DNA of 64,000 bases from Schaalia sp. 19OD2882 (GTDB taxonomy: Bacteria > Actinomycetota > Actinomycetes > Actinomycetales > Actinomycetaceae). The notes beneath the pieces are model-generated. The model saw only the letters and a program-made list of their open reading frames with translations, searched no databases and had not been told where the DNA came from. Each line of letters opens with the position of its first letter. Position 1 is the stretch's first letter. The translations under genes and the position numbers were made by a program. Positions 1 to 64,000 of this stretch are shown here, in pieces. The DNA is taken from the NCBI RefSeq assembly GCF_018986735.1, contig NZ_CP065521.1, positions 1,364,001 to 1,428,000 of the forward strand. Reading direction: 5' to 3'.

Positions 1-842
1 CGCTGGAGATGTTCGAGGCTTTCCTGGAGGCCGGCGGCACCGTGGTCGAGGGCGCCCCGTGGCACGGGGACGGAGCCGCTCCTGACGTCATCGGCTCGTG
101 CCTGCCAGTGGTCGGCCGGCGCCATGTGGTCATCGTGTGGCGTGGAGGTACTCGCTTCGTCGGTGGCGGCACCCAAGTGCCGTCGAGCGCCGCAGGCGAC
201 ATGTTGGCCTCCCTGGACGACTCGTTGCAGCGCCTCGGGACGGACCACGTCGACCTGTGGTTGGCCTGCCCGGACCCGGACGTCCCCCTGGACGAGTCCC
301 TGTCCGCTCTGGAGCGCGCCCACCGCAGTGGCCGTGCAGCCTACGTGGGCCTGTCCCATCGGGGCTTGTGGGACACGTCAAGGGCGCTCGCCGCCTCCGA
401 GTTCGCGGGGCGCGCTCCCGTGGTCGCGATCGAGGAGGAGTTCTCCCTTCTCAGAGCCACGCAAGGGCGTGAGCTCCGCGATCGTGCCCGGGCCGCCGGC
501 ATTGCGGTGATCGGCCACTCCCCGTTGGCCGGTGGGGTGCTCACCGGAAAGTACCGGCGCACCACTCCGCCGGATTCACGCGCAGCCTCCGAGCACCTGT
601 CCCACTTGGTGGTCCCCTACTTCGCCTCGGGGCGCAACGTCGTCGAAGCGCTGGCGCGAGCCGCGCAGGGCTTGGACCGGTCCATGGCCGATGTCGCCCT
701 CGTCTGGGCGAAGGACCACCCCGGGGTGGCCAGCACGATCGTCGGACCGCGCACGCTGCGCCAACTCGAGTCGATGCTCGCCGCCACCGAGCCCCTGCCC
801 ACACCGATCAGGTCGGTGCTCGACGAGGTCGCGGGTCTGTGA
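1..842 (+). CDS. Aldo/keto reductase-like protein, probable pseudoenzyme (5' end outside window)
   Basis: The reading frame is open to the left edge and an in-frame ATG lies at 9, so the true start is probably outside the window. The protein has the AKR barrel pattern: a RLGTDHVDLW strand, a PLDESLSALE helix, a YVGLSH strand, and a C-terminal cofactor-loop-like segment (IVGPRTLRQLES). All four catalytic tetrad positions look substituted by eye. The usual Asp and Tyr of the DTAxxYG motif are Glu and His (VEGAPWHG), the Lys of VIATK is Arg (VIVWR), and the His after DLYQ is Cys (DLWLAC). The fold assignment is secure. Loss of reductase activity is inference. It could be a regulatory or binding AKR, like K+ channel beta-type homologs. 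Confidence 0.75.
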   Translation, partial: LEMFEAFLEAGGTVVEGAPWHGDGAAPDVIGSCLPVVGRRHVVIVWRGGTRFVGGGTQVPSSAAGDMLASLDDSLQRLGTDHVDLWLACPDPDVPLDESLSALERAHRSGRAAYVGLSHRGLWDTSRALAASEFAGRAPVVAIEEEFSLLRATQGRELRDRARAAGIAVIGHSPLAGGVLTGKYRRTTPPDSRAASEHLSHLVVPYFASGRNVVEALARAAQGLDRSMADVALVWAKDHPGVASTIVGPRTLRQLESMLAATEPLPTPIRSVLDEVAGL

Positions 843-917
843 GCAGCCCGTCGGCGTGAGCGACACGACCGTGCTTTGGCCCGCCCAGCGCCCCGGGCGG
901 CCGCGACCGGCGGCGGT

Positions 918-1175
918 TCAGTCGGCGAGGATGTCGAGGACCTCGTCATCGTCCTCGTCGAAGTCGTCGTCGAAGTCGTCGAGCAGGTCGAAGGGCAACT
1001 CGACCTCGAAGGTCGTGAACAGCTCGTCGTCGTAGGTGAAGAAGGCGTCGCGGAGCCTCTCCTCAGCCGCCTCCAAGCCCCGACCGTCACCGTCCTTGGC
1101 CGCCCGCGAGGCGTCGTAGTGGTGTTCGAATGCCGCGATGAGGCGGTTCAGTGCGAGTCGCGGGTCCTGTGCCAT
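918..1175 (-). CDS. Small acidic conserved hypothetical protein (85 aa)
   Basis: This 85-residue protein ends in a strongly acidic tail rich in Asp (DDFDDDFDEDDDE near residues 66-78). The N-terminal half is a likely helix (LALNRLIAAFEHHY). It has no signal peptide, membrane segment or recognisable catalytic motif. A TAGGCT -10-like box (1184-1189) ends 8 nt before the ATG, with GAGGAC directly in front of the start, so a leaderless or very short-leader transcript is plausible. The gene follows the flavoprotein gene on the same strand after an 18-nt gap. I recognise no function. Similar short acidic proteins are common unnamed actinobacterial annotations. Confidence 0.7.
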   Translation of the reverse strand: MAQDPRLALNRLIAAFEHHYDASRAAKDGDGRGLEAAEERLRDAFFTYDDELFTTFEVELPFDLLDDFDDDFDEDDDEVLDILAD

Positions 1176-1193
1176 GTCCTCAGCCTATCGCTC

Positions 1194-2291
1194 TCACGGC
1201 AGGTTGAGTTGCGCGCGGATGACCGAGACCATGAGGTCGGTCCCCTTGATCTCCGCGGTCTGCTCGGCGCCGATGACACGCGAGTTCCCGTCCGCGTCGA
1301 GCAGCTGGGAGGCGCCCATGGTCGGCCCCAGGGGAAGGATCACCCATTCCTTCGTCGGGTGGTAGACGTGGGTGGCCTCTCCCCCGTCGATCTGGGCGCA
1401 GATGTTCGCCATGACCACCCGCGCCTGCTGGCGCGCGGCATCGGCCCGCTTCGACTCGCGCACGTCAGTGAGGTCACCGACGGCGTAGACCCTGTCGGAG
1501 CCCACCACCTGCAGGTTCGCGTTCACGCGGATCGTACCGTTGGGATGCAGGCGCGCCTCGTACTCGGTGCCGGCCAAGTACCCGGAGTTCGGGCGTGCCC
1601 CGTGGCACTGGAACCATGTGTCGGCCTCGACGGCCTCACCGCTGGTCGTGTGGACGACGAAATGCCCGAGTTCGCCCACGTTGTGGGGAGGCAGGTATGC
1701 GAGCTGTGTTCCCGTGATGATGCGGACCCCGAGCTCTTCGAGCTGGGAGCGGATCTCGGATCGCAGTTCCTCGGAGTATCCCGGGGTGGACAGGATGTCG
1801 GACTCACGTTCGACGATCGTGATCTCCAGGTCGGGGAAGGAGCTGGCCAGTTCGCCCGTGAACTCGATGCCGACGGTGCCGCCACCGACCAGCAGCACGG
1901 ACTTGGCGTCACGCAGGTTGGCGTGGAGCTGGTCCAGGCGGGCCTTGGCGACTTGGGCGCGCGAGGAGGAGTACTTCGCCGGGAAGGGGTAGGAGGACCC
2001 TGTGGCCAGGACGACGTAGTCGGCCTCGATGGGCTCACGACCGAAGACGTGGACGGTGGTGCCCTCCACCCTGGAGACGGTGCCTTGTACGAAGCTTCCG
2101 TTCTTCAACAGGTTGGTGTAGGGCATGAAGATCGTGTGCTGCCAGACCTCGTCGACGGCTGCTCGCAGGGCCGCAGCATGGTGGACGAACTCGTCCTTCT
2201 GCTCGACCAGGACGACCTCGGCGAAGGGATCCAGTCCCTTGGCAACGGTCACTCCGCCGTATCCTCCACCAACCACCACGACTCGGGCCAC
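1194..2291 (-). CDS. NAD(P)/FAD-dependent oxidoreductase (NDH-2 / AIF-FSP1-like)
   Basis: This is a two-dinucleotide-binding-domain flavoprotein. An FAD-binding GGGYGG motif sits at about residues 7-12, an ATG motif (VVLATGSS) near 98, a second NAD(P)-binding GGGTVG near 136-141, and the C-terminal FAD motif YAVGDLTD near 270. The frame is open further upstream to an ATG at 2387. I chose the GTG at 2291 because GAGGAGG lies 5 nt before it and the Rossmann strand begins right after it. That gives 365 aa, normal for AIF/FSP1-like or NDH-2-like enzymes. It has no obvious membrane-anchoring C-terminus. It probably transfers electrons from NAD(P)H to a quinone or other acceptor. The substrate cannot be read from sequence. 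Confidence 0.85.
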   Translation of the reverse strand: MARVVVVGGGYGGVTVAKGLDPFAEVVLVEQKDEFVHHAAALRAAVDEVWQHTIFMPYTNLLKNGSFVQGTVSRVEGTTVHVFGREPIEADYVVLATGSSYPFPAKYSSSRAQVAKARLDQLHANLRDAKSVLLVGGGTVGIEFTGELASSFPDLEITIVERESDILSTPGYSEELRSEIRSQLEELGVRIITGTQLAYLPPHNVGELGHFVVHTTSGEAVEADTWFQCHGARPNSGYLAGTEYEARLHPNGTIRVNANLQVVGSDRVYAVGDLTDVRESKRADAARQQARVVMANICAQIDGGEATHVYHPTKEWVILPLGPTMGASQLLDADGNSRVIGAEQTAEIKGTDLMVSVIRAQLNLP

Positions 2292-2412
2292 AGTTGCCTC
2301 CTCGGTTCGATTCGTTCGATCTGGGTTCATCGTCTCATCCATGCCCGCTGACGCGCTGGGACGTTGAGCCGACATGACCCACTTCACCCGCGTCGACCCG
2401 GCCCGTAGGCGC

Positions 2413-3450
2413 TCAGACCAGGCCCAGGGCGCGGCGCACGTCGGGCGGGAAGAAGTTGGGGCCTTTGAGGACCTTGCCGTCCTCGCGAAGCTTCACCGTG
2501 CCATCGGGCATGAGTTTGGACAGGTTCGAGGCCTGCACTTCCGCCAGGACGGCGTCCAGGTCGATCCCGCACTCCAACGCCATCCCGTAGATGACGTAGA
2601 TCATGTCCGCCAAGGCGTCGGCGGCCTCCACCACGTCGCGTGCCCCGTCGTCGGCCGCCGATGCCTGCGCCACGGCCTCTTCGACGAGGGCGCAGGCGCG
2701 GGCGCCGTGGACGGCTCCGACCAACTCGGCGAACTCCTCGCCGATGAGGCTCATCCGCATTCCCAGGCGCTCGATGTCCAGGGTGGGTTCCTGGTGTGCG
2801 GCCAAACGGTTGGGCATGGAGTAGGTGGAGTGGAACTGGGCGACCAGCGCCCCGGGCCTGGAGGGGTCCAGAGCCTGACCGTGTGCGGCCGTGGGGCCGG
2901 GGCCGTCCCACGGGCACGCGGGTTCGCGGGGGTCGTCGGCCAGCAGGCCCGCGACCCACAGTCTCCTGCCGGCGCGACGCTGGACGCCCTCCCGTCTGAA
3001 TCCGCAGCGCCACACGGGCTTCCACGAGCCCCAGTTGCCCACGTCGGCCAGCCACTCCACCCGGGTGGCACCCAGGTGTTCGAAGGCGGCCTCGACACTC
3101 AGGCGTACGGCCTCGGACATGAGACCCTCACCCCAGCGATCCTTGTCCAACCAGTAGCCGATCTCGAAGCTGCCGGGGTTCCTCACGCCCGCGAACAAGC
3201 TGATGACTCCCACCATGGCGCCTGTGGCGACCTCGACCAGCGCCCAGTCGGGGCTGCCCGCCTCCCAGCGGCCGGCTGCGCCGCCCGTCCACTGCTCGGC
3301 CATTTCCTCGGTGTAGGGCCACGGGATGCTGGTCCACCGCGAGTATTCGTCGCTGGAGTCGAGGATCACGTGCAACTGCCCCGCGTGTTCGGGTGAGACG
3401 GGCACCAGGTTGACCCTGGTGCCTTCCACGGTGAATGGGGTGATCGCCAT
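2413..3450 (-). CDS. GNAT acetyltransferase fused to a MazG/PRA-PH-like pyrophosphohydrolase
   Basis: This 345-aa protein has two domains. Residues about 5-165 are a RimJ/RimL-type GNAT domain, with the GYWLDKDRWGEG acetyl-CoA region at 98-109 and an ATRVEW strand near 128. Residues about 205-345 resemble the all-alpha NTP pyrophosphohydrolase (MazG/HisE) superfamily: EEFAEL near 238-243 and EAADALADMIYVIYG near 275-289 supply the acidic metal-binding helices, followed by NLSKL and a GKVLKGPNFFPPD tail. The linker is about 40 residues and rich in Pro and Gly. A GGAGG ribosome site precedes the ATG. The upstream DsbA-like gene ends 1 nt before the start, so the two are probably cotranscribed. 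Acceptor and nucleotide substrates are unknown. Confidence 0.82.
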   Translation of the reverse strand: MAITPFTVEGTRVNLVPVSPEHAGQLHVILDSSDEYSRWTSIPWPYTEEMAEQWTGGAAGRWEAGSPDWALVEVATGAMVGVISLFAGVRNPGSFEIGYWLDKDRWGEGLMSEAVRLSVEAAFEHLGATRVEWLADVGNWGSWKPVWRCGFRREGVQRRAGRRLWVAGLLADDPREPACPWDGPGPTAAHGQALDPSRPGALVAQFHSTYSMPNRLAAHQEPTLDIERLGMRMSLIGEEFAELVGAVHGARACALVEEAVAQASAADDGARDVVEAADALADMIYVIYGMALECGIDLDAVLAEVQASNLSKLMPDGTVKLREDGKVLKGPNFFPPDVRRALGLV

Positions 3451-3451
3451 G

Positions 3452-4129
3452 TCAGTTCCTCCGGGACTCGGCGTGTGCGGTGGTCAGTGCATTGACGAGG
3501 GCGGTGGTCGGCTGCATTCCCTGGACGACGAAGGTGTCGTCGAGCAGCAGGGTGGGCACCGCGTCGACGCCCATGTGCATCGCCATCTGGAAGTCGGACC
3601 ACACCTGGCTCGCCCGCGCTTCGTCCCCCAGGGCGGGGATGACGTGTTCGGCATCGATCCCCACGTCCTGGGCGCATCCGACGAGGACATCCGGGTCCGA
3701 CAGGTCCAGTCCCATTTCGAAGCGGGCCCTGAACAACGCGTCGGTGAGCCTGAGGACGTGGGTGTCCGCCCCTTCGGTGGCCTCGCCCTCCATGTCGAGG
3801 TCGCGCGCGGCGGCGATTGTTCGATGGGCGCTGACCGTGGGTGCCACGACAAGGCGCGCGAAGTCGTAGCGGATGCCTTCGGCGGCCCCCAGGTCGCTCA
3901 GGCGGGTCGTGTGCGCCAACGCCTGTTCGAGTTCCATGCCTTCGGAGTCCATGAGGTGCTGGATCCAGGGCTCCTTCAGAGTGCGGTCAAGGTCGGGTTC
4001 GAGGAAGTAGGGGTGGACGAGGACCTCGGCCTCGCCCCCAAAGTCGACCTGCGTCAGCGCGGTCCTCAGGTGGCGAAAACCGAGGTGGGACCACGGGCAT
4101 CCGAGGTCCACCCACATGTCGATCCTCAT
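3452..4129 (-). CDS. DsbA family oxidoreductase (FrnE-like)
   Basis: This 225-aa cytoplasmic thioredoxin-fold protein belongs to the FrnE / 2-hydroxychromene-2-carboxylate isomerase-like DsbA group. It begins directly with the first beta strand and active site (MWVDLGCPWSH, Cys at residue 11). The cis-Pro region is present as GVDAVPTLLLDD near residue 189, followed by VVQGMQP. The active site is CPWS, not CxxC, so only one redox cysteine is present. The open frame extends much further upstream, but that extension would run through the tRNA and its terminator, so the ATG at 4129 is used. There is no signal peptide. It is probably a monothiol or glutathione-dependent enzyme. Confidence 0.85.
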   Translation of the reverse strand: MRIDMWVDLGCPWSHLGFRHLRTALTQVDFGGEAEVLVHPYFLEPDLDRTLKEPWIQHLMDSEGMELEQALAHTTRLSDLGAAEGIRYDFARLVVAPTVSAHRTIAAARDLDMEGEATEGADTHVLRLTDALFRARFEMGLDLSDPDVLVGCAQDVGIDAEHVIPALGDEARASQVWSDFQMAMHMGVDAVPTLLLDDTFVVQGMQPTTALVNALTTAHAESRRN

Positions 4130-4266
4130 GGCGGCCAGCTCCTTCCCGCGAGGTCGGGGCGGTGGCCGACCTGGAATGCACCCTACCAACGTGGACGCCG
4201 ACCCCCGGTGCGCCGCTCGCGCTCCTCGGCGCCCGGAGGGACGGCAGGCAAGGTGTGGCCACCGAT

Positions 4267-4297
4267 TTGGTGGATGTGTCCGGCCTCGTGATAGAGT
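4267..4297 (+). promoter_or_regulatory. Possible promoter of tRNA-Leu
   Basis: TTGGTG at 4267-4272 and TAGAGT at 4292-4297 are separated by 19 nt, about 40 nt before the mature tRNA. The spacing is long and the -35 is imperfect, so this is tentative. Confidence 0.35.
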
Positions 4298-4337
4298 CTT
4301 CCCGCCCTCGACGGATGGAAGCGTTCGTCGGTCACCT

Positions 4338-4423
4338 GCGCGGGTGGCGGAATAGGCAGACGCGCTAGCTTGAGGTGCTAGTCCTCGTATTAGAGGGTGG
4401 GGGTTCAAGTCCCCCTCCGCGCA
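4338..4423 (+). tRNA. tRNA-Leu (anticodon GAG)
   Basis: This is an 86-nt class II tRNA. The acceptor stem is GCGCGGG/TCCGCGC with one G-U pair. The anticodon stem is CTAGC/GCTAG with loop TTGAGGT, giving anticodon GAG (reads CUC and CUU). It has a long variable arm typical of tRNA-Leu and a T arm GGGGG-TTCAAGT-CCCCC. The 3' CCA is not encoded. A strong terminator follows 8 nt downstream. Confidence 0.97.
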
Positions 4424-4430
4424 CGGCACG

Positions 4431-4465
4431 AAAGCCCGGGACATCGAAATGATGTCCCGGGCTTT
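4431..4465 (+). terminator. Rho-independent terminator after tRNA-Leu
   Basis: A perfect 15-bp inverted repeat (4431-4445 and 4451-4465) with a 5-nt loop begins with AAAGCCCGGG and ends with CCCGGGCTTT. It can terminate the tRNA on the plus strand. The A/T ends on both sides mean it could also act on minus-strand transcripts from the MarR gene. Confidence 0.9.
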
Positions 4466-4636
4466 TCCCGTCGGTTCCCACCCGCCCCAGCCGTCCCGCG
4501 AAATTCGTCCGTCGCCCTGCGAGATTCGTCCGTCAGGGTGTCGAAGCGGAGTCCCCGCAAATGAGGGAATGGTGACGAGGGTCACTGAGGGGGCCCGTCG
4601 AAGTGTGGATGAAATCGACTGGCGAATCCGTGCGGA

Positions 4637-5119
4637 TCAGCTCGCGACCTTGTCGAGGCTGGATTCCAAGCGACCGAAGAAGTCGACCAAGACGCCCAGG
4701 GTCTTCTCGTCCATTCCGTCCAGGATCTGCTCGCGAACGAGATCCTGGTGGATACGGGTCGCCTTTGCGGTGGCGTTGCGTCCACTCTCGGTCAAGGTGG
4801 CGTCGAAGCCGCGCTTGTCACCTGCGGAAGTCTCGCGGATGACGAGGCCGTCGCGCTCCAGATGGGTCACCAGGTAGGACACACGCGAGGGCGAGAAGCT
4901 GATGGACTCCGCCAACTGGCCCATGCGCAGGGTCTGGTTGGGGGCTTCCCACAGTGCCAGCAGGACGTGGTAGTCCGGCAGCGACAGCCCGACGTGACGC
5001 TTCAGGCGCGTCTCGAGGACTGAAGTGAGCTGGCTGAGGGTACGGAAGAATGCGCGCCAAGCGACGCCGTTCTCGCTCGAGGAATCCTCGGTCAGATTCA
5101 TGTGGGATGGCATGGTCAC
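4637..5119 (-). CDS. MarR family transcriptional regulator
   Basis: This 160-aa protein has the MarR winged-helix arrangement: an N-terminal dimerisation helix, a YHVLLALWEAP helix near 50, a recognition helix SFSPSRVSYLVTHLERDGLV near 74-93, and a wing with the conserved basic DKRGFDATLTESG near 101-113. The GTG at 5119 is preferred because AGGA lies 6 nt upstream; ATG codons at 5113 and 5101 are alternatives. It is divergent from the HAD hydrolase gene. A perfect inverted repeat in the shared intergenic region (5226-5242) is a candidate binding site. The ligand is unknown. Confidence 0.9.
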   Translation of the reverse strand: MTMPSHMNLTEDSSSENGVAWRAFFRTLSQLTSVLETRLKRHVGLSLPDYHVLLALWEAPNQTLRMGQLAESISFSPSRVSYLVTHLERDGLVIRETSAGDKRGFDATLTESGRNATAKATRIHQDLVREQILDGMDEKTLGVLVDFFGRLESSLDKVAS

Positions 5120-5225
5120 TGGTTGTCCTGTTCGTTGGTCCGACGCAACAGGTATCCTGTGCCCGTTGCGCGTTTGTCGCCGTCATGCTATCTGCGACGA
5201 CGATGCCCGACGCGCACGGATTCCC

Positions 5226-5242
5226 GAAAATCACGGATTTTC
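5226..5242. promoter_or_regulatory. Inverted repeat between marR and HAD gene, candidate MarR operator
   Basis: GAAAATC and GATTTTC are perfect 7-bp arms around ACG, immediately before the first possible start of the HAD gene. The surrounding DNA is visibly more A/T-rich than the flanking genes. MarR proteins commonly bind such palindromes in divergent promoter regions. Assignment to this regulator is inference. Confidence 0.45.
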
Positions 5243-5243
5243 A

Positions 5244-5939
5244 ATGTCTGAATACTGGTACTCAAATATGATGGTCGAAACTCCGAAGCAATCACTTTCC
5301 TTCACTTGCGTCTTCTTCGACGTGGACGGCACTCTGGTCGACTCGGGCGGAGCGGTGATCGACACTTTCGTCGAGGTGCTCACCGAGTACCGCCTGCCCG
5401 TCCCTTCTCGGGAACACCTGCGTCGCCACGTCGGTCCCCCACTGTGGAGCTCACTGTTGGAACTCGGGACCCCAAAGGACATGCTCGAAACGGTGATCGC
5501 GAACTACCGGAGCCGCTACCACGAGCGTTTCCTCGACCCGCCCCTCTTCGAGGGGATCGACCAGGTGGTGAAAGACCTGTCGGCGGCAGGCGTTGCCATG
5601 GCCACCGCCACCTCCAAGCAGGAGCCACTGGCTCTGGCCCAGCTCGAACACCTGGGGTTGCTCGACCACTTCACGGTGGTGGCAGGTGCAACCCCGGATC
5701 CGGCGTGCACGAAGGCGACTGTGCTGCGCGACGCCTTGGCCCGCTTGGGGGCCGCTGGCGCCGACACCTCTCGCCCGGTGCTGGTCGGGGACCGCCATTT
5801 CGACATCGAGGGAGGCCGAGCGGTCGGTGTCCCGGTCATCGGAGTCGGTTGGGGATACGCGTCCGAGGGTGAGCTGGACGGGGCGGACGCCTTCGCCGCG
5901 GACCCTGCGGCGCTGTCGCGGCTTCTCCTGCCCCACTGA
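5244..5939 (+). CDS. HAD family hydrolase (phosphoglycolate phosphatase-like)
   Basis: This is a HAD subfamily IA protein of about 231 aa. Motif I is DVDGTLVDS near residues 25-33, motif II is around TATSKQE near 124-130, and motif III/IV is GDRHFDIEGGRAVGVPVIGVGWGY near 180-203. A helical cap lies between motifs I and II, as in Gph/PpaX phosphatases. No start has a good ribosome site. ATG at 5244 is used; ATGs at 5268 and 5271 are alternatives, and TATGAT at 5266-5271 could itself be a -10. It is divergent from the MarR gene, which may control it. The natural substrate is unknown; small phosphorylated metabolites are typical. Confidence 0.88.
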   Translation: MSEYWYSNMMVETPKQSLSFTCVFFDVDGTLVDSGGAVIDTFVEVLTEYRLPVPSREHLRRHVGPPLWSSLLELGTPKDMLETVIANYRSRYHERFLDPPLFEGIDQVVKDLSAAGVAMATATSKQEPLALAQLEHLGLLDHFTVVAGATPDPACTKATVLRDALARLGAAGADTSRPVLVGDRHFDIEGGRAVGVPVIGVGWGYASEGELDGADAFAADPAALSRLLLPH

Positions 5940-6008
5940 TCGAGCCTGCGCGGACGAACCCCACCTGCCCCAGGGAGCTGGTGCTGCGTCGGGGGTCCGG
6001 AACCTGTG

Positions 6009-9000
6009 TCAGTGGAAGTCGCGTGATCGCACCGGCAGGGGCATGGGCAACTCCCACATGCGATGCGCCTGTACTCCCACTGCGCCGTCACCCTTCTGGA
6101 TGCGCCCGCGCACCAGCAGCGCGCGCGAGGACAGCGCCGTGCGCCGATTCGCGGCCCACACGTCCTTCGAACAGCTCACGTTGACCAGACCGGCCTCGTC
6201 CTCCAGAGACATGAAGGTGATGCCGCGCCCGGTGTGGGGCCGCTGCCGGTGGGTGACCAGCCCTGCGACGGTGACGACCTCGCCGTCCTCGATGTCGGAC
6301 AATTCCTCGGATCGGCGCACCTGCCGAGTCGCAAGCCACTCGCGCACGTGGGCGATGGGATGGTCTCCGCAGGTCAGCCCCATGGACAGGTGGTCGTGGA
6401 CAAGTTCCTCGGCCGGAGACATTTCCGGCAGAAGCGGCGCCCTCGTCCCCACTTCGGTACCGGGGATGAAGGGTTGGACCCAGTCGCCGCACCCGACGGC
6501 CCCGGCCACCCACAGTCCCTCCCGCCGGCTCATCCCCAAGGAAGCAAGGGCCCCGGCCTTCGCCAGGAGTTCCACCTCCCGGGTGGACAGACGGGCCCGA
6601 CGCGCCAAGTCCGCGACATCGAGGAAGCGCCCCTCCTTCCGCGCCTCCACGATGCGCTCGGCGGCCTCCCCCAGCCCCTTGACCGACGCCAGGCCCACAC
6701 GCACACACAGATCGAGGTGGACGTCCAGGGGGACCGGAGCACACTCCTCCGCACGGCCTTCCTCCCCCATGCCCGTCCACGGTGCCGCCTCGGCCTCGAC
6801 AGCACTGATCTGGACATCGACCGGCCCGATCCTCACCCCGTGGCGCTTGGCGTCGTGGACCAGTGACGAGGACGAGTAGAAACCCATGGGCTGGCTGGCC
6901 AGCAGCGCCGCGTAGAAGTGCTCCGGGTGGTGGACCTTGACCCATGCGGAGGCGTAGACGATGTGCGCGAAGGAGAAGGCGTGTGACTCGGGGAAGCCGA
7001 AGTCGGCGAATCCGAGCAGCTGGTCGAAGACCTTCTCGGCCACGTCCTGCCCGACTCCACGCGCTGCCATGCCCTCCATGAGATGCGGGCGCAGTTCCTC
7101 CATGCGTTCGGGGCTGCGTTTGGACCCCATGGCGCGGCGCAACTGGTCGGCCATCATCGGGGTGAAACCGGCCGCGTCAATGGCGATCTGCATGAGCTGT
7201 TCCTGGAAGAGGGGCACGCCCAAGGTCTTTTCCAGTGCGGGTCGAAGCAGCGGATGCAAGTAGGTGACCGGTTCACGTCCGCTCCGCCTGCGCAGATACG
7301 GGTTGACGGCGTGCCCTTGGATGGGCCCGGGGCGGATCAGGGCCACCTCGACGACGATGTCGTAGAAGCAACGTGGGCGAAGGCGCGGCAAGGTGTTCAT
7401 CTGGGCGCGCGACTCGACCTGGAAGACGCCGACGGTGTCGGCGGCGCAGAGCAGGTCGTAGACGCGCGGATCCTCCTCCGGCAGGTTGTGCAATCCCAAT
7501 GGCTGCCCGTCACGGCCTCGCACCTCGATCTTCCCCAGGGCGTCGAAGGCCTTTCGCAGGGCGGTGAGCATGCCCAGACCCAGCAGGTCGAACTTCACCA
7601 GGCCGGCATCCGCACAGTCGTCCTTGTCCCATTGCAGGACGGAGTGCTTCTCCATGGCCGCCCAGTTCAGGGGACAGACTTCGGCGACAGGCGTTTGGGT
7701 GAGCACCATTCCCCCGGGGTGGATGCCCATGTGGCGCGGCAGGCGCTGCAGGGCTGCAGCCACCGACAGGACGTGTTGTGGGACGGCGTCCTCCTCGCCC
7801 TCGGCGCCCCGTCGGCAGGCCTTGGACCATTGGGTGGCAAGGTCCGGGGCGTACCCCAAGGCCTTGGCGGCGTCACGCACGGCCGAGCGGGGCCGGTAGC
7901 TGATGACATTGGCGACGAGGGCGGCCCTGCGTCTGCCGTAGAGCTCGTAGACGTGCTGGATGACCTCCTCGCGCCTGCCCGACTCGATGTCGATGTCGAT
8001 GTCCGGCGGCCCGGAACGGCCTGTGGACAGGAATCTTTCGAAGAGGAGGCGGTGGCGCACCGCGTCGACGGCGGTGATGCCCAATGCGTAGCAGACCGCG
8101 GAGTTGGCGGCCGATCCGCGGCCTTGGCACAGGATGCTCCGCGAGGCGCAAAAGTCGACGATCTCCTTGACGATGAGGAAGTACCCGGGAAAGTCCAGGG
8201 TGTTGATGACCTCGAGTTCATGGTCGATGACCTGCCAGGCGCGAGGATTCTGCGCACGTGTGCCGTAGCGTCGCCGAGCCCCCTCTTCCGTGAGTTCACG
8301 CAGCCAACTCGCTGGGCTGTGGCCGTCGGGCACATGGGTGCGTGGCAGGTGCGGGGCGGACAGGCGCAGGTCGAAGGCGTGGGTGGCCGCCAGGGCGGCG
8401 GCTTCGGCAACGGCCTGCGGGTGGCGCGAGTGGAGGGCGAGCATCTCCCGCGGGCTGCGCAGGAAGGCGCGCAGCGCCGGCAGGTGCTTCTCCGCACCCA
8501 CGAGGTCGGCGCGTGCTCGTGTGGCTGCCAGGACGTCACCGAGGGCCTGGGAGGAGGGCGAGGCGCAACGCACCGCGCCACTGGCGACCAGTCGTAGGCC
8601 TCGGCGGCGGGCCAAGGCGGCCAGGGTGTCGGCCAAGTGCGGGGGGCTGGTGGGGGTCAGGACGGATTCGATGGCCAGGTGTTCCGCGCCGAAGAGGCTG
8701 ATGAGGTGATCGAGTAGACGTTTCGCGTCGAGTTCGCCCCCGGCGGCGAGGGCGCGCCGCAGAGGCCCTCGGCCGGTGCCGGTCAAAATCGTCCAGTCGT
8801 GGGCCTGGGCTGCGAGGTCGGCCAGGTGGTGGGCGCACTCGCGCTGCCCGGGGCGCGACAGGACGTGTTCGGACATGGCTCGGCACAGGTGGCGTCGTCC
8901 TTGCGGTGAGGAGGTGAGGACGGGCAGGCGGATGCCGGGGTCCTCGGCTCCTGGGACCAGCCCCCATCCGTTCTGCCCCGCTCCGGGCAGGATCCGGGCA

Positions 9001-9245
9001 AGGTCGGCCCGCTCCAGGGTGAGTTCGGCCCCGTGGACGACGGGCAGGGCGTGGGTCCTGGCCGCCGTCTGGGTCTGGACGGCCGAGTACATGCCATCGA
9101 CGTCGAGGACCGCCAAGGCGTCGAGTTCCAGGCGCGCCGCTTCGGCGACGAGGGCAGCGGGCTGGTCGGCCCCGTCGAGGAAGGTGAAGGCTGAGTGGGC
9201 GTGGAGCTCGGCATAGGCGGGCTCAGCCTCAGGGACGAGATGCAC
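6009..9245 (-). CDS. dnaE2: Error-prone DNA polymerase III alpha subunit DnaE2 (ImuC)
   Basis: This 1078-aa C-family polymerase begins with a PHP domain (AELHAHSAFTFLDGA, residues 13-27). The polymerase active-site aspartates lie in PDIDIDIE near residue 415, followed by HPGGMVL, FDLLGLGMLTALR, and a C-terminal OB-type segment (VVTVAGLVTHRQ) near 990. Length and the neighbouring imuA'/imuB genes identify DnaE2 and not the replicative DnaE1. The start is GTG at 9245, with TAGTCT 6 nt upstream (leaderless-like). A perfect LexA box at 9267-9280 covers the expected -35 region. It performs damage-induced translesion and mutagenic synthesis together with ImuA' and ImuB. Confidence 0.95.
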   Translation of the reverse strand: MHLVPEAEPAYAELHAHSAFTFLDGADQPAALVAEAARLELDALAVLDVDGMYSAVQTQTAARTHALPVVHGAELTLERADLARILPGAGQNGWGLVPGAEDPGIRLPVLTSSPQGRRHLCRAMSEHVLSRPGQRECAHHLADLAAQAHDWTILTGTGRGPLRRALAAGGELDAKRLLDHLISLFGAEHLAIESVLTPTSPPHLADTLAALARRRGLRLVASGAVRCASPSSQALGDVLAATRARADLVGAEKHLPALRAFLRSPREMLALHSRHPQAVAEAAALAATHAFDLRLSAPHLPRTHVPDGHSPASWLRELTEEGARRRYGTRAQNPRAWQVIDHELEVINTLDFPGYFLIVKEIVDFCASRSILCQGRGSAANSAVCYALGITAVDAVRHRLLFERFLSTGRSGPPDIDIDIESGRREEVIQHVYELYGRRRAALVANVISYRPRSAVRDAAKALGYAPDLATQWSKACRRGAEGEEDAVPQHVLSVAAALQRLPRHMGIHPGGMVLTQTPVAEVCPLNWAAMEKHSVLQWDKDDCADAGLVKFDLLGLGMLTALRKAFDALGKIEVRGRDGQPLGLHNLPEEDPRVYDLLCAADTVGVFQVESRAQMNTLPRLRPRCFYDIVVEVALIRPGPIQGHAVNPYLRRRSGREPVTYLHPLLRPALEKTLGVPLFQEQLMQIAIDAAGFTPMMADQLRRAMGSKRSPERMEELRPHLMEGMAARGVGQDVAEKVFDQLLGFADFGFPESHAFSFAHIVYASAWVKVHHPEHFYAALLASQPMGFYSSSSLVHDAKRHGVRIGPVDVQISAVEAEAAPWTGMGEEGRAEECAPVPLDVHLDLCVRVGLASVKGLGEAAERIVEARKEGRFLDVADLARRARLSTREVELLAKAGALASLGMSRREGLWVAGAVGCGDWVQPFIPGTEVGTRAPLLPEMSPAEELVHDHLSMGLTCGDHPIAHVREWLATRQVRRSEELSDIEDGEVVTVAGLVTHRQRPHTGRGITFMSLEDEAGLVNVSCSKDVWAANRRTALSSRALLVRGRIQKGDGAVGVQAHRMWELPMPLPVRSRDFH

Positions 9246-9251
9246 CCTGCC

Positions 9252-9257
9252 AGACTA
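9252..9257 (-). promoter_or_regulatory. -10 box of dnaE2 (leaderless-type)
   Basis: TAGTCT on the minus strand lies 6 nt before the GTG start. Transcription would begin at or near the start codon, as is common for leaderless actinobacterial mRNAs. Confidence 0.5.
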
Positions 9258-9266
9258 CCAGGACAT

Positions 9267-9280
9267 CGAACACCTGTTCG
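9267..9280. promoter_or_regulatory. LexA (SOS) box upstream of dnaE2
   Basis: CGAACACCTGTTCG matches the Gram-positive/actinobacterial LexA consensus CGAAC-N4-GTTCG exactly. It sits 22 nt before the dnaE2 start and about 9 nt before the -10 box, where LexA binding would block RNA polymerase. Confidence 0.9.
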
Positions 9281-9312
9281 AGTCGGGTGCCAGCGTCCAC
9301 GCAACACGCACC

Positions 9313-12300
9313 TCAGGACTCCAGAAGCGCCCTGAGGTCCGCCACCGAGATCCTGGTACCGCTTGCACCACCGTCGACCACCGCCGAGACCAGCTCCCGT
9401 TTCCTCTCCTGCAGGGCCAACACCTTCTGTTCCACCGTGTCGCAGGCCGCGAGGCGGTACACGTTGACCTTCTTCGTCTGCCCGATCCGATGGGCGCGGT
9501 CGATCGCCTGGGCCTCCACTGCGGGGTTCCACCACGGGTCCATGAGGAACACGTAGTCGGCCTCCGTCAGGGTCAGACCCGTCCCACCGGCCTTGAGGGA
9601 GATGAGGAAGACCGGAGCCTCCCCACCGCGGAACTCTCCCACCGCGGCTTCACGGTCACGGGTGGCTCCGGTCAATTCGGCCACAGTGTGCCCACGGCGT
9701 TCGACGACCAGCCGGACACGGGTCAGGAAGGAGGTGAACTGACTGAAGACGAGCACCTTGTGTCCCAGCGGCAGCAGTTGGTCCAGTTGGTCGGCCAAGT
9801 ACTCGACCTTCGCGGAACCGACGCCGGCATGCCTCTCGTCGACCAGCGCGGGGTCCAGGGCAAGCAGGCGCAGACGGGTCAGGGAGGCCAGGACATCCAT
9901 CCGGTTGCGCCGCATGTCCTTCATGAGGCCGAGGATCCGTGCGCGCTCGCGGGTGAGGTACTGCTCGTAGATGCGCCGGTGTTCGACTCCCAAGTCGATC
10001 GGGACCACTTGGACGGTCTTGTCGGGAAGGTCCGGAGCGACCTCGTCCTTGGTCCGTCGCAGGACGAAGGGGCCGACGAGGGCGTGCAGGCGGGTGAGCA
10101 TGCGCCTGTCCCCGGCTTCCACGGGTTTGCGGAAGCGCTCGTTGAAGGCCTTTTGACCGGGCAACAGGCCCGGAGTGGCCAGGGCCAGCACCGACCACAG
10201 GTCCCCCAGAGAGTTTTCCACCGGGGTGCCGGTCACAGCAAAGGTCCACGGGGTCTCCAGGGCGCGCAGAGCCCCGTGGATGGCGGTGCTGGGGTTCTTC
10301 ACCGCCTGGGCTTCGTCCAGGACCAGTCCGCCCAGAGCGACCTCGGCCCAGTCCTGCGCCTCCAGGCGCACCAGCGTGTAGGAGACGACGAGAACGTCGG
10401 CGCCGTCGGCAATGGTGGACAGGTTCTCCTCACGCCTGCGGCCAGTGGCCGAGACGACCCGCAGGACGAGATCGGGGAATCGCGAGGCGGCTTCGTCCCG
10501 CCAGGTCGGCAGGACCGAGGTGGGGGTGACCACGAGGACGGGGCCCTCCAGCAGTCCGGCTTCCTTGAGGCTCAGGAGCGCGGAGAGGATCTGGATGGTC
10601 TTACCCAGGCCCATGTCGTCGGCGAGGATTCCGCCAAGGCCAAGCATTGCCCGGGTGACGAGCCATTGGCGCCCCTGCTCCTGGTAGGGGCGCAGGTCGA
10701 CCCGTGCGCGCGTCGATGCGGGAAGGCGTGCCTCCACATCCGCCTGCGTGAGGGCGTCGACGCGTTCACGCCATTTGGGTGCAGCGCAGACGGTGTCGAC
10801 CATGTCGGACACACCGTCGAGGACTCCCAGGTGGATGGGGCGCAGGCGTGGAGCCTCCGGGTCGGAGTCGGTGAGAGTGGCAGCTTGGGCGAGCAGGGCA
10901 CGCAGTGTCTCGATGCGCTGACCGTCCAAGCGCACCCACACGCCGTCGACCTCGACATGGTCCTGTTCACGCGCGAGGGCGTCGAGCACCTCACGGATCT
11001 CGACCTCATGGCCCGCAAGGAGGATCCGCATGCGCAGGCCGAACCAGTCGTGCTGGTCGTCCTCGTCCACCACCAGGTCGACCCTCATGCCTTCGGGGTC
11101 CACCTGGATTGCGCGGACCTCGTCGGAGACGTCCCAGATGAGGTCGGGGTCGCGGATCGCCTCGACTGCCGCGAGAAGCTCCGGGGCCCGCCAGGTCTGC
11201 AGGTGAATGGTGGAGGGGCCGGGCTGCCACCAATGGGCGGCCGCACGTCTGCCCTGGGCGTCGACCCTGGCGCAGATTTCACGCAGATCCGGGTCGCTGG
11301 CGGCCGGGTCCAGCAGGGTCCTGGAGCGGGCACCGTCGAAGTCGTACTCGACCCACCATCGCACGGCCAGACCACGTCCGTGTTCGACGCGGACGGTGGC
11401 CACGAGCGCGCACTTCTGTTCCACCTCGGCACTGAAGGAGGCGTCGCTGGACAGGATTCGCACTTGGCTGCGGGTGCGGTCGAACCACCGGGTCCGGAAT
11501 TCGGCCAGGTCGGCTGCGGGGACGTGGAGGCCGTCGGGGAGCAGGGCGGCGAAGGTCTCCCCCACTCGCACATGCGCGATCCGTGTCCCTCCGTCGAGCA
11601 GGAGCAGCCCATGGTCTGCCGACAGGCGTGTGGTCGGGCGGATCTCGTCCCCCAAAGTGGCCACCACCTCCAGGTGCAGGCCCTTTGGCCCCAGATGCGC
11701 GTCCAGGGCCAAGTCCCAGGACGCGGGGTCCAGGTGCAGGGGTGTGAGCGGATCGAGGGCGGCAAGCAGGGTCACCCCGGACCTCACGAGTTGACGCAGC
11801 CACGGGATGGCCCCCTCGCCGAGGTCCTCCAGGCAGACCTCTCCTCTGGAACGCCACGCCACACCTTCGCGGGAGAGCCGGTAGCCCTCGCGCATGAGGC
11901 AGATGTGGGTGGGGTTGAGTCCTTCGACGACGGATGCCCATTGGGTGGAGGTGATGTCCGCCCAGCTGGCGCGTTTGGCCGTCCAGGTGACGGTGCGTCC
12001 CGGGCGCAGGGGCGACAGGCGCACGGGCTGGGAAGGGTCGCTCGCGTCGACGAGGAGGGCCAGTGGTTCTCCTGTGGCTCCACTGCCACCGACGAGGTCG
12101 GCCAGGGTGTCGCGCCAGTCCCGCTCGGGGGTCGTTTCCGCACGACGACGTTCGGCTTCTTGGACTTCGAGGAGGACCGACAGCGCGTGTTTGCAGTCGC
12201 GGCCGATGCTGCACGCGCATGTGAGCAGCGGGGCGCCGGGGCCCGGGCCGACCCATGCGCTGTACGTGACGCCGGTGGCGGCGACACGCCCGCGGATGCG

Positions 12301-12447
12301 CCCGTCCTCCAGGTCCTCCACCTGCGCGGGAGACCCGTTCTTTCGCAGGACGAGGGCGGCGCCCCATGTGGCGGGACCGACCATGGCCATGATGTCGGAG
12401 TCGTCCAGGGCAGCGATTGCCGCCCTGAGTTCCGCGTTCGTGCCCAT
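9313..12447 (-). CDS. SNF2-family DEAD/DEAH helicase with SWIM zinc finger
   Basis: This 1044-aa Swi2/Snf2 ATPase has an N-terminal SWIM-type CxCx(n)CxH motif (TCACSIGRDCKH near residue 75-86), then a long less conserved region. Helicase motif I is DDMGLGKT near 612, DEAQ (motif II) is near 710, and motifs V/VI (GGTGLTL, DPWWNPAVEAQAIDRAHRIGQ) are near 965-1000. The ATG is 6 nt after a TAGACT -10-like box (12454-12459), suggesting a leaderless transcript independent of imuB. It lies on the same strand between imuB and dnaE2 but has no SOS box of its own. It probably remodels protein-nucleic acid complexes, possibly in repair or transcription. Confidence 0.93.
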   Translation of the reverse strand: MGTNAELRAAIAALDDSDIMAMVGPATWGAALVLRKNGSPAQVEDLEDGRIRGRVAATGVTYSAWVGPGPGAPLLTCACSIGRDCKHALSVLLEVQEAERRRAETTPERDWRDTLADLVGGSGATGEPLALLVDASDPSQPVRLSPLRPGRTVTWTAKRASWADITSTQWASVVEGLNPTHICLMREGYRLSREGVAWRSRGEVCLEDLGEGAIPWLRQLVRSGVTLLAALDPLTPLHLDPASWDLALDAHLGPKGLHLEVVATLGDEIRPTTRLSADHGLLLLDGGTRIAHVRVGETFAALLPDGLHVPAADLAEFRTRWFDRTRSQVRILSSDASFSAEVEQKCALVATVRVEHGRGLAVRWWVEYDFDGARSRTLLDPAASDPDLREICARVDAQGRRAAAHWWQPGPSTIHLQTWRAPELLAAVEAIRDPDLIWDVSDEVRAIQVDPEGMRVDLVVDEDDQHDWFGLRMRILLAGHEVEIREVLDALAREQDHVEVDGVWVRLDGQRIETLRALLAQAATLTDSDPEAPRLRPIHLGVLDGVSDMVDTVCAAPKWRERVDALTQADVEARLPASTRARVDLRPYQEQGRQWLVTRAMLGLGGILADDMGLGKTIQILSALLSLKEAGLLEGPVLVVTPTSVLPTWRDEAASRFPDLVLRVVSATGRRREENLSTIADGADVLVVSYTLVRLEAQDWAEVALGGLVLDEAQAVKNPSTAIHGALRALETPWTFAVTGTPVENSLGDLWSVLALATPGLLPGQKAFNERFRKPVEAGDRRMLTRLHALVGPFVLRRTKDEVAPDLPDKTVQVVPIDLGVEHRRIYEQYLTRERARILGLMKDMRRNRMDVLASLTRLRLLALDPALVDERHAGVGSAKVEYLADQLDQLLPLGHKVLVFSQFTSFLTRVRLVVERRGHTVAELTGATRDREAAVGEFRGGEAPVFLISLKAGGTGLTLTEADYVFLMDPWWNPAVEAQAIDRAHRIGQTKKVNVYRLAACDTVEQKVLALQERKRELVSAVVDGGASGTRISVADLRALLES

Positions 12448-12547
12448 CCCGCCAGTCTACGTCGCCTCGGCGAGGGCACCCGGTTCGGGCGGCGGGAAGG
12501 CCGAGGCGTTGGGGCACGCGTCCAGGAAGTGTCGTGGCGGGGTGGCA

Positions 12548-14164
12548 TCAGTCGTACAACCCTTCGAGGAACCACTGGCCCGCCCGCTGGACGAGGAGCA
12601 TGTCGGGGGCCGGACAGGAGCGTGTGGACGTGCCTGTCAGGGCCAGGCGGAGGTAGGCGCGTGGGCCACGGGCACTGTTCCGGTCCTCCCACCAACGCCC
12701 GAGGACCAGCCACGGTTCGTGGACCTGGGCGACGTTCGCACGGCTTTCCTGTCTGAAGGGATCGGGCAGTGTTCTTGCAGGCATGCGCATGAGCCCGGGG
12801 GGCGGGTGCACGCGTCCACGCTCGTCGATTCGCACGGGTTCCCACCCGCCTGCAGTGGTGGCACCGAGCAGGTCCACGGGCACCGGCGCCTCGAACACCG
12901 TGGAAGGCGCGTCTTCGAGCCCGCCGTCCCATTCCCCGTCTCTTGGCACACCCGGTACGTCATGCCCCCAGGGGCGCATGAGGATTCGTGTGCGCGGATC
13001 ATGGCCCCCCTGCCGAATCGGCTGACACAGCCCCTCGTCCCCCAGTAGTGAACAGATCCGCGTGGCGGAGCGTTCGAGGCGCCTTTCGGCCTCACCGCGG
13101 CCCCACAGGGCCTGCTGGTCCGGTCGGGGGTCGAGTTCGCCGGCGATCAGGACCATGTGGACCAGGCCGCCGCTCGGGGCGCCCTCGTCCCCTGTGCCGA
13201 CCAGGTCGCTCCAGCCGCGGACCAACCACCTCAGGCGTTCGACGACGCGGTCGACGTCCCGGGCGTCGACCCCCTGCCACACTCGTTGTCGTTCCTGACC
13301 GGTTTCAGTCCTGGCGCAGGCGGTGAGTCGATGGGAGCCGACGCCACTGCGGTGGAGATGGGCGGCCAAGTCGACAGCACCTGCACGCAGGTGCAGCAGG
13401 GCGTCCTCGACCCGGACGGCAGGCGGGTCGAGGTCGATCTCCGTCCGCAGGTCACCGGGAACTCGTCCGGACGTCACGACGGGCACTTCCCCACCGGCGG
13501 CCAGGGCCCACAGGTGCTCCGCCGGCCCGCCGAATCTCGTGAGGAAGGCGCGGGCGCCGAGGGCGCGCAGATCACCACATGTGCGCACGCCCAGGACCTC
13601 CAAGGAGTCGAGGAGCTCTTGTGTCTCGTCCTGACGGGGCGCAGGAAGGAGGGGGAGGGCTTCGGGCAGGGGAACGGTGTCGAGGAACTCACGATGTGTC
13701 TCCTTGGGAACGATGACTCCTCTGCGGGCGGCGGCCAGGGCCGTCAGGGCTCCCGTGGCAATGCCGACCTGTGCTTCTGCCCCGCAGGCCGCGGCGACGG
13801 CGTCGATGAGTTCCTCGGCGAGTGCCTCCTCGGAGCCGGCCCAGCGGACCGGTCCTCGTGAGGGGGCCCACGCCAGCCCGGGTCTGAGGCAGACGACATG
13901 CGCCGCAAGGGAGTCGAAGGCCTCCAGGACCACTTCAAAGGCCCTGCCTTCCCTGTCGTCATCGCGTGGGAGGACCAGGAGACGGGGGCAGAGGTGACGT
14001 GCGGTGGACAAGGGCATCCGGGAGCGAACTCCGTGGCGTCGGGCGGCCGTCGAGGCCAGGAGAACGCGTGGGCCCTCCGCCAGGACGGTGGGGGCACCGG
14101 GTGGGGCATCGACCGCCAAGGCACTGACCGGCCACTCCGGGACCCACAGGACCACGCGTCTCAT
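12548..14164 (-). CDS. imuB: ImuB-like catalytically inactive Y-family polymerase
   Basis: This 538-aa protein has the little-finger and palm layout of Y-family polymerases but lacks the catalytic acids. The usual DMDAFFAS start is [15 protein letters not shown], and the SIDE motif region reads CLRPGLAWAP. This is the hallmark of ImuB, which bridges the beta clamp, ImuA' and DnaE2. A helix-hairpin-helix-like stretch (LEVLGVRTCGDLRALGARAFL) is near residue 190-210. The ATG at 14164 overlaps the imuA' stop by 4 nt (ATGA), indicating translational coupling. Expression would follow the LexA-controlled promoter upstream of imuA'. Confidence 0.9.
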   Translation of the reverse strand: MRRVVLWVPEWPVSALAVDAPPGAPTVLAEGPRVLLASTAARRHGVRSRMPLSTARHLCPRLLVLPRDDDREGRAFEVVLEAFDSLAAHVVCLRPGLAWAPSRGPVRWAGSEEALAEELIDAVAAACGAEAQVGIATGALTALAAARRGVIVPKETHREFLDTVPLPEALPLLPAPRQDETQELLDSLEVLGVRTCGDLRALGARAFLTRFGGPAEHLWALAAGGEVPVVTSGRVPGDLRTEIDLDPPAVRVEDALLHLRAGAVDLAAHLHRSGVGSHRLTACARTETGQERQRVWQGVDARDVDRVVERLRWLVRGWSDLVGTGDEGAPSGGLVHMVLIAGELDPRPDQQALWGRGEAERRLERSATRICSLLGDEGLCQPIRQGGHDPRTRILMRPWGHDVPGVPRDGEWDGGLEDAPSTVFEAPVPVDLLGATTAGGWEPVRIDERGRVHPPPGLMRMPARTLPDPFRQESRANVAQVHEPWLVLGRWWEDRNSARGPRAYLRLALTGTSTRSCPAPDMLLVQRAGQWFLEGLYD

Positions 14165-14637
14165 GACACACCCCGTGCGAGAACGGGGGCATCCCCTGCC
14201 CATCTGCGGGAAAGTCCCACCCACGGGGACTCGACGAGGATCGTCGTCCCTTCACTCCTGGCGCGGGCCGCGAGGCGACGCTGCTGGATGCGGCTCAGGG
14301 ACAGTTCTCCCACGCACAGCAGATCGACCCCTTCGATGAGCAGAGCCGCCGCCTCCGGTGCCAAGGGCCCCGGATCCGCAACGACGAGGACCCGGTCCAG
14401 GTCCAGGCCGAAGACCCCGGCCGCCTCCCATCCGACGTCGCGCACACCAAGGAAAGCTGCCCAGCCACCCTCGGGTGTGAGGGCCGCCGCTGCCCGCAGT
14501 CGCGCACCACACCCTCTGGGCACTTCGAGGACCCCTCCGGGGCGAAGGCCGGTCCCACCCACGCGCAGGCCCAGGTCGTCCTCGACCTTGGCCAGGACGG
14601 CACGGGCCGCTTCGAGCCTTTCAGCGGCGTCCGTCAT
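14161..14637 (-). CDS. imuA': ImuA'-like mutasome accessory protein
   Basis: This 158-aa RecA-fold-like protein is encoded directly upstream of imuB, with an ATGA overlap. Strands [22 protein letters not shown] and VLVVADPG, and the VDLLCVGE strand, fit the degenerate RecA/SulA-like core of ImuA'. No intact Walker A motif is visible, as is common in actinobacterial ImuA'. GGAGG lies 6 nt before the ATG. A perfect LexA box lies 34 nt upstream. Identification rests mainly on position and fold pattern, because the family diverges quickly. Confidence 0.82.
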
Positions 14638-14670
14638 CGGTGCCTCCTTCCCCAGAACCAGACACCCTCA

Positions 14671-14684
14671 CGAACATTTGTTCG
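14671..14684. promoter_or_regulatory. LexA (SOS) box upstream of imuA'
   Basis: CGAACATTTGTTCG is a perfect CGAAC-N4-GTTCG palindrome, 34 nt before imuA'. A minus-strand TATTGT (14688-14693) just upstream could be the -10, which would put the box over the transcription start. Confidence 0.92.
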
Positions 14685-14796
14685 AAACAATACGTCCTTT
14701 CACCCACATCTGCACACACCCTCCGCATGCCCCTCCCACCCCCGCCCCACTTGGCACACTGGAGAGGTCAGAGCACCCCACAGGGAAGGACAGCCG

Positions 14797-15333
14797 ATGG
14801 ACCTCTCCACACGACCGATCGCCCCGGAGCCCTACGAACAACTCCCGGCGGTCCCCCGCTTCCTCCTCACCTCCGACGACCTCGTCGACGGGACGCCGAT
14901 GCCCGCGGCACAGGTCGCTTCCGGTGGCAACACCTCTCCCCACCTGCGCTGGTCGGGTGAGCCCGAAGGGACCCAAGGATTCCTCATCACCTGTTTCGAC
15001 CCCGACGCCCCCACTCCGGCCGGCTGGTGGCACTGGACCGTCGTGGACGTCGACGCCGCCACCCATGAACTGCCCACCGGGGCAGGCTCCTCCGACCTCG
15101 AACTGGACGGGGCCGCCTTCCACCTGCGGGCAGACCACGGCGAAGCCGGGTACCTAGGAGCCGCACCGCCTCCCGGCGACCGCCCCCACCGCTACGTCTT
15201 CGCGGTCCACGCGCTGGATGTGCCGACTCTCGGACTGGATGACGAGGCCACACCCACGATGGCTTCCTTCCAGGCCCTCTTCCACACGATCGCCCGCGCC
15301 ACCCTCACGGTGACGCACGCCGAAGGCGCGTGA
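14797..15333 (+). CDS. YbhB/YbcL family Raf kinase inhibitor-like (PEBP) protein
   Basis: This 178-aa protein has the bacterial PEBP motifs: a [20 protein letters not shown] segment near residues 43-62, the ligand-pocket strand CFDPDAPTP near 66-74, WWHWTVVDV near 76-84, and [11 protein letters not shown] near 130-140. It has no signal peptide, so it is cytoplasmic. AAGGA lies 7-10 nt before the ATG. It is divergent from the imuA' operon. PEBP proteins bind anionic ligands; the bacterial role is unclear. Confidence 0.9.
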
Positions 15334-15344
15334 CTTCCGCCCGC

Positions 15345-15379
15345 CGGGACCTCGACGGCACTGCGTCGCCGGGGTCCCG
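15345..15379 (+). terminator. Hairpin after the PEBP gene, possible terminator
   Basis: Outer arms CGGGACC (15345-15351) and GGTCCCG (15373-15379) enclose inner arms CGACG/CGTCG. There is no clear T-run, so it may be an intrinsic terminator of GC-rich type. It lies 12 nt after the stop. Confidence 0.5.
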
Positions 15380-15403
15380 CCGCGTTGGTGGCACAATCCA
15401 GGG

Positions 15404-15865
15404 GTGCTCCACATCGTCTTCCTCACCCCGGAAATCCCCGGCAACACCGGTGCCGCGATCCGCCTGTCCGCCTGCACGGGGGCAATGCTCCACCTGGTCG
15501 AACCCCTCGGTTTCGACATGGAGGACTCCAAGCTGCGCCGCGCAGGTCTGGACTACCACGACCTGGCACATGTGAAGGTCCACCCGGACCTGGACTCCGC
15601 CCTGGCCGAGATCCCCGGACGCGTGTGGGCGCTCACCGGACACGCAAGCACCATGTACACCGGCATTTCCTACGAGGACGGGGACGCGTTGCTGCTCGGC
15701 CGCGAATCCACGGGCCTGCCCGAGCAAGCCCTCCGGCACCCGCGTGTGAGCGGGCGCGCACGGATCCACATGCGGCCCGGCGCACGCTCCCTCAACTTGG
15801 CCAACTCGGCGTCCATCGCCCTGTACGAGGCCTGGCGACAACTCGGTTTCACCGGAGCGGGTTGA
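15404..15865 (+). CDS. trmL: tRNA (cytidine(34)-2'-O)-methyltransferase TrmL
   Basis: This 153-aa SPOUT methyltransferase lies at the usual TrmL length. It has the N-terminal PEIPGNTGAAIRLSACTGA segment (residues 9-27), a LLLGRESTGLP SAM-binding knot near 96-106, and the C-terminal RSLNLANSASIALYE knot near 128-142. It methylates the wobble nucleotide of tRNA-Leu isoacceptors. The start is GTG at 15404, with CACAAT 6 nt upstream (possible leaderless -10). lpdA follows on the same strand after 146 nt with no visible gene between. Confidence 0.93.
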   Translation: MLHIVFLTPEIPGNTGAAIRLSACTGAMLHLVEPLGFDMEDSKLRRAGLDYHDLAHVKVHPDLDSALAEIPGRVWALTGHASTMYTGISYEDGDALLLGRESTGLPEQALRHPRVSGRARIHMRPGARSLNLANSASIALYEAWRQLGFTGAG

Positions 15866-16011
15866 GCCGGGCGCGAACGGCACTTCCTTCCACTTGTGCC
15901 CAGCACCACCGCGCCGATTTGCGTCCGTGCAGGACACAGGCCGCCTCGCAGTGGGACAATGGACCTACGTGGGCACGATCTGCCCGCACACCGACATCTA
16001 GGAGTGATCAC

Positions 16012-17385
16012 GTGAGCGAGCCCGGATACGACGTCGTCATCCTTGGGGCAGGCTCCGGCGGTTACGCCGCCGCCCTGCGCGCCTCCCAACTCGGACTCAA
16101 AGTTGCCCTCATCGAAGGCGACAAGGTCGGCGGCACCTGCCTGCACCGCGGCTGCATCCCCACCAAGGCCTACCTCCACGCCGCCGAAACCGCCGAAGCA
16201 GTCAAGGAATCCGCCGCCTTCGGCGTGAACTCGACCTTCGAGGGCATCGACATGACGAAGGTAGGCGCCTACCGCGACTCGGTCATCGGCAAGCTCTTCA
16301 AGGGCCTGCAAGGGCTGCTCGCCCAGCGTGGGGTCGAGATCATCCACGGATGGGGACGCCTCGTCGGTCCCGACACCGTCGAGGTCGACGGTCGCCGCGT
16401 CACCGGCACCCACGTCGTCCTGGCCACCGGCTCCTACTCCCGCTCGATTCCCGGCCTGGACATCGGTGGGCGGATCATCACCTCCGACCAGGCCCTGCAG
16501 ATGGAATGGGTGCCCAGCCGGGCGGTCGTCCTGGGCGGCGGAGTCATCGGCCTGGAGTTCGCCTCCGTGTGGCGTTCCTTCGGCGCCGAAGTGACAATCA
16601 TCGAGGCCCTTCCGCACCTGGCCAACAACGAGGACGAGGCCGTCTCGAAGCTCCTGGAACGCACCTTCCGCAAACGCGGCATCGCCTTCCACACGAACAC
16701 CCGATTCGCGGGGGCGACCCAGGACGAGTCCGGCGTGCACGTGAGCACCGAGGACGGCAGAACCTTCGACGCGGACGTGCTGCTGGTGGCCGTGGGCCGC
16801 GGTCCCGTCACCGAAGGCTTGGGTTACGAGGAACAGGGCATCCGCATGGATCGCGGTTTCGTCCTGGTCGACGAGAAGTTGCACACGGGCGTGGCCAACA
16901 TTCGCGCCGTCGGTGACATCGTCCCGGGTCTGCAGCTTGCCCACCGCGGTTTCCTCCAGGGAATCTTCGTCGCCGAGGAGATCGCCGGCCTGTCCCCGGC
17001 TCCGATCGTCGAATCCGGCATTCCGCGTGTGACCTTCTGTGAGCCCGAGATCGCCTCGGTGGGTCTGACCGAGAAACAGGCGCGCGAGATCCACGGTGAT
17101 GCCGTGCGCACGGTGGAGTACAACCTGGCGGGCAACGGCAAGTCCAACATCCTGGGCACGGCAGGCTTCGTCAAGCTCGTGTCCGTCCAGGACGGGCCGA
17201 TCGTGGGATTCCACGCGATCGGCGCGCGTGTGGGCGAACAGGTGGGTGAGGGCGAGCTCCTGGTGAACTGGGAGGCACACCCCGCCGATGTCGCCGCGCT
17301 GATCCATGCGCACCCCACGCAGAACGAGTCCATCGGCGAGGCGGCGCTGGCCCTGGCGGGCAAGCCGCTGCACGCGCACAACTGA
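16012..17385 (+). CDS. lpdA: Dihydrolipoyl dehydrogenase (E3)
   Basis: This 457-aa flavoprotein disulfide reductase has FAD motif GAGSGG near residues 11-16 and redox-active cysteines in GGTCLHRGC near 39-47. The NAD-binding motif GGGVIG is near 175-180, the second FAD motif AVGDIVPG near 303-310, and the C-terminal catalytic HAHPTQNE near 437-444. GTG at 16012 is chosen because AGGAG lies 7 nt upstream; the frame is open much further upstream but without family similarity. The E2 gene follows after 26 nt with its own AAGGAG. Together they supply E3 and E2 of a 2-oxo acid dehydrogenase complex. Confidence 0.95.
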
Positions 17386-17411
17386 CACGGACACCGACAA
17401 GGAGAAACACA

Positions 17412-19067
17412 ATGGCAACTGATGTGACCATGCCCGCTCTGGGCGAGTCGGTGACCGAGGGCACCGTCACCACGTGGCTGAAGAACGTCGGCGACACGGT
17501 GGCCGCCGACGAGGCCCTGGTCGAGGTCTCCACCGACAAGGTGGACTCCGAGGTCCCCTCCCCCGTCGCAGGCGTCGTCCTGGAGATCCTCGTCGCCGAG
17601 GACGACACCGTCGAGGTCGGCACCGTCATCGCCCGCATCGGCGATGCCGGCGAGGCCTCTGCACCCGCAATCGCACCTGCCCACGTCGCAGCTCCTTCCC
17701 CTGTGCCGGTGGCGTCGCCCACCCCGTCTGCGCCTGCGGCTCCTGCGGGTGGCGCGGTCAGCGGCGTCGAGGTGACAATGCCCGCCCTGGGTGAGTCCGT
17801 CTCCGAGGGCACCGTCACCACGTGGCTCAAGAGTGTGGGCGATCGCGTGGAGGCCGACGAGGCCCTGCTGGAGGTCTCCACCGACAAGGTGGACTCCGAG
17901 GTCCCCTCCCCTGTGGCCGGCTGGGTCGCACAGATCCGTGTGGCCGAGGACGAGACCGTCGAGGTCGGGACCGTGGTGGCGATCATTTCCGAGGTCGAGC
18001 TCCATGCAGCCTCTGCTGCGCCTGCTGCTGCACCGGTCCCCGCCGCTCCCGTGGCGCCGGCCGCGCCGGCCACCCCCGCACCGCCAGTCCCGGCTCCCCT
18101 TCCGCCGGCACCGGCAGCTCCGGCTGCGCCTGCGGCACCACGTGCTTCGGCCACCACCGGTTACGTGACCCCGATCGTCCGCAAACTCGCCCGTGAAGCC
18201 GGCATCGACCTCGCCACCGTGACGGGCACAGGTGTCGGCGGCCGCATCCGCCGCGAGGACGTCGAAGCCGCGATCGCTGCCCAGGCTGCTCCTGCCCCGG
18301 CTGCTCCTGCGGTTCCGGCGGCTGCCGCTCTTGGGCGCGAGCCTTCCCCGCTGCGCGGCAAGACCGAGAAGATGACGCGTCTTCGACAGACGATCTCGCG
18401 TCGCATGGTCGAGTCCCTGCAGACCGCTGCCCAGCTGACCACGGTCATCGAAGTCGACGTGACGAGGATCGCGACCCTTCGCGCCCGTGCCAAGGATGCC
18501 TTCATCCAGCGCGAGCAGACCAAGCTCACCTTCCTGCCCTTCTTCGTCAAGGCCGCCACCGAGGCACTGCCCTACCACCCGAAGGTGAATGCGACGATCA
18601 AGGACACCGAGGTCACCTACCACGACCACGAGCACATCGGAATCGCAGTGGACACCGAGCGCGGCCTCCTGGTCCCCGTCATCAAGAACGCCGGTGCCAT
18701 GTCGCTGGCCGACATCGCCCGTTCCATCAACGACCTGGCCTCCAGGACCCGGGACGGCAAGGCCGGTGCGGACGAGCTCTCCGGTTCGACCTTCACCATC
18801 ACGAACACGGGTTCGGGTGGTGCCCTGTTCGACACGCCGGTGCTCAACATGCCCGAGACGGCCATCATGGGGGTCGGCACGATCGTCAAGCGCCCTGTGG
18901 TCGTCAAGGACTCGTTGGGCAACGACTCGATCGCGATCCGCTCGATGGTCTACTTGTCCATCTCCTACGACCACCGCCTGGTGGACGGTGCTGACGCGTC
19001 CCGGTACCTCATGGATGTGAAGAAGCGCTTGGAAGAGGGGGCATTCGAGGCCGAACTGGGCCTGTGA
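17412..19067 (+). CDS. sucB: 2-oxoglutarate dehydrogenase-type E2 (dihydrolipoamide acyltransferase), two lipoyl domains
   Basis: This 551-aa E2 carries two near-identical lipoyl domains, each with lipoylated Lys in [11 protein letters not shown] (near residues 43 and 158). They are joined by Ala/Pro-rich linkers (about 85-115 and 200-245). A peripheral-subunit-binding domain starts near 251 ([15 protein letters not shown]). The C-terminal acyltransferase domain ends with the catalytic HRLVDG near 521. AAGGAG precedes the ATG. Actinobacterial sucB-annotated E2s often serve both pyruvate and 2-oxoglutarate complexes, so the exact substrate is uncertain. It sits downstream of lpdA and ends at a strong hairpin. 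Confidence 0.93.
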
Positions 19068-19083
19068 GGCCCTGATTCGACGC

Positions 19084-19113
19084 CGGGGGCGGGTCCGCGG
19101 GGGCCCGCCCCCG
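19084..19113. terminator. Bidirectional GC-rich terminator between sucB and the pseudokinase gene
   Basis: A perfect 10-bp stem CGGGGGCGGG/CCCGCCCCCG with a 10-nt loop lies between the convergent stops at 19067 and 19134. It has no T-run, so termination strength is uncertain. Confidence 0.7.
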
Positions 19114-19133
19114 GGTGTTGCACCAGGAGCTGC

Positions 19134-20429
19134 TCAACTCTGGCGTTCGGCGACCTGCACGTTGAGGTCATTGCCCTCCAGATGGAGTTCCAGCCTGACG
19201 GGTGGCCCCGCACTGACCGTCCTGCAGGTGCCTGCCTCACAGCGCTCATGCTCTTCCTGTCGGACCTCGACCGCGACCGTGACATGCAAGTCGACGCCCG
19301 CGCCGGTGCAGGTCACCTCGCCGATCGACAACAGTGTGGTGTCATAGCCTCGAAGCTCCACTTTGCGCTCCGCCAGGCTCGTGATGAGCTCCTGGTCGGA
19401 GGCGAGAAGCGGGCCTCCGACAAGCCCTTCCAACCCGGAGCCGTCCTGCGCGCCCAGCGCGGTGTCGCGCGCATCGATCACTTCTTGAATCCTCGCCGCG
19501 AGTCTGCCCGGCGTGGGGCAAACTCCTCCTGCAACCGCCCCTGCAGACGCACTTGCGTCGCCGGTGCCACCTGCGTCTGCACGAAGGATCCCTTGGGTCA
19601 GGCCCAGTCCGACGCCGATCCCCAGTGACGCGACCGCCGCCGTGACCAGGGCGATGCGGCGCGCTCCCGCGCCCACCAGCGGGCGGGGTCGCGAGGAGGT
19701 CCGGCCCTTTGCCACTGCGATGGCCGACGCCTCGTCTCGACCGACCTCGCCCTTGTCGGCTCCCCGCGTCGGCGTGCGAGCGGCAGCTGCCCGCAGCGCC
19801 GCCACCGCTCCTTCGGGGGTCACCGACTCGGGCAGCGTGGGCCCTGCGGCATCGTTGTCCACATCCACCATGGCGGACGCGTCGGGCACCCGAACCCCCA
19901 GGGTCTGTGCAAGTCGCTCCAGGGCGGCAAGGTCTCCTTCGGCGGTCTTGGGCAGGTCCGCATTCCACCCGGGCGTTCCACCGCCCTCGCCGACCTCTTC
20001 ACCGACGTCGACCAGGACGGCTCCCCTGCGCGGATGGACGAGGATGTTGGAGGGTGAGACATCCGTGTGGACCAAGCCCGCTCGGTGCAGCTCCGTCAGT
20101 GCCGCCTTGATGTCGGCGAGGATCCTTCGCGCCTGTTTCGGGCGCACGGGATCGGGGGCCTCGAGCAGGGCGTCGAGGGGACGTCCGGACACGCGCTCCT
20201 GGACGAGGGCGACGCGCCCGTCCTCGTGGGCGACGACGTCGACGAGACGCACGACATGGGGGCTGTCCACCTGCGCCCAGAGTCGCCAGCGTTCGACGAG
20301 GGCTTCGGCCTCCTCGGCCGTGTGGATGCGGAGCAGGGCGGGTGCCCCGTCCTGGTCGCATGTGCTCCACATGGGGCCCGAGGCAGTCATGTGGACGACT
20401 GGCCCCAGTTCATAGCCGTTGATCTCCAT
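19134..20429 (-). CDS. Membrane-anchored protein kinase-like protein (probable pseudokinase)
   Basis: This 431-aa protein has a kinase-like domain at residues 1-200, a basic linker, one membrane segment near 262-281 (RRIALVTAAVASLGIGVGLG) and an extracytoplasmic C-terminal domain with three or four Cys. Catalytic-loop HTDVSPSNILV (near 114-124) keeps the Asp and Asn of HRDxxxxN. The glycine-rich loop is absent, the VAIK lysine position reads ALLRI, and DFG is replaced by DVG. ATG 20429 follows GGAAG; an ATG at 20447 is an alternative. It may sense cell-envelope signals or scaffold other proteins. The longer open frame upstream overlaps two plus-strand genes and is not used. Confidence 0.8.
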   Translation of the reverse strand: MEINGYELGPVVHMTASGPMWSTCDQDGAPALLRIHTAEEAEALVERWRLWAQVDSPHVVRLVDVVAHEDGRVALVQERVSGRPLDALLEAPDPVRPKQARRILADIKAALTELHRAGLVHTDVSPSNILVHPRRGAVLVDVGEEVGEGGGTPGWNADLPKTAEGDLAALERLAQTLGVRVPDASAMVDVDNDAAGPTLPESVTPEGAVAALRAAAARTPTRGADKGEVGRDEASAIAVAKGRTSSRPRPLVGAGARRIALVTAAVASLGIGVGLGLTQGILRADAGGTGDASASAGAVAGGVCPTPGRLAARIQEVIDARDTALGAQDGSGLEGLVGGPLLASDQELITSLAERKVELRGYDTTLLSIGEVTCTGAGVDLHVTVAVEVRQEEHERCEAGTCRTVSAGPPVRLELHLEGNDLNVQVAERQS

Positions 20430-20537
20430 GTTCCCATCTTCCGACATTTGTCGCGCGCGCAACAGGGTTCGGGAGGTTCTGTGGATGCGCTCTCGCCGGT
20501 TCTGCACCGGGCCGCGGACACGTAGACTGGTGGAGCC

Positions 20538-21242
20538 ATGAGTGAGAAGACCCCCTCCCCGAAGAAGCGTCGCTGGTACCACAACCTCGCCGACGCGTAC
20601 ACGATCACCGCCCGGACCTACACGTGGATCCCGTGGGCGCTCGCAGGAGCAGCCCTGGCCTCGATCACCATCGCCCTTGTCCTTGCCTGGGCCACTTCCG
20701 GAACCTTGGCCACCTATCTGTCCTGGGGGCTCGTCGGGGTGCTGACCGGCGCACTGGCCGCCATGGCGCTGCTCGCCTGGCTGGTCCGACCCGCGATGTA
20801 CCAGCAGATCGACGGCACGCTGGGTGCCGTGTACGCGGTCCTGTCCCAGATCAAGTCCGGATGGATCGTCTCCGAGGAGCCCATTGCGGGAACCCGGAAC
20901 AAGGACATCGTCTGGCGCATCATCGGCCGCCCGGGCGTGGTCCTCATCTCCGAAGGTCCGAGCTCGCGTGTACGCCCCTTGCTCGAGGCCGAGCGCAAGA
21001 AGGTCATGCGGGTGGCCAAGAACGTTCCGGTGCACCTCATCGAGGTCGGCAACGACGATCACCAGGTTCCTCTGAAGAAGCTCGAAGGCACACTGCGCCG
21101 CCTGAAGAACGTGCTGACGAAGGAAGAGGTCCCCGCAATCAGCCAACGCCTGGCGGCACTTTCCCGTGCGGGTGCCTCCATTCCCAAGGGCGTCGACCTG
21201 ACGCGGGTGCGCCCCAGCCGTCGGGCCCTTCGCGGTCGCTGA
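20538..21242 (+). CDS. DUF4191 domain-containing membrane protein
   Basis: This 234-aa protein has a basic N-terminus and two adjacent membrane segments (about residues 31-51 and 60-83). A cytoplasmic domain follows, with WIVSEEPIAGTRNKDIVWRI near 109-128 and a basic C-terminus (RRALRGR). The layout and sequence fit the actinobacterial DUF4191 family, which is often encoded near lipoyl synthase and glutamine synthetase; here it follows lpdA/sucB at a distance. A TAGACT box (20523-20528) lies 9 nt before the ATG. The function is unknown. It is divergent from the pseudokinase gene, sharing a 108-nt intergenic region. Confidence 0.85.
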   Translation: MSEKTPSPKKRRWYHNLADAYTITARTYTWIPWALAGAALASITIALVLAWATSGTLATYLSWGLVGVLTGALAAMALLAWLVRPAMYQQIDGTLGAVYAVLSQIKSGWIVSEEPIAGTRNKDIVWRIIGRPGVVLISEGPSSRVRPLLEAERKKVMRVAKNVPVHLIEVGNDDHQVPLKKLEGTLRRLKNVLTKEEVPAISQRLAALSRAGASIPKGVDLTRVRPSRRALRGR

Positions 21243-21272
21243 CCCACGATGTGAGACACCCACCTGCATGAC

Positions 21273-21290
21273 TATGCGCCTATGCGCATA
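21273..21290. promoter_or_regulatory. Repeated palindromic element upstream of amino acid ABC operon
   Basis: TATGCGC occurs twice in tandem (21273-21279 and 21281-21287). The second copy forms the perfect palindrome TATGCGCATA (21281-21290). It overlaps CATAAT (21287-21292), a plausible -10 for the ABC operon whose first gene starts at 21327. This could be an operator. No regulator is assigned. Confidence 0.4.
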
Positions 21291-21326
21291 ATTGGCGCAG
21301 CATCGAACACGACGAGAGGTACCCAC

Positions 21327-22256
21327 ATGCGTAAGGCCACCATTCCCGTCCTCGCGATGGCCATCGGCGCCATTGCCCTTGCAGGTTGCGCCGATCCCGA
21401 CCAGACGGGCGATGACACCCCCTCCGGATCCCTCCAGTCCGCCGTCGATGTCATCCCCTACGGCCTGTCCTCCGTCGAGAAGGTCGACGAGATCGCCGCC
21501 ATGGTGCCCGAGGCAGTGAAGAAGGCCGGCGTCCTGCGCAACGGTGCCTCCACCGACTACGCCCCCGGCGAATTCCGCGCCGCCGACGGGCAGACACCCG
21601 TGGGATACGACGTCGACCTGGTCAATGCCATCGCCAAGGTCATGGGTCTTGAGAAGGGCGAGACCACCCACGCGGAGTTCCCGACGATCATTCCGGCCTT
21701 GGGAAGCAAATTCGATGTGGGCGCCTCCTCCTTCACCATCACCCCCGAGCGCCTCCGGCAGGTCCACATGGTCTCCTACGTCGAGGTCGGTTCCGCCTAC
21801 GCCGTGGCCAAGGGCAACCCGAAGTCCTTCGACGCCAAGAACGTGTGCGGCAAGACCATCGGCGTCCAGAACGGCACCTACCAGCAGGACTACGCGGACA
21901 AGCTCTCCGAGGAATGCGTCGCAGCGGGCAAGGAGAAGATCCGGGTCATGCCGCACGACCTGCAGTCCGACGTGGCCACCAAGGTCATCGGCGGCCAGTA
22001 CGACGCCACCTTGGCCGACTCCACCGTCATCGGCTACGCGGTCAAGCTCTCCGGTGGTGAACTCGAGCAGATCGGCGACGTCATCGAGTCCGCCCCCCAG
22101 GGAATTGCGGTGGCCAAGAACGACGAACAACTGGCCAAGGCCGTCCAGGCCGCCGTGCAGCACCTCATGGATGACGGCACCCTGACCAGGATCCTGGCCC
22201 CCTACGGCGCCGAGAGTGCAGCCCTGACCAAGGCGGAACTCGACCCCGCCCAGTGA
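21327..22256 (+). CDS. Polar amino acid ABC transporter substrate-binding lipoprotein
   Basis: This 309-aa protein begins with a lipoprotein signal peptide, with lipobox LAGC and Cys at residue 21. The rest is a type II periplasmic binding fold: DYAPGEFRAADGQTPVGYDVD near residues 74-94, DVGASSFTITPERL near 129-142, CGKTIGVQNGTY near 172-183. This fits cystine/glutamine/ectoine-type binding proteins. GAGAGG lies 7 nt before the ATG at 21327; an upstream ATG at 21282 would break the signal peptide. It is the first gene of a three-gene ABC operon with the permease and ATPase downstream. Substrate specificity is not determinable. Confidence 0.93.
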   Translation: MRKATIPVLAMAIGAIALAGCADPDQTGDDTPSGSLQSAVDVIPYGLSSVEKVDEIAAMVPEAVKKAGVLRNGASTDYAPGEFRAADGQTPVGYDVDLVNAIAKVMGLEKGETTHAEFPTIIPALGSKFDVGASSFTITPERLRQVHMVSYVEVGSAYAVAKGNPKSFDAKNVCGKTIGVQNGTYQQDYADKLSEECVAAGKEKIRVMPHDLQSDVATKVIGGQYDATLADSTVIGYAVKLSGGELEQIGDVIESAPQGIAVAKNDEQLAKAVQAAVQHLMDDGTLTRILAPYGAESAALTKAELDPAQ

Positions 22257-22278
22257 GCCGCTTCACGTGAGGAATCAG

Positions 22279-23196
22279 ATGCCCAAGGACACTGCCCCCA
22301 TCGACTTCATCGTCTCCCGCCCGGCTCCCAGGCCCGGCCGTTGGGTGTCGGCCGTCATCGTCGCGGTGCTCGCAGTGGCCCTCATCCATGGCTTGGTCAC
22401 GAACGAGAAGTACCAGTGGGCGGTCGCCGGGCGCTGGATCTTCTCACAGACGATCCTCCAGGGCTTGGGTTTCACACTTCTCCTCACGGTCATCGCCATG
22501 GTCGTCGGCACGGCCCTGGCCATCACCATGGCGATCATGCGCCAGTCGATCAATCCCGTGCTGCGTTGGGTCGCCACCCTCTACATCTGGTTCTTCCGCG
22601 GCACCCCGATCTACACGCAGTTGATCTTCTGGTCCCTGCTCCCGGTTCTGTACCCGACGGTGGTTTTGGGCGTTCCTTTCGGCCCGGAGCTCTTCTCCTT
22701 CCAGATGGTCGACGTCTTCACCCCCTTCTGGATGGCGTGCGTGGGATTGTCCCTCAACGAGGGCGCCTACTTGGCGGAGATCATGCGCGCCGGACTGCTG
22801 TCGGTGGACAAGGGCCAGTGGGAGGCGGCGACGGCTCTTGGCATGCCGCGTCCCCTCATCTTCCGACGCATCATCCTTCCCCAGGCGATGCGGGTCATCG
22901 TCCCGCCCATCGGGAACGAAACCATCTCCATGCTCAAGACGACCTCCCTGGTCGCGGCAATCCCCTTCACCCTTGAACTCACCTTCGTCGCCGCGGACAA
23001 GGGGCAGCGTCTCTTCCAGCCCGTGCCTTTGCTCATTGCGGCGGCTTTCTGGTACCTGGTGGTCACGACCATCCTCATGTGGGTCCAGTCGCACATCGAG
23101 AAGTACTTCTCGAAGGGCTTCGAACGGCATGAGGGCAAACATCGTCCCGGCGCAGACGCTCATGCAGAGAACGCATTCATCGAGGTGACCCCGTGA
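22279..23196 (+). CDS. Polar amino acid ABC transporter permease (HisM/GlnP type)
   Basis: This is an integral membrane protein of about 305 aa with hydrophobic segments near residues 20-38, 60-85, 95-125, 145-165 and 245-270. The EAA loop motif is [18 protein letters not shown] ([29 protein letters not shown] near 177). ATG 22279 is favoured because TGAGGA lies 5-6 nt upstream; GTG at 22267 is an alternative. The stop overlaps the GTG start of the ATPase gene by 4 nt (GTGA). It forms the membrane channel with the neighbouring binding protein and ATPase. Confidence 0.92.
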
Positions 23197-23993
23197 CCCA
23201 CCAGCCCCCTGTCCCATCCAACTCACCCATGGTCAGCGTGCGCGGAGTCCACAAGTTCTTCGGCTCGTTGCACGTCCTGCGCGGAATCGACCTGGACATC
23301 GCCCCCGGTGAGGTCTGTGTGATCCTCGGCCCGTCGGGCTCGGGAAAGTCGACACTGCTGCGCTGTCTCAACCAGTTGGAAACCATCTCCGCGGGCCGCA
23401 TCGAGATCGAAGGTGAACTCCTCGGCTACCGGGAAGAGGAACGGGGCGGAAAGATCGTCCTGCACGACCTGTCCGACGCGCAGATCGCCGAGCAACGTTC
23501 GCACATCGGCATGGTCTTCCAACGTTTCAACCTCTTCCCCCACATGACGGCCCTGGACAACGTCATGGAGGCGCCCGTGCGTGTGAAGAAGACCGCCAAG
23601 GAGTCCGCCCGGGCCACGGCGCTGGACCTGCTGGCAAAGGTGGGACTGGCCGACCGCGCGGACCACTACCCCTCGGAACTGTCCGGAGGTCAACAGCAGC
23701 GCGTCGCGATTGCCCGCGCCATGGCCATGGAGCCCGAACTCATGCTCTTCGACGAGCCGACCTCCGCCCTCGACCCGGAGTTGGTGGGTGAGGTCCTGGG
23801 CGTCATGAAGGACTTGGCTGCTTCGGGAATGACGATGGTCGTCGTCACCCACGAAGTCGGCTTCGCCCGCGAGGTGGCCGACACGGTGATCTTCATGGAC
23901 GAAGGCGTCGTCGTCGAGAAGGGCAGACCCGAGGAGGTCATCGACTCCCCGCGCGAGGCCCGCACCAAGGAATTCTTCTCCAAGGTCCTGTGA
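23193..23993 (+). CDS. Polar amino acid ABC transporter ATP-binding protein
   Basis: This 266-aa ATPase of the GlnQ/HisP family has Walker [10 protein letters not shown] near residues 47-55, Q-loop VFQRFNLF near 108-115, signature LSGGQQQR near 166-173, Walker B LMLFDEP near 186-192, and an H-loop in VVTHEVGFA near 220. A 12-residue insertion ([12 protein letters not shown]) lies after the first strand, as in some GlnQ homologs. The GTG start overlaps the permease stop by 4 nt. It energises import by the two preceding gene products. Confidence 0.94.
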
Positions 23994-24019
23994 ACTCCGC
24001 TCCGCCCAGGCGTCGCCCC

Positions 24020-25630
24020 TCAGGTCAGGGACACCAGGTCCAGGTACGAGTCGTCCCACAGGTCCTCGTCCGCGTCGGGCAACAGCAGGACCCGGTCGGG
24101 TTCGAGGGCGACGACGGCTCCCGGATCGTGGGTCACCAGGACCACGGCACCCTCGTAACTGTGCAGGGCCGACAGGACCTCCTCACGCGAAGCGGGGTCC
24201 AGGTTGTTCGTCGGCTCGTCCAGCAACAGGACGTTGGCGCCGGACACCACCAGTGTGGCCAGAGCCAGCCTGGTCTTCTCCCCACCTGAGAGCACCGCGA
24301 CCGGCTTGTCCACGTCGTCGCCACTGAAGAGGAACTGGCCGAGGACCGAACGCACGCGGGTGTCATCCAGCTCGGGGGCGCTGCGCGCCATGTTCTCCTC
24401 CACGGTGGCCGACAGGTCCAGGGTGTCGTGCTCCTGGGCGTAGTAGCCCAAGCGCAGGCCGTGGCCCGCGACGACCTCGCCCGTGTCGGGTTCCTCGATG
24501 CCGGACAGCAGACGCAACAGCGTCGTCTTGCCAGCACCGTTGAGCCCCAGGACGACGACCTTGGCTCCCTTGTCGATGGCCAGGTCGACACCGGTGAACA
24601 CTTCCAAGGAGCCGTAGGACTTCGACAGGGCCTCCGCCGTGAGCGGCACCTTGCCGCAGGGGGCAGGATCTGGAAAACGCAGGTGGGCGACCTTGTCCTG
24701 GCGTCGCTCCTGACCGACGGAAGCGAGCAGTTCCTCGGCGCGGCGCAGCATCTGCTGTGCGGCGGCGGCCTTGGTGGCCTTGTAGCGCATCTTCTCGCCC
24801 TGGGCGCGCAACTGCTCGGCCTTCTTCACGGCGACGGCGCGTTCCTTGCGGCGGCGGCGTTCATCCTCTTCGCGCTGCTTGAGGTAGGCGGCCCAGCCCA
24901 AGTGGTAGATGTCGACCTCGGCGCGTGTGGCGTCCAGGTAGAGGACCTGATTGACGGTCTCGTCCAGCAATTTCACGTCGTGGGAGATGACCATGATCCC
25001 GCCGGGAAAGGTCTTGATCCAGTCCCGCAGCCACAGGATCGAATCGTGGTCCAGGTGGTTCGTCGGTTCGTCGAGCAGCAGGACATCGGCCCCTGAGAAG
25101 AGGACACGTGCCAGTTCGACCCGTCGGCGCTGGCCGCCAGACAGGGTGCCCACCGGCTGGTCGAGCACCCGGTCGGACAGGCCCAAGGAGTTGGCGATCC
25201 GGGCGGCCTCGGCATTGGCGGCCCATCCACCGGCGTTGGTGAACTCCTGGTCGAGGCGCACGTATCGTTCCATCGCCTTGATCTGCCGCGCCCCTTCCTG
25301 GGTCGACATCTCGTGTTCGGCCTTGCGGATGCGGCGGATGATCTCGTCGATGCCGCGCACCGAAATGATCCGGTCGCGGGCCAGTTGTTCCTGGTCGCCC
25401 ACAGTGGTGTCCTGCGGCAGGTAGCCGACGGTCCCGTTGGTGGAGATCGTCCCCTCGAACTCGGCGGCCCCGTGGTCCCTCTGCCCCGCCAGCAGGCGCA
25501 TGGTCGTCGTCTTGCCGGCGCCGTTGCGTCCAACCAGGCCGATGCACATGCCTTTGTCGATGCGCAGGTTCAGACCCGTGACGAGGGCGCGCGCGCCGAT
25601 GCGCAGGGAGAAGTCCTGGACGTTGATCAC
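24020..25630 (-). CDS. ABC-F family ATPase (ribosome-associated type)
   Basis: This 536-aa soluble protein has two ABC domains and no membrane segments. Domain 1 has Walker A GRNGAGKTT near residues 34-42 and signature LSGGQRRRVELAR near 154. A charged linker (KQREEDERRRRKERAVAVKKAEQL and following) lies near 250-300. Domain 2 has GLNGAGKTT near 358 and signature LSGGEKTRLALA near 439. This is the ABC-F layout of translation factors such as EttA/Uup, and of antibiotic-protection proteins. No feature decides between housekeeping and resistance roles. It is divergent from the yhhQ-tgt operon, with a 223-nt intergenic region in which I see no further gene. Confidence 0.92.
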   Translation of the reverse strand: MINVQDFSLRIGARALVTGLNLRIDKGMCIGLVGRNGAGKTTTMRLLAGQRDHGAAEFEGTISTNGTVGYLPQDTTVGDQEQLARDRIISVRGIDEIIRRIRKAEHEMSTQEGARQIKAMERYVRLDQEFTNAGGWAANAEAARIANSLGLSDRVLDQPVGTLSGGQRRRVELARVLFSGADVLLLDEPTNHLDHDSILWLRDWIKTFPGGIMVISHDVKLLDETVNQVLYLDATRAEVDIYHLGWAAYLKQREEDERRRRKERAVAVKKAEQLRAQGEKMRYKATKAAAAQQMLRRAEELLASVGQERRQDKVAHLRFPDPAPCGKVPLTAEALSKSYGSLEVFTGVDLAIDKGAKVVVLGLNGAGKTTLLRLLSGIEEPDTGEVVAGHGLRLGYYAQEHDTLDLSATVEENMARSAPELDDTRVRSVLGQFLFSGDDVDKPVAVLSGGEKTRLALATLVVSGANVLLLDEPTNNLDPASREEVLSALHSYEGAVVLVTHDPGAVVALEPDRVLLLPDADEDLWDDSYLDLVSLT

Positions 25631-25853
25631 CGGCCAAGTCTACGTGGTCCCTGCTCGGCCCCCGCCACGGTGAAGTACGCCGGAAGGCCCTCACCTCCCG
25701 CCTGGACTCGCCACCAGGGCGCCGCCGCTCCGGACAGGCACGACGCTCCATGTGAACAGGTCCACCCGCGTATCGACCCCCACCTGCACCTCACCCGGTG
25801 GACTGTGAGGGAGAATTGAACGTCATCGCAATCACCGACCTGGAAGAGACGAC

Positions 25854-26534
25854 ATGCCCGAAGATCCCACACACACCACCAGTCCACGGATCTTCGACGT
25901 GGTGGCTGTGCTCTTCGTCGCCTTCCTGCTCATCTCGAACATCGTCGCCACGAAGATCACCGCCCTCGACATGGGCCCCGTGCACTTGGTCTTCGACGGC
26001 GGGGCGATCCTCTTCCCCCTGACCTACGTCCTCGGTGACGTGCTGGCGGAAGTCTACGGATTTGCCCGGGCCCGCCGCGTGGTGGTGCTCGGATTCGCGG
26101 TCTCACTGCTGGCTTCCCTGACCTTCTGGCTCGTCCAGGTCGCGCCGGTCGGCCCCGGCTACACGAACCAAGCCGCTTACGAGGCCGTCCTCGGCTTCGT
26201 CCCACGCATTGTCGCCGCCTCCGTCCTGGGGTACCTGGCCGGGCAACTCGTCAATGCCCTGGTGCTCGTGCGGATCAGGCGCCGATGGGGACCCAAGCAC
26301 CTGTGGGCGCGCCTGGTCGGCTCGACCCTGGTGGGCGAGGCCCTTGACACGCTGATATTTTGCACGGTGGCCTTCATCGGGGTCATTCCCGCAGGCGAGT
26401 TCCTCAACTACGTGCTCACCGGCTACGTGTACAAGGTGGGCGTCGAGGTGCTGCTGCTGCCCGTCACCTACCGGGTCATTGCCGGTGTGCGCCGCGTCGA
26501 GCGGCTCCGACACGACGAGGTCCTGGCCGCATGA
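25854..26534 (+). CDS. yhhQ: Queuosine precursor transporter (YhhQ family)
   Basis: This 226-aa protein has about six hydrophobic segments, the first near residues 14-35. Family motifs include LISNIVATKI near 25-34, FPLTYVLGDVLAEVYG near 53-68 and FLNYVLTGYVYKV near 183-195. YhhQ proteins import queuine or preQ1. The stop overlaps the tgt start (ATGA), so uptake and base exchange are translationally coupled. No queC/D/E/F synthesis genes are in the window, consistent with salvage. Confidence 0.92.
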   Translation: MPEDPTHTTSPRIFDVVAVLFVAFLLISNIVATKITALDMGPVHLVFDGGAILFPLTYVLGDVLAEVYGFARARRVVVLGFAVSLLASLTFWLVQVAPVGPGYTNQAAYEAVLGFVPRIVAASVLGYLAGQLVNALVLVRIRRRWGPKHLWARLVGSTLVGEALDTLIFCTVAFIGVIPAGEFLNYVLTGYVYKVGVEVLLLPVTYRVIAGVRRVERLRHDEVLAA

Positions 26535-27847
26535 ACACCGACTGGCTGGCACAGGCCCCGCCCACATTCGTGGAAGCCGACGGCACCCGGGTCAGGGACC
26601 GCGGATTCGACGTGGGCACCCGCCTGGAAACCGGACCGGGCCTGGGCCGCACCGGAGTGGTGCACACCGCCCACGGCACCATCCGCACCCCCGCCTTCAT
26701 CCCCGTGGGCACCAAGGCCACCGTCAAGGCCCTGATCCCGGAGATGGTCCAGGCCCTGGGCGCCCAGGCGGTCCTGGCCAACGCCTACCACCTCTACCTG
26801 CAGCCCGGCGCCGACATCGTCGACGAGGCAGGCGGCTTCGGCGCCTTCATGAACTGGTCCGGACCCACCTACACCGACTCCGGCGGCTTCCAGGTCCTCT
26901 CCCTGGGGTCGGGATTCAAGAAGGTCCTCTCGCAAGAGTTCTCCGGCACCGCCGACCTGGACGACCCGAAGCTGCGCATGCAGGCCGTGAAGGCCTCCCG
27001 CGCCGTCATCGACGAGGATTCGGTGACCTTCAAGAGCCACATCGACGGCACCACGCACCGCTTCACCCCGGAAGTGTCGATGGGCATCCAGCACAAGTTG
27101 GGCTCCGACGTGATGTTCGCCTTCGACGAGCTCACCTCCCTCCTGCACCCCCGGGACTACCAGGAGGAATCCTTGGACCGCACCCACAGGTGGGCACGGC
27201 GCTGCCTTGCCGAGCACAGGCGCCTGACCGAGGAGCGCGCGGACAAGCCCTACCAGCAGCTGTGGGGCGTCGTCCAAGGCGCGCAGTACCAGGACCTGCG
27301 GCGCAGGGCCGCCCGCACCCTGTCCGACATGGACGAGGACGGGATGCGTTTCGACGGATTCGGAGTCGGTGGGGCACTGGAGAAGGAGAACCTGGGAAGA
27401 ATCGTGTCCTGGGTCTGTGAGGAGCTCGATGAACATCGCCCTCGTCACCTGTTGGGCATCTCCGAGCCTGACGACCTCTTCGCCGCAGTGGCGGCCGGCG
27501 CCGACACCTTCGACTGCGTGAATCCCTCCCGCGTGGCCCGCAATGCCGCGGTGTACACCCCCGACGGGCGCTTCAACATCACGAATTCACGATTCAAGCG
27601 GGACTTCACGCCGCTGGTGGACGGCTGCGGGTGCTACACGTGCACGCACTACACTCGCGCCTACGTCCACCATCTGTTCAAGGCCAAGGAGATCCTCTCG
27701 GCCACACTGACGACGATCCACAACGAGTGGTTCACCGTGCGACTCGTGGACGCCATCCGTGAGTCCATCGAATGCGGTCAATTCGACGACTTCAGGGACG
27801 ACATGGTCGGACGATTCACCCACAGTGGAAGGACTGGTGCCAGATGA
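26531..27847 (+). CDS. tgt: tRNA-guanine(34) transglycosylase
   Basis: This 438-aa enzyme exchanges guanine 34 of GUN-anticodon tRNAs for queuine or a precursor. It shows the substrate-pocket TYTDSGGFQV near residues 114-123, the nucleophile Asp in ADTFDCVNPSRVARN near 321-335, and the zinc site CGCYTCTHYTRAYVHH near 361-376 with a downstream His (TTIHNEW). It is longer than many bacterial Tgt proteins (about 370-380 aa) because of an N-terminal extension of about 30-40 residues. ATG 26531 overlaps the yhhQ stop. The stop overlaps the next gene's ATG. Confidence 0.95.
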   Translation: MNTDWLAQAPPTFVEADGTRVRDRGFDVGTRLETGPGLGRTGVVHTAHGTIRTPAFIPVGTKATVKALIPEMVQALGAQAVLANAYHLYLQPGADIVDEAGGFGAFMNWSGPTYTDSGGFQVLSLGSGFKKVLSQEFSGTADLDDPKLRMQAVKASRAVIDEDSVTFKSHIDGTTHRFTPEVSMGIQHKLGSDVMFAFDELTSLLHPRDYQEESLDRTHRWARRCLAEHRRLTEERADKPYQQLWGVVQGAQYQDLRRRAARTLSDMDEDGMRFDGFGVGGALEKENLGRIVSWVCEELDEHRPRHLLGISEPDDLFAAVAAGADTFDCVNPSRVARNAAVYTPDGRFNITNSRFKRDFTPLVDGCGCYTCTHYTRAYVHHLFKAKEILSATLTTIHNEWFTVRLVDAIRESIECGQFDDFRDDMVGRFTHSGRTGAR

Positions 27848-28755
27848 GCTTCAATGAAGGAGTGCGCTCGGACTCCGGTCGTGTGAGTTCTTCTCGCGGG
27901 GGGCGCACCGGACGCGGAGTGGCCCTGGGGGGAGGCGGTTCGATCATCGCCCTCATCGCCGTGTTCCTCCTGTCCCAGTACACGGGGATCGACCTGACCG
28001 GCCTGCTCGGACAGGGCGGCTCCTTCAGCGAGTCGACGACGACCACTCCGGGCATCGACCTCAGCGCCTGCACGACGGGAAGGGCGGCCAACGAACGAAC
28101 GGAGTGCCGCATGGTGACCACCGCGGACTCCCTGGACATCGTGTGGACCACCCAAATGGCGGGTCAGGCCCCTCAGACCCACTACCGAGCACCGGGATTC
28201 ACCCTCTTCGAGAACGCGGTGAGCACCGGCTGCGGGAACGCCACCTCCGCCACCGGCCCCTTCTACTGTCCGACGGATGCATCTGTGTATCTGGACCTCA
28301 ACTTCTTCGCGCAGATGGAGCGTGATTTCGGGGCGGAGAACGCGCCGCTGGCCCAGGAGTACGTCGTCGCCCACGAGTGGGGACACCACATCCAGAACCT
28401 CATGGGCACCTTCGGGATCCACGACGCCCACCAAGCCGGAGCCGATGGCGAGGGCGTGCGCATGGAGTTGCAGGCCGACTGCTATGCCGGCATCTGGATG
28501 CACTGGGCTTCACGCACCATCGACCCCGACTCGGGCGTCACCTTCCTCAAACAGCCCACCCGCGCCCAGATCGACGACGCACTGAAGACTGCGGCCTCCA
28601 TCGGCGATGACCGCATCCAGGAGCGCTACCAAGGGCGGGCGACACCGGACACATGGACCCACGGCGCCGCAGAGCAGCGTGCCCGGTGGTTGATGACCGG
28701 TCTGGAGACCGGGTCCGTGGCGGCGTGCGACACCTTCTCCGCCGAGAAGCTCTGA
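27844..28755 (+). CDS. Neutral zinc metallopeptidase (YpfJ family)
   Basis: This 303-aa protein has a short cytoplasmic N-terminus rich in Ser, Arg and Gly, one membrane segment near residues 31-47 (SIIALIAVFLLSQ), then an extracytoplasmic peptidase domain. The zinc motif is HEWGHH near 176-181 (HExxH), followed by MELQADCYAGIWMH near 206-219, which supplies the third ligand region. The family is widespread; its substrate is not known. The ATG overlaps the tgt stop by 4 nt (ATGA), giving an unusual coupling of a surface peptidase to tRNA modification genes. Confidence 0.9.
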   Translation: MSFNEGVRSDSGRVSSSRGGRTGRGVALGGGGSIIALIAVFLLSQYTGIDLTGLLGQGGSFSESTTTTPGIDLSACTTGRAANERTECRMVTTADSLDIVWTTQMAGQAPQTHYRAPGFTLFENAVSTGCGNATSATGPFYCPTDASVYLDLNFFAQMERDFGAENAPLAQEYVVAHEWGHHIQNLMGTFGIHDAHQAGADGEGVRMELQADCYAGIWMHWASRTIDPDSGVTFLKQPTRAQIDDALKTAASIGDDRIQERYQGRATPDTWTHGAAEQRARWLMTGLETGSVAACDTFSAEKL

Positions 28756-28812
28756 GGCCCGGCGTTCACAGGTCATTCGATGCGCCGTCCGGCGCCGTGA
28801 CAGGAGGTTGTG

Positions 28813-30687
28813 ATGGTCTCGAAACTGGTCGAGCAGAGCCGTGAACTCTACGACCCGGGGTGTCCTTTCGACGTGCCCGTGCCCACAGGGTCGCTGTACG
28901 AGTTGCTGGAGACCACGGCCTCCTTCTATCCGGATCGCGTGGCGCTGGACTACTTCGGCCATGAGGCCACCTACGCCCAGGTGCACGACCAGGTTCTGCG
29001 GGCCGCCCAGGTGTTGCATTCGGCCGGCGTCGGCAAAGGGGACGTGGTGGCGATCTCCCTGCCGAACTGCCCGCAGGCCTTCGCCGTCTTCCACGCGTGC
29101 ATGCGCATCGGGGCGGTTGCCGCGCAGCACAATCCCTTGGCTCCCGCCGCCGAGGTCCATGGACAGTTGGGGCGCCACCACGGCCAGGTGGCGGTCGTGT
29201 GGGAGAAGTGCGTGGACAACTTCCCCACCGACGGGTCGACGGCCCTGCGCACCGTCTTCACCGTGGACATCAGCGCACACATGCCCGCCGGCCAGCGTTT
29301 CCTCCTGGCTCTGCCCGTGGCACGCGCCCGCGCGACCCGGGACAGGATGAGGGCCGCGCGGCCCTCGCGCGCCCGCTCCTGGGATGCGGAGGTGGCTCGC
29401 GCCCGTCGACTTCCGACCGAGTTCCCGCATCCTGGTGGGGATGACCGCGCCGTCATCTTGCACACCGGCGGTACGAACGGGGTGCCGAAATCCGTGCCGC
29501 TGACCCACAGAAACATCGGCGCGAATGTCAACCAGTGCATCTTCTGGGTGTGGAAGTTGCACGAGGGCGCTGAGGTCTTCTGGTCGTTGCTGCCCTACTT
29601 CCACGCCTTCGGCCTCACCTTCTTCCTGTGTGCTGCGGTGCGGAAGGCCGCCACCCAAGTGTTGTTGCCTTCCTTCGACGTGGATCTGGCCCTTGAGTCC
29701 CACCGCAGACGCCCGGTGACCTTCTTCGTCGGCGTGCCGCCCATGTTCGAACGCATCGAGAAGCGGGCATCCGAGACGGGCACGTCCCTGCGTTCAATTC
29801 GTTTCGGCGTTGCCGGCGCGATGCCCTTGTCGACGGCCTCTGCTGCGCGTTGGGAGAAGGCGACGGGCGGCATGATCGTCGAAGGATACGGATTGTCGGA
29901 GACCTCGCCTGTGCTGATGGGCGCTCCCCTGTCGGAAAAACGCCACCATGGGGTGTTGGGAGTTCCCTTCGCCAACACCGACCTGCGTCTGGCGGACCTG
30001 GATGATCCTTCGATCGACGTCGAGGAGGGCCAGCCCGGCGAGATCCTTGTCAAGGGGCCGCAGGTCTTCGAAGGTTACCTCGACGCACCCGAGGAGACCG
30101 CACGGGTCTTCACCGAGGACGGGTGGTTCCGCACGGGCGACATCGGCGTGTGCGAGGGCGGTTACATTCGCATGGCGGACAGGAAGAAGGAACTCATCCT
30201 CTCCGGCGGATTCAACGTCTACCCCAGCCAGGTCGAGGCGGCGATCCGCACGATGCCGGGTGTCAAGGATGTGGCCGTGGTCGGCCTGCCCTCGGGCGAT
30301 GCCCGCGAGGACGTCGTCGCGGCGCTGCTCCTCGAGGAGGACGCACCGACCATCACGATTGAGCAAGTGCGCGCCTGGGCCGAGAAACGCATCTCCCACT
30401 ACGCGCTGCCGCGCCACATCGCCTTCCTCACGGACCTGCCCCGAAATCCTTTGGGCAAGGTCATGCGGCGCCGCGTCAAGGAGCAGCTGCTGGACCCGGC
30501 CTCGAAGCTGCTCGAGCAGGCGGGTCAGGCGGTCGGCGGGGCGGTTTCCCAAGCGGGTCAGGCAGTGAGCGGCGCAGTGTCCCAGGCTCAGGAGATCGTC
30601 CAGGAGCATCTGCCCCAGACACGCCCCTCGGCCCTTGGTGAGGACGAGGACGGGCAGGATGCGACCCGAGACGAACGCATTGACTGA
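28813..30687 (+). CDS. AMP-dependent acyl-CoA synthetase/ligase (FadD-like)
   Basis: This 624-aa ANL enzyme activates a carboxylic acid as acyl-AMP and then acyl-CoA. The P-loop motif is HTGGTNGVPKSVPLTH near residues 217-232, not the usual TSGTTGxPK. Motif YGLSETSP is near 359-366, FRTGDIG near 438, and the C-terminal catalytic Lys is in NPLGKVMRR near 549. After residue 560 there is an extension with Gly/Ala/Val/Gln/Ser repeats (AGQAVGGAVSQ, AGQAVSGAVSQ) and an acidic tail. ATG 28813 has AGGAGG 5 nt upstream. It converges with sufT, with only 11 nt between stops. Substrate is uncertain; long-chain fatty acid is likely. Confidence 0.9.
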   Translation: MVSKLVEQSRELYDPGCPFDVPVPTGSLYELLETTASFYPDRVALDYFGHEATYAQVHDQVLRAAQVLHSAGVGKGDVVAISLPNCPQAFAVFHACMRIGAVAAQHNPLAPAAEVHGQLGRHHGQVAVVWEKCVDNFPTDGSTALRTVFTVDISAHMPAGQRFLLALPVARARATRDRMRAARPSRARSWDAEVARARRLPTEFPHPGGDDRAVILHTGGTNGVPKSVPLTHRNIGANVNQCIFWVWKLHEGAEVFWSLLPYFHAFGLTFFLCAAVRKAATQVLLPSFDVDLALESHRRRPVTFFVGVPPMFERIEKRASETGTSLRSIRFGVAGAMPLSTASAARWEKATGGMIVEGYGLSETSPVLMGAPLSEKRHHGVLGVPFANTDLRLADLDDPSIDVEEGQPGEILVKGPQVFEGYLDAPEETARVFTEDGWFRTGDIGVCEGGYIRMADRKKELILSGGFNVYPSQVEAAIRTMPGVKDVAVVGLPSGDAREDVVAALLLEEDAPTITIEQVRAWAEKRISHYALPRHIAFLTDLPRNPLGKVMRRRVKEQLLDPASKLLEQAGQAVGGAVSQAGQAVSGAVSQAQEIVQEHLPQTRPSALGEDEDGQDATRDERID

Positions 30688-30698
30688 CCGGGGCGACC

Positions 30699-31124
30699 TC
30701 AGACGTTGAAGCCGATGGCCCGCAACTGGTCACGCCCGTCCGGAGTGATGCGGTCAGGGCCCCACGGCGGCATCCACACCCAGTTGATGGCGACCTCCGG
30801 CGACAAGGTGGTGAGCACGACCTTTGCCTGTCGTTCGATGACGTCGGTCAGCGGGCACGCCGCCGACGTCAACGTCATGTCGAGGAGGATCGCATCGTCG
30901 TCGTGCACGGTCACGCCGTAGACCAGGCCAAGGTCGACGATGTTGATGCCCAGCTCCGGGTCGATGACGTCCTTGAGGGCTTCCAGGACGTCATCACCGC
31001 TGATGGAGCCGCGTTCGAGCACGTCGGTGCCGTCGATGTCGCGCACCTCGGTATTCGTGCTCGGCTGCGGGACGGGAGCAAATCGCTGCTCGACCGGTTC
31101 ACTCTGGGCCATCGGGTTGCTCAC
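30699..31124 (-). CDS. sufT: SUF Fe-S assembly factor SufT (DUF59/MIP18-like)
   Basis: This 141-aa protein carries a DUF59 (PaaD/MIP18-like) domain. Its DPELGINIVDLGLVYGV segment near residues 54-70 and the conserved Cys in TSAACPLTD near 87-95 mark SufT-type maturation factors. The C-terminus WMPPWGPDRIT is also typical. The GTG start at 31124 has AGGAGG about 7 nt upstream and overlaps the sufU stop (GTGA). It is the last gene of the SUF operon and helps deliver or maintain Fe-S clusters. Confidence 0.92.
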   Translation of the reverse strand: MSNPMAQSEPVEQRFAPVPQPSTNTEVRDIDGTDVLERGSISGDDVLEALKDVIDPELGINIVDLGLVYGVTVHDDDAILLDMTLTSAACPLTDVIERQAKVVLTTLSPEVAINWVWMPPWGPDRITPDGRDQLRAIGFNV

Positions 31125-31588
31125 CGGGTTCCTCCTTGGATGTCGGTGCCGAGTTTCGTCATGGCGTCCCGCAGGGCGTACCACCCGAGCAGAGCGCACT
31201 TCACACGATTCGCGAATTGTGAGCTGCCCTCCAGAGCAGCAGCGTCCTCAAGGGTGTCGAGGACGTCGTCGGGCACACCCTGTCCACGCGAATGCATCAT
31301 GGTCTCCATGGCCTGGAAGAGGCTCCGCACTTCTTCGGGCGACTTGCCGTCGACCAAGTCGGAGAGCATCGACAGAGACGCCTGCGAGATGGAGCACCCC
31401 TCCCCGTCCCACGCCAAGCGCTGGATGCGGCCGTCGCCCGCAAGAGTCACACCCAGGGTGACCTCGTCACCGCAGGTGGGGTTGACCTGGTGGGAGGTCG
31501 CAGCCAGGCCGTCGACAGGTCCGCACCCGTGACGTTCCTTCGAATGGTCGAGGATGACTTGCTGGTAGAGCTGGTCGAGGCTGGACAT
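31121..31588 (-). CDS. sufU: Fe-S cluster assembly sulfur-transfer protein SufU
   Basis: This 155-aa SufU/IscU-fold protein keeps the three ligand cysteines of the family: NPTCGDEV near residues 36-43, GEGCSISQAS near 63-72 and RVKCALLGW near 127-135. Actinobacterial SufU binds zinc and accepts sulfur from SufS. The start overlaps the sufS stop by 1 nt (TGATG) and the stop overlaps the sufT GTG, so three genes are translationally linked. Confidence 0.95.
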   Translation of the reverse strand: MSSLDQLYQQVILDHSKERHGCGPVDGLAATSHQVNPTCGDEVTLGVTLAGDGRIQRLAWDGEGCSISQASLSMLSDLVDGKSPEEVRSLFQAMETMMHSRGQGVPDDVLDTLEDAAALEGSSQFANRVKCALLGWYALRDAMTKLGTDIQGGTR

Positions 31589-32889
31589 CACTTCCCCTTG
31601 AAGTAGCGGCGGACGCTGGACACGCCCTCGACGAAACGGTCGATCTCCGTGTCCGTCGACGTCGGGGCAATGGAGGCGCGACTGGAGGAGCGCACACCGA
31701 AGAACGAGTGCAGGGGGATGGCGCAGTGGTGGCCGACCCGCACGGCCACGTCGAGGGAGTCGAGGAACTGCCCCACGTCATGCGGGTGGACACCGTCCAC
31801 CGCGAAGGCGACGACCCCGATCCGATCCCCCGCATCCGCCGGTCCGAGGATCCGCACCCCGTCGATGTCGCCAAGGCCGTCGAGCATCCGGCAGGTCAGA
31901 GCATGTTCATGTGCGGCGACCCGCGTCATGTCCAGGCCCTTGAGGTAGTCCAGGGCGACCCGCCATCCGGCGATCTGGGCCACCGGCTGGGAGCCGGCCT
32001 CGAAACGCTCAGGAGGCGCCATGTACTCGGCGCCGTCCATCGTCACCCAGGAGATCATCGACCCGCCGGTGAGCACCGGCGGCATCGCTTCGAGGAGTTC
32101 GCGTCTGCCCCACAGCGCTCCCACCCCAGTGGGCCCGAGCATCTTGTGTGAGGAGAACACCGCGAAATCGACCCCTAGGGCTGCAACATCCACCGGAATG
32201 TGGGCCGAGGACTGGCACGTGTCCAGCAGGACCAGGGCGCCGACTGCCCGCGCCGCAGCAACGATCTGCGCCACCGGCGACACCGCGCCGGTGACATTCG
32301 AGACGTGCGTGAAGGCGACGAACTTCGTTCGAGCGTCCACGACGGACAGGGTCTCCAAGTCGAGGCGGCCCTCCGCGGTCAGGTCGATCCATGCGAGCTG
32401 AGCGCCCGTACGGGCGCAGAGCTCCTGCCACGGCACGAGATTCGCGTGGTGCTCCGCCCTCGTCACGACGATCCGGTCCCCGGGACCCACGGAAAGGCGC
32501 CGGGAGGCCCGCCCCCCACACCCCAGGCTCGCGTGTCCGATAGCCAGGGCCACGAGGTTCACCGCCTCCGTGGCATTCTTCGTCCACACGATCTCATCCG
32601 GGCGTCCCCCGACGAAGGACGCCAGATCGGCCCGCCCGTCCTCGAAGACCAAGGTCGCCTCGTCGCCAAGCAGGTGAGTGCCCCTGTGGACCGCCGCGTT
32701 GGAGCGCCGGTAGAACTCGGCTTCGGCCTCGATGACCTGCGTGGGCTTCTGGGAGGTGGCGGAGGCGTCGAGGTATGCGATGGTCCGCCCGCCCCGCCCC
32801 GTTCGGGACAGGATGGGGAAGTCCTCACGAATGGCGCGCATCTCCGCCTCCGTGAAGGGGGAGGCGCCCTCGGACGCTGCCGTCACCAC
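31588..32889 (-). CDS. sufS: SufS cysteine desulfurase
   Basis: This 433-aa PLP-dependent group II desulfurase starts with REDFPILSR near residue 19. The PLP-phosphate region is THVSNVTGAV near 190, the Schiff-base Lys is in SSHKMLGPTG near 240, and the active-site Cys is in VGHHCAIPLH near 391. The GTG start at 32889 lies 4 nt after the sufC stop, with AGGTGA upstream. It removes sulfur from cysteine for SufU and the SufBCD scaffold. Confidence 0.95.
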   Translation of the reverse strand: MVTAASEGASPFTEAEMRAIREDFPILSRTGRGGRTIAYLDASATSQKPTQVIEAEAEFYRRSNAAVHRGTHLLGDEATLVFEDGRADLASFVGGRPDEIVWTKNATEAVNLVALAIGHASLGCGGRASRRLSVGPGDRIVVTRAEHHANLVPWQELCARTGAQLAWIDLTAEGRLDLETLSVVDARTKFVAFTHVSNVTGAVSPVAQIVAAARAVGALVLLDTCQSSAHIPVDVAALGVDFAVFSSHKMLGPTGVGALWGRRELLEAMPPVLTGGSMISWVTMDGAEYMAPPERFEAGSQPVAQIAGWRVALDYLKGLDMTRVAAHEHALTCRMLDGLGDIDGVRILGPADAGDRIGVVAFAVDGVHPHDVGQFLDSLDVAVRVGHHCAIPLHSFFGVRSSSRASIAPTSTDTEIDRFVEGVSSVRRYFKGK

Positions 32890-32893
32890 CGAC

Positions 32894-33646
32894 TCACCTG
32901 ACCAGGTACGAGTCGTAACCGTTCTCCTCCAGCTGATCTGCCAGCTCGGGTCCCCCCTGGGCGGCCACTCGGCCGTCGACGAAGACGTGGACGTGGCTGG
33001 GGTGGATGTAGCGGAGGATGCGTGTGTAGTGGGTGATGAGCATGACTCCGCACCCGGTGTCGGCGTGGACACGGTTGACTCCCTCGGAGACGACGCGCAG
33101 GGCATCGACGTCCAGACCGGAGTCGGTTTCATCGAGGATCGCGAAGGAGGGCCTGAGCAGCTCCATCTGGAGGATCTCCAGGCGCTTCTTCTCGCCACCC
33201 GAAAAGCCCACGTTCACGTCACGGTCGGCGAATCCCGGATCCATGCGCAGGTCGTCCATGGCGCCCTTGACGTCCTTGACCCACTGGCGGATGGCCGGAG
33301 CCTTGCCGTCCACGGCAGTCTTCGCCGTGCGCAGGAAGTTCGACACGGACACTCCCGCGACCTCCACCGGGTACTGCATGGCCAGGAAGAGTCCCGCACG
33401 GGCGCGCTCGTCGACGCCCATCTCGGTGATGAGCTGGTCGTCCAGCCACGCCTGGCCGGAAGTGATCTCATAGGCGGGGTGCCCGGCCAAGGCGTAGGCC
33501 AAGGTCGACTTTCCCGAACCGTTGGGACCCATGATCGCGTGGATCTCACCGGAGTTGATGGTCAGGTCGACGCCTTTGAGGATTTCCTTGGGGCCATCGG
33601 CGGTCTCGACGGTGACGTGCAGGTCCTTGATGGTCAGGGTTGACAT
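32894..33646 (-). CDS. sufC: Fe-S cluster assembly ATPase SufC
   Basis: This 250-aa ABC-type ATPase has Walker A GPNGSGKST near residues 40-48, signature FSGGEKKRLEILQ near 150-162, Walker B FAILDETDSGLD near 172-183 and H-loop LITHYTRIL near 208. The DETDSGLD form of Walker B is specific to SufC. AGGAGG precedes the ATG. It forms the SufBC2D scaffold with the two upstream gene products. Confidence 0.97.
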   Translation of the reverse strand: MSTLTIKDLHVTVETADGPKEILKGVDLTINSGEIHAIMGPNGSGKSTLAYALAGHPAYEITSGQAWLDDQLITEMGVDERARAGLFLAMQYPVEVAGVSVSNFLRTAKTAVDGKAPAIRQWVKDVKGAMDDLRMDPGFADRDVNVGFSGGEKKRLEILQMELLRPSFAILDETDSGLDVDALRVVSEGVNRVHADTGCGVMLITHYTRILRYIHPSHVHVFVDGRVAAQGGPELADQLEENGYDSYLVR

Positions 33647-33681
33647 GGTGTGCCTCCTCGGCGGTTGGTCTGTGGGGGCGC

Positions 33682-34869
33682 TCACTGGGCGCTGCGCGCC
33701 AGTTCGGCCTCGATGGCTGCCATGAGGTGTTCCTGCACTGCGGGCACACCGATCTGGTCGATGAGTTCGGCGAAGAATCCGCGCACGACGAGGCGACGCG
33801 CCTCGACCTCGGGGATTCCTCGGCTCATGAGGTAGAAGAGCTGCTCGTCGTCGAAGCGCCCTGTGGCCGAAGCGTGGCCGGCTCCTTCGATCTCGCCGTT
33901 CTCGATCTCCAGGTTCGGCACCGAGTCGGCCTTGGCGCCCTCGGTGAGGACGAGGTTGCGGTTGAGTTCGTAGGTGTCGGTACCGTCGGCGACCTCGCGG
34001 ATGAGGCAGTCGCCGATCCACACCGAGTGCGCATCCTTTCCCTGCAGGGCGCCTTTGTATGTGACCCGCGAGTAGCACTTGGGCTGCGAGTGGTCGACGA
34101 AGACCCGGTGTTCGAGGTGCTGACCGGCGTCAACGAAGTACAGGCCGAGCATCTCCAGATTGCCGCCCGGGCCACGGAAGTCCGTCTCGGCGTTGACACG
34201 TACCAGGTCTCCGCCGAGGGTGACGACAATGTGGCGGACCTGCGCGTCCCTTCCGATGGCCACACGGTGCGAGGCCGTGTGGATGGTGGTGTCATCCCAC
34301 TCGTGCACGGCCACGACGCTCAGGTGGCAGCCGTCCCCGGCCTCAACCTCGATCCCTTGGGCGAGCGCGGCGCCGGCTCCACCGCTGTGGGTGAGGATGA
34401 CGGTGGCCTCGCAGAGTTCACCTGCGCGGATGACGACGTTCTGGGCGCGTGTGCCCTCCAGTGCGGACACGTCCAGGAGGACCGGGGAGTCGAGCACTGC
34501 CTGAGCGGCGATGGTGACCACGGTGGCGCTCTCGAAACGGTCCCAGGCCACCGCGGCGGCACGGTCGGTGGGAGCCAGGACGGTGCCCAGCGCCTCGTCT
34601 CCGCGCTCGACCACGTGGACACTCACTCCGTCGGGCAGCTGGCGGAGCGCGAGGGGGGCGTCGCCCTCGTCGAAGTCCTCGGGGTGCAGGAGTCTTTCGA
34701 TCCTGCGCATGGGGGTGAATCGCCAGTCCTCCTCACGGCCCGTGGGGAAGGGGAATGCGTCGAGGTCGAAACTTGCCAGGCGGTCGGCGCGGGTCACGCG
34801 CGAGGGGGCAAGACCGTGGGAGTGCGGGCGTGCGGCGGTGGCCGCGACGGTTCCTTCGGAGGTGGTCAT
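33682..34869 (-). CDS. sufD: Fe-S cluster assembly protein SufD
   Basis: This 395-aa beta-helix scaffold protein has the N-terminal FPFPTGREEDWRFTPMRRI near residues 40-58. The C-terminal conserved RFDDEQLFYLMSRGIPEVEARRLVVRGF near 342-370 is the SufB/SufD signature. The ATG overlaps the sufB stop by 1 nt (TGATG). It partners with SufB and SufC to assemble clusters. The next gene, sufC, starts after 35 nt. Confidence 0.95.
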   Translation of the reverse strand: MTTSEGTVAATAARPHSHGLAPSRVTRADRLASFDLDAFPFPTGREEDWRFTPMRRIERLLHPEDFDEGDAPLALRQLPDGVSVHVVERGDEALGTVLAPTDRAAAVAWDRFESATVVTIAAQAVLDSPVLLDVSALEGTRAQNVVIRAGELCEATVILTHSGGAGAALAQGIEVEAGDGCHLSVVAVHEWDDTTIHTASHRVAIGRDAQVRHIVVTLGGDLVRVNAETDFRGPGGNLEMLGLYFVDAGQHLEHRVFVDHSQPKCYSRVTYKGALQGKDAHSVWIGDCLIREVADGTDTYELNRNLVLTEGAKADSVPNLEIENGEIEGAGHASATGRFDDEQLFYLMSRGIPEVEARRLVVRGFFAELIDQIGVPAVQEHLMAAIEAELARSAQ

Positions 34870-36317
34870 CAGCCGACGGATCCTTCCATCTGCAGTTCGA
34901 TGAGGCGGTTGAGTTCGAGGGCGTACTCCATGGGAAGTTCCTTGGCGATCGGCTCGACGAAGCCGCGCACGATCATCGCCATGGCTTCGGCCTCGTCCAG
35001 GCCGCGGCTCATGAGGTAGAAGAGTTGGTCCTCGGAGACCTTGGTGACGGTGGCCTCGTGGCCCATCTCCACGTCGTCGGTGCGAACGTCCACGTACGGG
35101 TACGTGTCCGTGCGGGAGACCTTGTCCACCAGCAGCGCGTCACACAACACATTCGACTTGGAGTGACGGGCGCGGGCATTGACCTGCACGAGGCCGCGGT
35201 AGGAGGTGCGTCCACCTCCGCGGGAGACCGACTTGGAGGTGATGGACGAGGACGTGTGCGGCGCCATGTGGACCATCTTGGCGCCCGTGTCCTGGTGCTG
35301 GCCGGGGCCTGCGAAGCCGATGGAGAGGGTCTCTCCGCGGGCGTGTTCACCCATGAGGAAGCACGCGGGGTACTTCATGGTGATGGCGGCGCCCATGTTT
35401 CCGTCGACCCATTCCATGGTGCCGCCTTCTTCGACGATGGCCCGCTGGGTGACGAGGTTGAGGACGTTCGTCGACCAGTTCTGGATGGTCGTGTAGCGCA
35501 CACGGGCACCCTTCTTGACGAAGATCTCGATGACACCGGAGTGCAGGGAGTTCTCGTCGTAGATCGGGGCGGTGCAACCTTCGACGTAGTGCACGTAGGA
35601 GCCTTCGTCGGCGATGATGAGCGTGCGCTCGAACTGGCCGAGGGCTTCGGTGTTGATGCGGAAGTAGGCCTGCAAGGGGATGGTCACGTGCACGCCCGGC
35701 GGCACGTACACGAAGGACCCGCCGGACCAGGCGGCGGTGTTCAGGGCGGCGAACTTGTTGTCTCCGGCGGGTACGGCCTTGCCGAAGTACTCCTCGAAGA
35801 ACTCGGGGTGGTCCCTCAGGCCCGTGTCCGTGTCGACGAAGATGACGCCTTGGCGCTCCAGGTCCTCCTGGATCTGGTGGTAGACGACCTCCGACTCGTA
35901 CTGGGCGGCCACGCCGGCCACCAGGCGCTTCTTCTCGGCTTCGGGGATGCCCAGACGGTCGTAGGTGACCCGAATGTCCTCGGGCAGGTCCTCCCAGGCC
36001 TGGACCTGACGGTCCATGGGGCTGACGTAGTACTTGAAGTCGTCGAAGTCGATGGAGGACAGGTCCGGTCCCCACATGGGCATCGGCTTGCGGTCGAAGA
36101 TCTCAAGGGCCTTCAATCGTTTGGAGAGCATCCATTCGGACTCGGACTTGCGCTGGGAGATCTCACGGACCACGTCCGCGTCGATGCCGTAGCGGGCCCC
36201 ACGCGAGTAGTCGTCATTGTCACGCCACCCGTACTCGTAGCCGCCGATCGAGTCGATGATCTCGTCGTCGGTCATCTGCTGCCCCGTTCCCGGCGCAGCA
36301 GTCGATGACTGGGTCAT
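34869..36317 (-). CDS. sufB: Fe-S cluster assembly scaffold SufB
   Basis: This 482-aa scaffold protein has GGYEYGWRDNDDYSRG near residues 25-40, the conserved EGCTAPIYDENSLHSGVIE region near 253-271 and the C-terminal KVSEDQLFYLMSRGLDEAEA near 430-449. The ATG at 36317 has GAGGAC 3-6 nt upstream. An upstream ATG at 36449 would overlap sufR and is not used. It carries the nascent cluster in the SufBCD complex. The 62-nt gap to sufR has no strong terminator, so it is probably cotranscribed with sufR. Confidence 0.96.
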   Translation of the reverse strand: MTQSSTAAPGTGQQMTDDEIIDSIGGYEYGWRDNDDYSRGARYGIDADVVREISQRKSESEWMLSKRLKALEIFDRKPMPMWGPDLSSIDFDDFKYYVSPMDRQVQAWEDLPEDIRVTYDRLGIPEAEKKRLVAGVAAQYESEVVYHQIQEDLERQGVIFVDTDTGLRDHPEFFEEYFGKAVPAGDNKFAALNTAAWSGGSFVYVPPGVHVTIPLQAYFRINTEALGQFERTLIIADEGSYVHYVEGCTAPIYDENSLHSGVIEIFVKKGARVRYTTIQNWSTNVLNLVTQRAIVEEGGTMEWVDGNMGAAITMKYPACFLMGEHARGETLSIGFAGPGQHQDTGAKMVHMAPHTSSSITSKSVSRGGGRTSYRGLVQVNARARHSKSNVLCDALLVDKVSRTDTYPYVDVRTDDVEMGHEATVTKVSEDQLFYLMSRGLDEAEAMAMIVRGFVEPIAKELPMEYALELNRLIELQMEGSVG

Positions 36318-36379
36318 GGTTGTCCTCTTCGCTTTCTCTTTCCGTGCAAATCGCACCCCTGGGGCCAGGAGACACGGGG

Positions 36380-37078
36380 TCAGTGGCGCGCCTTGGGCCT
36401 CGTCGAGGGGCGCACGACGGGGGGTGCCACCGGAATGTGCGTGGTGCACACGTGTTCGCCTCCCGCCAAGGTGGCCAGGCGCTGGACGTGGACGTCCAGC
36501 AGGCGCGCGAATGCTTGGGTCTCAGCGTCGCACAGCTGCGGGAAGTCGCCGGCGACCTGTTGGATCGGGCAGTGGCCCTGGCACAGCTGGATCGCGAATC
36601 CGCCGCCACCGATGTCACGCACAGTGGCTGCGTACCCGTCCTGGGTCAGAGCGTCCGCCAAGGCCTGCGCACGAAGTTTCGGGTCGGTTCCCGCCTCACG
36701 GACCACGGGCGCGTAGCGTCTTTCTATCTCGCGCGAGCGGGCGGCCGCGAAGGAGTCGATGGCGTCTCCCCCACCCACCTGTCCGAGGTAGCCGAGGGCC
36801 TTGACGGCCAGCTCCGAGTAACCCTCGTGCAGCTTCTCATGAGCACGGGGGGTGGCCACGTAGTGGCGGGCAGGACGCCCGCGACCGCGCTTTCCCAGTT
36901 GGGCGGGTTCCTTCTCGCGGATCTCGCCGGAGTCGAGGAGGATCGTGATGTGTCGGCGCACCGCTGCAGTGGTCAGTCCGAGGACCTTGGCGATGGTCGA
37001 CGCAGTCACCGGCGCCTTCTCGACAATGAGGTCGAGGACCTGTTCGCGAGTGCACGCATCGGTGTGCTCTGCCGCCAT
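36380..37078 (-). CDS. sufR: SufR-type Fe-S-sensing repressor of the SUF operon
   Basis: This 232-aa protein has an N-terminal winged helix (TASTIAKVLGLTTAAVRRHITIL near residues 25-47) and a RGRPARHY basic wing. The C-terminal cysteines are CQGHCPIQ near 169-176, LCDAET near 184, and HVCTTH near 208, candidate ligands for a regulatory Fe-S cluster. SufR represses the operon when holo. As first gene of sufR-sufB-D-C-S-U-T it matches the order known from mycobacteria. A TACACT (37119-37124) upstream is a possible -10. Confidence 0.92.
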   Translation of the reverse strand: MAAEHTDACTREQVLDLIVEKAPVTASTIAKVLGLTTAAVRRHITILLDSGEIREKEPAQLGKRGRGRPARHYVATPRAHEKLHEGYSELAVKALGYLGQVGGGDAIDSFAAARSREIERRYAPVVREAGTDPKLRAQALADALTQDGYAATVRDIGGGGFAIQLCQGHCPIQQVAGDFPQLCDAETQAFARLLDVHVQRLATLAGGEHVCTTHIPVAPPVVRPSTRPKARH

Positions 37079-37207
37079 CGCCTCTCCCCTGGTCGCCCTT
37101 CCAACTGGTCGAGAACAGTGTACGACGTTTTTGCCCTTGACTTGTTGCGAAAATCCGACAGGTGGCGGGACACACAGCTGCGCCTGAGCCTCACTGCAGG
37201 TGGCCGG

Positions 37208-37822
37208 TCACCGCATCCACGTGGCGTCCACCGCACGCAGGGTCGACCATCCGCCGCAGCGTGCGGCGTGCGCGGCCAGGACTCCAGCAACCGTCGGCCC
37301 GTTGTGCACCCGTCCGTCCAGACATGCGGCCACGGCCTCGTCCAGGCTCACCCACTTCCACTGCAGATCCGCCTCTTCGTCCTCGCGTTCGTGGACGAGG
37401 CCGGTGGGTGAGAGCTCCCTGGCCAGGAAGATCCGCATCGACTCCGCCGAGCCTCCGGGAGAGGTGAAGACATCGACGAGCAGGTCCCATCGGGCCGCCT
37501 GGAGGTCGGTCTCCTCGGCGAGCTCACGCCGGGCTGCGACAAGAGGATCCTCCCCCTCCACGTCCAGCAGGCCAGCGGGGATCTCCCACAGGCGGGCGCG
37601 GACGGGGTGACGGTACTGGAGCTCCACGAGGATCTCCTCGGCTCCGGCGTCCCCACGCAGTGCCACGACGGCGACGGCACCCGTGTGTCCCGTGTACTGG
37701 CGGGTGACGGGCGCGGCCCCGTCCGTGACCGCCACTTGGTCCTCGATCAGGCTCATGACGCGGCCCGTCCACAGTGTCGTGCTGGAATTGGGCTCGCGGC
37801 CCGCTCGCATGTCGGCGATCAT
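37208..37822 (-). CDS. NUDIX hydrolase (ADP-ribose pyrophosphatase-like)
   Basis: This protein of about 204 aa has a complete NUDIX box, GLLDVEGEDPLVAARRELAEETD near residues 88-110, preceded by the ELQYRHPVRARLWEIPAG strand typical of ADP-ribose pyrophosphatases. ATG 37822 has GGAG 6 nt upstream; ATG 37834 is an alternative. It follows steB and resembles the NUDIX gene near Rv1700 in mycobacteria. It probably hydrolyses ADP-ribose or related nucleotide sugars. Confidence 0.92.
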   Translation of the reverse strand: MIADMRAGREPNSSTTLWTGRVMSLIEDQVAVTDGAAPVTRQYTGHTGAVAVVALRGDAGAEEILVELQYRHPVRARLWEIPAGLLDVEGEDPLVAARRELAEETDLQAARWDLLVDVFTSPGGSAESMRIFLARELSPTGLVHEREDEEADLQWKWVSLDEAVAACLDGRVHNGPTVAGVLAAHAARCGGWSTLRAVDATWMR

Positions 37823-37907
37823 CACTGTCTCCATTCGCGTGTCGAGGAGCCGGCGGGCCGCACCCCCGCGTGCGCGCCAAGGACGGTTGGCGGAAAGGTC
37901 ATGAGAC

Positions 37908-38825
37908 TCACTTGATCTTGGGCATGGCCTCGCTCGCGCCCACCCCGGTGCCGAATGCACGTGCCGCAGGCCCCGCTGTGGGAAGTGCGAGGACGGCCCC
38001 CAGCGCCCCCGCGGAGGTGCCCACCGAATCCACCGTGGTCACGGCCGCGCCAAGGGTACGGATCTGGGCGATCATCGAAGCATCCGTGCTGCCATCGCCC
38101 AGAACCACTCCTCCCTTGGGGGCAAGAGCCACCGCGGCGGCCGTACCGGTCCATGCGGCGACGGATCGTACCTGGTCGCCGGATTGGGCCTGTGCCACGG
38201 CTCCGGTCACCCCGGAGGTGCGCGGGCCGACGACGACGATGGCCGTGGCCTTGCCCTGGGGGTCCTCGTCCAAGGAGATCAGGGGCGAGTCCTTGTCAGT
38301 GAGGATCTCCTTGACGACATCCCTTTCGGCGCCGGTGGTGGTCAGGATCTCGACGATCGCGTGTCCGATGACTCCATCAGGTGTGACATCCGCGCCGACG
38401 TTCCTGCTCAGGTGGGATTCCAGGGAGGTGGCCAGCGTCTGGCGGAAGCGGGCCTTGGCCTCCGTGTCCCAGTTGTCGGTCAAGGTTACGGCACCCACGA
38501 CATTGGCTCCGGCGGTCGTGAGATTCTCCCGGACCTTCGCCACGTCCTGTGCGGAGGTTCCCGGCAGCGAGACCAGGGCGACGGGCACGTCCTTGAGGAC
38601 ACCGGGCAGTACTTGGGCGCCCACCGCGTCAACAGCGGAAGCCTCCGTCGAGGCCGTGGTCTTGGCGCGCTCGAGCTCCGCACTGTCGATGACCGGTCCG
38701 GCCGCTTCGGGGCGGGCGGCGTCGGCAATGCGGCTCTGCAGTGGGCCGGCTCCCAGGACGACTCCGATCGCCAGGGCCGTGAAGACGGCGATCAGCGAAA
38801 CCAGGTGGTAGCGGAAATTCACCAT
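37908..38825 (-). CDS. steB: Copper transporter family / SteB-like membrane protein (MctB family)
   Basis: This 305-aa protein starts with MVNFRYHLVSLIAVFTALAIG, a signal-anchor hydrophobic segment typical of the MctB/SteB family, followed by an extracytoplasmic Ala/Val/Thr-rich domain. Mycobacterial MctB is linked to copper tolerance, while corynebacterial SteB acts with SteA in cell separation. The adjacent steA gene favours the SteB role, but copper handling cannot be excluded. It starts 14 nt after the steA stop. ATG 38825 is preferred over the longer open frame because the conserved N-terminus begins there. Confidence 0.87.
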   Translation of the reverse strand: MVNFRYHLVSLIAVFTALAIGVVLGAGPLQSRIADAARPEAAGPVIDSAELERAKTTASTEASAVDAVGAQVLPGVLKDVPVALVSLPGTSAQDVAKVRENLTTAGANVVGAVTLTDNWDTEAKARFRQTLATSLESHLSRNVGADVTPDGVIGHAIVEILTTTGAERDVVKEILTDKDSPLISLDEDPQGKATAIVVVGPRTSGVTGAVAQAQSGDQVRSVAAWTGTAAAVALAPKGGVVLGDGSTDASMIAQIRTLGAAVTTVDSVGTSAGALGAVLALPTAGPAARAFGTGVGASEAMPKIK

Positions 38826-38839
38826 GACGAGTTGCTCCC

Positions 38840-40021
38840 TCAGGTGGTCGGAGTGCCGGGCCACCAGGCCCGGAGGAGGTCGGCGAGGGCAGAAGTTGCC
38901 GGGGACAGCAGATCGTGGCCCCACGGGGTGGACCACAGGGCAGCGCCCGTGGCCACCAGGGCCGCCAGGGCAAGGACAACGAAAGCGCCGACCCGCACCC
39001 GCGGCCTGTACGTGGCGATGACGGCCGTGGCCGGCACCAGCAGGTCCTGGGCGCTCAAACGAGTGAAGAAGGAAGGGGCCATCGCTCCCCGCCCTCGGTC
39101 CAAGTAGTCCTGCAAGGAATGGCTCTCCCCCACGGTGACGATTGCCGTGGGGCGCGAGTGCGCGGCGACCAGGGTCGCGGCGTCCTCGGCGCTGCCGGAG
39201 ACCTCGATGACGTCATGTGCCAGCCCCATGCGTTCCAGACGCTCCAGACCAGGGGCGACACCGTCCCTGCCGGAGCGCACGATCAGCTGGGCACCGCAGC
39301 GAAGGATCTTCTCCGGCACCAGGTCCATGTCACCCACGACGACCGTCGGCTTCAGACCCGCCCGCCGCGCATGGGTGGCCCCACCTTCAACGGCGACCAC
39401 GACGGGATCGGAGTCCCGGATCCACGGTTTGAGATCCGTGAGTTGGGCGCGGGCCGAGGGCGAGTCGACGACGAGAAGGACGACTCGGTCCTTCACACTC
39501 ACGGACATCGTGGGAACACCCCGTCCCTCGAAGACGGTGTGCCCGTCCTGGGACAGGTAGTCGTCGATGGAGGCCGCGAAAGAGGCCACCTGGGTGCGGA
39601 TCATCCGGCTGGAGACCACCTCTGGGCTGTGTTCGGGATCTGCAGCGCCGTCTCCCCTGCTGGCGATCAGAACCCCGCCCGACCAGACCTCGTCGCCTCG
39701 GATCTCGACCTCGTCGCCTTCACGCAGACCCATGAGGTCTGCTCCCAGGTCGTCCACCAGCAGGATTCCGGCCTCGTGCAGGATGACCGGCCCGAGGACC
39801 GGATGCCGCCCGGTCGAGGACACCGCCGCATTGAGGACGGCAACCGGGCGCGCCTCGACGAGCGCTTCAGCGGCGGCCCGGTCCAGGTCCGGCTGGTCGA
39901 TGACGGCGATCTCTCCAGGTTCGAGTCGAGTGGCGACCCGGCGGGTCTTCTCGTCGACCCTCACCTTGCCGCGCAGGACCCCGTCCCCGCCCGCATCGGG
40001 CTTCGTCTCGTTGGCATTCAC
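38840..40021 (-). CDS. steA: SteA-like cytokinetic ring protein (thiamin pyrophosphokinase-like fold)
   Basis: This 393-aa protein has an N-terminal domain with GRHPVLGP and LLVDDLGADLM, and a central TPK-like domain with KPTVVVGDMDLVPEKIL near residues 252-268 and IVTVGESHSLQDYL near 318-331. A C-terminal membrane segment lies near 356-375, with a short tail. In Corynebacterium glutamicum, SteA and SteB cooperate in daughter cell separation. The GTG at 40021 overlaps the recN stop by 4 nt (GTGA). It is coupled with recN and followed by steB. Confidence 0.88.
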   Translation of the reverse strand: MNANETKPDAGGDGVLRGKVRVDEKTRRVATRLEPGEIAVIDQPDLDRAAAEALVEARPVAVLNAAVSSTGRHPVLGPVILHEAGILLVDDLGADLMGLREGDEVEIRGDEVWSGGVLIASRGDGAADPEHSPEVVSSRMIRTQVASFAASIDDYLSQDGHTVFEGRGVPTMSVSVKDRVVLLVVDSPSARAQLTDLKPWIRDSDPVVVAVEGGATHARRAGLKPTVVVGDMDLVPEKILRCGAQLIVRSGRDGVAPGLERLERMGLAHDVIEVSGSAEDAATLVAAHSRPTAIVTVGESHSLQDYLDRGRGAMAPSFFTRLSAQDLLVPATAVIATYRPRVRVGAFVVLALAALVATGAALWSTPWGHDLLSPATSALADLLRAWWPGTPTT

Positions 40022-41688
40022 CCTGCCGATTGTGGCACGGCCCCTGCCAGCAACTCGGCAGCGTGACGGCGCGCCGCCGGGGAGTCGGGATCCCCACCCA
40101 TCATTCGCGCGAGTTCGGCGACCCGATGGTTGCCCTCGACGGAACGCACTGTCGTGGTGCCGTCCGCCTTGTCGACGACGAGGTGTGTGTCGGCGAATGC
40201 GGCGACCTGCGCCAGGTGCGTGACGACGAGAACCTGTCGTCCTTGGGCAAGCCGTGCCAGGCGCGCTGCCACCTCTGTGGCCACTCGGCCGCCGATGCCG
40301 GCGTCCACCTCGTCGAAGACGTAGGTGCGAGCCTGTCCGTCCGAGCCGAGCACCACTTCGATGGCGAGCATCACCCGGGAGAGTTCGCCTCCCGACGCCC
40401 CCTGTCCAAGTGGCCTGGCGGGTGCGTTCGGGTGGGGTTGCAGGAGCATCCGGACCTCTTCCAGCCCGTGGGGCGTGGGTTTGGTGGGCTCCAGTTCGAC
40501 GGTGAAACGGGCGTCCGGCATCGACAGTCCCGCCAATTCGGCATCGATCCGCTGGCAGATCTCGCGTGCGAGGGCCGCCCGAGCCTTGGACAGTTCCGCT
40601 CCGATGGCCAGGACACGTCGTTGGTCCTCGGCGAGGCGCTCGCGAAGGGCCGCGGGATCCGATTCGGCTGCGGTGAGGTCGGCAAGTTCTGCCAGCGCCT
40701 CCCGGTTCCACGCGAGAAGCTCGGCCACGTCGCCGGCCCGCCCGTCCATGAGCTTGCGCAGTTGGGCGCGGCGCTCCTGAACGTGGCCCAAGCGTTCGGG
40801 ATCCGCGTCCAGACCTTCCAGGTGGTGCCGCATGTCCTCGGCGGCGGAGTCGAGGTCGAGGACGGCGGAGTTGAGGGCGGAGACCACCTCTTCCAGGGAA
40901 CGGTCGAATCGAGTGGCTCCACGCAGACCTTCGAGGGCGCGCCTGGCGAGGTCCAGAGCACCGTCGTCGTCCTCGTCTCCGGTCAGTTGCGCGAGTCCTT
41001 CGGCCGTGGCGGCACGCAGGTCCTGGATGTTGGTCAGACGCTCGGCCTCATCGCGCAGGTCTTCCTCCTCCCCCTCCTTCGGGTCGAGGGCGGCGATCGC
41101 GTCGGTGACTTCCCGCAGGTGTCGCACCCGTTCCTGGCGTGCGTCGGCGTCCTGTTCGAGGGCGTCGAGTCGCCTCTTCGACGCCACGGCGTCGGACCAT
41201 GCGGCCGCGTAGTCGGCGCGCAGTTCCGAGTGGGCTGCTCCTCCGAATGCGTCCAGCGTCTCGCGTTGGACCTGCGTGGAGGCCAAGCGCAATTGGTCGG
41301 ACTGTCCGTGGATCGTCACCAGTGAGCCAATGAGGTCTCCCAGGACCGAGGCCGGTACGGCCCTGCCGCCCACATGCGCCCGGGAGCGTCCTTGTCCTTG
41401 GACTGTGCGCGAGACGACCACTTCACCGTCCTCGACCACACCGCCGAGGTCCTCCACACGCGCCGCCAGGTCCGCGGTCGCATCCACCACTCCGTCGACA
41501 CTGGCGCGGCTTGCCCCGCGACGCACCCATCCGGGGTCGGCTCGTCCTCCGAGCAGCAATTTGAGTGAGGTGAGCACCATAGTCTTGCCGGCGCCGGTCT
41601 CACCGGTCAGGACAGTCAGGCCCGGGCCGAATTCCAAGGATGCGGATTCGATGACTCCGAGTCCGGATATGTCGATGGAGTGAATCAT
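40018..41688 (-). CDS. recN: DNA repair protein RecN
   Basis: This 556-aa SMC-like ATPase has Walker A TGETGAGKTM near residues 29-38, long coiled-coil regions (about 165-360), the signature LGQGASGGELSRVMLAIEVVL near 445-465, Walker B TYVFDEVDAGIGG near 473-485 and an LVVTHLAQVAAFA H-loop near 506. It acts in double-strand break repair. The ATG overlaps the nadK stop (ATGA) and the stop overlaps the steA GTG. I found no close LexA box; arms CGAAC/GTTCG at 42505-42524 have a 10-nt gap and are not a canonical site. Confidence 0.95.
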   Translation of the reverse strand: MIHSIDISGLGVIESASLEFGPGLTVLTGETGAGKTMVLTSLKLLLGGRADPGWVRRGASRASVDGVVDATADLAARVEDLGGVVEDGEVVVSRTVQGQGRSRAHVGGRAVPASVLGDLIGSLVTIHGQSDQLRLASTQVQRETLDAFGGAAHSELRADYAAAWSDAVASKRRLDALEQDADARQERVRHLREVTDAIAALDPKEGEEEDLRDEAERLTNIQDLRAATAEGLAQLTGDEDDDGALDLARRALEGLRGATRFDRSLEEVVSALNSAVLDLDSAAEDMRHHLEGLDADPERLGHVQERRAQLRKLMDGRAGDVAELLAWNREALAELADLTAAESDPAALRERLAEDQRRVLAIGAELSKARAALAREICQRIDAELAGLSMPDARFTVELEPTKPTPHGLEEVRMLLQPHPNAPARPLGQGASGGELSRVMLAIEVVLGSDGQARTYVFDEVDAGIGGRVATEVAARLARLAQGRQVLVVTHLAQVAAFADTHLVVDKADGTTTVRSVEGNHRVAELARMMGGDPDSPAARRHAAELLAGAVPQSAG

Positions 41689-42536
41689 GACGGGCGCCTC
41701 GCGTCCCCGGCCCGCCATCCACGCACCGGAAGGTGGAACTTGTGCACCAGTCGAGTGGAGAAGGGGGTCTCGTCCAGTCGGACCAGGTGCGCCGGGTGGG
41801 TCCCGACGGTCGCGACGACTCGCGAACCGGCGGGCGTCCTGGTCGCCCGAAGGCCGTCGCACCACACTTCGGGCGCCACCCACGTGTCCTCCAGGACCTC
41901 GACCTCGATGCGGGAGGAGGGTCCGACCACGAGGGGGCGGGTGAACAGGCCATGCGCTGCCAGGGGGGCGATGAGCACGGCTTCCGTGTCCGGCCAGACC
42001 ACGGGTCCCCCGGCACTGAAGGAGTACGCGGTCGAACCTGTCGGAGTCGCCAGGATCATTCCGTCGGCGCCATAGGTCGACACCGCCTGTCCGTCGATGC
42101 CCAGCAGCATGTGGACGGGGTGGGCCACATCAGTGTGGATGAGCACTGCTTCGTTGAGGGCCCAGTCGTGGACCACCGAGCCGTCGGGAAGGTGGATGTC
42201 CACGTCCAGGGTCATGCGTTCGTCGACGGTGAACTCGCCCTTGGCGATCCGACGCGCAATGTCGGGGATGCCGTTGTCCGGGTCTTCGGCCAGGAATCCC
42301 ATGTGACCGAGATTCACGCCGAGGACGGGAGCGGCCGAGCGTCTCGCAAGTGCCACGGCGGCAAGCATCGTCCCGTCACCACCCAGGGCGAGGACGACGT
42401 CGATGGTGGAGTCGTGTGTCTGGTCGACGACTCTCACGCCACACGCTTCGAGTTCGCGTCGAGCGATGAGTGCCGGCTCGTGGGTGTCAGGACGCTTCTC
42501 GTGTCGAACAAGCATGACCGTTCGTGTCATGCGCAC
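41685..42536 (-). CDS. nadK: NAD kinase
   Basis: This 283-aa kinase makes NADP from NAD. It has the GGDGTMLAAV motif near residues 52-61, GHMGFLAE near 77-84, the NE motif in WALNEAVLIH near 125-134 and TPTGSTAYSFSAGGPVV near 164-180. GTG 42536 lies directly after the tlyA stop; ATG 42530 is also possible. The position between tlyA and recN is the conserved actinobacterial order. Confidence 0.95.
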   Translation of the reverse strand: MRMTRTVMLVRHEKRPDTHEPALIARRELEACGVRVVDQTHDSTIDVVLALGGDGTMLAAVALARRSAAPVLGVNLGHMGFLAEDPDNGIPDIARRIAKGEFTVDERMTLDVDIHLPDGSVVHDWALNEAVLIHTDVAHPVHMLLGIDGQAVSTYGADGMILATPTGSTAYSFSAGGPVVWPDTEAVLIAPLAAHGLFTRPLVVGPSSRIEVEVLEDTWVAPEVWCDGLRATRTPAGSRVVATVGTHPAHLVRLDETPFSTRLVHKFHLPVRGWRAGDARRPS

Positions 42537-43364
42537 TCACATCCCTTCTCCGGCGGGACCGCGCTCGACGGCGTCGAGGATGCGGCTGTGCAGGTCGGTG
42601 TCGATGATGGCGCGCGGATGGTCCGCCCGCATGTGGAGGAAGTATTCGACATTGCCGGCGGGACCGGGAAGCGGCGAAGCTTCCACGGCGGCGATCGCCA
42701 GTCCCAGGTCCATGGCGCGCCGCGCGACGACCTCAACGGTCTCCACGTGCTGTGCCGGGTCGCGGACCACTCCCCCGTGGCCCAGCCGCTCCTTGCCGAT
42801 CTCGAACTGGGGTTTGACCATGAGGAGGAAGTCGGCCTGCGGCGCGGCCACTGCGACCAGGGCCGGCAGGACCAATGTCAAGGAGATGAACGAGAGATCT
42901 CCGACGACCAATTCGGGTGGAGGTTCGATGTCCCCCGCGCGCAGGGTGCGCACATTGGTCCGGTCACGCACTTCGACCCTCGGGTCGCTCTGCAGCCGCC
43001 ACGCCAACTGGCCGTAGCCGACATCCGCAGCAACGACATGGGCGGCGCCCCTTCGCAGGAGCACATCGGTGAAACCTCCGGTTGACGCGCCCGCGTCCAG
43101 GCAGCGACGCCCACACACCTCGGGGGCGGATTCGCCCAAGGCGTCCAGGGCTCCGGCAAGCTTGTGGGCGCCACGAGAAACGTAGTCGACCTGGTCTGCC
43201 TCGCGCAGGACGATGGCTTGGGCGGGGTCCATCTGGCGTGCGGGTTTGAGCACCTGTTCACCGTCGAGGAGCACCCGCCCGGAGGAGACGAGCTCCTGCG
43301 CGTGGGTGCGCGATCGTGCAAGGCCGCGCCTGACCAGTTCGGAGTCGATTCGTCGGAGTCTCAC
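42537..43364 (-). CDS. tlyA: TlyA family 2'-O-methyltransferase (rRNA)
   Basis: This 275-aa protein has an N-terminal S4 RNA-binding domain (residues 4-60, LARSRTHAQELVSSGRVLLDG near 15-35). A Rossmann methyltransferase domain follows, with SAM motif CLDAGASTGGFTDVLL near 88-103 and catalytic KPQFE near 184-188. TlyA methylates 16S C1409 and 23S C1920 (E. coli numbering) and sets capreomycin sensitivity in mycobacteria. GTG 43364 starts 1 nt after the stop of the 55-aa gene. Confidence 0.94.
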   Translation of the reverse strand: MRLRRIDSELVRRGLARSRTHAQELVSSGRVLLDGEQVLKPARQMDPAQAIVLREADQVDYVSRGAHKLAGALDALGESAPEVCGRRCLDAGASTGGFTDVLLRRGAAHVVAADVGYGQLAWRLQSDPRVEVRDRTNVRTLRAGDIEPPPELVVGDLSFISLTLVLPALVAVAAPQADFLLMVKPQFEIGKERLGHGGVVRDPAQHVETVEVVARRAMDLGLAIAAVEASPLPGPAGNVEYFLHMRADHPRAIIDTDLHSRILDAVERGPAGEGM

Positions 43365-43365
43365 G

Positions 43366-43533
43366 TCAGTTCTCCGGCGTGACCAAACACGCCCGGAGGT
43401 TCTCCTCCAAGTGGGCGAGAATGCGCAGCTGAGCTTCGACGTCCAGGTCCTCGATTCCCATGAGCGCGGCCTCGACGTCCGGCGGAGCCACGACCCCGTT
43501 GGACGTCGAGGCGCCGGGCACAGGTGCGCTCAC
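43366..43533 (-). CDS. 55-aa small protein coupled to the HAD fusion and tlyA
   Basis: This frame runs from GTG 43533 to TGA 43366. Its GTG overlaps the stop of the HAD fusion gene (GTGA) and its stop is 1 nt before the tlyA start. The protein begins [13 protein letters not shown] and ends in an amphipathic helix-like half ([18 protein letters not shown] near residues 33-50). In M. tuberculosis a gene of about this size (Rv1693, from memory) occupies the same position between Rv1692 and tlyA, which supports a real gene. Its function is unknown. Confidence 0.75.
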
Positions 43534-46463
43534 TTGGTGGCCTTCGAGGACTCACCGGCGCCGTCGTGTCCGTCGGAGTCCTGATCCTCGGCTGCCTCGT
43601 CCGAGGGTGCCGATGCGTCGTCTTCGGCCAGATCCTCGGTCGACCGCAGGAGCTCCTCAAGATCTTCTTCTCCGGGCAGGAAGGTCACGACCTCGTCGCC
43701 GGCATCGGGCAGTGCATCGGCCTCGGCGAACAGCTCCTCGACAGGGCTCTGCGCCGTCTCGTCCTGCGAGGGCTCTTCGACGGGTTCGGGAGCTTCGACG
43801 ATCCCCGCAGGATCGTCGTTGTCGACGACGCGCACCTGGGGGCAGCGCACGTCGACGCCTTCGCCGCCTGCCTCCCAGGAGGCGGCTGCCAAGGCCCGAT
43901 AGGAGTCGAGGGTGACGGTCACACCCTCTTGCCCGGCCACGTCGAAGAGGTCCACGTCATCCAGGGTCAGTGTCCCGTCACGCAGCACGCGGGCGACTTG
44001 GGAGAGCCCGCAGGTCCATGTGCCGTCCTTGTGGTGTTTGGGCCGAGGATGCTCCTGGACGAGGCCGCGCATGTCCAGGGCCAGGTAGGTGGGCCGCTGT
44101 CCGCGCGGGGCGAGGATGATGTCCCGGGCTCCGTGGACGCCGGTCAGCACGTGCAGAGCCGGGATTCCGGCGGCCACGGCTCCCTTGATGTCGGTTTCGA
44201 GGCGATCGCCCACCGCCAGCGGGTTCGTGCCGTGGACCAGTGCGGCGCCGCGCAGGTAGATTCCCGGCTCCGGCTTCCCGGCGGCAATGGGGCGCACCCC
44301 TGTGGCGTGCTGGAGCGCACGCACCAAGGCGCCGTTGCCGAGCGCCTGTCCACGTTCGACAGGCAGGGAGGCATCAAGGTTCGTCGCGAAGAATGTGGCA
44401 CCGCGTTCGATGGCGAAGGCTGCCTCGTTCAGACGCTCCCAGGTCAATGTCTTGTCCAGCCCCTGCACGACGGCAGCCGGTTCGTCGTCGGCGGAGTCCA
44501 CCAGGACGTAGCCTGCCTCCTTCACGGGCGTGGAGAGTCCGTCGGAGCCGATGACCAGGACCTTCGCACCCTCCTCCAGGTGCTCGGCCATGAGAGCCAG
44601 GACGTCCATGGACGATGTCATGACCATTCCGGGTTCGGCCGGGTGTCCCAGTTCCGCCAGGTGTGCGGCAACGTCAGTAGCCGTGCGTGAGGCGTTGTTG
44701 GTGACGAAGGCGGTCTTCATTCCGGCTTCGCGCGCGGCGACGACTCCTTCGGCGGCGTGGTCGATCGGCTCGGATCCGGCGTAGGCGGTACCGTCCAGGT
44801 CGATGAGTGCGCAGTCGTAGGTGGCGGCCAGGGTGGTGTCCTCGCAGCCCTTGAGGTCAGATCCCTTGCGGTCGACGTCAGCGTCCGCGAAGAGAGCGAC
44901 ATCGACGATCTCGGTGATCTCTTCTTCTTCCGGCATGTCGGCTTCGACCTCGTCCGCCTCTGCGTCTCGACCGAGTTCGCGCAGTCGGTCTGCTTTGACC
45001 GACATGAGGCGACGGATGAGTTCGGTGTCGACGTCCTCGGGCAGCGCGGCCAAGGCGTCGTCGACGAGGACGAGGCCCACTTCGCTGAGTCCAAGGTCAG
45101 CGCGTGCGCCGGAGGAGACGAGGACGAGCTCCACCTGTTCGGAAAGCTCCATGCCTCGGGTCTCAGTTGCGTCGATGATTTCCACGGCCTTCTCGGGGCG
45201 GCCGAGGGCTCGTTCGATGTCGGCCTCGACGGCGCGCAGGGAGTCGTCGCCTCGCATGCGGCGCACGGCGCGCACCTCACGCAGCGCTTCCTCGTATCGG
45301 CCGGAGGCGTAGGCGGTCAGGGCCGCTGCTTCGCGGACGGAGTCGATCCGGCCGGCTCGCGCGGCCGCTGCGGTCGCGTGGCGGTGGGCCAGCTCGGCGT
45401 CGAGGTCGATGAGCTGGCCGGCCATGACCAAGTGGCGTGCCACGATGTCACGGTTCGGACCTGAGAGGCTGTCAAGAGTGCGCAGAGCGTCGGCATCGAG
45501 CTCGTCGGCCGAGACGCCGGCAGGGATCATCGGCTCGTCGGCATTCGGCGAGTCGTAGGCCTCGGTACTGGTCCACGGCTTCTCGGTGGTCTGCCCCGAA
45601 CGGGGCCCACGCTCCTCCCGTTTTGGTCCACGCGAGTCGCGGTCGAAACGATGGGGTCCACCTTGGCCCCGGTCCTGGTGGTCGCGCCTGGGGCTGCGGT
45701 CATCCCGCTCGAAACGACGGGGCCCGCGGTCATCGCGATCAAAACGACGCGGGCCACGGTCCCCACGATCCTGGAAGTCCCGACGCGGCCCACGATCATC
45801 CCGCTCGAAACGGTGAGGCCCACGATCATCACGATCAAAACGACGCGGGCCACGGTCCCCACGATCCTGGAAGTCCCGACGCGGCCCACGATCATCCCGC
45901 TCGAAACGACGGGGGCCACGATCGTCCCGATCGAAACGGCGCTCCTGACGCTCTCCACGATCCTGGAAGTCGCGCCTGGGGCCGCGGTCATCACGCTCGA
46001 AACGACGGGGGCCACGATCGTCCCGATCAAAACGACGGGGGCCACGGTCCCCACGATCCTGGAAGTCCCGACGCGGCCCACGATCATCCCGCTCGAAACG
46101 ACGGGGGCCACGATCGTCCCGATCGAAACGGCGCTCCTGACGCTCTCCACGATCCTGGAAGTCCCGACGCCGTCCACGATCATCCCGCTCGAAACGACGC
46201 GCTCCGCCCTCGCCACGGTCATGGAAGTCACGCCTGGGCCCACGATCGTCCCGGTCGAAACGGCGCTCCTGACGCTCTCCACGATCCTGGAAGTCGCGAC
46301 GCCGTCCACGGTCATCCCGGTCGAAGCGACGCTCTCCGCGATCCCCCGGTCCGGAGTCGGGCCACGAGCGATCAGTCGCATCTCGCCACTGTCGGCGCTG
46401 GAATCCACCACGCCCCTCGTGCGAACGCCCGTCTGCGGAGCGTCCGTGCTGGTCCTTGCTCAT
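43530..46463 (-). CDS. HAD-IIA phosphatase fused to a helical domain and a long Arg/Asp-rich repeat domain
   Basis: This 977-aa protein has four parts. Residues about 1-295 are mixed-charge repeats rich in Arg, Asp and Gly, built from short units such as [20 protein letters not shown] and RRDFQDRG. Residues about 310-530 are helical and TPR-like ([20 protein letters not shown]). A HAD-IIA domain follows, with motif [13 protein letters not shown] near 551-562, [17 protein letters not shown] and [11 protein letters not shown]. The last about 160 residues are acidic. The HAD part corresponds to mycobacterial Rv1692 (glycerol-3-phosphate phosphatase) and the helical part to Rv1691 by position. 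GAGGATGACACC precedes the ATG. It is the first gene after the rRNA operon on this strand. Confidence 0.88.
45592..46425. repeat. In-frame tandem repeats encoding the Arg/Asp-rich domain
   Basis: Degenerate units of 24-33 bp recur through the 5' part of the HAD fusion gene, with higher-order periods near 96 and 192 bp. A 125-bp stretch is repeated exactly at 45847-45971 and 46039-46163, offset by 192 bp (64 codons). All repeats keep the reading frame, so copy number can change without frameshift. Confidence 0.9.
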
Positions 46464-46682
46464 GGTGTCATCCTCTATTCCTGCGCACCTGCGCTTGTCA
46501 TACTGAGCCCCGTTGTCCTGGGGCCTCGGGATCGATGTCCCGGCGATCTTCGTTCAGATCCTACCGCGCGTCGACTCGGACTTGAGCCACGCAAGCGTCC
46601 CTTGTGGCGTTCGGCATGTTCCTGGCGGCTGGGTGTTTGTTCGTCTGTACCCGCCGTGGTGTTGTTGTGTGGGTGTGGTTGT
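46464..46682. other. Intergenic region between HAD fusion gene and rRNA operon terminator
   Basis: This region holds the 5' leader of the HAD fusion gene (GAGGATGACACC directly before its ATG) and the tail beyond the rRNA terminator. I see no further gene or clear -35/-10 pair in it. Confidence 0.5.
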
Positions 46683-46712
46683 GGGGGCCCGGAGCGTGTG
46701 CTCTGGGCCCCC
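46683..46712 (-). terminator. Terminator of the rRNA operon
   Basis: GGGGGCCC and GGGCCCCC arms plus GAGC/GCTC form a 13-bp stem with one G-T wobble and a 4-nt loop, just beyond the 3' end of 5S rRNA. There is no long U-tract in the minus-strand transcript. Confidence 0.75.
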
Positions 46713-46728
46713 ATGTTGGGTGGTTGTG

Positions 46729-46847
46729 TTGCGGTGGTGTCCTACTCTCCCACATCCTGTCGGGTGCAGTACCATCGGCGCTGTGGGGCTTAGCTTCCGG
46801 GTTCGGAATGGGTGCCGGGCGTTTCCCCCACGCCATGACCGCCGCAA
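46729..46847 (-). rRNA. rrf: 5S ribosomal RNA
   Basis: Read on the minus strand, it has the conserved GAAACGCCCGG, CATTCCGAACCCGGAAGCTAAG-type core and the TGTGGGAGAGTAGG segment. The ends pair as TTGCGGCGG with CCACCGCAA. Length is about 119 nt. Ends are estimated to within a few nt. Confidence 0.95.
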
Positions 46848-46956
46848 TGGTGTCAACCGTGTTCCACGCCCCCTGGTGTTGGGGGGTGTGGGTTGGTCGT
46901 GGTTTGTACAGTGGTTGTGAGCGGTGTTGTCCCGTGTCCCCCCACCGGGGTGGGGG
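46848..46956 (-). other. 23S-5S intergenic spacer
   Basis: It holds two G/C-rich inverted repeats (around CACGCCCCC/GGGGGGTGTG and CCCCACC/GGTGGGG), probably processing stems. No tRNA is visible. Confidence 0.6.
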
Positions 46957-51893
<4,937 letters not shown>

Positions 51894-52101
51894 AACACTC
51901 GGAAAACCCCACCAACCAACCCCCCCAAAACAAGAAAGCCAGCCAACAGGAATCCCAACCAAAAAACAACTCAAAACAAAAAACAGGCATAAACAAACAA
52001 ACACGCTATCGAGTTCACAAACAACAACCACACGGGCCCCTGCACCAGAGGTTTCAGAGCCGGGCGATGCGTCCCGGAGCGGAGTTCCGCTCTCGGCGAC
52101 G
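51894..52101 (-). promoter_or_regulatory. rRNA operon leader with boxA-like antitermination element
   Basis: The leader is T-rich on the transcribed strand. A TTGTTTGTGAACTCGATAGC-type element at about 52006-52025 resembles actinobacterial rRNA boxA/antitermination leaders. A perfect 16-nt palindrome GAGCGGAGTTCCGCTC lies at 52077-52092, just after the predicted start site. Confidence 0.55.
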
Positions 52102-52108
52102 GGATATA

Positions 52109-52138
52109 ACTCTAGGACGCCTCGGCCAGGACTGTCAA
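52109..52138 (-). promoter_or_regulatory. rRNA operon promoter
   Basis: TTGACA (52133-52138) and TAGAGT (52109-52114) on the minus strand are separated by 18 nt, about 215 nt upstream of 16S. This is the best sigma-A-type promoter in the window. Confidence 0.85.
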
Positions 52139-52231
52139 GCCGAGTCGAGCGATGCGGGTCACATATGCCTTGTCCGTGCATCGTGCCCGATCACCAGCAG
52201 GATCAAGCCTTGACGTTCCCTGCATTCGACG

Positions 52232-52263
52232 TGACCTGGCCCCGCGTTCACGGAACCAGGTCA
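52232..52263 (-). terminator. Possible terminator after tyrS
   Basis: TGACCTGG and CCAGGTCA form an 8-bp stem with a 16-nt loop just after the tyrS stop. It is weak and lacks a T-run. It may reduce read-through into the rRNA promoter region. Confidence 0.4.
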
Positions 52264-52282
52264 GCTCGACAGCCGCCGCCTC

Positions 52283-53545
52283 TCAGACGAGCTCGACGAC
52301 GAACAAGGTGCGGCGTCCCTTTCGCACCAGTGCCAGTGAGCCGGCCAGAGCATCGGCCGCCCCGATCGGAGCATCCTCGTCGGTCACCTTGACATTGTTC
52401 AGGTAGGCCCCGCCGGACGCCACCGTGCGACGGGCGGCCCCGCGTCCCTTCTCGATCCCCGCATCGACCAAGGCGTCGACCACGGTTCCCTCCCCCAGCC
52501 TCACCGTGGCGCGGGGAAGATCAGCGACCGCCGCGGTCAGCGTGGCCTCGTCCAGCGCGCGCAAGTCACCGGAGCCCCACAGGGCCTGGGTCGCGGCCAA
52601 AACCCGTGAGAGCTGATCGGGTCCGTGGACCATGCGAGTCATCTCGGCCGCCAGAGCCTTCTGGGCGGCGCGCGCAAAGGGTCGCTCGGCGACCTCGACC
52701 TCAAGCTGTCCGATCTGCTCACGAGAAAGGAAGGTGAAGATCTTGAGGAAACGTACGACGTCCTCGTCCGCCACCTGCAGCCAGAACTGGTAGAAGGCGT
52801 AGGGGCTGAACATATCGGGATCCAGCCAGATCGCCCCGCCTTCGGACTTGCCGAACTTCGTGCCATCGGCCTTGGTGATGATCGGCGTGGTCATCACATG
52901 GGTGGAGGCGCCCTCGACCTTGCGGATCAGGTCCACGCCGCCGATCATGTTGCCCCACTGGTCGTTGCCGCCGGTTTCCAGCGTGCAGCCGTGACGGCGG
53001 AAGAGCTCCAGGTAGTCATTGGCCTGCAGCACCTGGTAGGAGAACTCCGTGTACGAGATCCCCTCGTCCGACGCCAGGCGCCGCGCGACGATGTCCTTGG
53101 CCAACATGGTGCCGATGCGGAAGTGTTTGCCGACTCCGCGCAGCAAGTCGATGGCGCTCATCTGGCTGGTCCAGTCCAGGTTGTTCACCATGACGGCGGC
53201 ATTGTCGCCCTCGAAGGACAGGAAGTGCGAGATCTGTTCGCGCAGGCGCTCGGTCCACCCCGCCACGACCTCGGTGGGCTGCAGTTGACGTTCGCCTGAC
53301 TGACGCGGGTCACCGATCTGGCCCGTGGCGCCGCCCACCAGCGCCAAGGGCCTGTGACCGGCCAGCTGCAAGTGGCGCATGACGAGCACCTGGACCAAGT
53401 GTCCGTGGTGCAGGGAGGGGGCTGTCGGGTCGAAGCCGCAATAGAAGGTGACCGGACCATTCGACAGGTGCTCACGCAAGGCATCGATGTCGGTGTGTTG
53501 GGCCAGGAGGCCGCGCCACTGGAGTTCGTCCAGGATGTCGGTCAC
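52283..53545 (-). CDS. tyrS: Tyrosyl-tRNA synthetase
   Basis: This 420-aa class I synthetase has the HIGH-type motif HHGHLVQVL near residues 47-55 and the KMSKS-type motif KFGKSEGGAIW near 229-239. A C-terminal S4-like RNA-binding domain starts near 345 (DALVDAGIEKGRGAARRTVASGGAYLNNVKV-type sequence). The GTG start at 53545 has AAGGAC about 7 nt upstream. A TAGACT (53609-53614) upstream is a possible -10. In mycobacteria tyrS (Rv1689) directly precedes the Rv1691-Rv1693 genes; here the rRNA operon lies between them. Confidence 0.96.
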   Translation of the reverse strand: MTDILDELQWRGLLAQHTDIDALREHLSNGPVTFYCGFDPTAPSLHHGHLVQVLVMRHLQLAGHRPLALVGGATGQIGDPRQSGERQLQPTEVVAGWTERLREQISHFLSFEGDNAAVMVNNLDWTSQMSAIDLLRGVGKHFRIGTMLAKDIVARRLASDEGISYTEFSYQVLQANDYLELFRRHGCTLETGGNDQWGNMIGGVDLIRKVEGASTHVMTTPIITKADGTKFGKSEGGAIWLDPDMFSPYAFYQFWLQVADEDVVRFLKIFTFLSREQIGQLEVEVAERPFARAAQKALAAEMTRMVHGPDQLSRVLAATQALWGSGDLRALDEATLTAAVADLPRATVRLGEGTVVDALVDAGIEKGRGAARRTVASGGAYLNNVKVTDEDAPIGAADALAGSLALVRKGRRTLFVVELV

Positions 53546-53621
53546 AGGGGTGTCCTTCTCATGTGGGTCTCGTCTCGACGGTGCCGCACCTGTGGGCGGA
53601 CCACGGCAAGTCTAGCGAGGG

Positions 53622-53637
53622 GCCGGGGAGCCCCGGC
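53622..53637. terminator. Short GC hairpin between nanE and tyrS
   Basis: GCCGGGGAGCCCCGGC is a perfect inverted repeat, about 90 nt after the nanE stop. It could end the sialic acid operon transcript before the tyrS promoter. There is no T-run. Confidence 0.4.
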
Positions 53638-53726
53638 ACCGGGCCGCATCCCGGGACCGATGCGCGCACCTCGTCGGCAGTCACGAGGGCGTGTCCCCAG
53701 CCCGGAGCGAGGGCCGCGCACCGCGG

Positions 53727-54428
53727 TCAGTGAGCGCCCGCAGGAGCCGGAGCTCCCGGTTCCACGGCGCTTCGGAACCATCCGGTGATCGTCAGCGGAT
53801 GGGTGATGGCGGTGCCGACCACCACGGCCCAGGCACCCGCTTCGATGACGGCAGCGGCCTGCGCGGGCGTGTGCACACGGCCTTCGCAGATCACAGGGTG
53901 CTCCGGGAACTCGGCCACGGCTTCACGCAGGAATTCCAGGTCGGGTCCGTCGGTCTTCGCGCGCTCACCGGTGTATCCGGCAAGCGTCGTCGACAGGATG
54001 TCCGCTCCCGCGTCGGCGGCCATGCGCATGTCCTCGATCGACCCGCAGTCGGCCATGACCAGCGTGCCTTCCCCGTGCAAGGCGGCGACGACTTGGGCAA
54101 AGGTGAGTCCGTCGGGACGAGGGCGGCGCGTGGCGTCGATCGCGACGACATCCGCACCCGCCCACACGCACGAGCGTGCGTGACGCAGGGTCGGGGTGAT
54201 GTAGACGCCCTCGTCGCCTTCCTTCCACAGGCCAATGACGGGCACCTTCACCTGGCCCTTGATGGCGGAAATGTCTGCAAGTCCTTGGCAGCGGATGGCT
54301 GCTGCGCCTCCCAGTTCGGCGGCCTTCGCCATCTGCGCCATGGTCTCCGGGTGGCGCATGGGCTCGCCCGGATAGGCCTGGCAGGAGACGATGAGTTTTC
54401 CCTTGAGTCCTTCGACGAGGGGATGCAT
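53727..54428 (-). CDS. nanE: N-acetylmannosamine-6-phosphate 2-epimerase
   Basis: This 233-aa TIM-barrel epimerase converts ManNAc-6-P to GlcNAc-6-P. Family motifs are LIVSCQAYPGEPM near residues 12-24, AIRCQGLADI near 44, the catalytic Lys in PVIGLWKE near 63-70, and IDATRRPRP near 98-106 with VMADCGSIED near 123. ATG 54428 has AAGGAC upstream. It is the last nan gene of the operon, separated from nanK by 97 nt. Confidence 0.95.
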   Translation of the reverse strand: MHPLVEGLKGKLIVSCQAYPGEPMRHPETMAQMAKAAELGGAAAIRCQGLADISAIKGQVKVPVIGLWKEGDEGVYITPTLRHARSCVWAGADVVAIDATRRPRPDGLTFAQVVAALHGEGTLVMADCGSIEDMRMAADAGADILSTTLAGYTGERAKTDGPDLEFLREAVAEFPEHPVICEGRVHTPAQAAAVIEAGAWAVVVGTAITHPLTITGWFRSAVEPGAPAPAGAH

Positions 54429-54525
54429 GGGTGTCCTTACCTCCCGTATGAGTGTGTGTCGTGGTCCAAGTGCGCCCCGCCCCTCGAGGCGGGGCGCCAC
54501 ATGCCCGGCGTCGGGCGTGGTCCGT

Positions 54526-55473
54526 TCAGGTCGTCGAGACGTGTTCGCCCGGCACGGTGACGATGCCGGTACCGAGCGCCGCACCGAGCAGTGGGGCGTG
54601 ACCGCCGAGTTCGCCCACGACGATGGGGGTTGCGGCCACAGGGTTCATTGCCTGGGCGGCGTATCCGCCGCGCACCGCCTGCCACCAGGTCCGTCCGGAA
54701 CGGGTGACCGAGCCGGACAGGACGATGATCGCCGGGTCCAGGACATTCGCCAAGGCGCCGATGGTCTCACCCAGCGCCCGTCCTGCGGCTTCGACCACCC
54801 TCACGGCGGCGCTGTCCCCCGCTTCCGCGCGCTCGTCGACCGTGCGCCCGTCAACCTCTTCGGCGGTCAGGCGGAGGTACTCCCGGGCGATGCCCGTGCC
54901 GGAGGCGATGGGCTCCACGTGTCCGATGCGCCCGCAGGAGCATTTCCGACCTTCGGCCAGGACGTGCGGCAGGTGTCCGACGTGCCCGGCCACATTGTGG
55001 GCGCCGGTGTGGACGCGGCCGCCCTCGACCATGGCCCCACCGATGCCGGTGCCGATCCCCACGGCCAAGCAGGACGAGTGCCCCCGCCCGGCGCCGAGGA
55101 GATGTTCCCCGAGGGCGTGGGCCCACACGTCACCGAGGAGGTGCACAGGCAGGCCCGTGGCTTCCTGCAATGTCGGCCCAAGGGGGGTGCCTCCCCAGCC
55201 GGGCATGGTTCCTGTGGCGGAGGTGATCCACCCGGTGGCGGGGTCGGCCACTCCGGCCGATCCGATGCCGATGGCCATGACTCTGCCCGGCGCCCGTTCA
55301 AGCATCCCCGTGACGAGGTCGACGATGCTCGCAAGGACGGCTGCGCCTCCCCGCATGGCGTCGGTGGGCACCGAAGTTCCTCCCACGACGCGCGGCTCGC
55401 CGGAGACAGGCACGTGGCCGGCGGCGATCTTGGTCCCGCCGATGTCCAGGGCGAGGACGTAGTGCGTGGTCAC
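54526..55473 (-). CDS. nanK: ROK family kinase, probable N-acetylmannosamine kinase
   Basis: This 315-aa ROK protein has the ATP-binding LDIGGTKIAAG near residues 9-19, the catalytic Asp in HLLGDVWAHALGE near 110-122, GIGTGIGGAMV near 138 and the zinc-binding ROK cysteine motif GRKCSCGRIGHVEP near 177. It phosphorylates ManNAc from NanA. The GTG start overlaps the stop of the DUF4862 gene (GTGA). Assignment as NanK rests on ROK motifs plus context. Confidence 0.92.
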   Translation of the reverse strand: MTTHYVLALDIGGTKIAAGHVPVSGEPRVVGGTSVPTDAMRGGAAVLASIVDLVTGMLERAPGRVMAIGIGSAGVADPATGWITSATGTMPGWGGTPLGPTLQEATGLPVHLLGDVWAHALGEHLLGAGRGHSSCLAVGIGTGIGGAMVEGGRVHTGAHNVAGHVGHLPHVLAEGRKCSCGRIGHVEPIASGTGIAREYLRLTAEEVDGRTVDERAEAGDSAAVRVVEAAGRALGETIGALANVLDPAIIVLSGSVTRSGRTWWQAVRGGYAAQAMNPVAATPIVVGELGGHAPLLGAALGTGIVTVPGEHVSTT

Positions 55474-56384
55474 TGCATCTCCTCACTGGCCCCTGCCAGG
55501 ACGGCCCGGCGGATCCGCGTCACCGCAGCGACACGGTCCTCGACGTCCCATCCGGGCACGGCCTGGATCTTGGCCCCCACGTACTCGGGCTTCGCACCAC
55601 TCAGAGCGCGGATGCTCTCCCCCACGGCGGCGGCGTCCATGGCGGATGCGGGCTCGTCCTCGTGCATGGGCAGGTGCAGGTCTTCCCACGCGGCGCCCAG
55701 TGCGCAGTCCCCGGGGCCGGCACCGGAGAACATGAGGCCGCGCAGGGCACCGCCCTCGACGACGGTGCGCACGTGCTCGGGGACCACACCCGCGCGTCGC
55801 TCCTCCAAGGCGCTGCGGCCCCAGTTGAGGCTGACGCCGGTACCCACCGTCGCGGCAACGGCGACTTCGTCCTCGACACTGAGGAACCCCTTCTGAGGTG
55901 CCTGTCCCGGGACCCAACGGTCACAGTGCTCGACGACGGGGGTGGCGCCCGACCAGTCCCAGCTGAGGATCTCACCGAGGGAGTCCTCGAAGGCGGCCGC
56001 CGAGGCGATCTCGCGCGGGGCGGAGTGGACATGGATCCAGCGGGCCACAGGGCCCCCCACGGCCTCGTTCAGACGGGAAAGTCCCTCGCGGAGTTCCCGC
56101 ATGTCGGCCAGGGCCCGCCCTCGTCCTTGTGCCGAGGGCGAAGCCAGGCCGCGCTCCGGGTCCGGGCCCATACGGACCATGGTTCCGGGGATCGCGGTGA
56201 TGACGCAGGAGTCCCAGTGCTTCGGGACCCAAGCTCCGAGAAGGTGGGCGCGCTCGTCAAGGTCCCCCGGCCAGGGGATCTCGATGCCGCGCACCCACTC
56301 CAGGTCCGCAAGTGCCCGGTACCAGGTGTCGCGTGGATCCGTCTCGGCGGCGTAGGCACCGACGACGAATGGTGTGGTGAGCAC
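55470..56384 (-). CDS. DUF4862 family protein in the sialic acid operon
   Basis: This 304-aa soluble protein resembles the DUF4862 family, which I recall from actinobacterial sialic acid clusters. Its strands suggest a TIM barrel of the sugar isomerase/epimerase type: FVVGAYAAETD near the start, RGIEIPWPGD near 32-41, SCVITAIPGTM near 59-69, RWIHVHSAPRE near 114-124. Conserved acids and His lie at the strand ends. It could handle a sialic acid variant or an anomer/epimer step. It is translationally coupled to nanK and follows nanA after 41 nt. Confidence 0.8.
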   Translation of the reverse strand: MLTTPFVVGAYAAETDPRDTWYRALADLEWVRGIEIPWPGDLDERAHLLGAWVPKHWDSCVITAIPGTMVRMGPDPERGLASPSAQGRGRALADMRELREGLSRLNEAVGGPVARWIHVHSAPREIASAAAFEDSLGEILSWDWSGATPVVEHCDRWVPGQAPQKGFLSVEDEVAVAATVGTGVSLNWGRSALEERRAGVVPEHVRTVVEGGALRGLMFSGAGPGDCALGAAWEDLHLPMHEDEPASAMDAAAVGESIRALSGAKPEYVGAKIQAVPGWDVEDRVAAVTRIRRAVLAGASEEMQ

Positions 56385-56425
56385 GTGGGTCTCCTTCGTC
56401 CCGTCAGATCCCAGGTCCTTCGCCC

Positions 56426-57346
56426 TCAGTCCAGCAGACCGTGGCGGCGCAGGACCTGGGCAATGGCCTCAAGGTTCTCGCCCTCCATGGTGATCGCAGG
56501 ATCGGGCATGCGGTTGCTCTCGAAGACCCCCATGAGTTTCAGGGCCGCCTTGAAGGCACCGACGCCTGCCGAGAAGCCGGCAAGGCCCTTCGTGACGAAG
56601 AAGATGTCGCACAGTTCGGTCAGACGGTCCTGCTCCCGGCGCACTGCGGCCCAGTCGCCCGCCTGGTAGGCGTCCCACATGCGCACGTAGCCTGCCGGGT
56701 CGACATTGGCCAAGCCCGGGACGGAGCCGTGGGCTCCTCCCAAGTAGGCGCCGTCGACCACCATCTCGTGGCCCGTGAGCAGCGCCAGAGGCTCCCCCGC
56801 GGCACGATTGGCCAGCAGCAGACGGCGGAAAGCCACATCGTCACCCGAGGAGTCCTTGACGCCGGCCAGCACACCCTCACGCCCGAGGCGCACCAGCATG
56901 TCGGCCTCGAGTTTCGTGTGGACGCACACGGGGATGTCGTAGGCGAACACCGGCAAGGTCGTCGCCGCCGCGACCAGACGGAAGTGCCTCTCGACATTGG
57001 CCGCACCACCGAGGGCGTAGAAGGGAGCGGTGGCCACGACGGCGTCGCAGCCCACCTCCTCTGCCACGCGGACGTGCTCGATCACACGGGTGGTCTGCAT
57101 GTCGATGACACCGGCCAGCACCGGAACGCGCCCGGCGACGACGCGCACGGTGGTTTCGAGGATCTCTCGGCGGCGAGCGTCGTCGCAGAAGACGACCTCA
57201 CCGGAGGAGCCCAGGACGAACAAGCCGTGCACGCCTGCCACCAGTTGGCGTTCGACGTTGCGGGCGAATGAGGCCTCGTCGAAGGAGCCGTCCTCGTGCA
57301 GTGCGGTGACGACGGGAGGGACAACGCCAGTGATTTCGATGGACAT
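56426..57346 (-). CDS. nanA: N-acetylneuraminate lyase / DHDPS-family aldolase
   Basis: This 306-aa class I aldolase has the catalytic Tyr in VFAYDIPV near residues 136-143 and the Schiff-base Lys in LAGVKDSSGDD near 161-171. GSSGEVVF near 47-54 replaces the GTTGE motif of DHDPS. The sialic acid operon context makes Neu5Ac lyase (ManNAc plus pyruvate) the best call. The mature sequence differs from E. coli NanA, so substrate is inferred from context. It follows the ABC ATPase gene after 20 nt. Confidence 0.88.
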   Translation of the reverse strand: MSIEITGVVPPVVTALHEDGSFDEASFARNVERQLVAGVHGLFVLGSSGEVVFCDDARRREILETTVRVVAGRVPVLAGVIDMQTTRVIEHVRVAEEVGCDAVVATAPFYALGGAANVERHFRLVAAATTLPVFAYDIPVCVHTKLEADMLVRLGREGVLAGVKDSSGDDVAFRRLLLANRAAGEPLALLTGHEMVVDGAYLGGAHGSVPGLANVDPAGYVRMWDAYQAGDWAAVRREQDRLTELCDIFFVTKGLAGFSAGVGAFKAALKLMGVFESNRMPDPAITMEGENLEAIAQVLRRHGLLD

Positions 57347-57366
57347 GGGAAGTGTTCCTCAGTTCT

Positions 57367-58200
57367 TCACTTGCTCGGGTGCAGCAGCGAGGGTGCTGCG
57401 CCCAGGAGGGTTCGGGTGTAGTCGTCACTCGGGTCGGCCAGCACCTGCGCCGCCGAGCCGTGTTCGACGACCTTCCCCTTGTTCATGACGACGATCGTGT
57501 CGGAGACGTACCTGACGGTCTGGATGTCGTGGCTGATGAAGACCATCGCCAGGTCCAGTTCCTTCTTCAGGTCGGTGAGCAGGTTGAGGATCTGGGCGCG
57601 CACCGACACATCCAGTGCGGAGGTCGGCTCGTCCGCAATGATCGCCAACGGGTTCAACGACAGGGCACGGGCGATCGCCACTCGCTGGCGCTGACCTCCC
57701 GAAAGCTGCCCGGGGAGGGCGTCCAGCACGGAGGTCGGCAACCCGACCATCTGGATGAGGTCGCGCACACGCTTCGCCCGGCTCTTCGGCTCACCGATGC
57801 CGTGCACCTGAAGCGGGTCCATGAGCTGGTCACGCACCACCATGCGCGCGTTCAGGGCGGTCGCCGGGTCCTGGAAGACGACGGAGACGACTCGGCCGAT
57901 CTCGCGCCGGTTGGCGGCTGTGCGGCGGGTCACCTCCTGGCCGTTGAAGAACACCTGGCCCTTCGTCGGGGACTGCAGGCCGCACATGACATTCGCAGTG
58001 GTCGACTTGCCGGAACCGGATTCGCCGACCAGGCCGATCGTCTCTCCCGGCATGAGGGCCAGGTTGACGTTCTGGACGGCGCGCACCTGGTTCGGCTTGA
58101 AGATCGAGCCGGTTCGGGTGCGGAAAGTGACATCCACGTCGCGCAGCTCGATGATCGGCGTCGAGCCCTTCGCCATCTGCCTGACGGTGTCGGTCGTCAT
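57367..58200 (-). CDS. satD: Sialic acid ABC transporter ATP-binding protein (OppF/DppF-like)
   Basis: This 277-aa ATPase of the peptide/nickel transporter family has Walker A GESGSGKSTT near residues 59-68, Q-loop VFQDPATALN near 108-117, signature [15 protein letters not shown] near 166-180 and Walker [14 protein letters not shown] near 188-200. The ATG overlaps the stop of the upstream fusion gene (ATGA). It is the second ATPase of the heterodimeric motor, together with the ATPase half of the fusion protein. Confidence 0.92.
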   Translation of the reverse strand: MTTDTVRQMAKGSTPIIELRDVDVTFRTRTGSIFKPNQVRAVQNVNLALMPGETIGLVGESGSGKSTTANVMCGLQSPTKGQVFFNGQEVTRRTAANRREIGRVVSVVFQDPATALNARMVVRDQLMDPLQVHGIGEPKSRAKRVRDLIQMVGLPTSVLDALPGQLSGGQRQRVAIARALSLNPLAIIADEPTSALDVSVRAQILNLLTDLKKELDLAMVFISHDIQTVRYVSDTIVVMNKGKVVEHGSAAQVLADPSDDYTRTLLGAAPSLLHPSK

Positions 58201-60194
58201 CGGTCTGCTCCTTCGGCGGCGCCGGCCATGTGTGCCTCAAGGTCCGGCAGGCTGGCGTAACGGTGTCCGGGTGAGACCTCGACCATGGTCGGTCGGATGT
58301 CCTCCCCGTAGTCGGGGTGCGAGGAACGCGGCGCGAAGCGGTCGCCCTTGGGGAAGTCGCGCGGGCTGGGCACGGTACCGGGCACTTGGTGAAGGCGCTC
58401 CGCCCCGCCCTCGATCGACAGAACGGACCCCAGCAGGCCACGGGTGTACTCGTGACGGGGATCGGTGAGCAATTCCCGCATCGGAGCCTGCTCGACGACT
58501 TGTCCGGCGTACATGACGGTGACCGAATGGGCCACCTCGGCGACGAGGGCGAGGTCGTGGCTGACGAAGATCATGGCGAAGCCGAGCTTCTCACGCAGTT
58601 CATTGAGCAGTTCGATGACCTGCTTCTGGACGGTGACGTCCAGTGCGGTGGTCGGTTCGTCGGCGATGACGAGCTTCGGGTCGCGGGTCAGGGCCATGGC
58701 GATGAGGACCCGCTGGCGTTGTCCGCCCGAGAGCTCGTGCGGGTAGGACTCCAGCGTGCGTTTGGGGTCCAGTCCCACCAGTTCGAGAAGTTCCTCGGCG
58801 CTGCGCTTTCCACCGCGCTTGGTCAACTGCGCCATCTGCGAGCGGATGAGCATCGACGGGTTGAGGCTCGACAGCGCGTCCTGGTAGATCATGGCGATCT
58901 CGTTGCCGCGCAGGGCCAGACGTTCCTTCGTCGGCATCGTCAGCAGGTCCTTGCCCTGGTAGAACACCTCTCCGGTGATCTGCGCCTTCGGGTCCAGCAG
59001 TCCGATGATCGCCAAAGAGGTGATCGACTTGCCCGATCCGGACTCGCCGACCAGGCCCATCGTCTCGCCCGGGCGGACGGAGAAGGACACGTGGTCGATC
59101 ACGTCGACGTCACCGTGACGTGGGAAGCGGATGCACAGGTCCTTGACTTCGAGCAGTGCCGGCTCGGAGGAGTCGAAGACCAGGCGGTCCGTGCGGGCGG
59201 CCTCGACCTCGCGCATGCGGGCCAGGGCCTCTTCCAGGCTCTCCGCCTGGGCGGCGTGGGCGGCCACCGGGTCCAGCAGAAGCCGGTCGGCTTCGCGGTC
59301 GCCCGAGGTCTGGTCCGGCGAGGGTGCCGCACCCTTGGGGGCGGCGACCATCGCATCGGTGATGCCCTCGGACAGGATGTTCAGGCAAAGGACGGTGATC
59401 ATGATGGCAAGGCCCGGGAAGAGGGCCTGCCACCAGCGTCCGGCCAGAACACCTGCGCGGGCGTCGGACAGGATGTTGCCCCACGTGGGGGTCGGTTCCT
59501 GGATGCCGGCCTGGATGAAGGACAGGGAGGCTTCGAACACGATCGCATCAGCCACGAGGACGGTGGCGAAGACGAGGATCGGCGCAATGCAGTTGCGTGC
59601 CACATGCTTGACGAGGATCCACGGGGCCGAGGCGCCCGAGACGACGACCGCGTTGACGTAGTCCTCGCCGTACTCACTCATGATGTTCGCCCGAACCACG
59701 CGCGTGAGCTGAGGGATGTAGAGGAAGCCGATCGCCAGGATGATGACGACGAGGGAGTTGCCGAACACGGAGACGAAGACCGCGGCCAGGGCAATGCCCG
59801 GGAAGGACATGATGATGTCCATGATGCGCATGACGATCTCGGAGACCCACTTGCGCGACACAGCCGCGATCGAGCCGATGACGGCGCCGCACACGAGGGC
59901 GAAGGCCGTGGCCGACAGACCGATGATCAGCGAGTAGCGGGCACCGTGGATCATGCGTGACAGGACGTCGCGGCCCTTCTCGTCCGTGCCGAAGAGGTGG
60001 TCGCCTGTGGGCGCCTGGCGCGCGATGTCGATGGCCAGCGGGTCGTGCGGTGCGATGAGCGGCGCAAGGATGGCCATCAGCGCAATCAGGACGATCACGA
60101 CAAGGGAGATGGTCGAACCCACCGAGAGGCGTCCGACCTTGAAGTGGACCTTGCCGGCGTTCGCCTCGAGTTTCTTCGTGAGATTGGGACGCAT
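58197..60194 (-). CDS. satC: Sialic acid ABC transporter permease-ATPase fusion (DppC + DppD type)
   Basis: This 665-aa protein joins an Opp/Dpp C-type permease to an ATPase. Residues about 1-295 have an N-terminal membrane segment near 28-48, the IARQAPTGDHLFGTDEKGRDVLSR segment near 60-80, several membrane spans and the EAA loop region (VVVSGASAPWILVKHVA near 192). A charged linker (about 300-350) leads to the ATPase half, with Walker A GESGSGKSITS near 389, signature LSGGQRQRVLIA near 489 and Walker B ADEPTTALD near 513. I recall a similar permease-ATPase fusion in other bacterial sialic acid ABC systems. It starts 3 nt after the satB stop. Confidence 0.92.
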   Translation of the reverse strand: MRPNLTKKLEANAGKVHFKVGRLSVGSTISLVVIVLIALMAILAPLIAPHDPLAIDIARQAPTGDHLFGTDEKGRDVLSRMIHGARYSLIIGLSATAFALVCGAVIGSIAAVSRKWVSEIVMRIMDIIMSFPGIALAAVFVSVFGNSLVVIILAIGFLYIPQLTRVVRANIMSEYGEDYVNAVVVSGASAPWILVKHVARNCIAPILVFATVLVADAIVFEASLSFIQAGIQEPTPTWGNILSDARAGVLAGRWWQALFPGLAIMITVLCLNILSEGITDAMVAAPKGAAPSPDQTSGDREADRLLLDPVAAHAAQAESLEEALARMREVEAARTDRLVFDSSEPALLEVKDLCIRFPRHGDVDVIDHVSFSVRPGETMGLVGESGSGKSITSLAIIGLLDPKAQITGEVFYQGKDLLTMPTKERLALRGNEIAMIYQDALSSLNPSMLIRSQMAQLTKRGGKRSAEELLELVGLDPKRTLESYPHELSGGQRQRVLIAMALTRDPKLVIADEPTTALDVTVQKQVIELLNELREKLGFAMIFVSHDLALVAEVAHSVTVMYAGQVVEQAPMRELLTDPRHEYTRGLLGSVLSIEGGAERLHQVPGTVPSPRDFPKGDRFAPRSSHPDYGEDIRPTMVEVSPGHRYASLPDLEAHMAGAAEGADR

Positions 60195-60197
60195 GTG

Positions 60198-61154
60198 TCA
60201 CACCGTCCTGATTCGAGGGTTGATGAGGATGTACAGCATGTCGACGACGATGTTCACGACGACGAATGCGAGTGCCACGACCACGGTGACACCTTGGACG
60301 AGGGTCGGCTCGTTGTTCTGGACCCCTTGGAGGATGGCCATGCCCATGCCCGGCAGGTTGAAGATGACTTCGATGACGACTGCGCCACCCATGAGGTATC
60401 CGATTCGCAGACCGAGGACGGTCACCGGGGTGATGAGGGCGTTGCGCAGGACGTTGCGTGAGACGACCACGGCCTTGGGGACGCCCGCGCCGAGGGCGGT
60501 TCGCACGTAGTCCTTGTCGAGTTCTTCGACCATGGCGGTACGGATGACTCGGGTGAGGGACCCTGCCACCGGGACCCCCAGGGCGAAGGCCGGCATTGCC
60601 ATGCGCAGCGCCCACGCCTGCGGGTCGACGGAGAACGGCACGAGTTTGCCCGAGGCGGGCAGCAGGTGCAGGTTCGCGGAGAACAGGAGGATCAACAGGA
60701 CTGCGAGCCAGAAGGACGGGGTGGCGATGCAGGCGATGGAGAACACGCGGATCACCTGGTCGGGCCAGCGATCACGGTAGAGGGCGGCGACGATGCCGAG
60801 GATGACGGCCAGGACGACGGCGATGGCAAGACCCATGAAGGTCAGCTGCATGGTGATGGGGAAGGCCCCACCGACCTTTTCGGCCACGGAGGCGCGGTTG
60901 GCTCCGTAGGTGCCCAGGTCCCCACGCAAGAGTCCGGCCAGGAAGTCGAGGAATCGCACGAACCAGTGGCGGTCCAGACCGTATTCGGCGCGGTACTGGG
61001 CCAGTGCCTCCGGGGTCGCGCCCTCGCCCAGAGCATTCTGGGCCGGGTCGACCTTGGAGAACGACATGAGGAAGAAGACGAGGAATGTCACGCCGAACAC
61101 CATGATCGGTAGTGCGACCAGGCGCCGGCCGATGAGACGCAGGAGATTGTTCAC
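60198..61154 (-). CDS. satB: Sialic acid ABC transporter permease (OppB/DppB-like)
   Basis: This 318-aa integral membrane protein starts with a membrane segment near residues 12-32. It has the DppB-type FLAGLLRGDLGTYG near 69-82, multiple spans, and the EAA loop around MVEELDKDYVRTALGAGVPK near 208-227. It pairs with the permease half of SatC. A 13-bp hairpin between satA and this gene may lower its expression relative to the binding protein. Confidence 0.92.
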   Translation of the reverse strand: MNNLLRLIGRRLVALPIMVFGVTFLVFFLMSFSKVDPAQNALGEGATPEALAQYRAEYGLDRHWFVRFLDFLAGLLRGDLGTYGANRASVAEKVGGAFPITMQLTFMGLAIAVVLAVILGIVAALYRDRWPDQVIRVFSIACIATPSFWLAVLLILLFSANLHLLPASGKLVPFSVDPQAWALRMAMPAFALGVPVAGSLTRVIRTAMVEELDKDYVRTALGAGVPKAVVVSRNVLRNALITPVTVLGLRIGYLMGGAVVIEVIFNLPGMGMAILQGVQNNEPTLVQGVTVVVALAFVVVNIVVDMLYILINPRIRTV

Positions 61155-61183
61155 GGCGAAGACTCCAATGGATCCGGACGTGG

Positions 61184-61214
61184 ACCGGGGGCGGGAACGA
61201 GTCCCGCCCCCGGT
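61184..61214 (-). terminator. Intercistronic hairpin between satA and satB
   Basis: A perfect 13-bp stem ACCGGGGGCGGGA/TCCCGCCCCCGGT with a 5-nt loop lies 7 nt after the satA stop and 29 nt before satB. Hairpins at this position commonly stabilise the binding-protein mRNA or partly terminate transcription. Confidence 0.75.
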
Positions 61215-61221
61215 GCGGACG

Positions 61222-62811
61222 TCACTTGGTGTTGACGTCGATGAAGCTCAGGCCGGTCGTGGAGATCGGCTTGAAGCCGTCGAGCTGGTCGGCCATGTAG
61301 CCGGTGAGCACTTGACGGTGGAAGAGCGGGTAGAGCGGGACCTCGTCGGAGATGATGTCGAAGGCCTCGTTCCACTTGGCCTGCTGGGCGTCGCCGTCGG
61401 CCTGCAGGGCGGCATCCATGGCTGCGTGCAGCTTGGCGTAGGCCTCAGGAGCGGTCTCCTTCCAGTGGTTGCGAGCATTCGTCCACTTGTTGTCTCCGTA
61501 CCACCAGCTCATGAGCAGGTCGGGGTCCTGACCGAAGGTCGAGGGGTCACCGGGAGCCAGGAAGACGTCGTTGAGGGTGCGCTTGTCACCATCGATGTCG
61601 TCGTACAGGGCGGAGGAGGCCAGCGACTTGATCTCGGCTTCGATGCCCACGGCCTTGAGGTCGTTCTGGATCTGCGGGGCCAGAGCAGCGATCCACGGGT
61701 GGTCGGTGGTGGCCAGGGTGAGCTTCAGGTTGGCCACACCCGCCTCCGCCAACAGGGCCTTGGCCTTGGCCGGGTCATGGGTGAAGACGTTCTTGGCCTT
61801 GTGGTAGTTCGGGTGGGTCTCGGGCAGGAAGGAGGTGGCCGGTGCCGCGTTGCCGCCCATGGCGTTGGCGATCAGCTTCTCGGTGTCGATCGCGTAGAGG
61901 AAGGCCTGACGGACCTTGGCGTTGTCGAAGGGCTTCTGCGCGGTGTTGAACATGAGGAAGGGCAGGTTGAAGCCCTGGACCTTCTCGACGGTCGCGCCGG
62001 CGGCCTCGAGCTGCGGGACGACGTCGGCGGGCACGTTCTCCATGACCTGGACGGTGCCCTCCTGCATGGCGGTGGTGCGCGCGGTGTCGTCCTTGATGAT
62101 GGAGTACTCCATCTTCTCGGCCTTTGCCGGGTGGTCACCGTTGTAGTGCGGGTTCGGCACGAAGTGGATCATCTGCTCGTCGATGGACTCGTACATCCAC
62201 GGGCCCGAGCCGATCGGCTTGGCCTTGGCCTGGTCCTCGGTCATCGAGGCGGGCAGGACGCGCACCAGGGACAGGCGGGCCTTGAACACGTTGGTCTTGA
62301 ACTTCAGGGTGATGGTGACGGTGGTGTCGTCCTTGGCCTCCACCTTCTCGATGAAGGAGAGCATCGGCGCGTAGAGGGCACCTTCTTCAGTGTTGCGCTT
62401 GAAGGACTCGACGACGTCCTTGGCGGTGACCGGCGTGCCGTCGGAGAACTTGGCGTCCTTTCGCAGGGCGATCTCGTAGACCGTGTCGGAGACCTTGGTG
62501 GGCTCGTCGTCGGCTGCCAGCGCCTTGTAGGGCTGGAAGGTGACCATGTCGAGGTTGTACAGGCCCTCCATGACGTGGAGGTTGGTGCCGTTGGCAAGGG
62601 CGGAGCCCGCGTTGGTCGGGCTGTAGTTCTTCGTCTCGTAGGCGACTGCGGCCGTCAGGGTGCCTCCGGTGGCTCCCGAGCCGGACTGACCGCCACCGGC
62701 GGAACCTGACTGCCCTGCGGGCTGTGAGCCACCTCCGCAGGCGGTGAGAACAAGGGCAAGGGTGGCGGCTGCAGCTGCTGCTCCGGCCCACCTCTTGTTG
62801 TGGAAGCGCAT
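61222..62811 (-). CDS. satA: Sialic acid ABC transporter substrate-binding lipoprotein
   Basis: This 529-aa SBP_bac_5 (peptide/nickel-type) protein has a lipoprotein signal with lipobox LTAC near residues 22-25, then a Gly/Ser-rich tether (about 26-48). Family motifs include LRKDAKFSDGTPVTAKDVVESFKR near 115-138 and the conserved KPIGSGPWMY near 195-204. The C-terminal lobe has WNEAFDIISDEVPLYPLFHR near 485-504. AGAGGA precedes the ATG. Sialic acid as ligand is inferred from the operon. A minus-strand TACAAT (62869-62874) is the likely -10. Confidence 0.92.
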   Translation of the reverse strand: MRFHNKRWAGAAAAAATLALVLTACGGGSQPAGQSGSAGGGQSGSGATGGTLTAAVAYETKNYSPTNAGSALANGTNLHVMEGLYNLDMVTFQPYKALAADDEPTKVSDTVYEIALRKDAKFSDGTPVTAKDVVESFKRNTEEGALYAPMLSFIEKVEAKDDTTVTITLKFKTNVFKARLSLVRVLPASMTEDQAKAKPIGSGPWMYESIDEQMIHFVPNPHYNGDHPAKAEKMEYSIIKDDTARTTAMQEGTVQVMENVPADVVPQLEAAGATVEKVQGFNLPFLMFNTAQKPFDNAKVRQAFLYAIDTEKLIANAMGGNAAPATSFLPETHPNYHKAKNVFTHDPAKAKALLAEAGVANLKLTLATTDHPWIAALAPQIQNDLKAVGIEAEIKSLASSALYDDIDGDKRTLNDVFLAPGDPSTFGQDPDLLMSWWYGDNKWTNARNHWKETAPEAYAKLHAAMDAALQADGDAQQAKWNEAFDIISDEVPLYPLFHRQVLTGYMADQLDGFKPISTTGLSFIDVNTK

Positions 62812-62868
62812 GGCTTATCCTCTCCGTTGAGTGTCACACTGGCATCCTTCGGACGCCGAGGTAGGTTA

Positions 62869-62874
62869 ATTGTA
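62869..62874 (-). promoter_or_regulatory. -10 box of the sialic acid operon
   Basis: TACAAT on the minus strand lies 57 nt before satA. The regulator palindrome (62877-62887) begins 2 nt upstream of it, so bound repressor would overlap the polymerase site. The -35 is poor. Confidence 0.5.
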
Positions 62875-63647
62875 TGTTGTCTGACAAGTTCACTGACGTC
62901 GAAGCGTCAGATGTGTCCAAACTGTTATCTCAGGTCTCCGTCAGAGATGACGGATCGAGTGTGCCCATGGTCAATCGCTCGACGGCGACCATGGATGCCA
63001 TCAAGAGCCACATCCTGCGCAACCGGCTCTCCACAGGTGACCCATTGCCCACCGAGGCCGCCCTCGGCGCAGAGGTGGGTGTCTCCCGGTCCTCCGTGCG
63101 CGAGGCCCTGCGCAAACTCGAAGCCCTGGACATAGTCCAGGTGCGCCAAGGTGCGGGCTCCTTCGTGGGCGGCATGTCGCTGGAACCCATGATCCAGACC
63201 CTGGTCCTGCGTGCGTCACTGGCCTCGGCCAACCGCGAGGACTTCCTCCAGGAGGTCGTCGACGCCAGGCGCGCCCTCGACCTGGGCATCGCCTCGGAGA
63301 TCGTCGCAGCCCACCACGACACTCCGGATCCCGAGCTGGACGCCATCGTCGAAGAGATGGAGAAGCTCGCCCGCGCCGGACAGCGCTTCATGAACGAGGA
63401 CATCTCCTTCCACATGCGGCTGCTGGCGCCATTGGACAGTCACCTGGCACGCCAGCTGTACTCGGCCTTCTGGTTCGTCCACATGTCCATCGTCCCAGAA
63501 CTCGGCGAAGGTGTGGACGAGGGGCTGCTGAGAACCGCCAATGCTCACCGGGCCATGTTGGACACGGCGCGTTCGGGTGACGTGGAAGCCTATCGAGAAG
63601 CCGTCAGGGAGCACTACGTGCCACTCGCCGAGATCCTCCACCACTGA
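62874..63647 (+). CDS. nanR: GntR family (FCD-type) regulator, NanR-like
   Basis: This FadR/FCD protein of up to 257 aa has an N-terminal winged helix (LPTEAALGAEVGVSRSSVREALRKLEALDIVQVRQGAGSFVG, about residues 58-99). The C-terminal FCD domain has metal/effector-pocket residues (DARRALDLGIASEIVA near 130, FHMRLLAPLDSHL near 181, AHRAMLDTARSGDVEAYREAVREH near 223-246). ATG 62874 gives the longest form. An alternative start at 62967 (226 aa) is plausible, because the A/T-richer stretch between contains the operator. It is divergent from satA and probably represses the nan/sat operon until sialic acid or an intermediate is present. Confidence 0.88.
   Translation: MLSDKFTDVEASDVSKLLSQVSVRDDGSSVPMVNRSTATMDAIKSHILRNRLSTGDPLPTEAALGAEVGVSRSSVREALRKLEALDIVQVRQGAGSFVGGMSLEPMIQTLVLRASLASANREDFLQEVVDARRALDLGIASEIVAAHHDTPDPELDAIVEEMEKLARAGQRFMNEDISFHMRLLAPLDSHLARQLYSAFWFVHMSIVPELGEGVDEGLLRTANAHRAMLDTARSGDVEAYREAVREHYVPLAEILHH
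62877..62887. promoter_or_regulatory. GntR/FCD operator palindrome
   Basis: TTGTCTGACAA is a perfect inverted repeat that matches the FadR/FCD-subfamily consensus TNGTNNNACNA. It lies between the satA -10 and the gntR gene. A second, looser inverted repeat (CTGACG/CGTCAG) is at 62893-62910. Confidence 0.7.
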
Positions 63648-63717
63648 GCCGAGGAATCCGCCGACTGCACGGCCGTCCTCGTCCTCGCCCACGGACGAAT
63701 CTCACGAAGGGAGAGGG

Positions 63718-64000
<283 letters not shown>

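Follow-up and report, generated by a model that had tools for sequence, protein, structure and literature searches.

What does a protein do whose gene starts directly behind a ribosomal RNA operon and whose N-terminal part is built of arginine and aspartate repeats? The gene in question lies on the minus strand of a 64,000-nucleotide stretch of Schaalia sp. 19OD2882 (NZ_CP065521.1, positions 1,364,001 to 1,428,000; hereafter the window), where the order on that strand is tyrS, 16S-23S-5S, the 977-codon gene, tlyA, NAD kinase, recN and steA. A first-pass annotation of this DNA had placed the gene first after the rRNA operon and beside an rRNA methyltransferase gene, and both placements hold: the start codon lies 265 nt past the 5S gene on the same strand, and a TlyA-family gene comes next. 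The genome, assembled as one contig of 2.56 Mb, has three 5S genes, one of which is the one directly upstream of the 977-aa gene. In minus-strand order, with the parts of the 977-aa gene listed beneath it, the features are:

52283..53545, minus strand: tyrS, upstream neighbour of the rRNA operon (profile matches)
50356..51891, minus strand: 16S rRNA (rRNA search)
46958..50085, minus strand: 23S rRNA (rRNA search)
46729..46846, minus strand: 5S rRNA of the upstream rRNA operon (rRNA search)
46682..46713, minus strand: GC-rich stem-loop just 3' of the 5S gene, arms GGGGGCCC/GGGCCCCC, without a U run; probable rRNA terminator or processing hairpin (predicted structure)
43530..46463, minus strand: whole gene, Arg/Asp-rich tail, TPR domain and HAD-IIA domain, 977 aa (ORF and translation)
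45579..46349, minus strand: Arg/Asp/Gly mixed-charge tandem-repeat tract, residues 39-295 (Tandem Repeats Finder, composition, N/S, charge patterning)
44829..45575, minus strand: TPR superhelix domain, residues 297-545 (TPR_16 matches, AF2 model, fold searches, conserved residues)
44064..44819, minus strand: HAD-IIA phosphatase domain, residues 549-800 (Pfam and NCBIfam matches, alignment of motif residues)
43533..44063, minus strand: region behind the HAD domain, residues 801-977, with an acidic tail at its end (sequence)
42537..43364, minus strand: TlyA-family rRNA 2'-O-methyltransferase (TIGR00478 above cut-off; the equivalog NF049952 below its own)
41685..42536, minus strand: NAD kinase (profile matches)
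40018..41883, minus strand: RecN, start of the ORF uncertain (profile matches)

The 977-codon ORF runs from an ATG at 46463 to a stop at 43530 as a single frame through the tail, the TPR domain and the HAD domain, which confirms the observed architecture; 45592-46463 holds the codons for residues 1-291. Arg/Asp/Gly units, said to make up nearly all of the first 295 or so residues, do so from residue 39 to residue 295 but not in residues 1-38, which contain no repeat units. Both of the domains described as joined to them are present, the TPR-like region as a TPR domain at residues 297-545 and the phosphatase-like part as a match to the Pfam models Hydrolase_6 and Hydrolase_like (PF13344, PF13242) above cut-off. 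A database protein identical to the 977-aa protein (P0004, 631 aa) begins at residue 347, within the TPR domain, and the tract is thus absent from at least one database entry.

The TPR gene was found in 188 of 197 genomes of the class, its own included, with profile A1, which contains the window sequence. In 78 of 80 named loci the sequence leading up to the TPR domain is at least 10% Arg, the exceptions being L065 (8%) and L141 (nothing upstream). Judged from these sequences, the tail belongs to the TPR protein and is far wider in its distribution than the Actinomycetaceae, so that of the initial picture of a fusion protein the architecture stands, whereas the HAD fusion appears secondary and the TPR domain with its tail is class-wide. 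By a simple start rule (ATG or GTG with a Shine-Dalgarno-like word, which gave some wrong rows, such as a 12-aa tail for L196, and no start codon for L197), tail length across the class ranges from ~37 to ~600 aa. Tails are Arg-rich and ~37-78 aa long in the Mycobacterium-like family f9, and Arg/Asp-rich in the Streptomyces-type family f21 (in three of four, 34-36% R with 26-28% D); f22 has Arg/Gly-rich tails, and those of some small genomes look Arg/Ser-rich by eye. Outside the class the tail is short and basic. The names Actinomycetaceae (f1), Mycobacterium (f9) and Streptomyces (f21) are inferred, the last from 95%-identical Streptomyces proteins.

The main result beyond the coordinates is that the whole TPR family is linked to rRNA operons. 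Among the matches listed, a same-strand rRNA gene ends upstream within 4.2 kb of the TPR homology at 45 of 47 class loci, which come from 45 genomes assembled into one or a few contigs, all outside the window's family; L182 is without rRNA, L188 runs off its contig, and L154 and L157, where rRNA lies 3.4-3.7 kb from the TPR homology, were counted as linked. At most linked class loci the chosen start codon is 66-265 nt past the 5S gene. Outside the class, weak TPR matches (E 6e-7 to 5e-25) were found in 33 of at most 136 genomes searched, and the 20 matches examined comprised 15 that were rRNA-linked, 3 scored as unlinked (among them L237, whose 5S gene is just past the 4.2-kb limit) and 2 assigned to neither group. 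At ten outside-class loci the 5S gene lies 119-321 nt before the TPR homology, and the tail there is short and basic only. As a control, 20 hand-chosen other rRNA operons from 14 of the same genomes had no TPR homologue within ~2.2 kb past the 5S gene. By a rough GC3 test, four of these operons (L206, L209, L212 and L215) are followed by some other coding-like same-strand frame that starts within ~150 nt of the 5S gene, and in L205 and L213 a coding-like frame overlaps the 5S gene itself and may be spurious; a gene near 5S is therefore unremarkable alone, and what is remarkable is the recurrence of the TPR gene. A narrow search of the open-access literature found neither a report of this linkage nor a described function for the TPR gene family.

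The weak matches outside the class appear to be true kin. Ten residues of the TPR domain (R372, R377, E378, Y385, R402, D415, R418, E445, D456 and R485) are kept in at least 27 of 29 class sequences and in 10 of 10 outside sequences, a hand-chosen set of 39, and invariant residues common to both groups support this kinship. The window sequence gives no Pfam TPR model above cut-off; TPR_16 is matched by 15 of 19 aligned members at E up to 1, and the AF2 model of the domain (pLDDT 88.7) matches TPR structures. Fold searches with this model returned generic TPR proteins among the listed matches, so a partner cannot be read off the fold, and a sequence search of the PDB with the TPR profile gave 4 matches, the best no better than E 0.3 (SRP72 and others).

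In two genomes of the same genus, G229 and G170, a second rRNA operon is accompanied by a second TPR gene. The duplicated unit in G229 (6.77 kb, 99.1% identical) extends from between tyrS and 16S to the TPR stop codon, and one copy sits between tyrS and HAD-tlyA while the other is without either. In G170 the unit (6.68 kb, 99.2%) runs from between tyrS and 16S to ~20 nt before the TPR stop, with tyrS next to one copy and HAD-tlyA next to the other. Both duplicated TPR frames stayed open. Mycobacterial rrnB is located behind tyrS according to PMC10218544, a position that fits the same ancestral site.

We tentatively favour, at somewhat less than an even chance, the reading that these genes form an old actinobacterial family in which a TPR scaffold with an Arg-rich tail, encoded beside the rRNA operon, works at rRNA synthesis or ribosome assembly. 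The RNA- or ribosome-linked role first proposed is strengthened by the linkage within and outside the class and by the joint duplication of rRNA and TPR gene, all of this being evidence from genomic context. A doubtful but serious alternative is that the tyrS-rRNA-TPR-HAD-tlyA block is merely old, that the TPR protein has a role unrelated to rRNA (for example in envelope or lipid metabolism) and that its tail is a linker for solubility or spacing. The block indeed exceeds rRNA and TPR gene, since HAD, tlyA, NAD kinase and recN follow in the window, Rv1691-Rv1692-Rv1693-tlyA-ppnK-recN stand together in M. tuberculosis according to PMC3072309, and tyrS, HAD and tlyA flank the duplicated unit in G229; the fusion partner, moreover, is of the HAD type, to which belongs Rv1692, called a glycerol-3-phosphate phosphatase in PMC12722247. 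In the window's own family, 13 other loci comprise 5 that are rRNA-linked, 7 that are unlinked and 1 assigned to neither, and the 7 unlinked loci still have the TPR domain and an Arg- or Lys-rich tail. Together with L182, they indicate that function does not depend on an rRNA operon next to the gene and that the linkage could be the inertia of an old block. Against such inertia, the linkage reaches remote relatives outside the class (those at E 6e-7 to 5e-25), and the TPR gene has been duplicated along with the rRNA operon, HAD being missing beside one copy and the frame staying open in each.

The stem-loop in the window lies 16-47 nt past the 5S gene, with a 218-nt spacer to the start codon. 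At every one of the 45 loci measured, a structure with 10 or more nested pairs is predicted within the 75 nt that follow the 5S gene (50 loci with a 5S gene were available; L145, L154, L157, L165 and L191 were left out). At 26 of the 45 there are at most 60 nt between this structure and the chosen start codon, and at four of those 26 (L148, L163, L164 and L183) the structure runs past it. Two Streptomyces-type spacers contain TATAAT or TACAAT, and a consensus promoter scan of 46380-46960 in the window found no sigma-70-type site. Pure read-through is not favoured, because a predicted stem-loop follows 5S in 45 of 45 measured loci and -10-like hexamers occur in some spacers, and for the same reasons independent transcription of the TPR gene is possible. 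The gene could be expressed by read-through, from a promoter that overlaps the terminator, or from a short one located behind it.

A query of TPR and HAD together matched 150 of 151 family genomes, and a single continuous match across both parts (listed range starting at or before 13 and ending at or after 437) was obtained in 50 of the 151, one of the 50 with an internal TAA; in the remaining family genomes the best match was to the HAD part or less. Since TPR and HAD share one frame in these 50 of the 151 genomes, the HAD fusion looks like a secondary event of a lineage. Curated NCBIfam HAD-IIA cut-offs are not reached in the window protein (TIGR01460, 92.7 of 100.15 bits; TIGR01457, 172.7 of 247.65 bits). 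D555, D557, T588, K730, D753 and D758, which we take to be the HAD catalytic-motif residues, are aligned in 81 of 81 fused rows, the window included, in a set where some genomes occur twice owing to the overlap of two collections. A degenerate pseudo-enzyme was rejected, as the catalytic columns are kept in the alignment, and the fused phosphatase probably retains its own reaction, of the glycerol-3-phosphate class.

Is the tract a real and constrained part of the protein? Its 257 residues (39-295) include 90 R, 55 D, 32 G, 21 F, 18 P and 17 E (35% R and 21% D, together 56%), with 92 basic versus 72 acidic residues, and from 45673 to 46334 Tandem Repeats Finder detects repeats with periods of 30, 66, 96 and 288 nt. 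The richest 250-aa stretch of the 977-aa frame has 58.4% R+D, against 33.6% in the runner-up among the window's 96 stop-to-stop frames that reach 250 aa, and a search of its own genome with the tract returned only itself and one match at E 3.2, that is, no comparable second copy. Four of six frames are without stops over the tract, so an open frame by itself is no evidence for it, and in relatives, too, several frames are open there. Variation among the units falls mostly at codon position 3: N/S is 0.123 between 14 ten-residue units and 0.142 between 8 eight-residue units, and silent differences per site are ~7-8 times the replacement ones, in pairwise counts that are non-independent and to which homogenised repeats could contribute. 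This silent-site bias is as expected of amino-acid constraint in the minus-strand frame. An antisense or alternative-frame gene over the tract is disfavoured by the same variation at codon position 3 and by continuity with the TPR domain. In 14 of 14 same-genus genomes an Arg-rich stretch (20-34% R) precedes the TPR domain and reads on in frame into TPR-HAD (5 of the loci are truncated at a contig edge and 1 includes a run of N). The worry that the tract might be absent or out of frame in close relatives is thus laid to rest, and an assembly join or frame error is rejected by the same 14 in-frame loci, with N/S of 0.12-0.14 alongside.

That the tail is an expanded tandem repeat with no selected function, a product of slippage tolerated at the protein end, seems improbable to us. 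It would account for the 30/66/96-nt repeats and for the fact that length and unit sequence differ between species; against it stand the N/S of 0.12-0.14 between units (from non-independent pairwise counts), the lack of another comparable tract in the same genome, and the common make-up of tracts that have different units in different genera. Units change between species (RGGFRRDDRR or RRSFNRDDRGD in relatives) and the composition is kept. The window tract has FCR 0.64, NCPR +0.08 and, in our own implementation, kappa 0.043 versus 0.123 in shuffles. All 17 of 17 tracts hand-chosen as R/D-rich, with different units and from different genera, have NCPR of +0.06 to +0.11 and kappa below their shuffles, with at most 2 of 200 shuffles lower per tract.

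With its charges so well mixed, the tract is not expected to bind RNA strongly by itself. The earlier statement that such tracts often bind RNA or drive condensates claims too much for this one, given a kappa of 0.043 versus 0.123 and the report in PMC9324279 that an alternating R/D peptide did not phase-separate on its own. Very improbable, in our view, is a condensate scaffold in which the tail phase-separates with rRNA into a bacterial nucleolus-like body at rRNA operons: Arg-rich mixed charge with a positive net value, regular Phe, the rRNA linkage and the entry of R-MCDs into nuclear bodies, greater with more positive charge (PMC9324279), speak for it, and the behaviour of that lone peptide, together with orthologues whose tails of ~37-110 aa would be expected to condense poorly, speaks against it.

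The reading we favour has the scaffold acting in rRNA synthesis or in the early steps of ribosome assembly. A protein partner, for instance RNA polymerase or an assembly factor, would sit in the TPR groove, whose charged residues are invariant, while the Arg-rich tail would touch nascent rRNA, ribosomal proteins or RNA-binding proteins through weak multivalent contacts. The Arg/Asp form of the tail may provide a soluble, self-cohesive mixed-charge domain. Position behind the rRNA operon would couple the dose of the protein to rRNA output through copy number, terminator read-through or a promoter behind the terminator, and in the fusion the phosphatase would be tethered to the TPR scaffold. If the linkage is functional, a near-universal, uncharacterised actinobacterial protein is tied physically, and perhaps transcriptionally, to rRNA genes, which would suggest that rRNA synthesis or ribosome assembly includes a so far unknown step in a phylum with major antibiotic producers and pathogens. 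A bolder version, which we regard as unlikely, is that the TPR gene amounts to a fourth gene of the rRNA operon, one that codes for a protein, predates the class and has its dose set with that of rRNA, and that the protein's Arg-rich tail (an Arg/Asp mixed-charge domain in several lineages) organises rRNA synthesis or ribosome assembly on the spot, possibly in a nucleolus-like manner, with a phosphatase tethered to it in Schaalia-type bacteria. A functional linkage would also mean that bacteria have an equivalent of the mixed-charge domains of eukaryotes, and one whose natural forms, ranging from short basic tails to Arg/Asp repeats 200-400 residues long, lend themselves to comparison.

Among known systems, the probable mycobacterial counterpart of the window gene is Rv1691, with MSMEG_3754 given as its orthologue in PMC7092591. 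Rv1691/MSMEG_3754 is a TPR protein (PMC7092591) listed before Rv1692, tlyA, ppnK and recN (PMC3072309), and is likened to the window gene by gene order. Genomes of f9, taken as Mycobacterium, share the Arg-rich tail of ~37-78 aa but have neither the long Arg/Asp repeat nor the HAD fusion. MSMEG_3754 was a high-confidence protein in a formaldehyde-crosslinked anti-RNAP pull-down (275 proteins, 214 of them high-confidence), despite nuclease treatment of the lysate, and brought down no DNA (PMC7092591); it also appears in a ClpC1 interactome table (PMC10433963). Rv1692 is reported to be a glycerol-3-phosphate phosphatase (PMC12722247), and the window protein is likened to it at the family level: it has a HAD-IIA domain with the catalytic-motif residues, but fused behind a tail and a TPR domain and below the TIGR01460 and TIGR01457 cut-offs.

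The tract also recalls RGG/RG RNA-binding tails, being Arg- and Gly-rich and probably disordered, but its repeat is without RGG (the single RGG in residues 1-295 is at 18-20 of the sequence) and 72 acidic residues balance the 92 basic ones. RGG units are present in the tails of Schaalia relatives and of Streptomyces-type genomes. The R-MCDs of eukaryotic proteins such as SNRNP70 and NELFE differ from the window tract in that the latter is bacterial, contains Gly, Phe and Pro and sits on a TPR scaffold. In PMC9324279 an alternating R/D domain went to speckles and not to the nucleolus. What the R-MCDs and the window tract have in common, with no homology implied, is a well-mixed, slightly net positive composition made up mainly of R and D (PMC9324279).

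A database entry for this protein (P0004, 631 amino acids, from the same genome) has its N-terminus at residue 347 of the product encoded by the gene at 43530-46463 on the minus strand, and it therefore lacks the whole Arg/Asp-rich repeat and some of the TPR domain. Among the 80 named loci, only one, that of Schaalia suimastitidis (L065), has sequence upstream of the TPR domain that is present yet low in Arg (8%). Separately, another HAD-IIA-like frame, with 32% identity, lies elsewhere in the window's genome (G000:C1:2173922-2174593).

The 272 nt running from the 5S end to the start codon (46464-46735, minus strand) fold more stably than their shuffles, with a z-score of -3.6 that includes the stem-loop following the 5S gene; several more small stem-loops lie within this segment near the start codon. 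At locus L191, which belongs to a completely sequenced congener (G149), 1384 nt separate the 5S gene from the chosen start codon.

At L249, pieces resembling 16S lie ~0.3 kb upstream of the TPR homologue and no 5S or 23S match was found at this locus, which may represent either a split rRNA operon or an assembly artefact. In the small genomes of group f25, the blastn match to 23S falls into two pieces at eight loci (L151, L155, L158-L160, L168, L177 and L180), which could reflect an insertion or a divergent helix.

In two genomes, G229 and G170 (loci L251-L254), the TPR gene has been copied along with a second rRNA operon, and the duplicated unit ends at the TPR stop codon or just before it. 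In G170, tyrS lies beside one copy and HAD-tlyA beside the other, on opposite strands, an arrangement as would be seen after an inversion between the two rRNA-TPR units.
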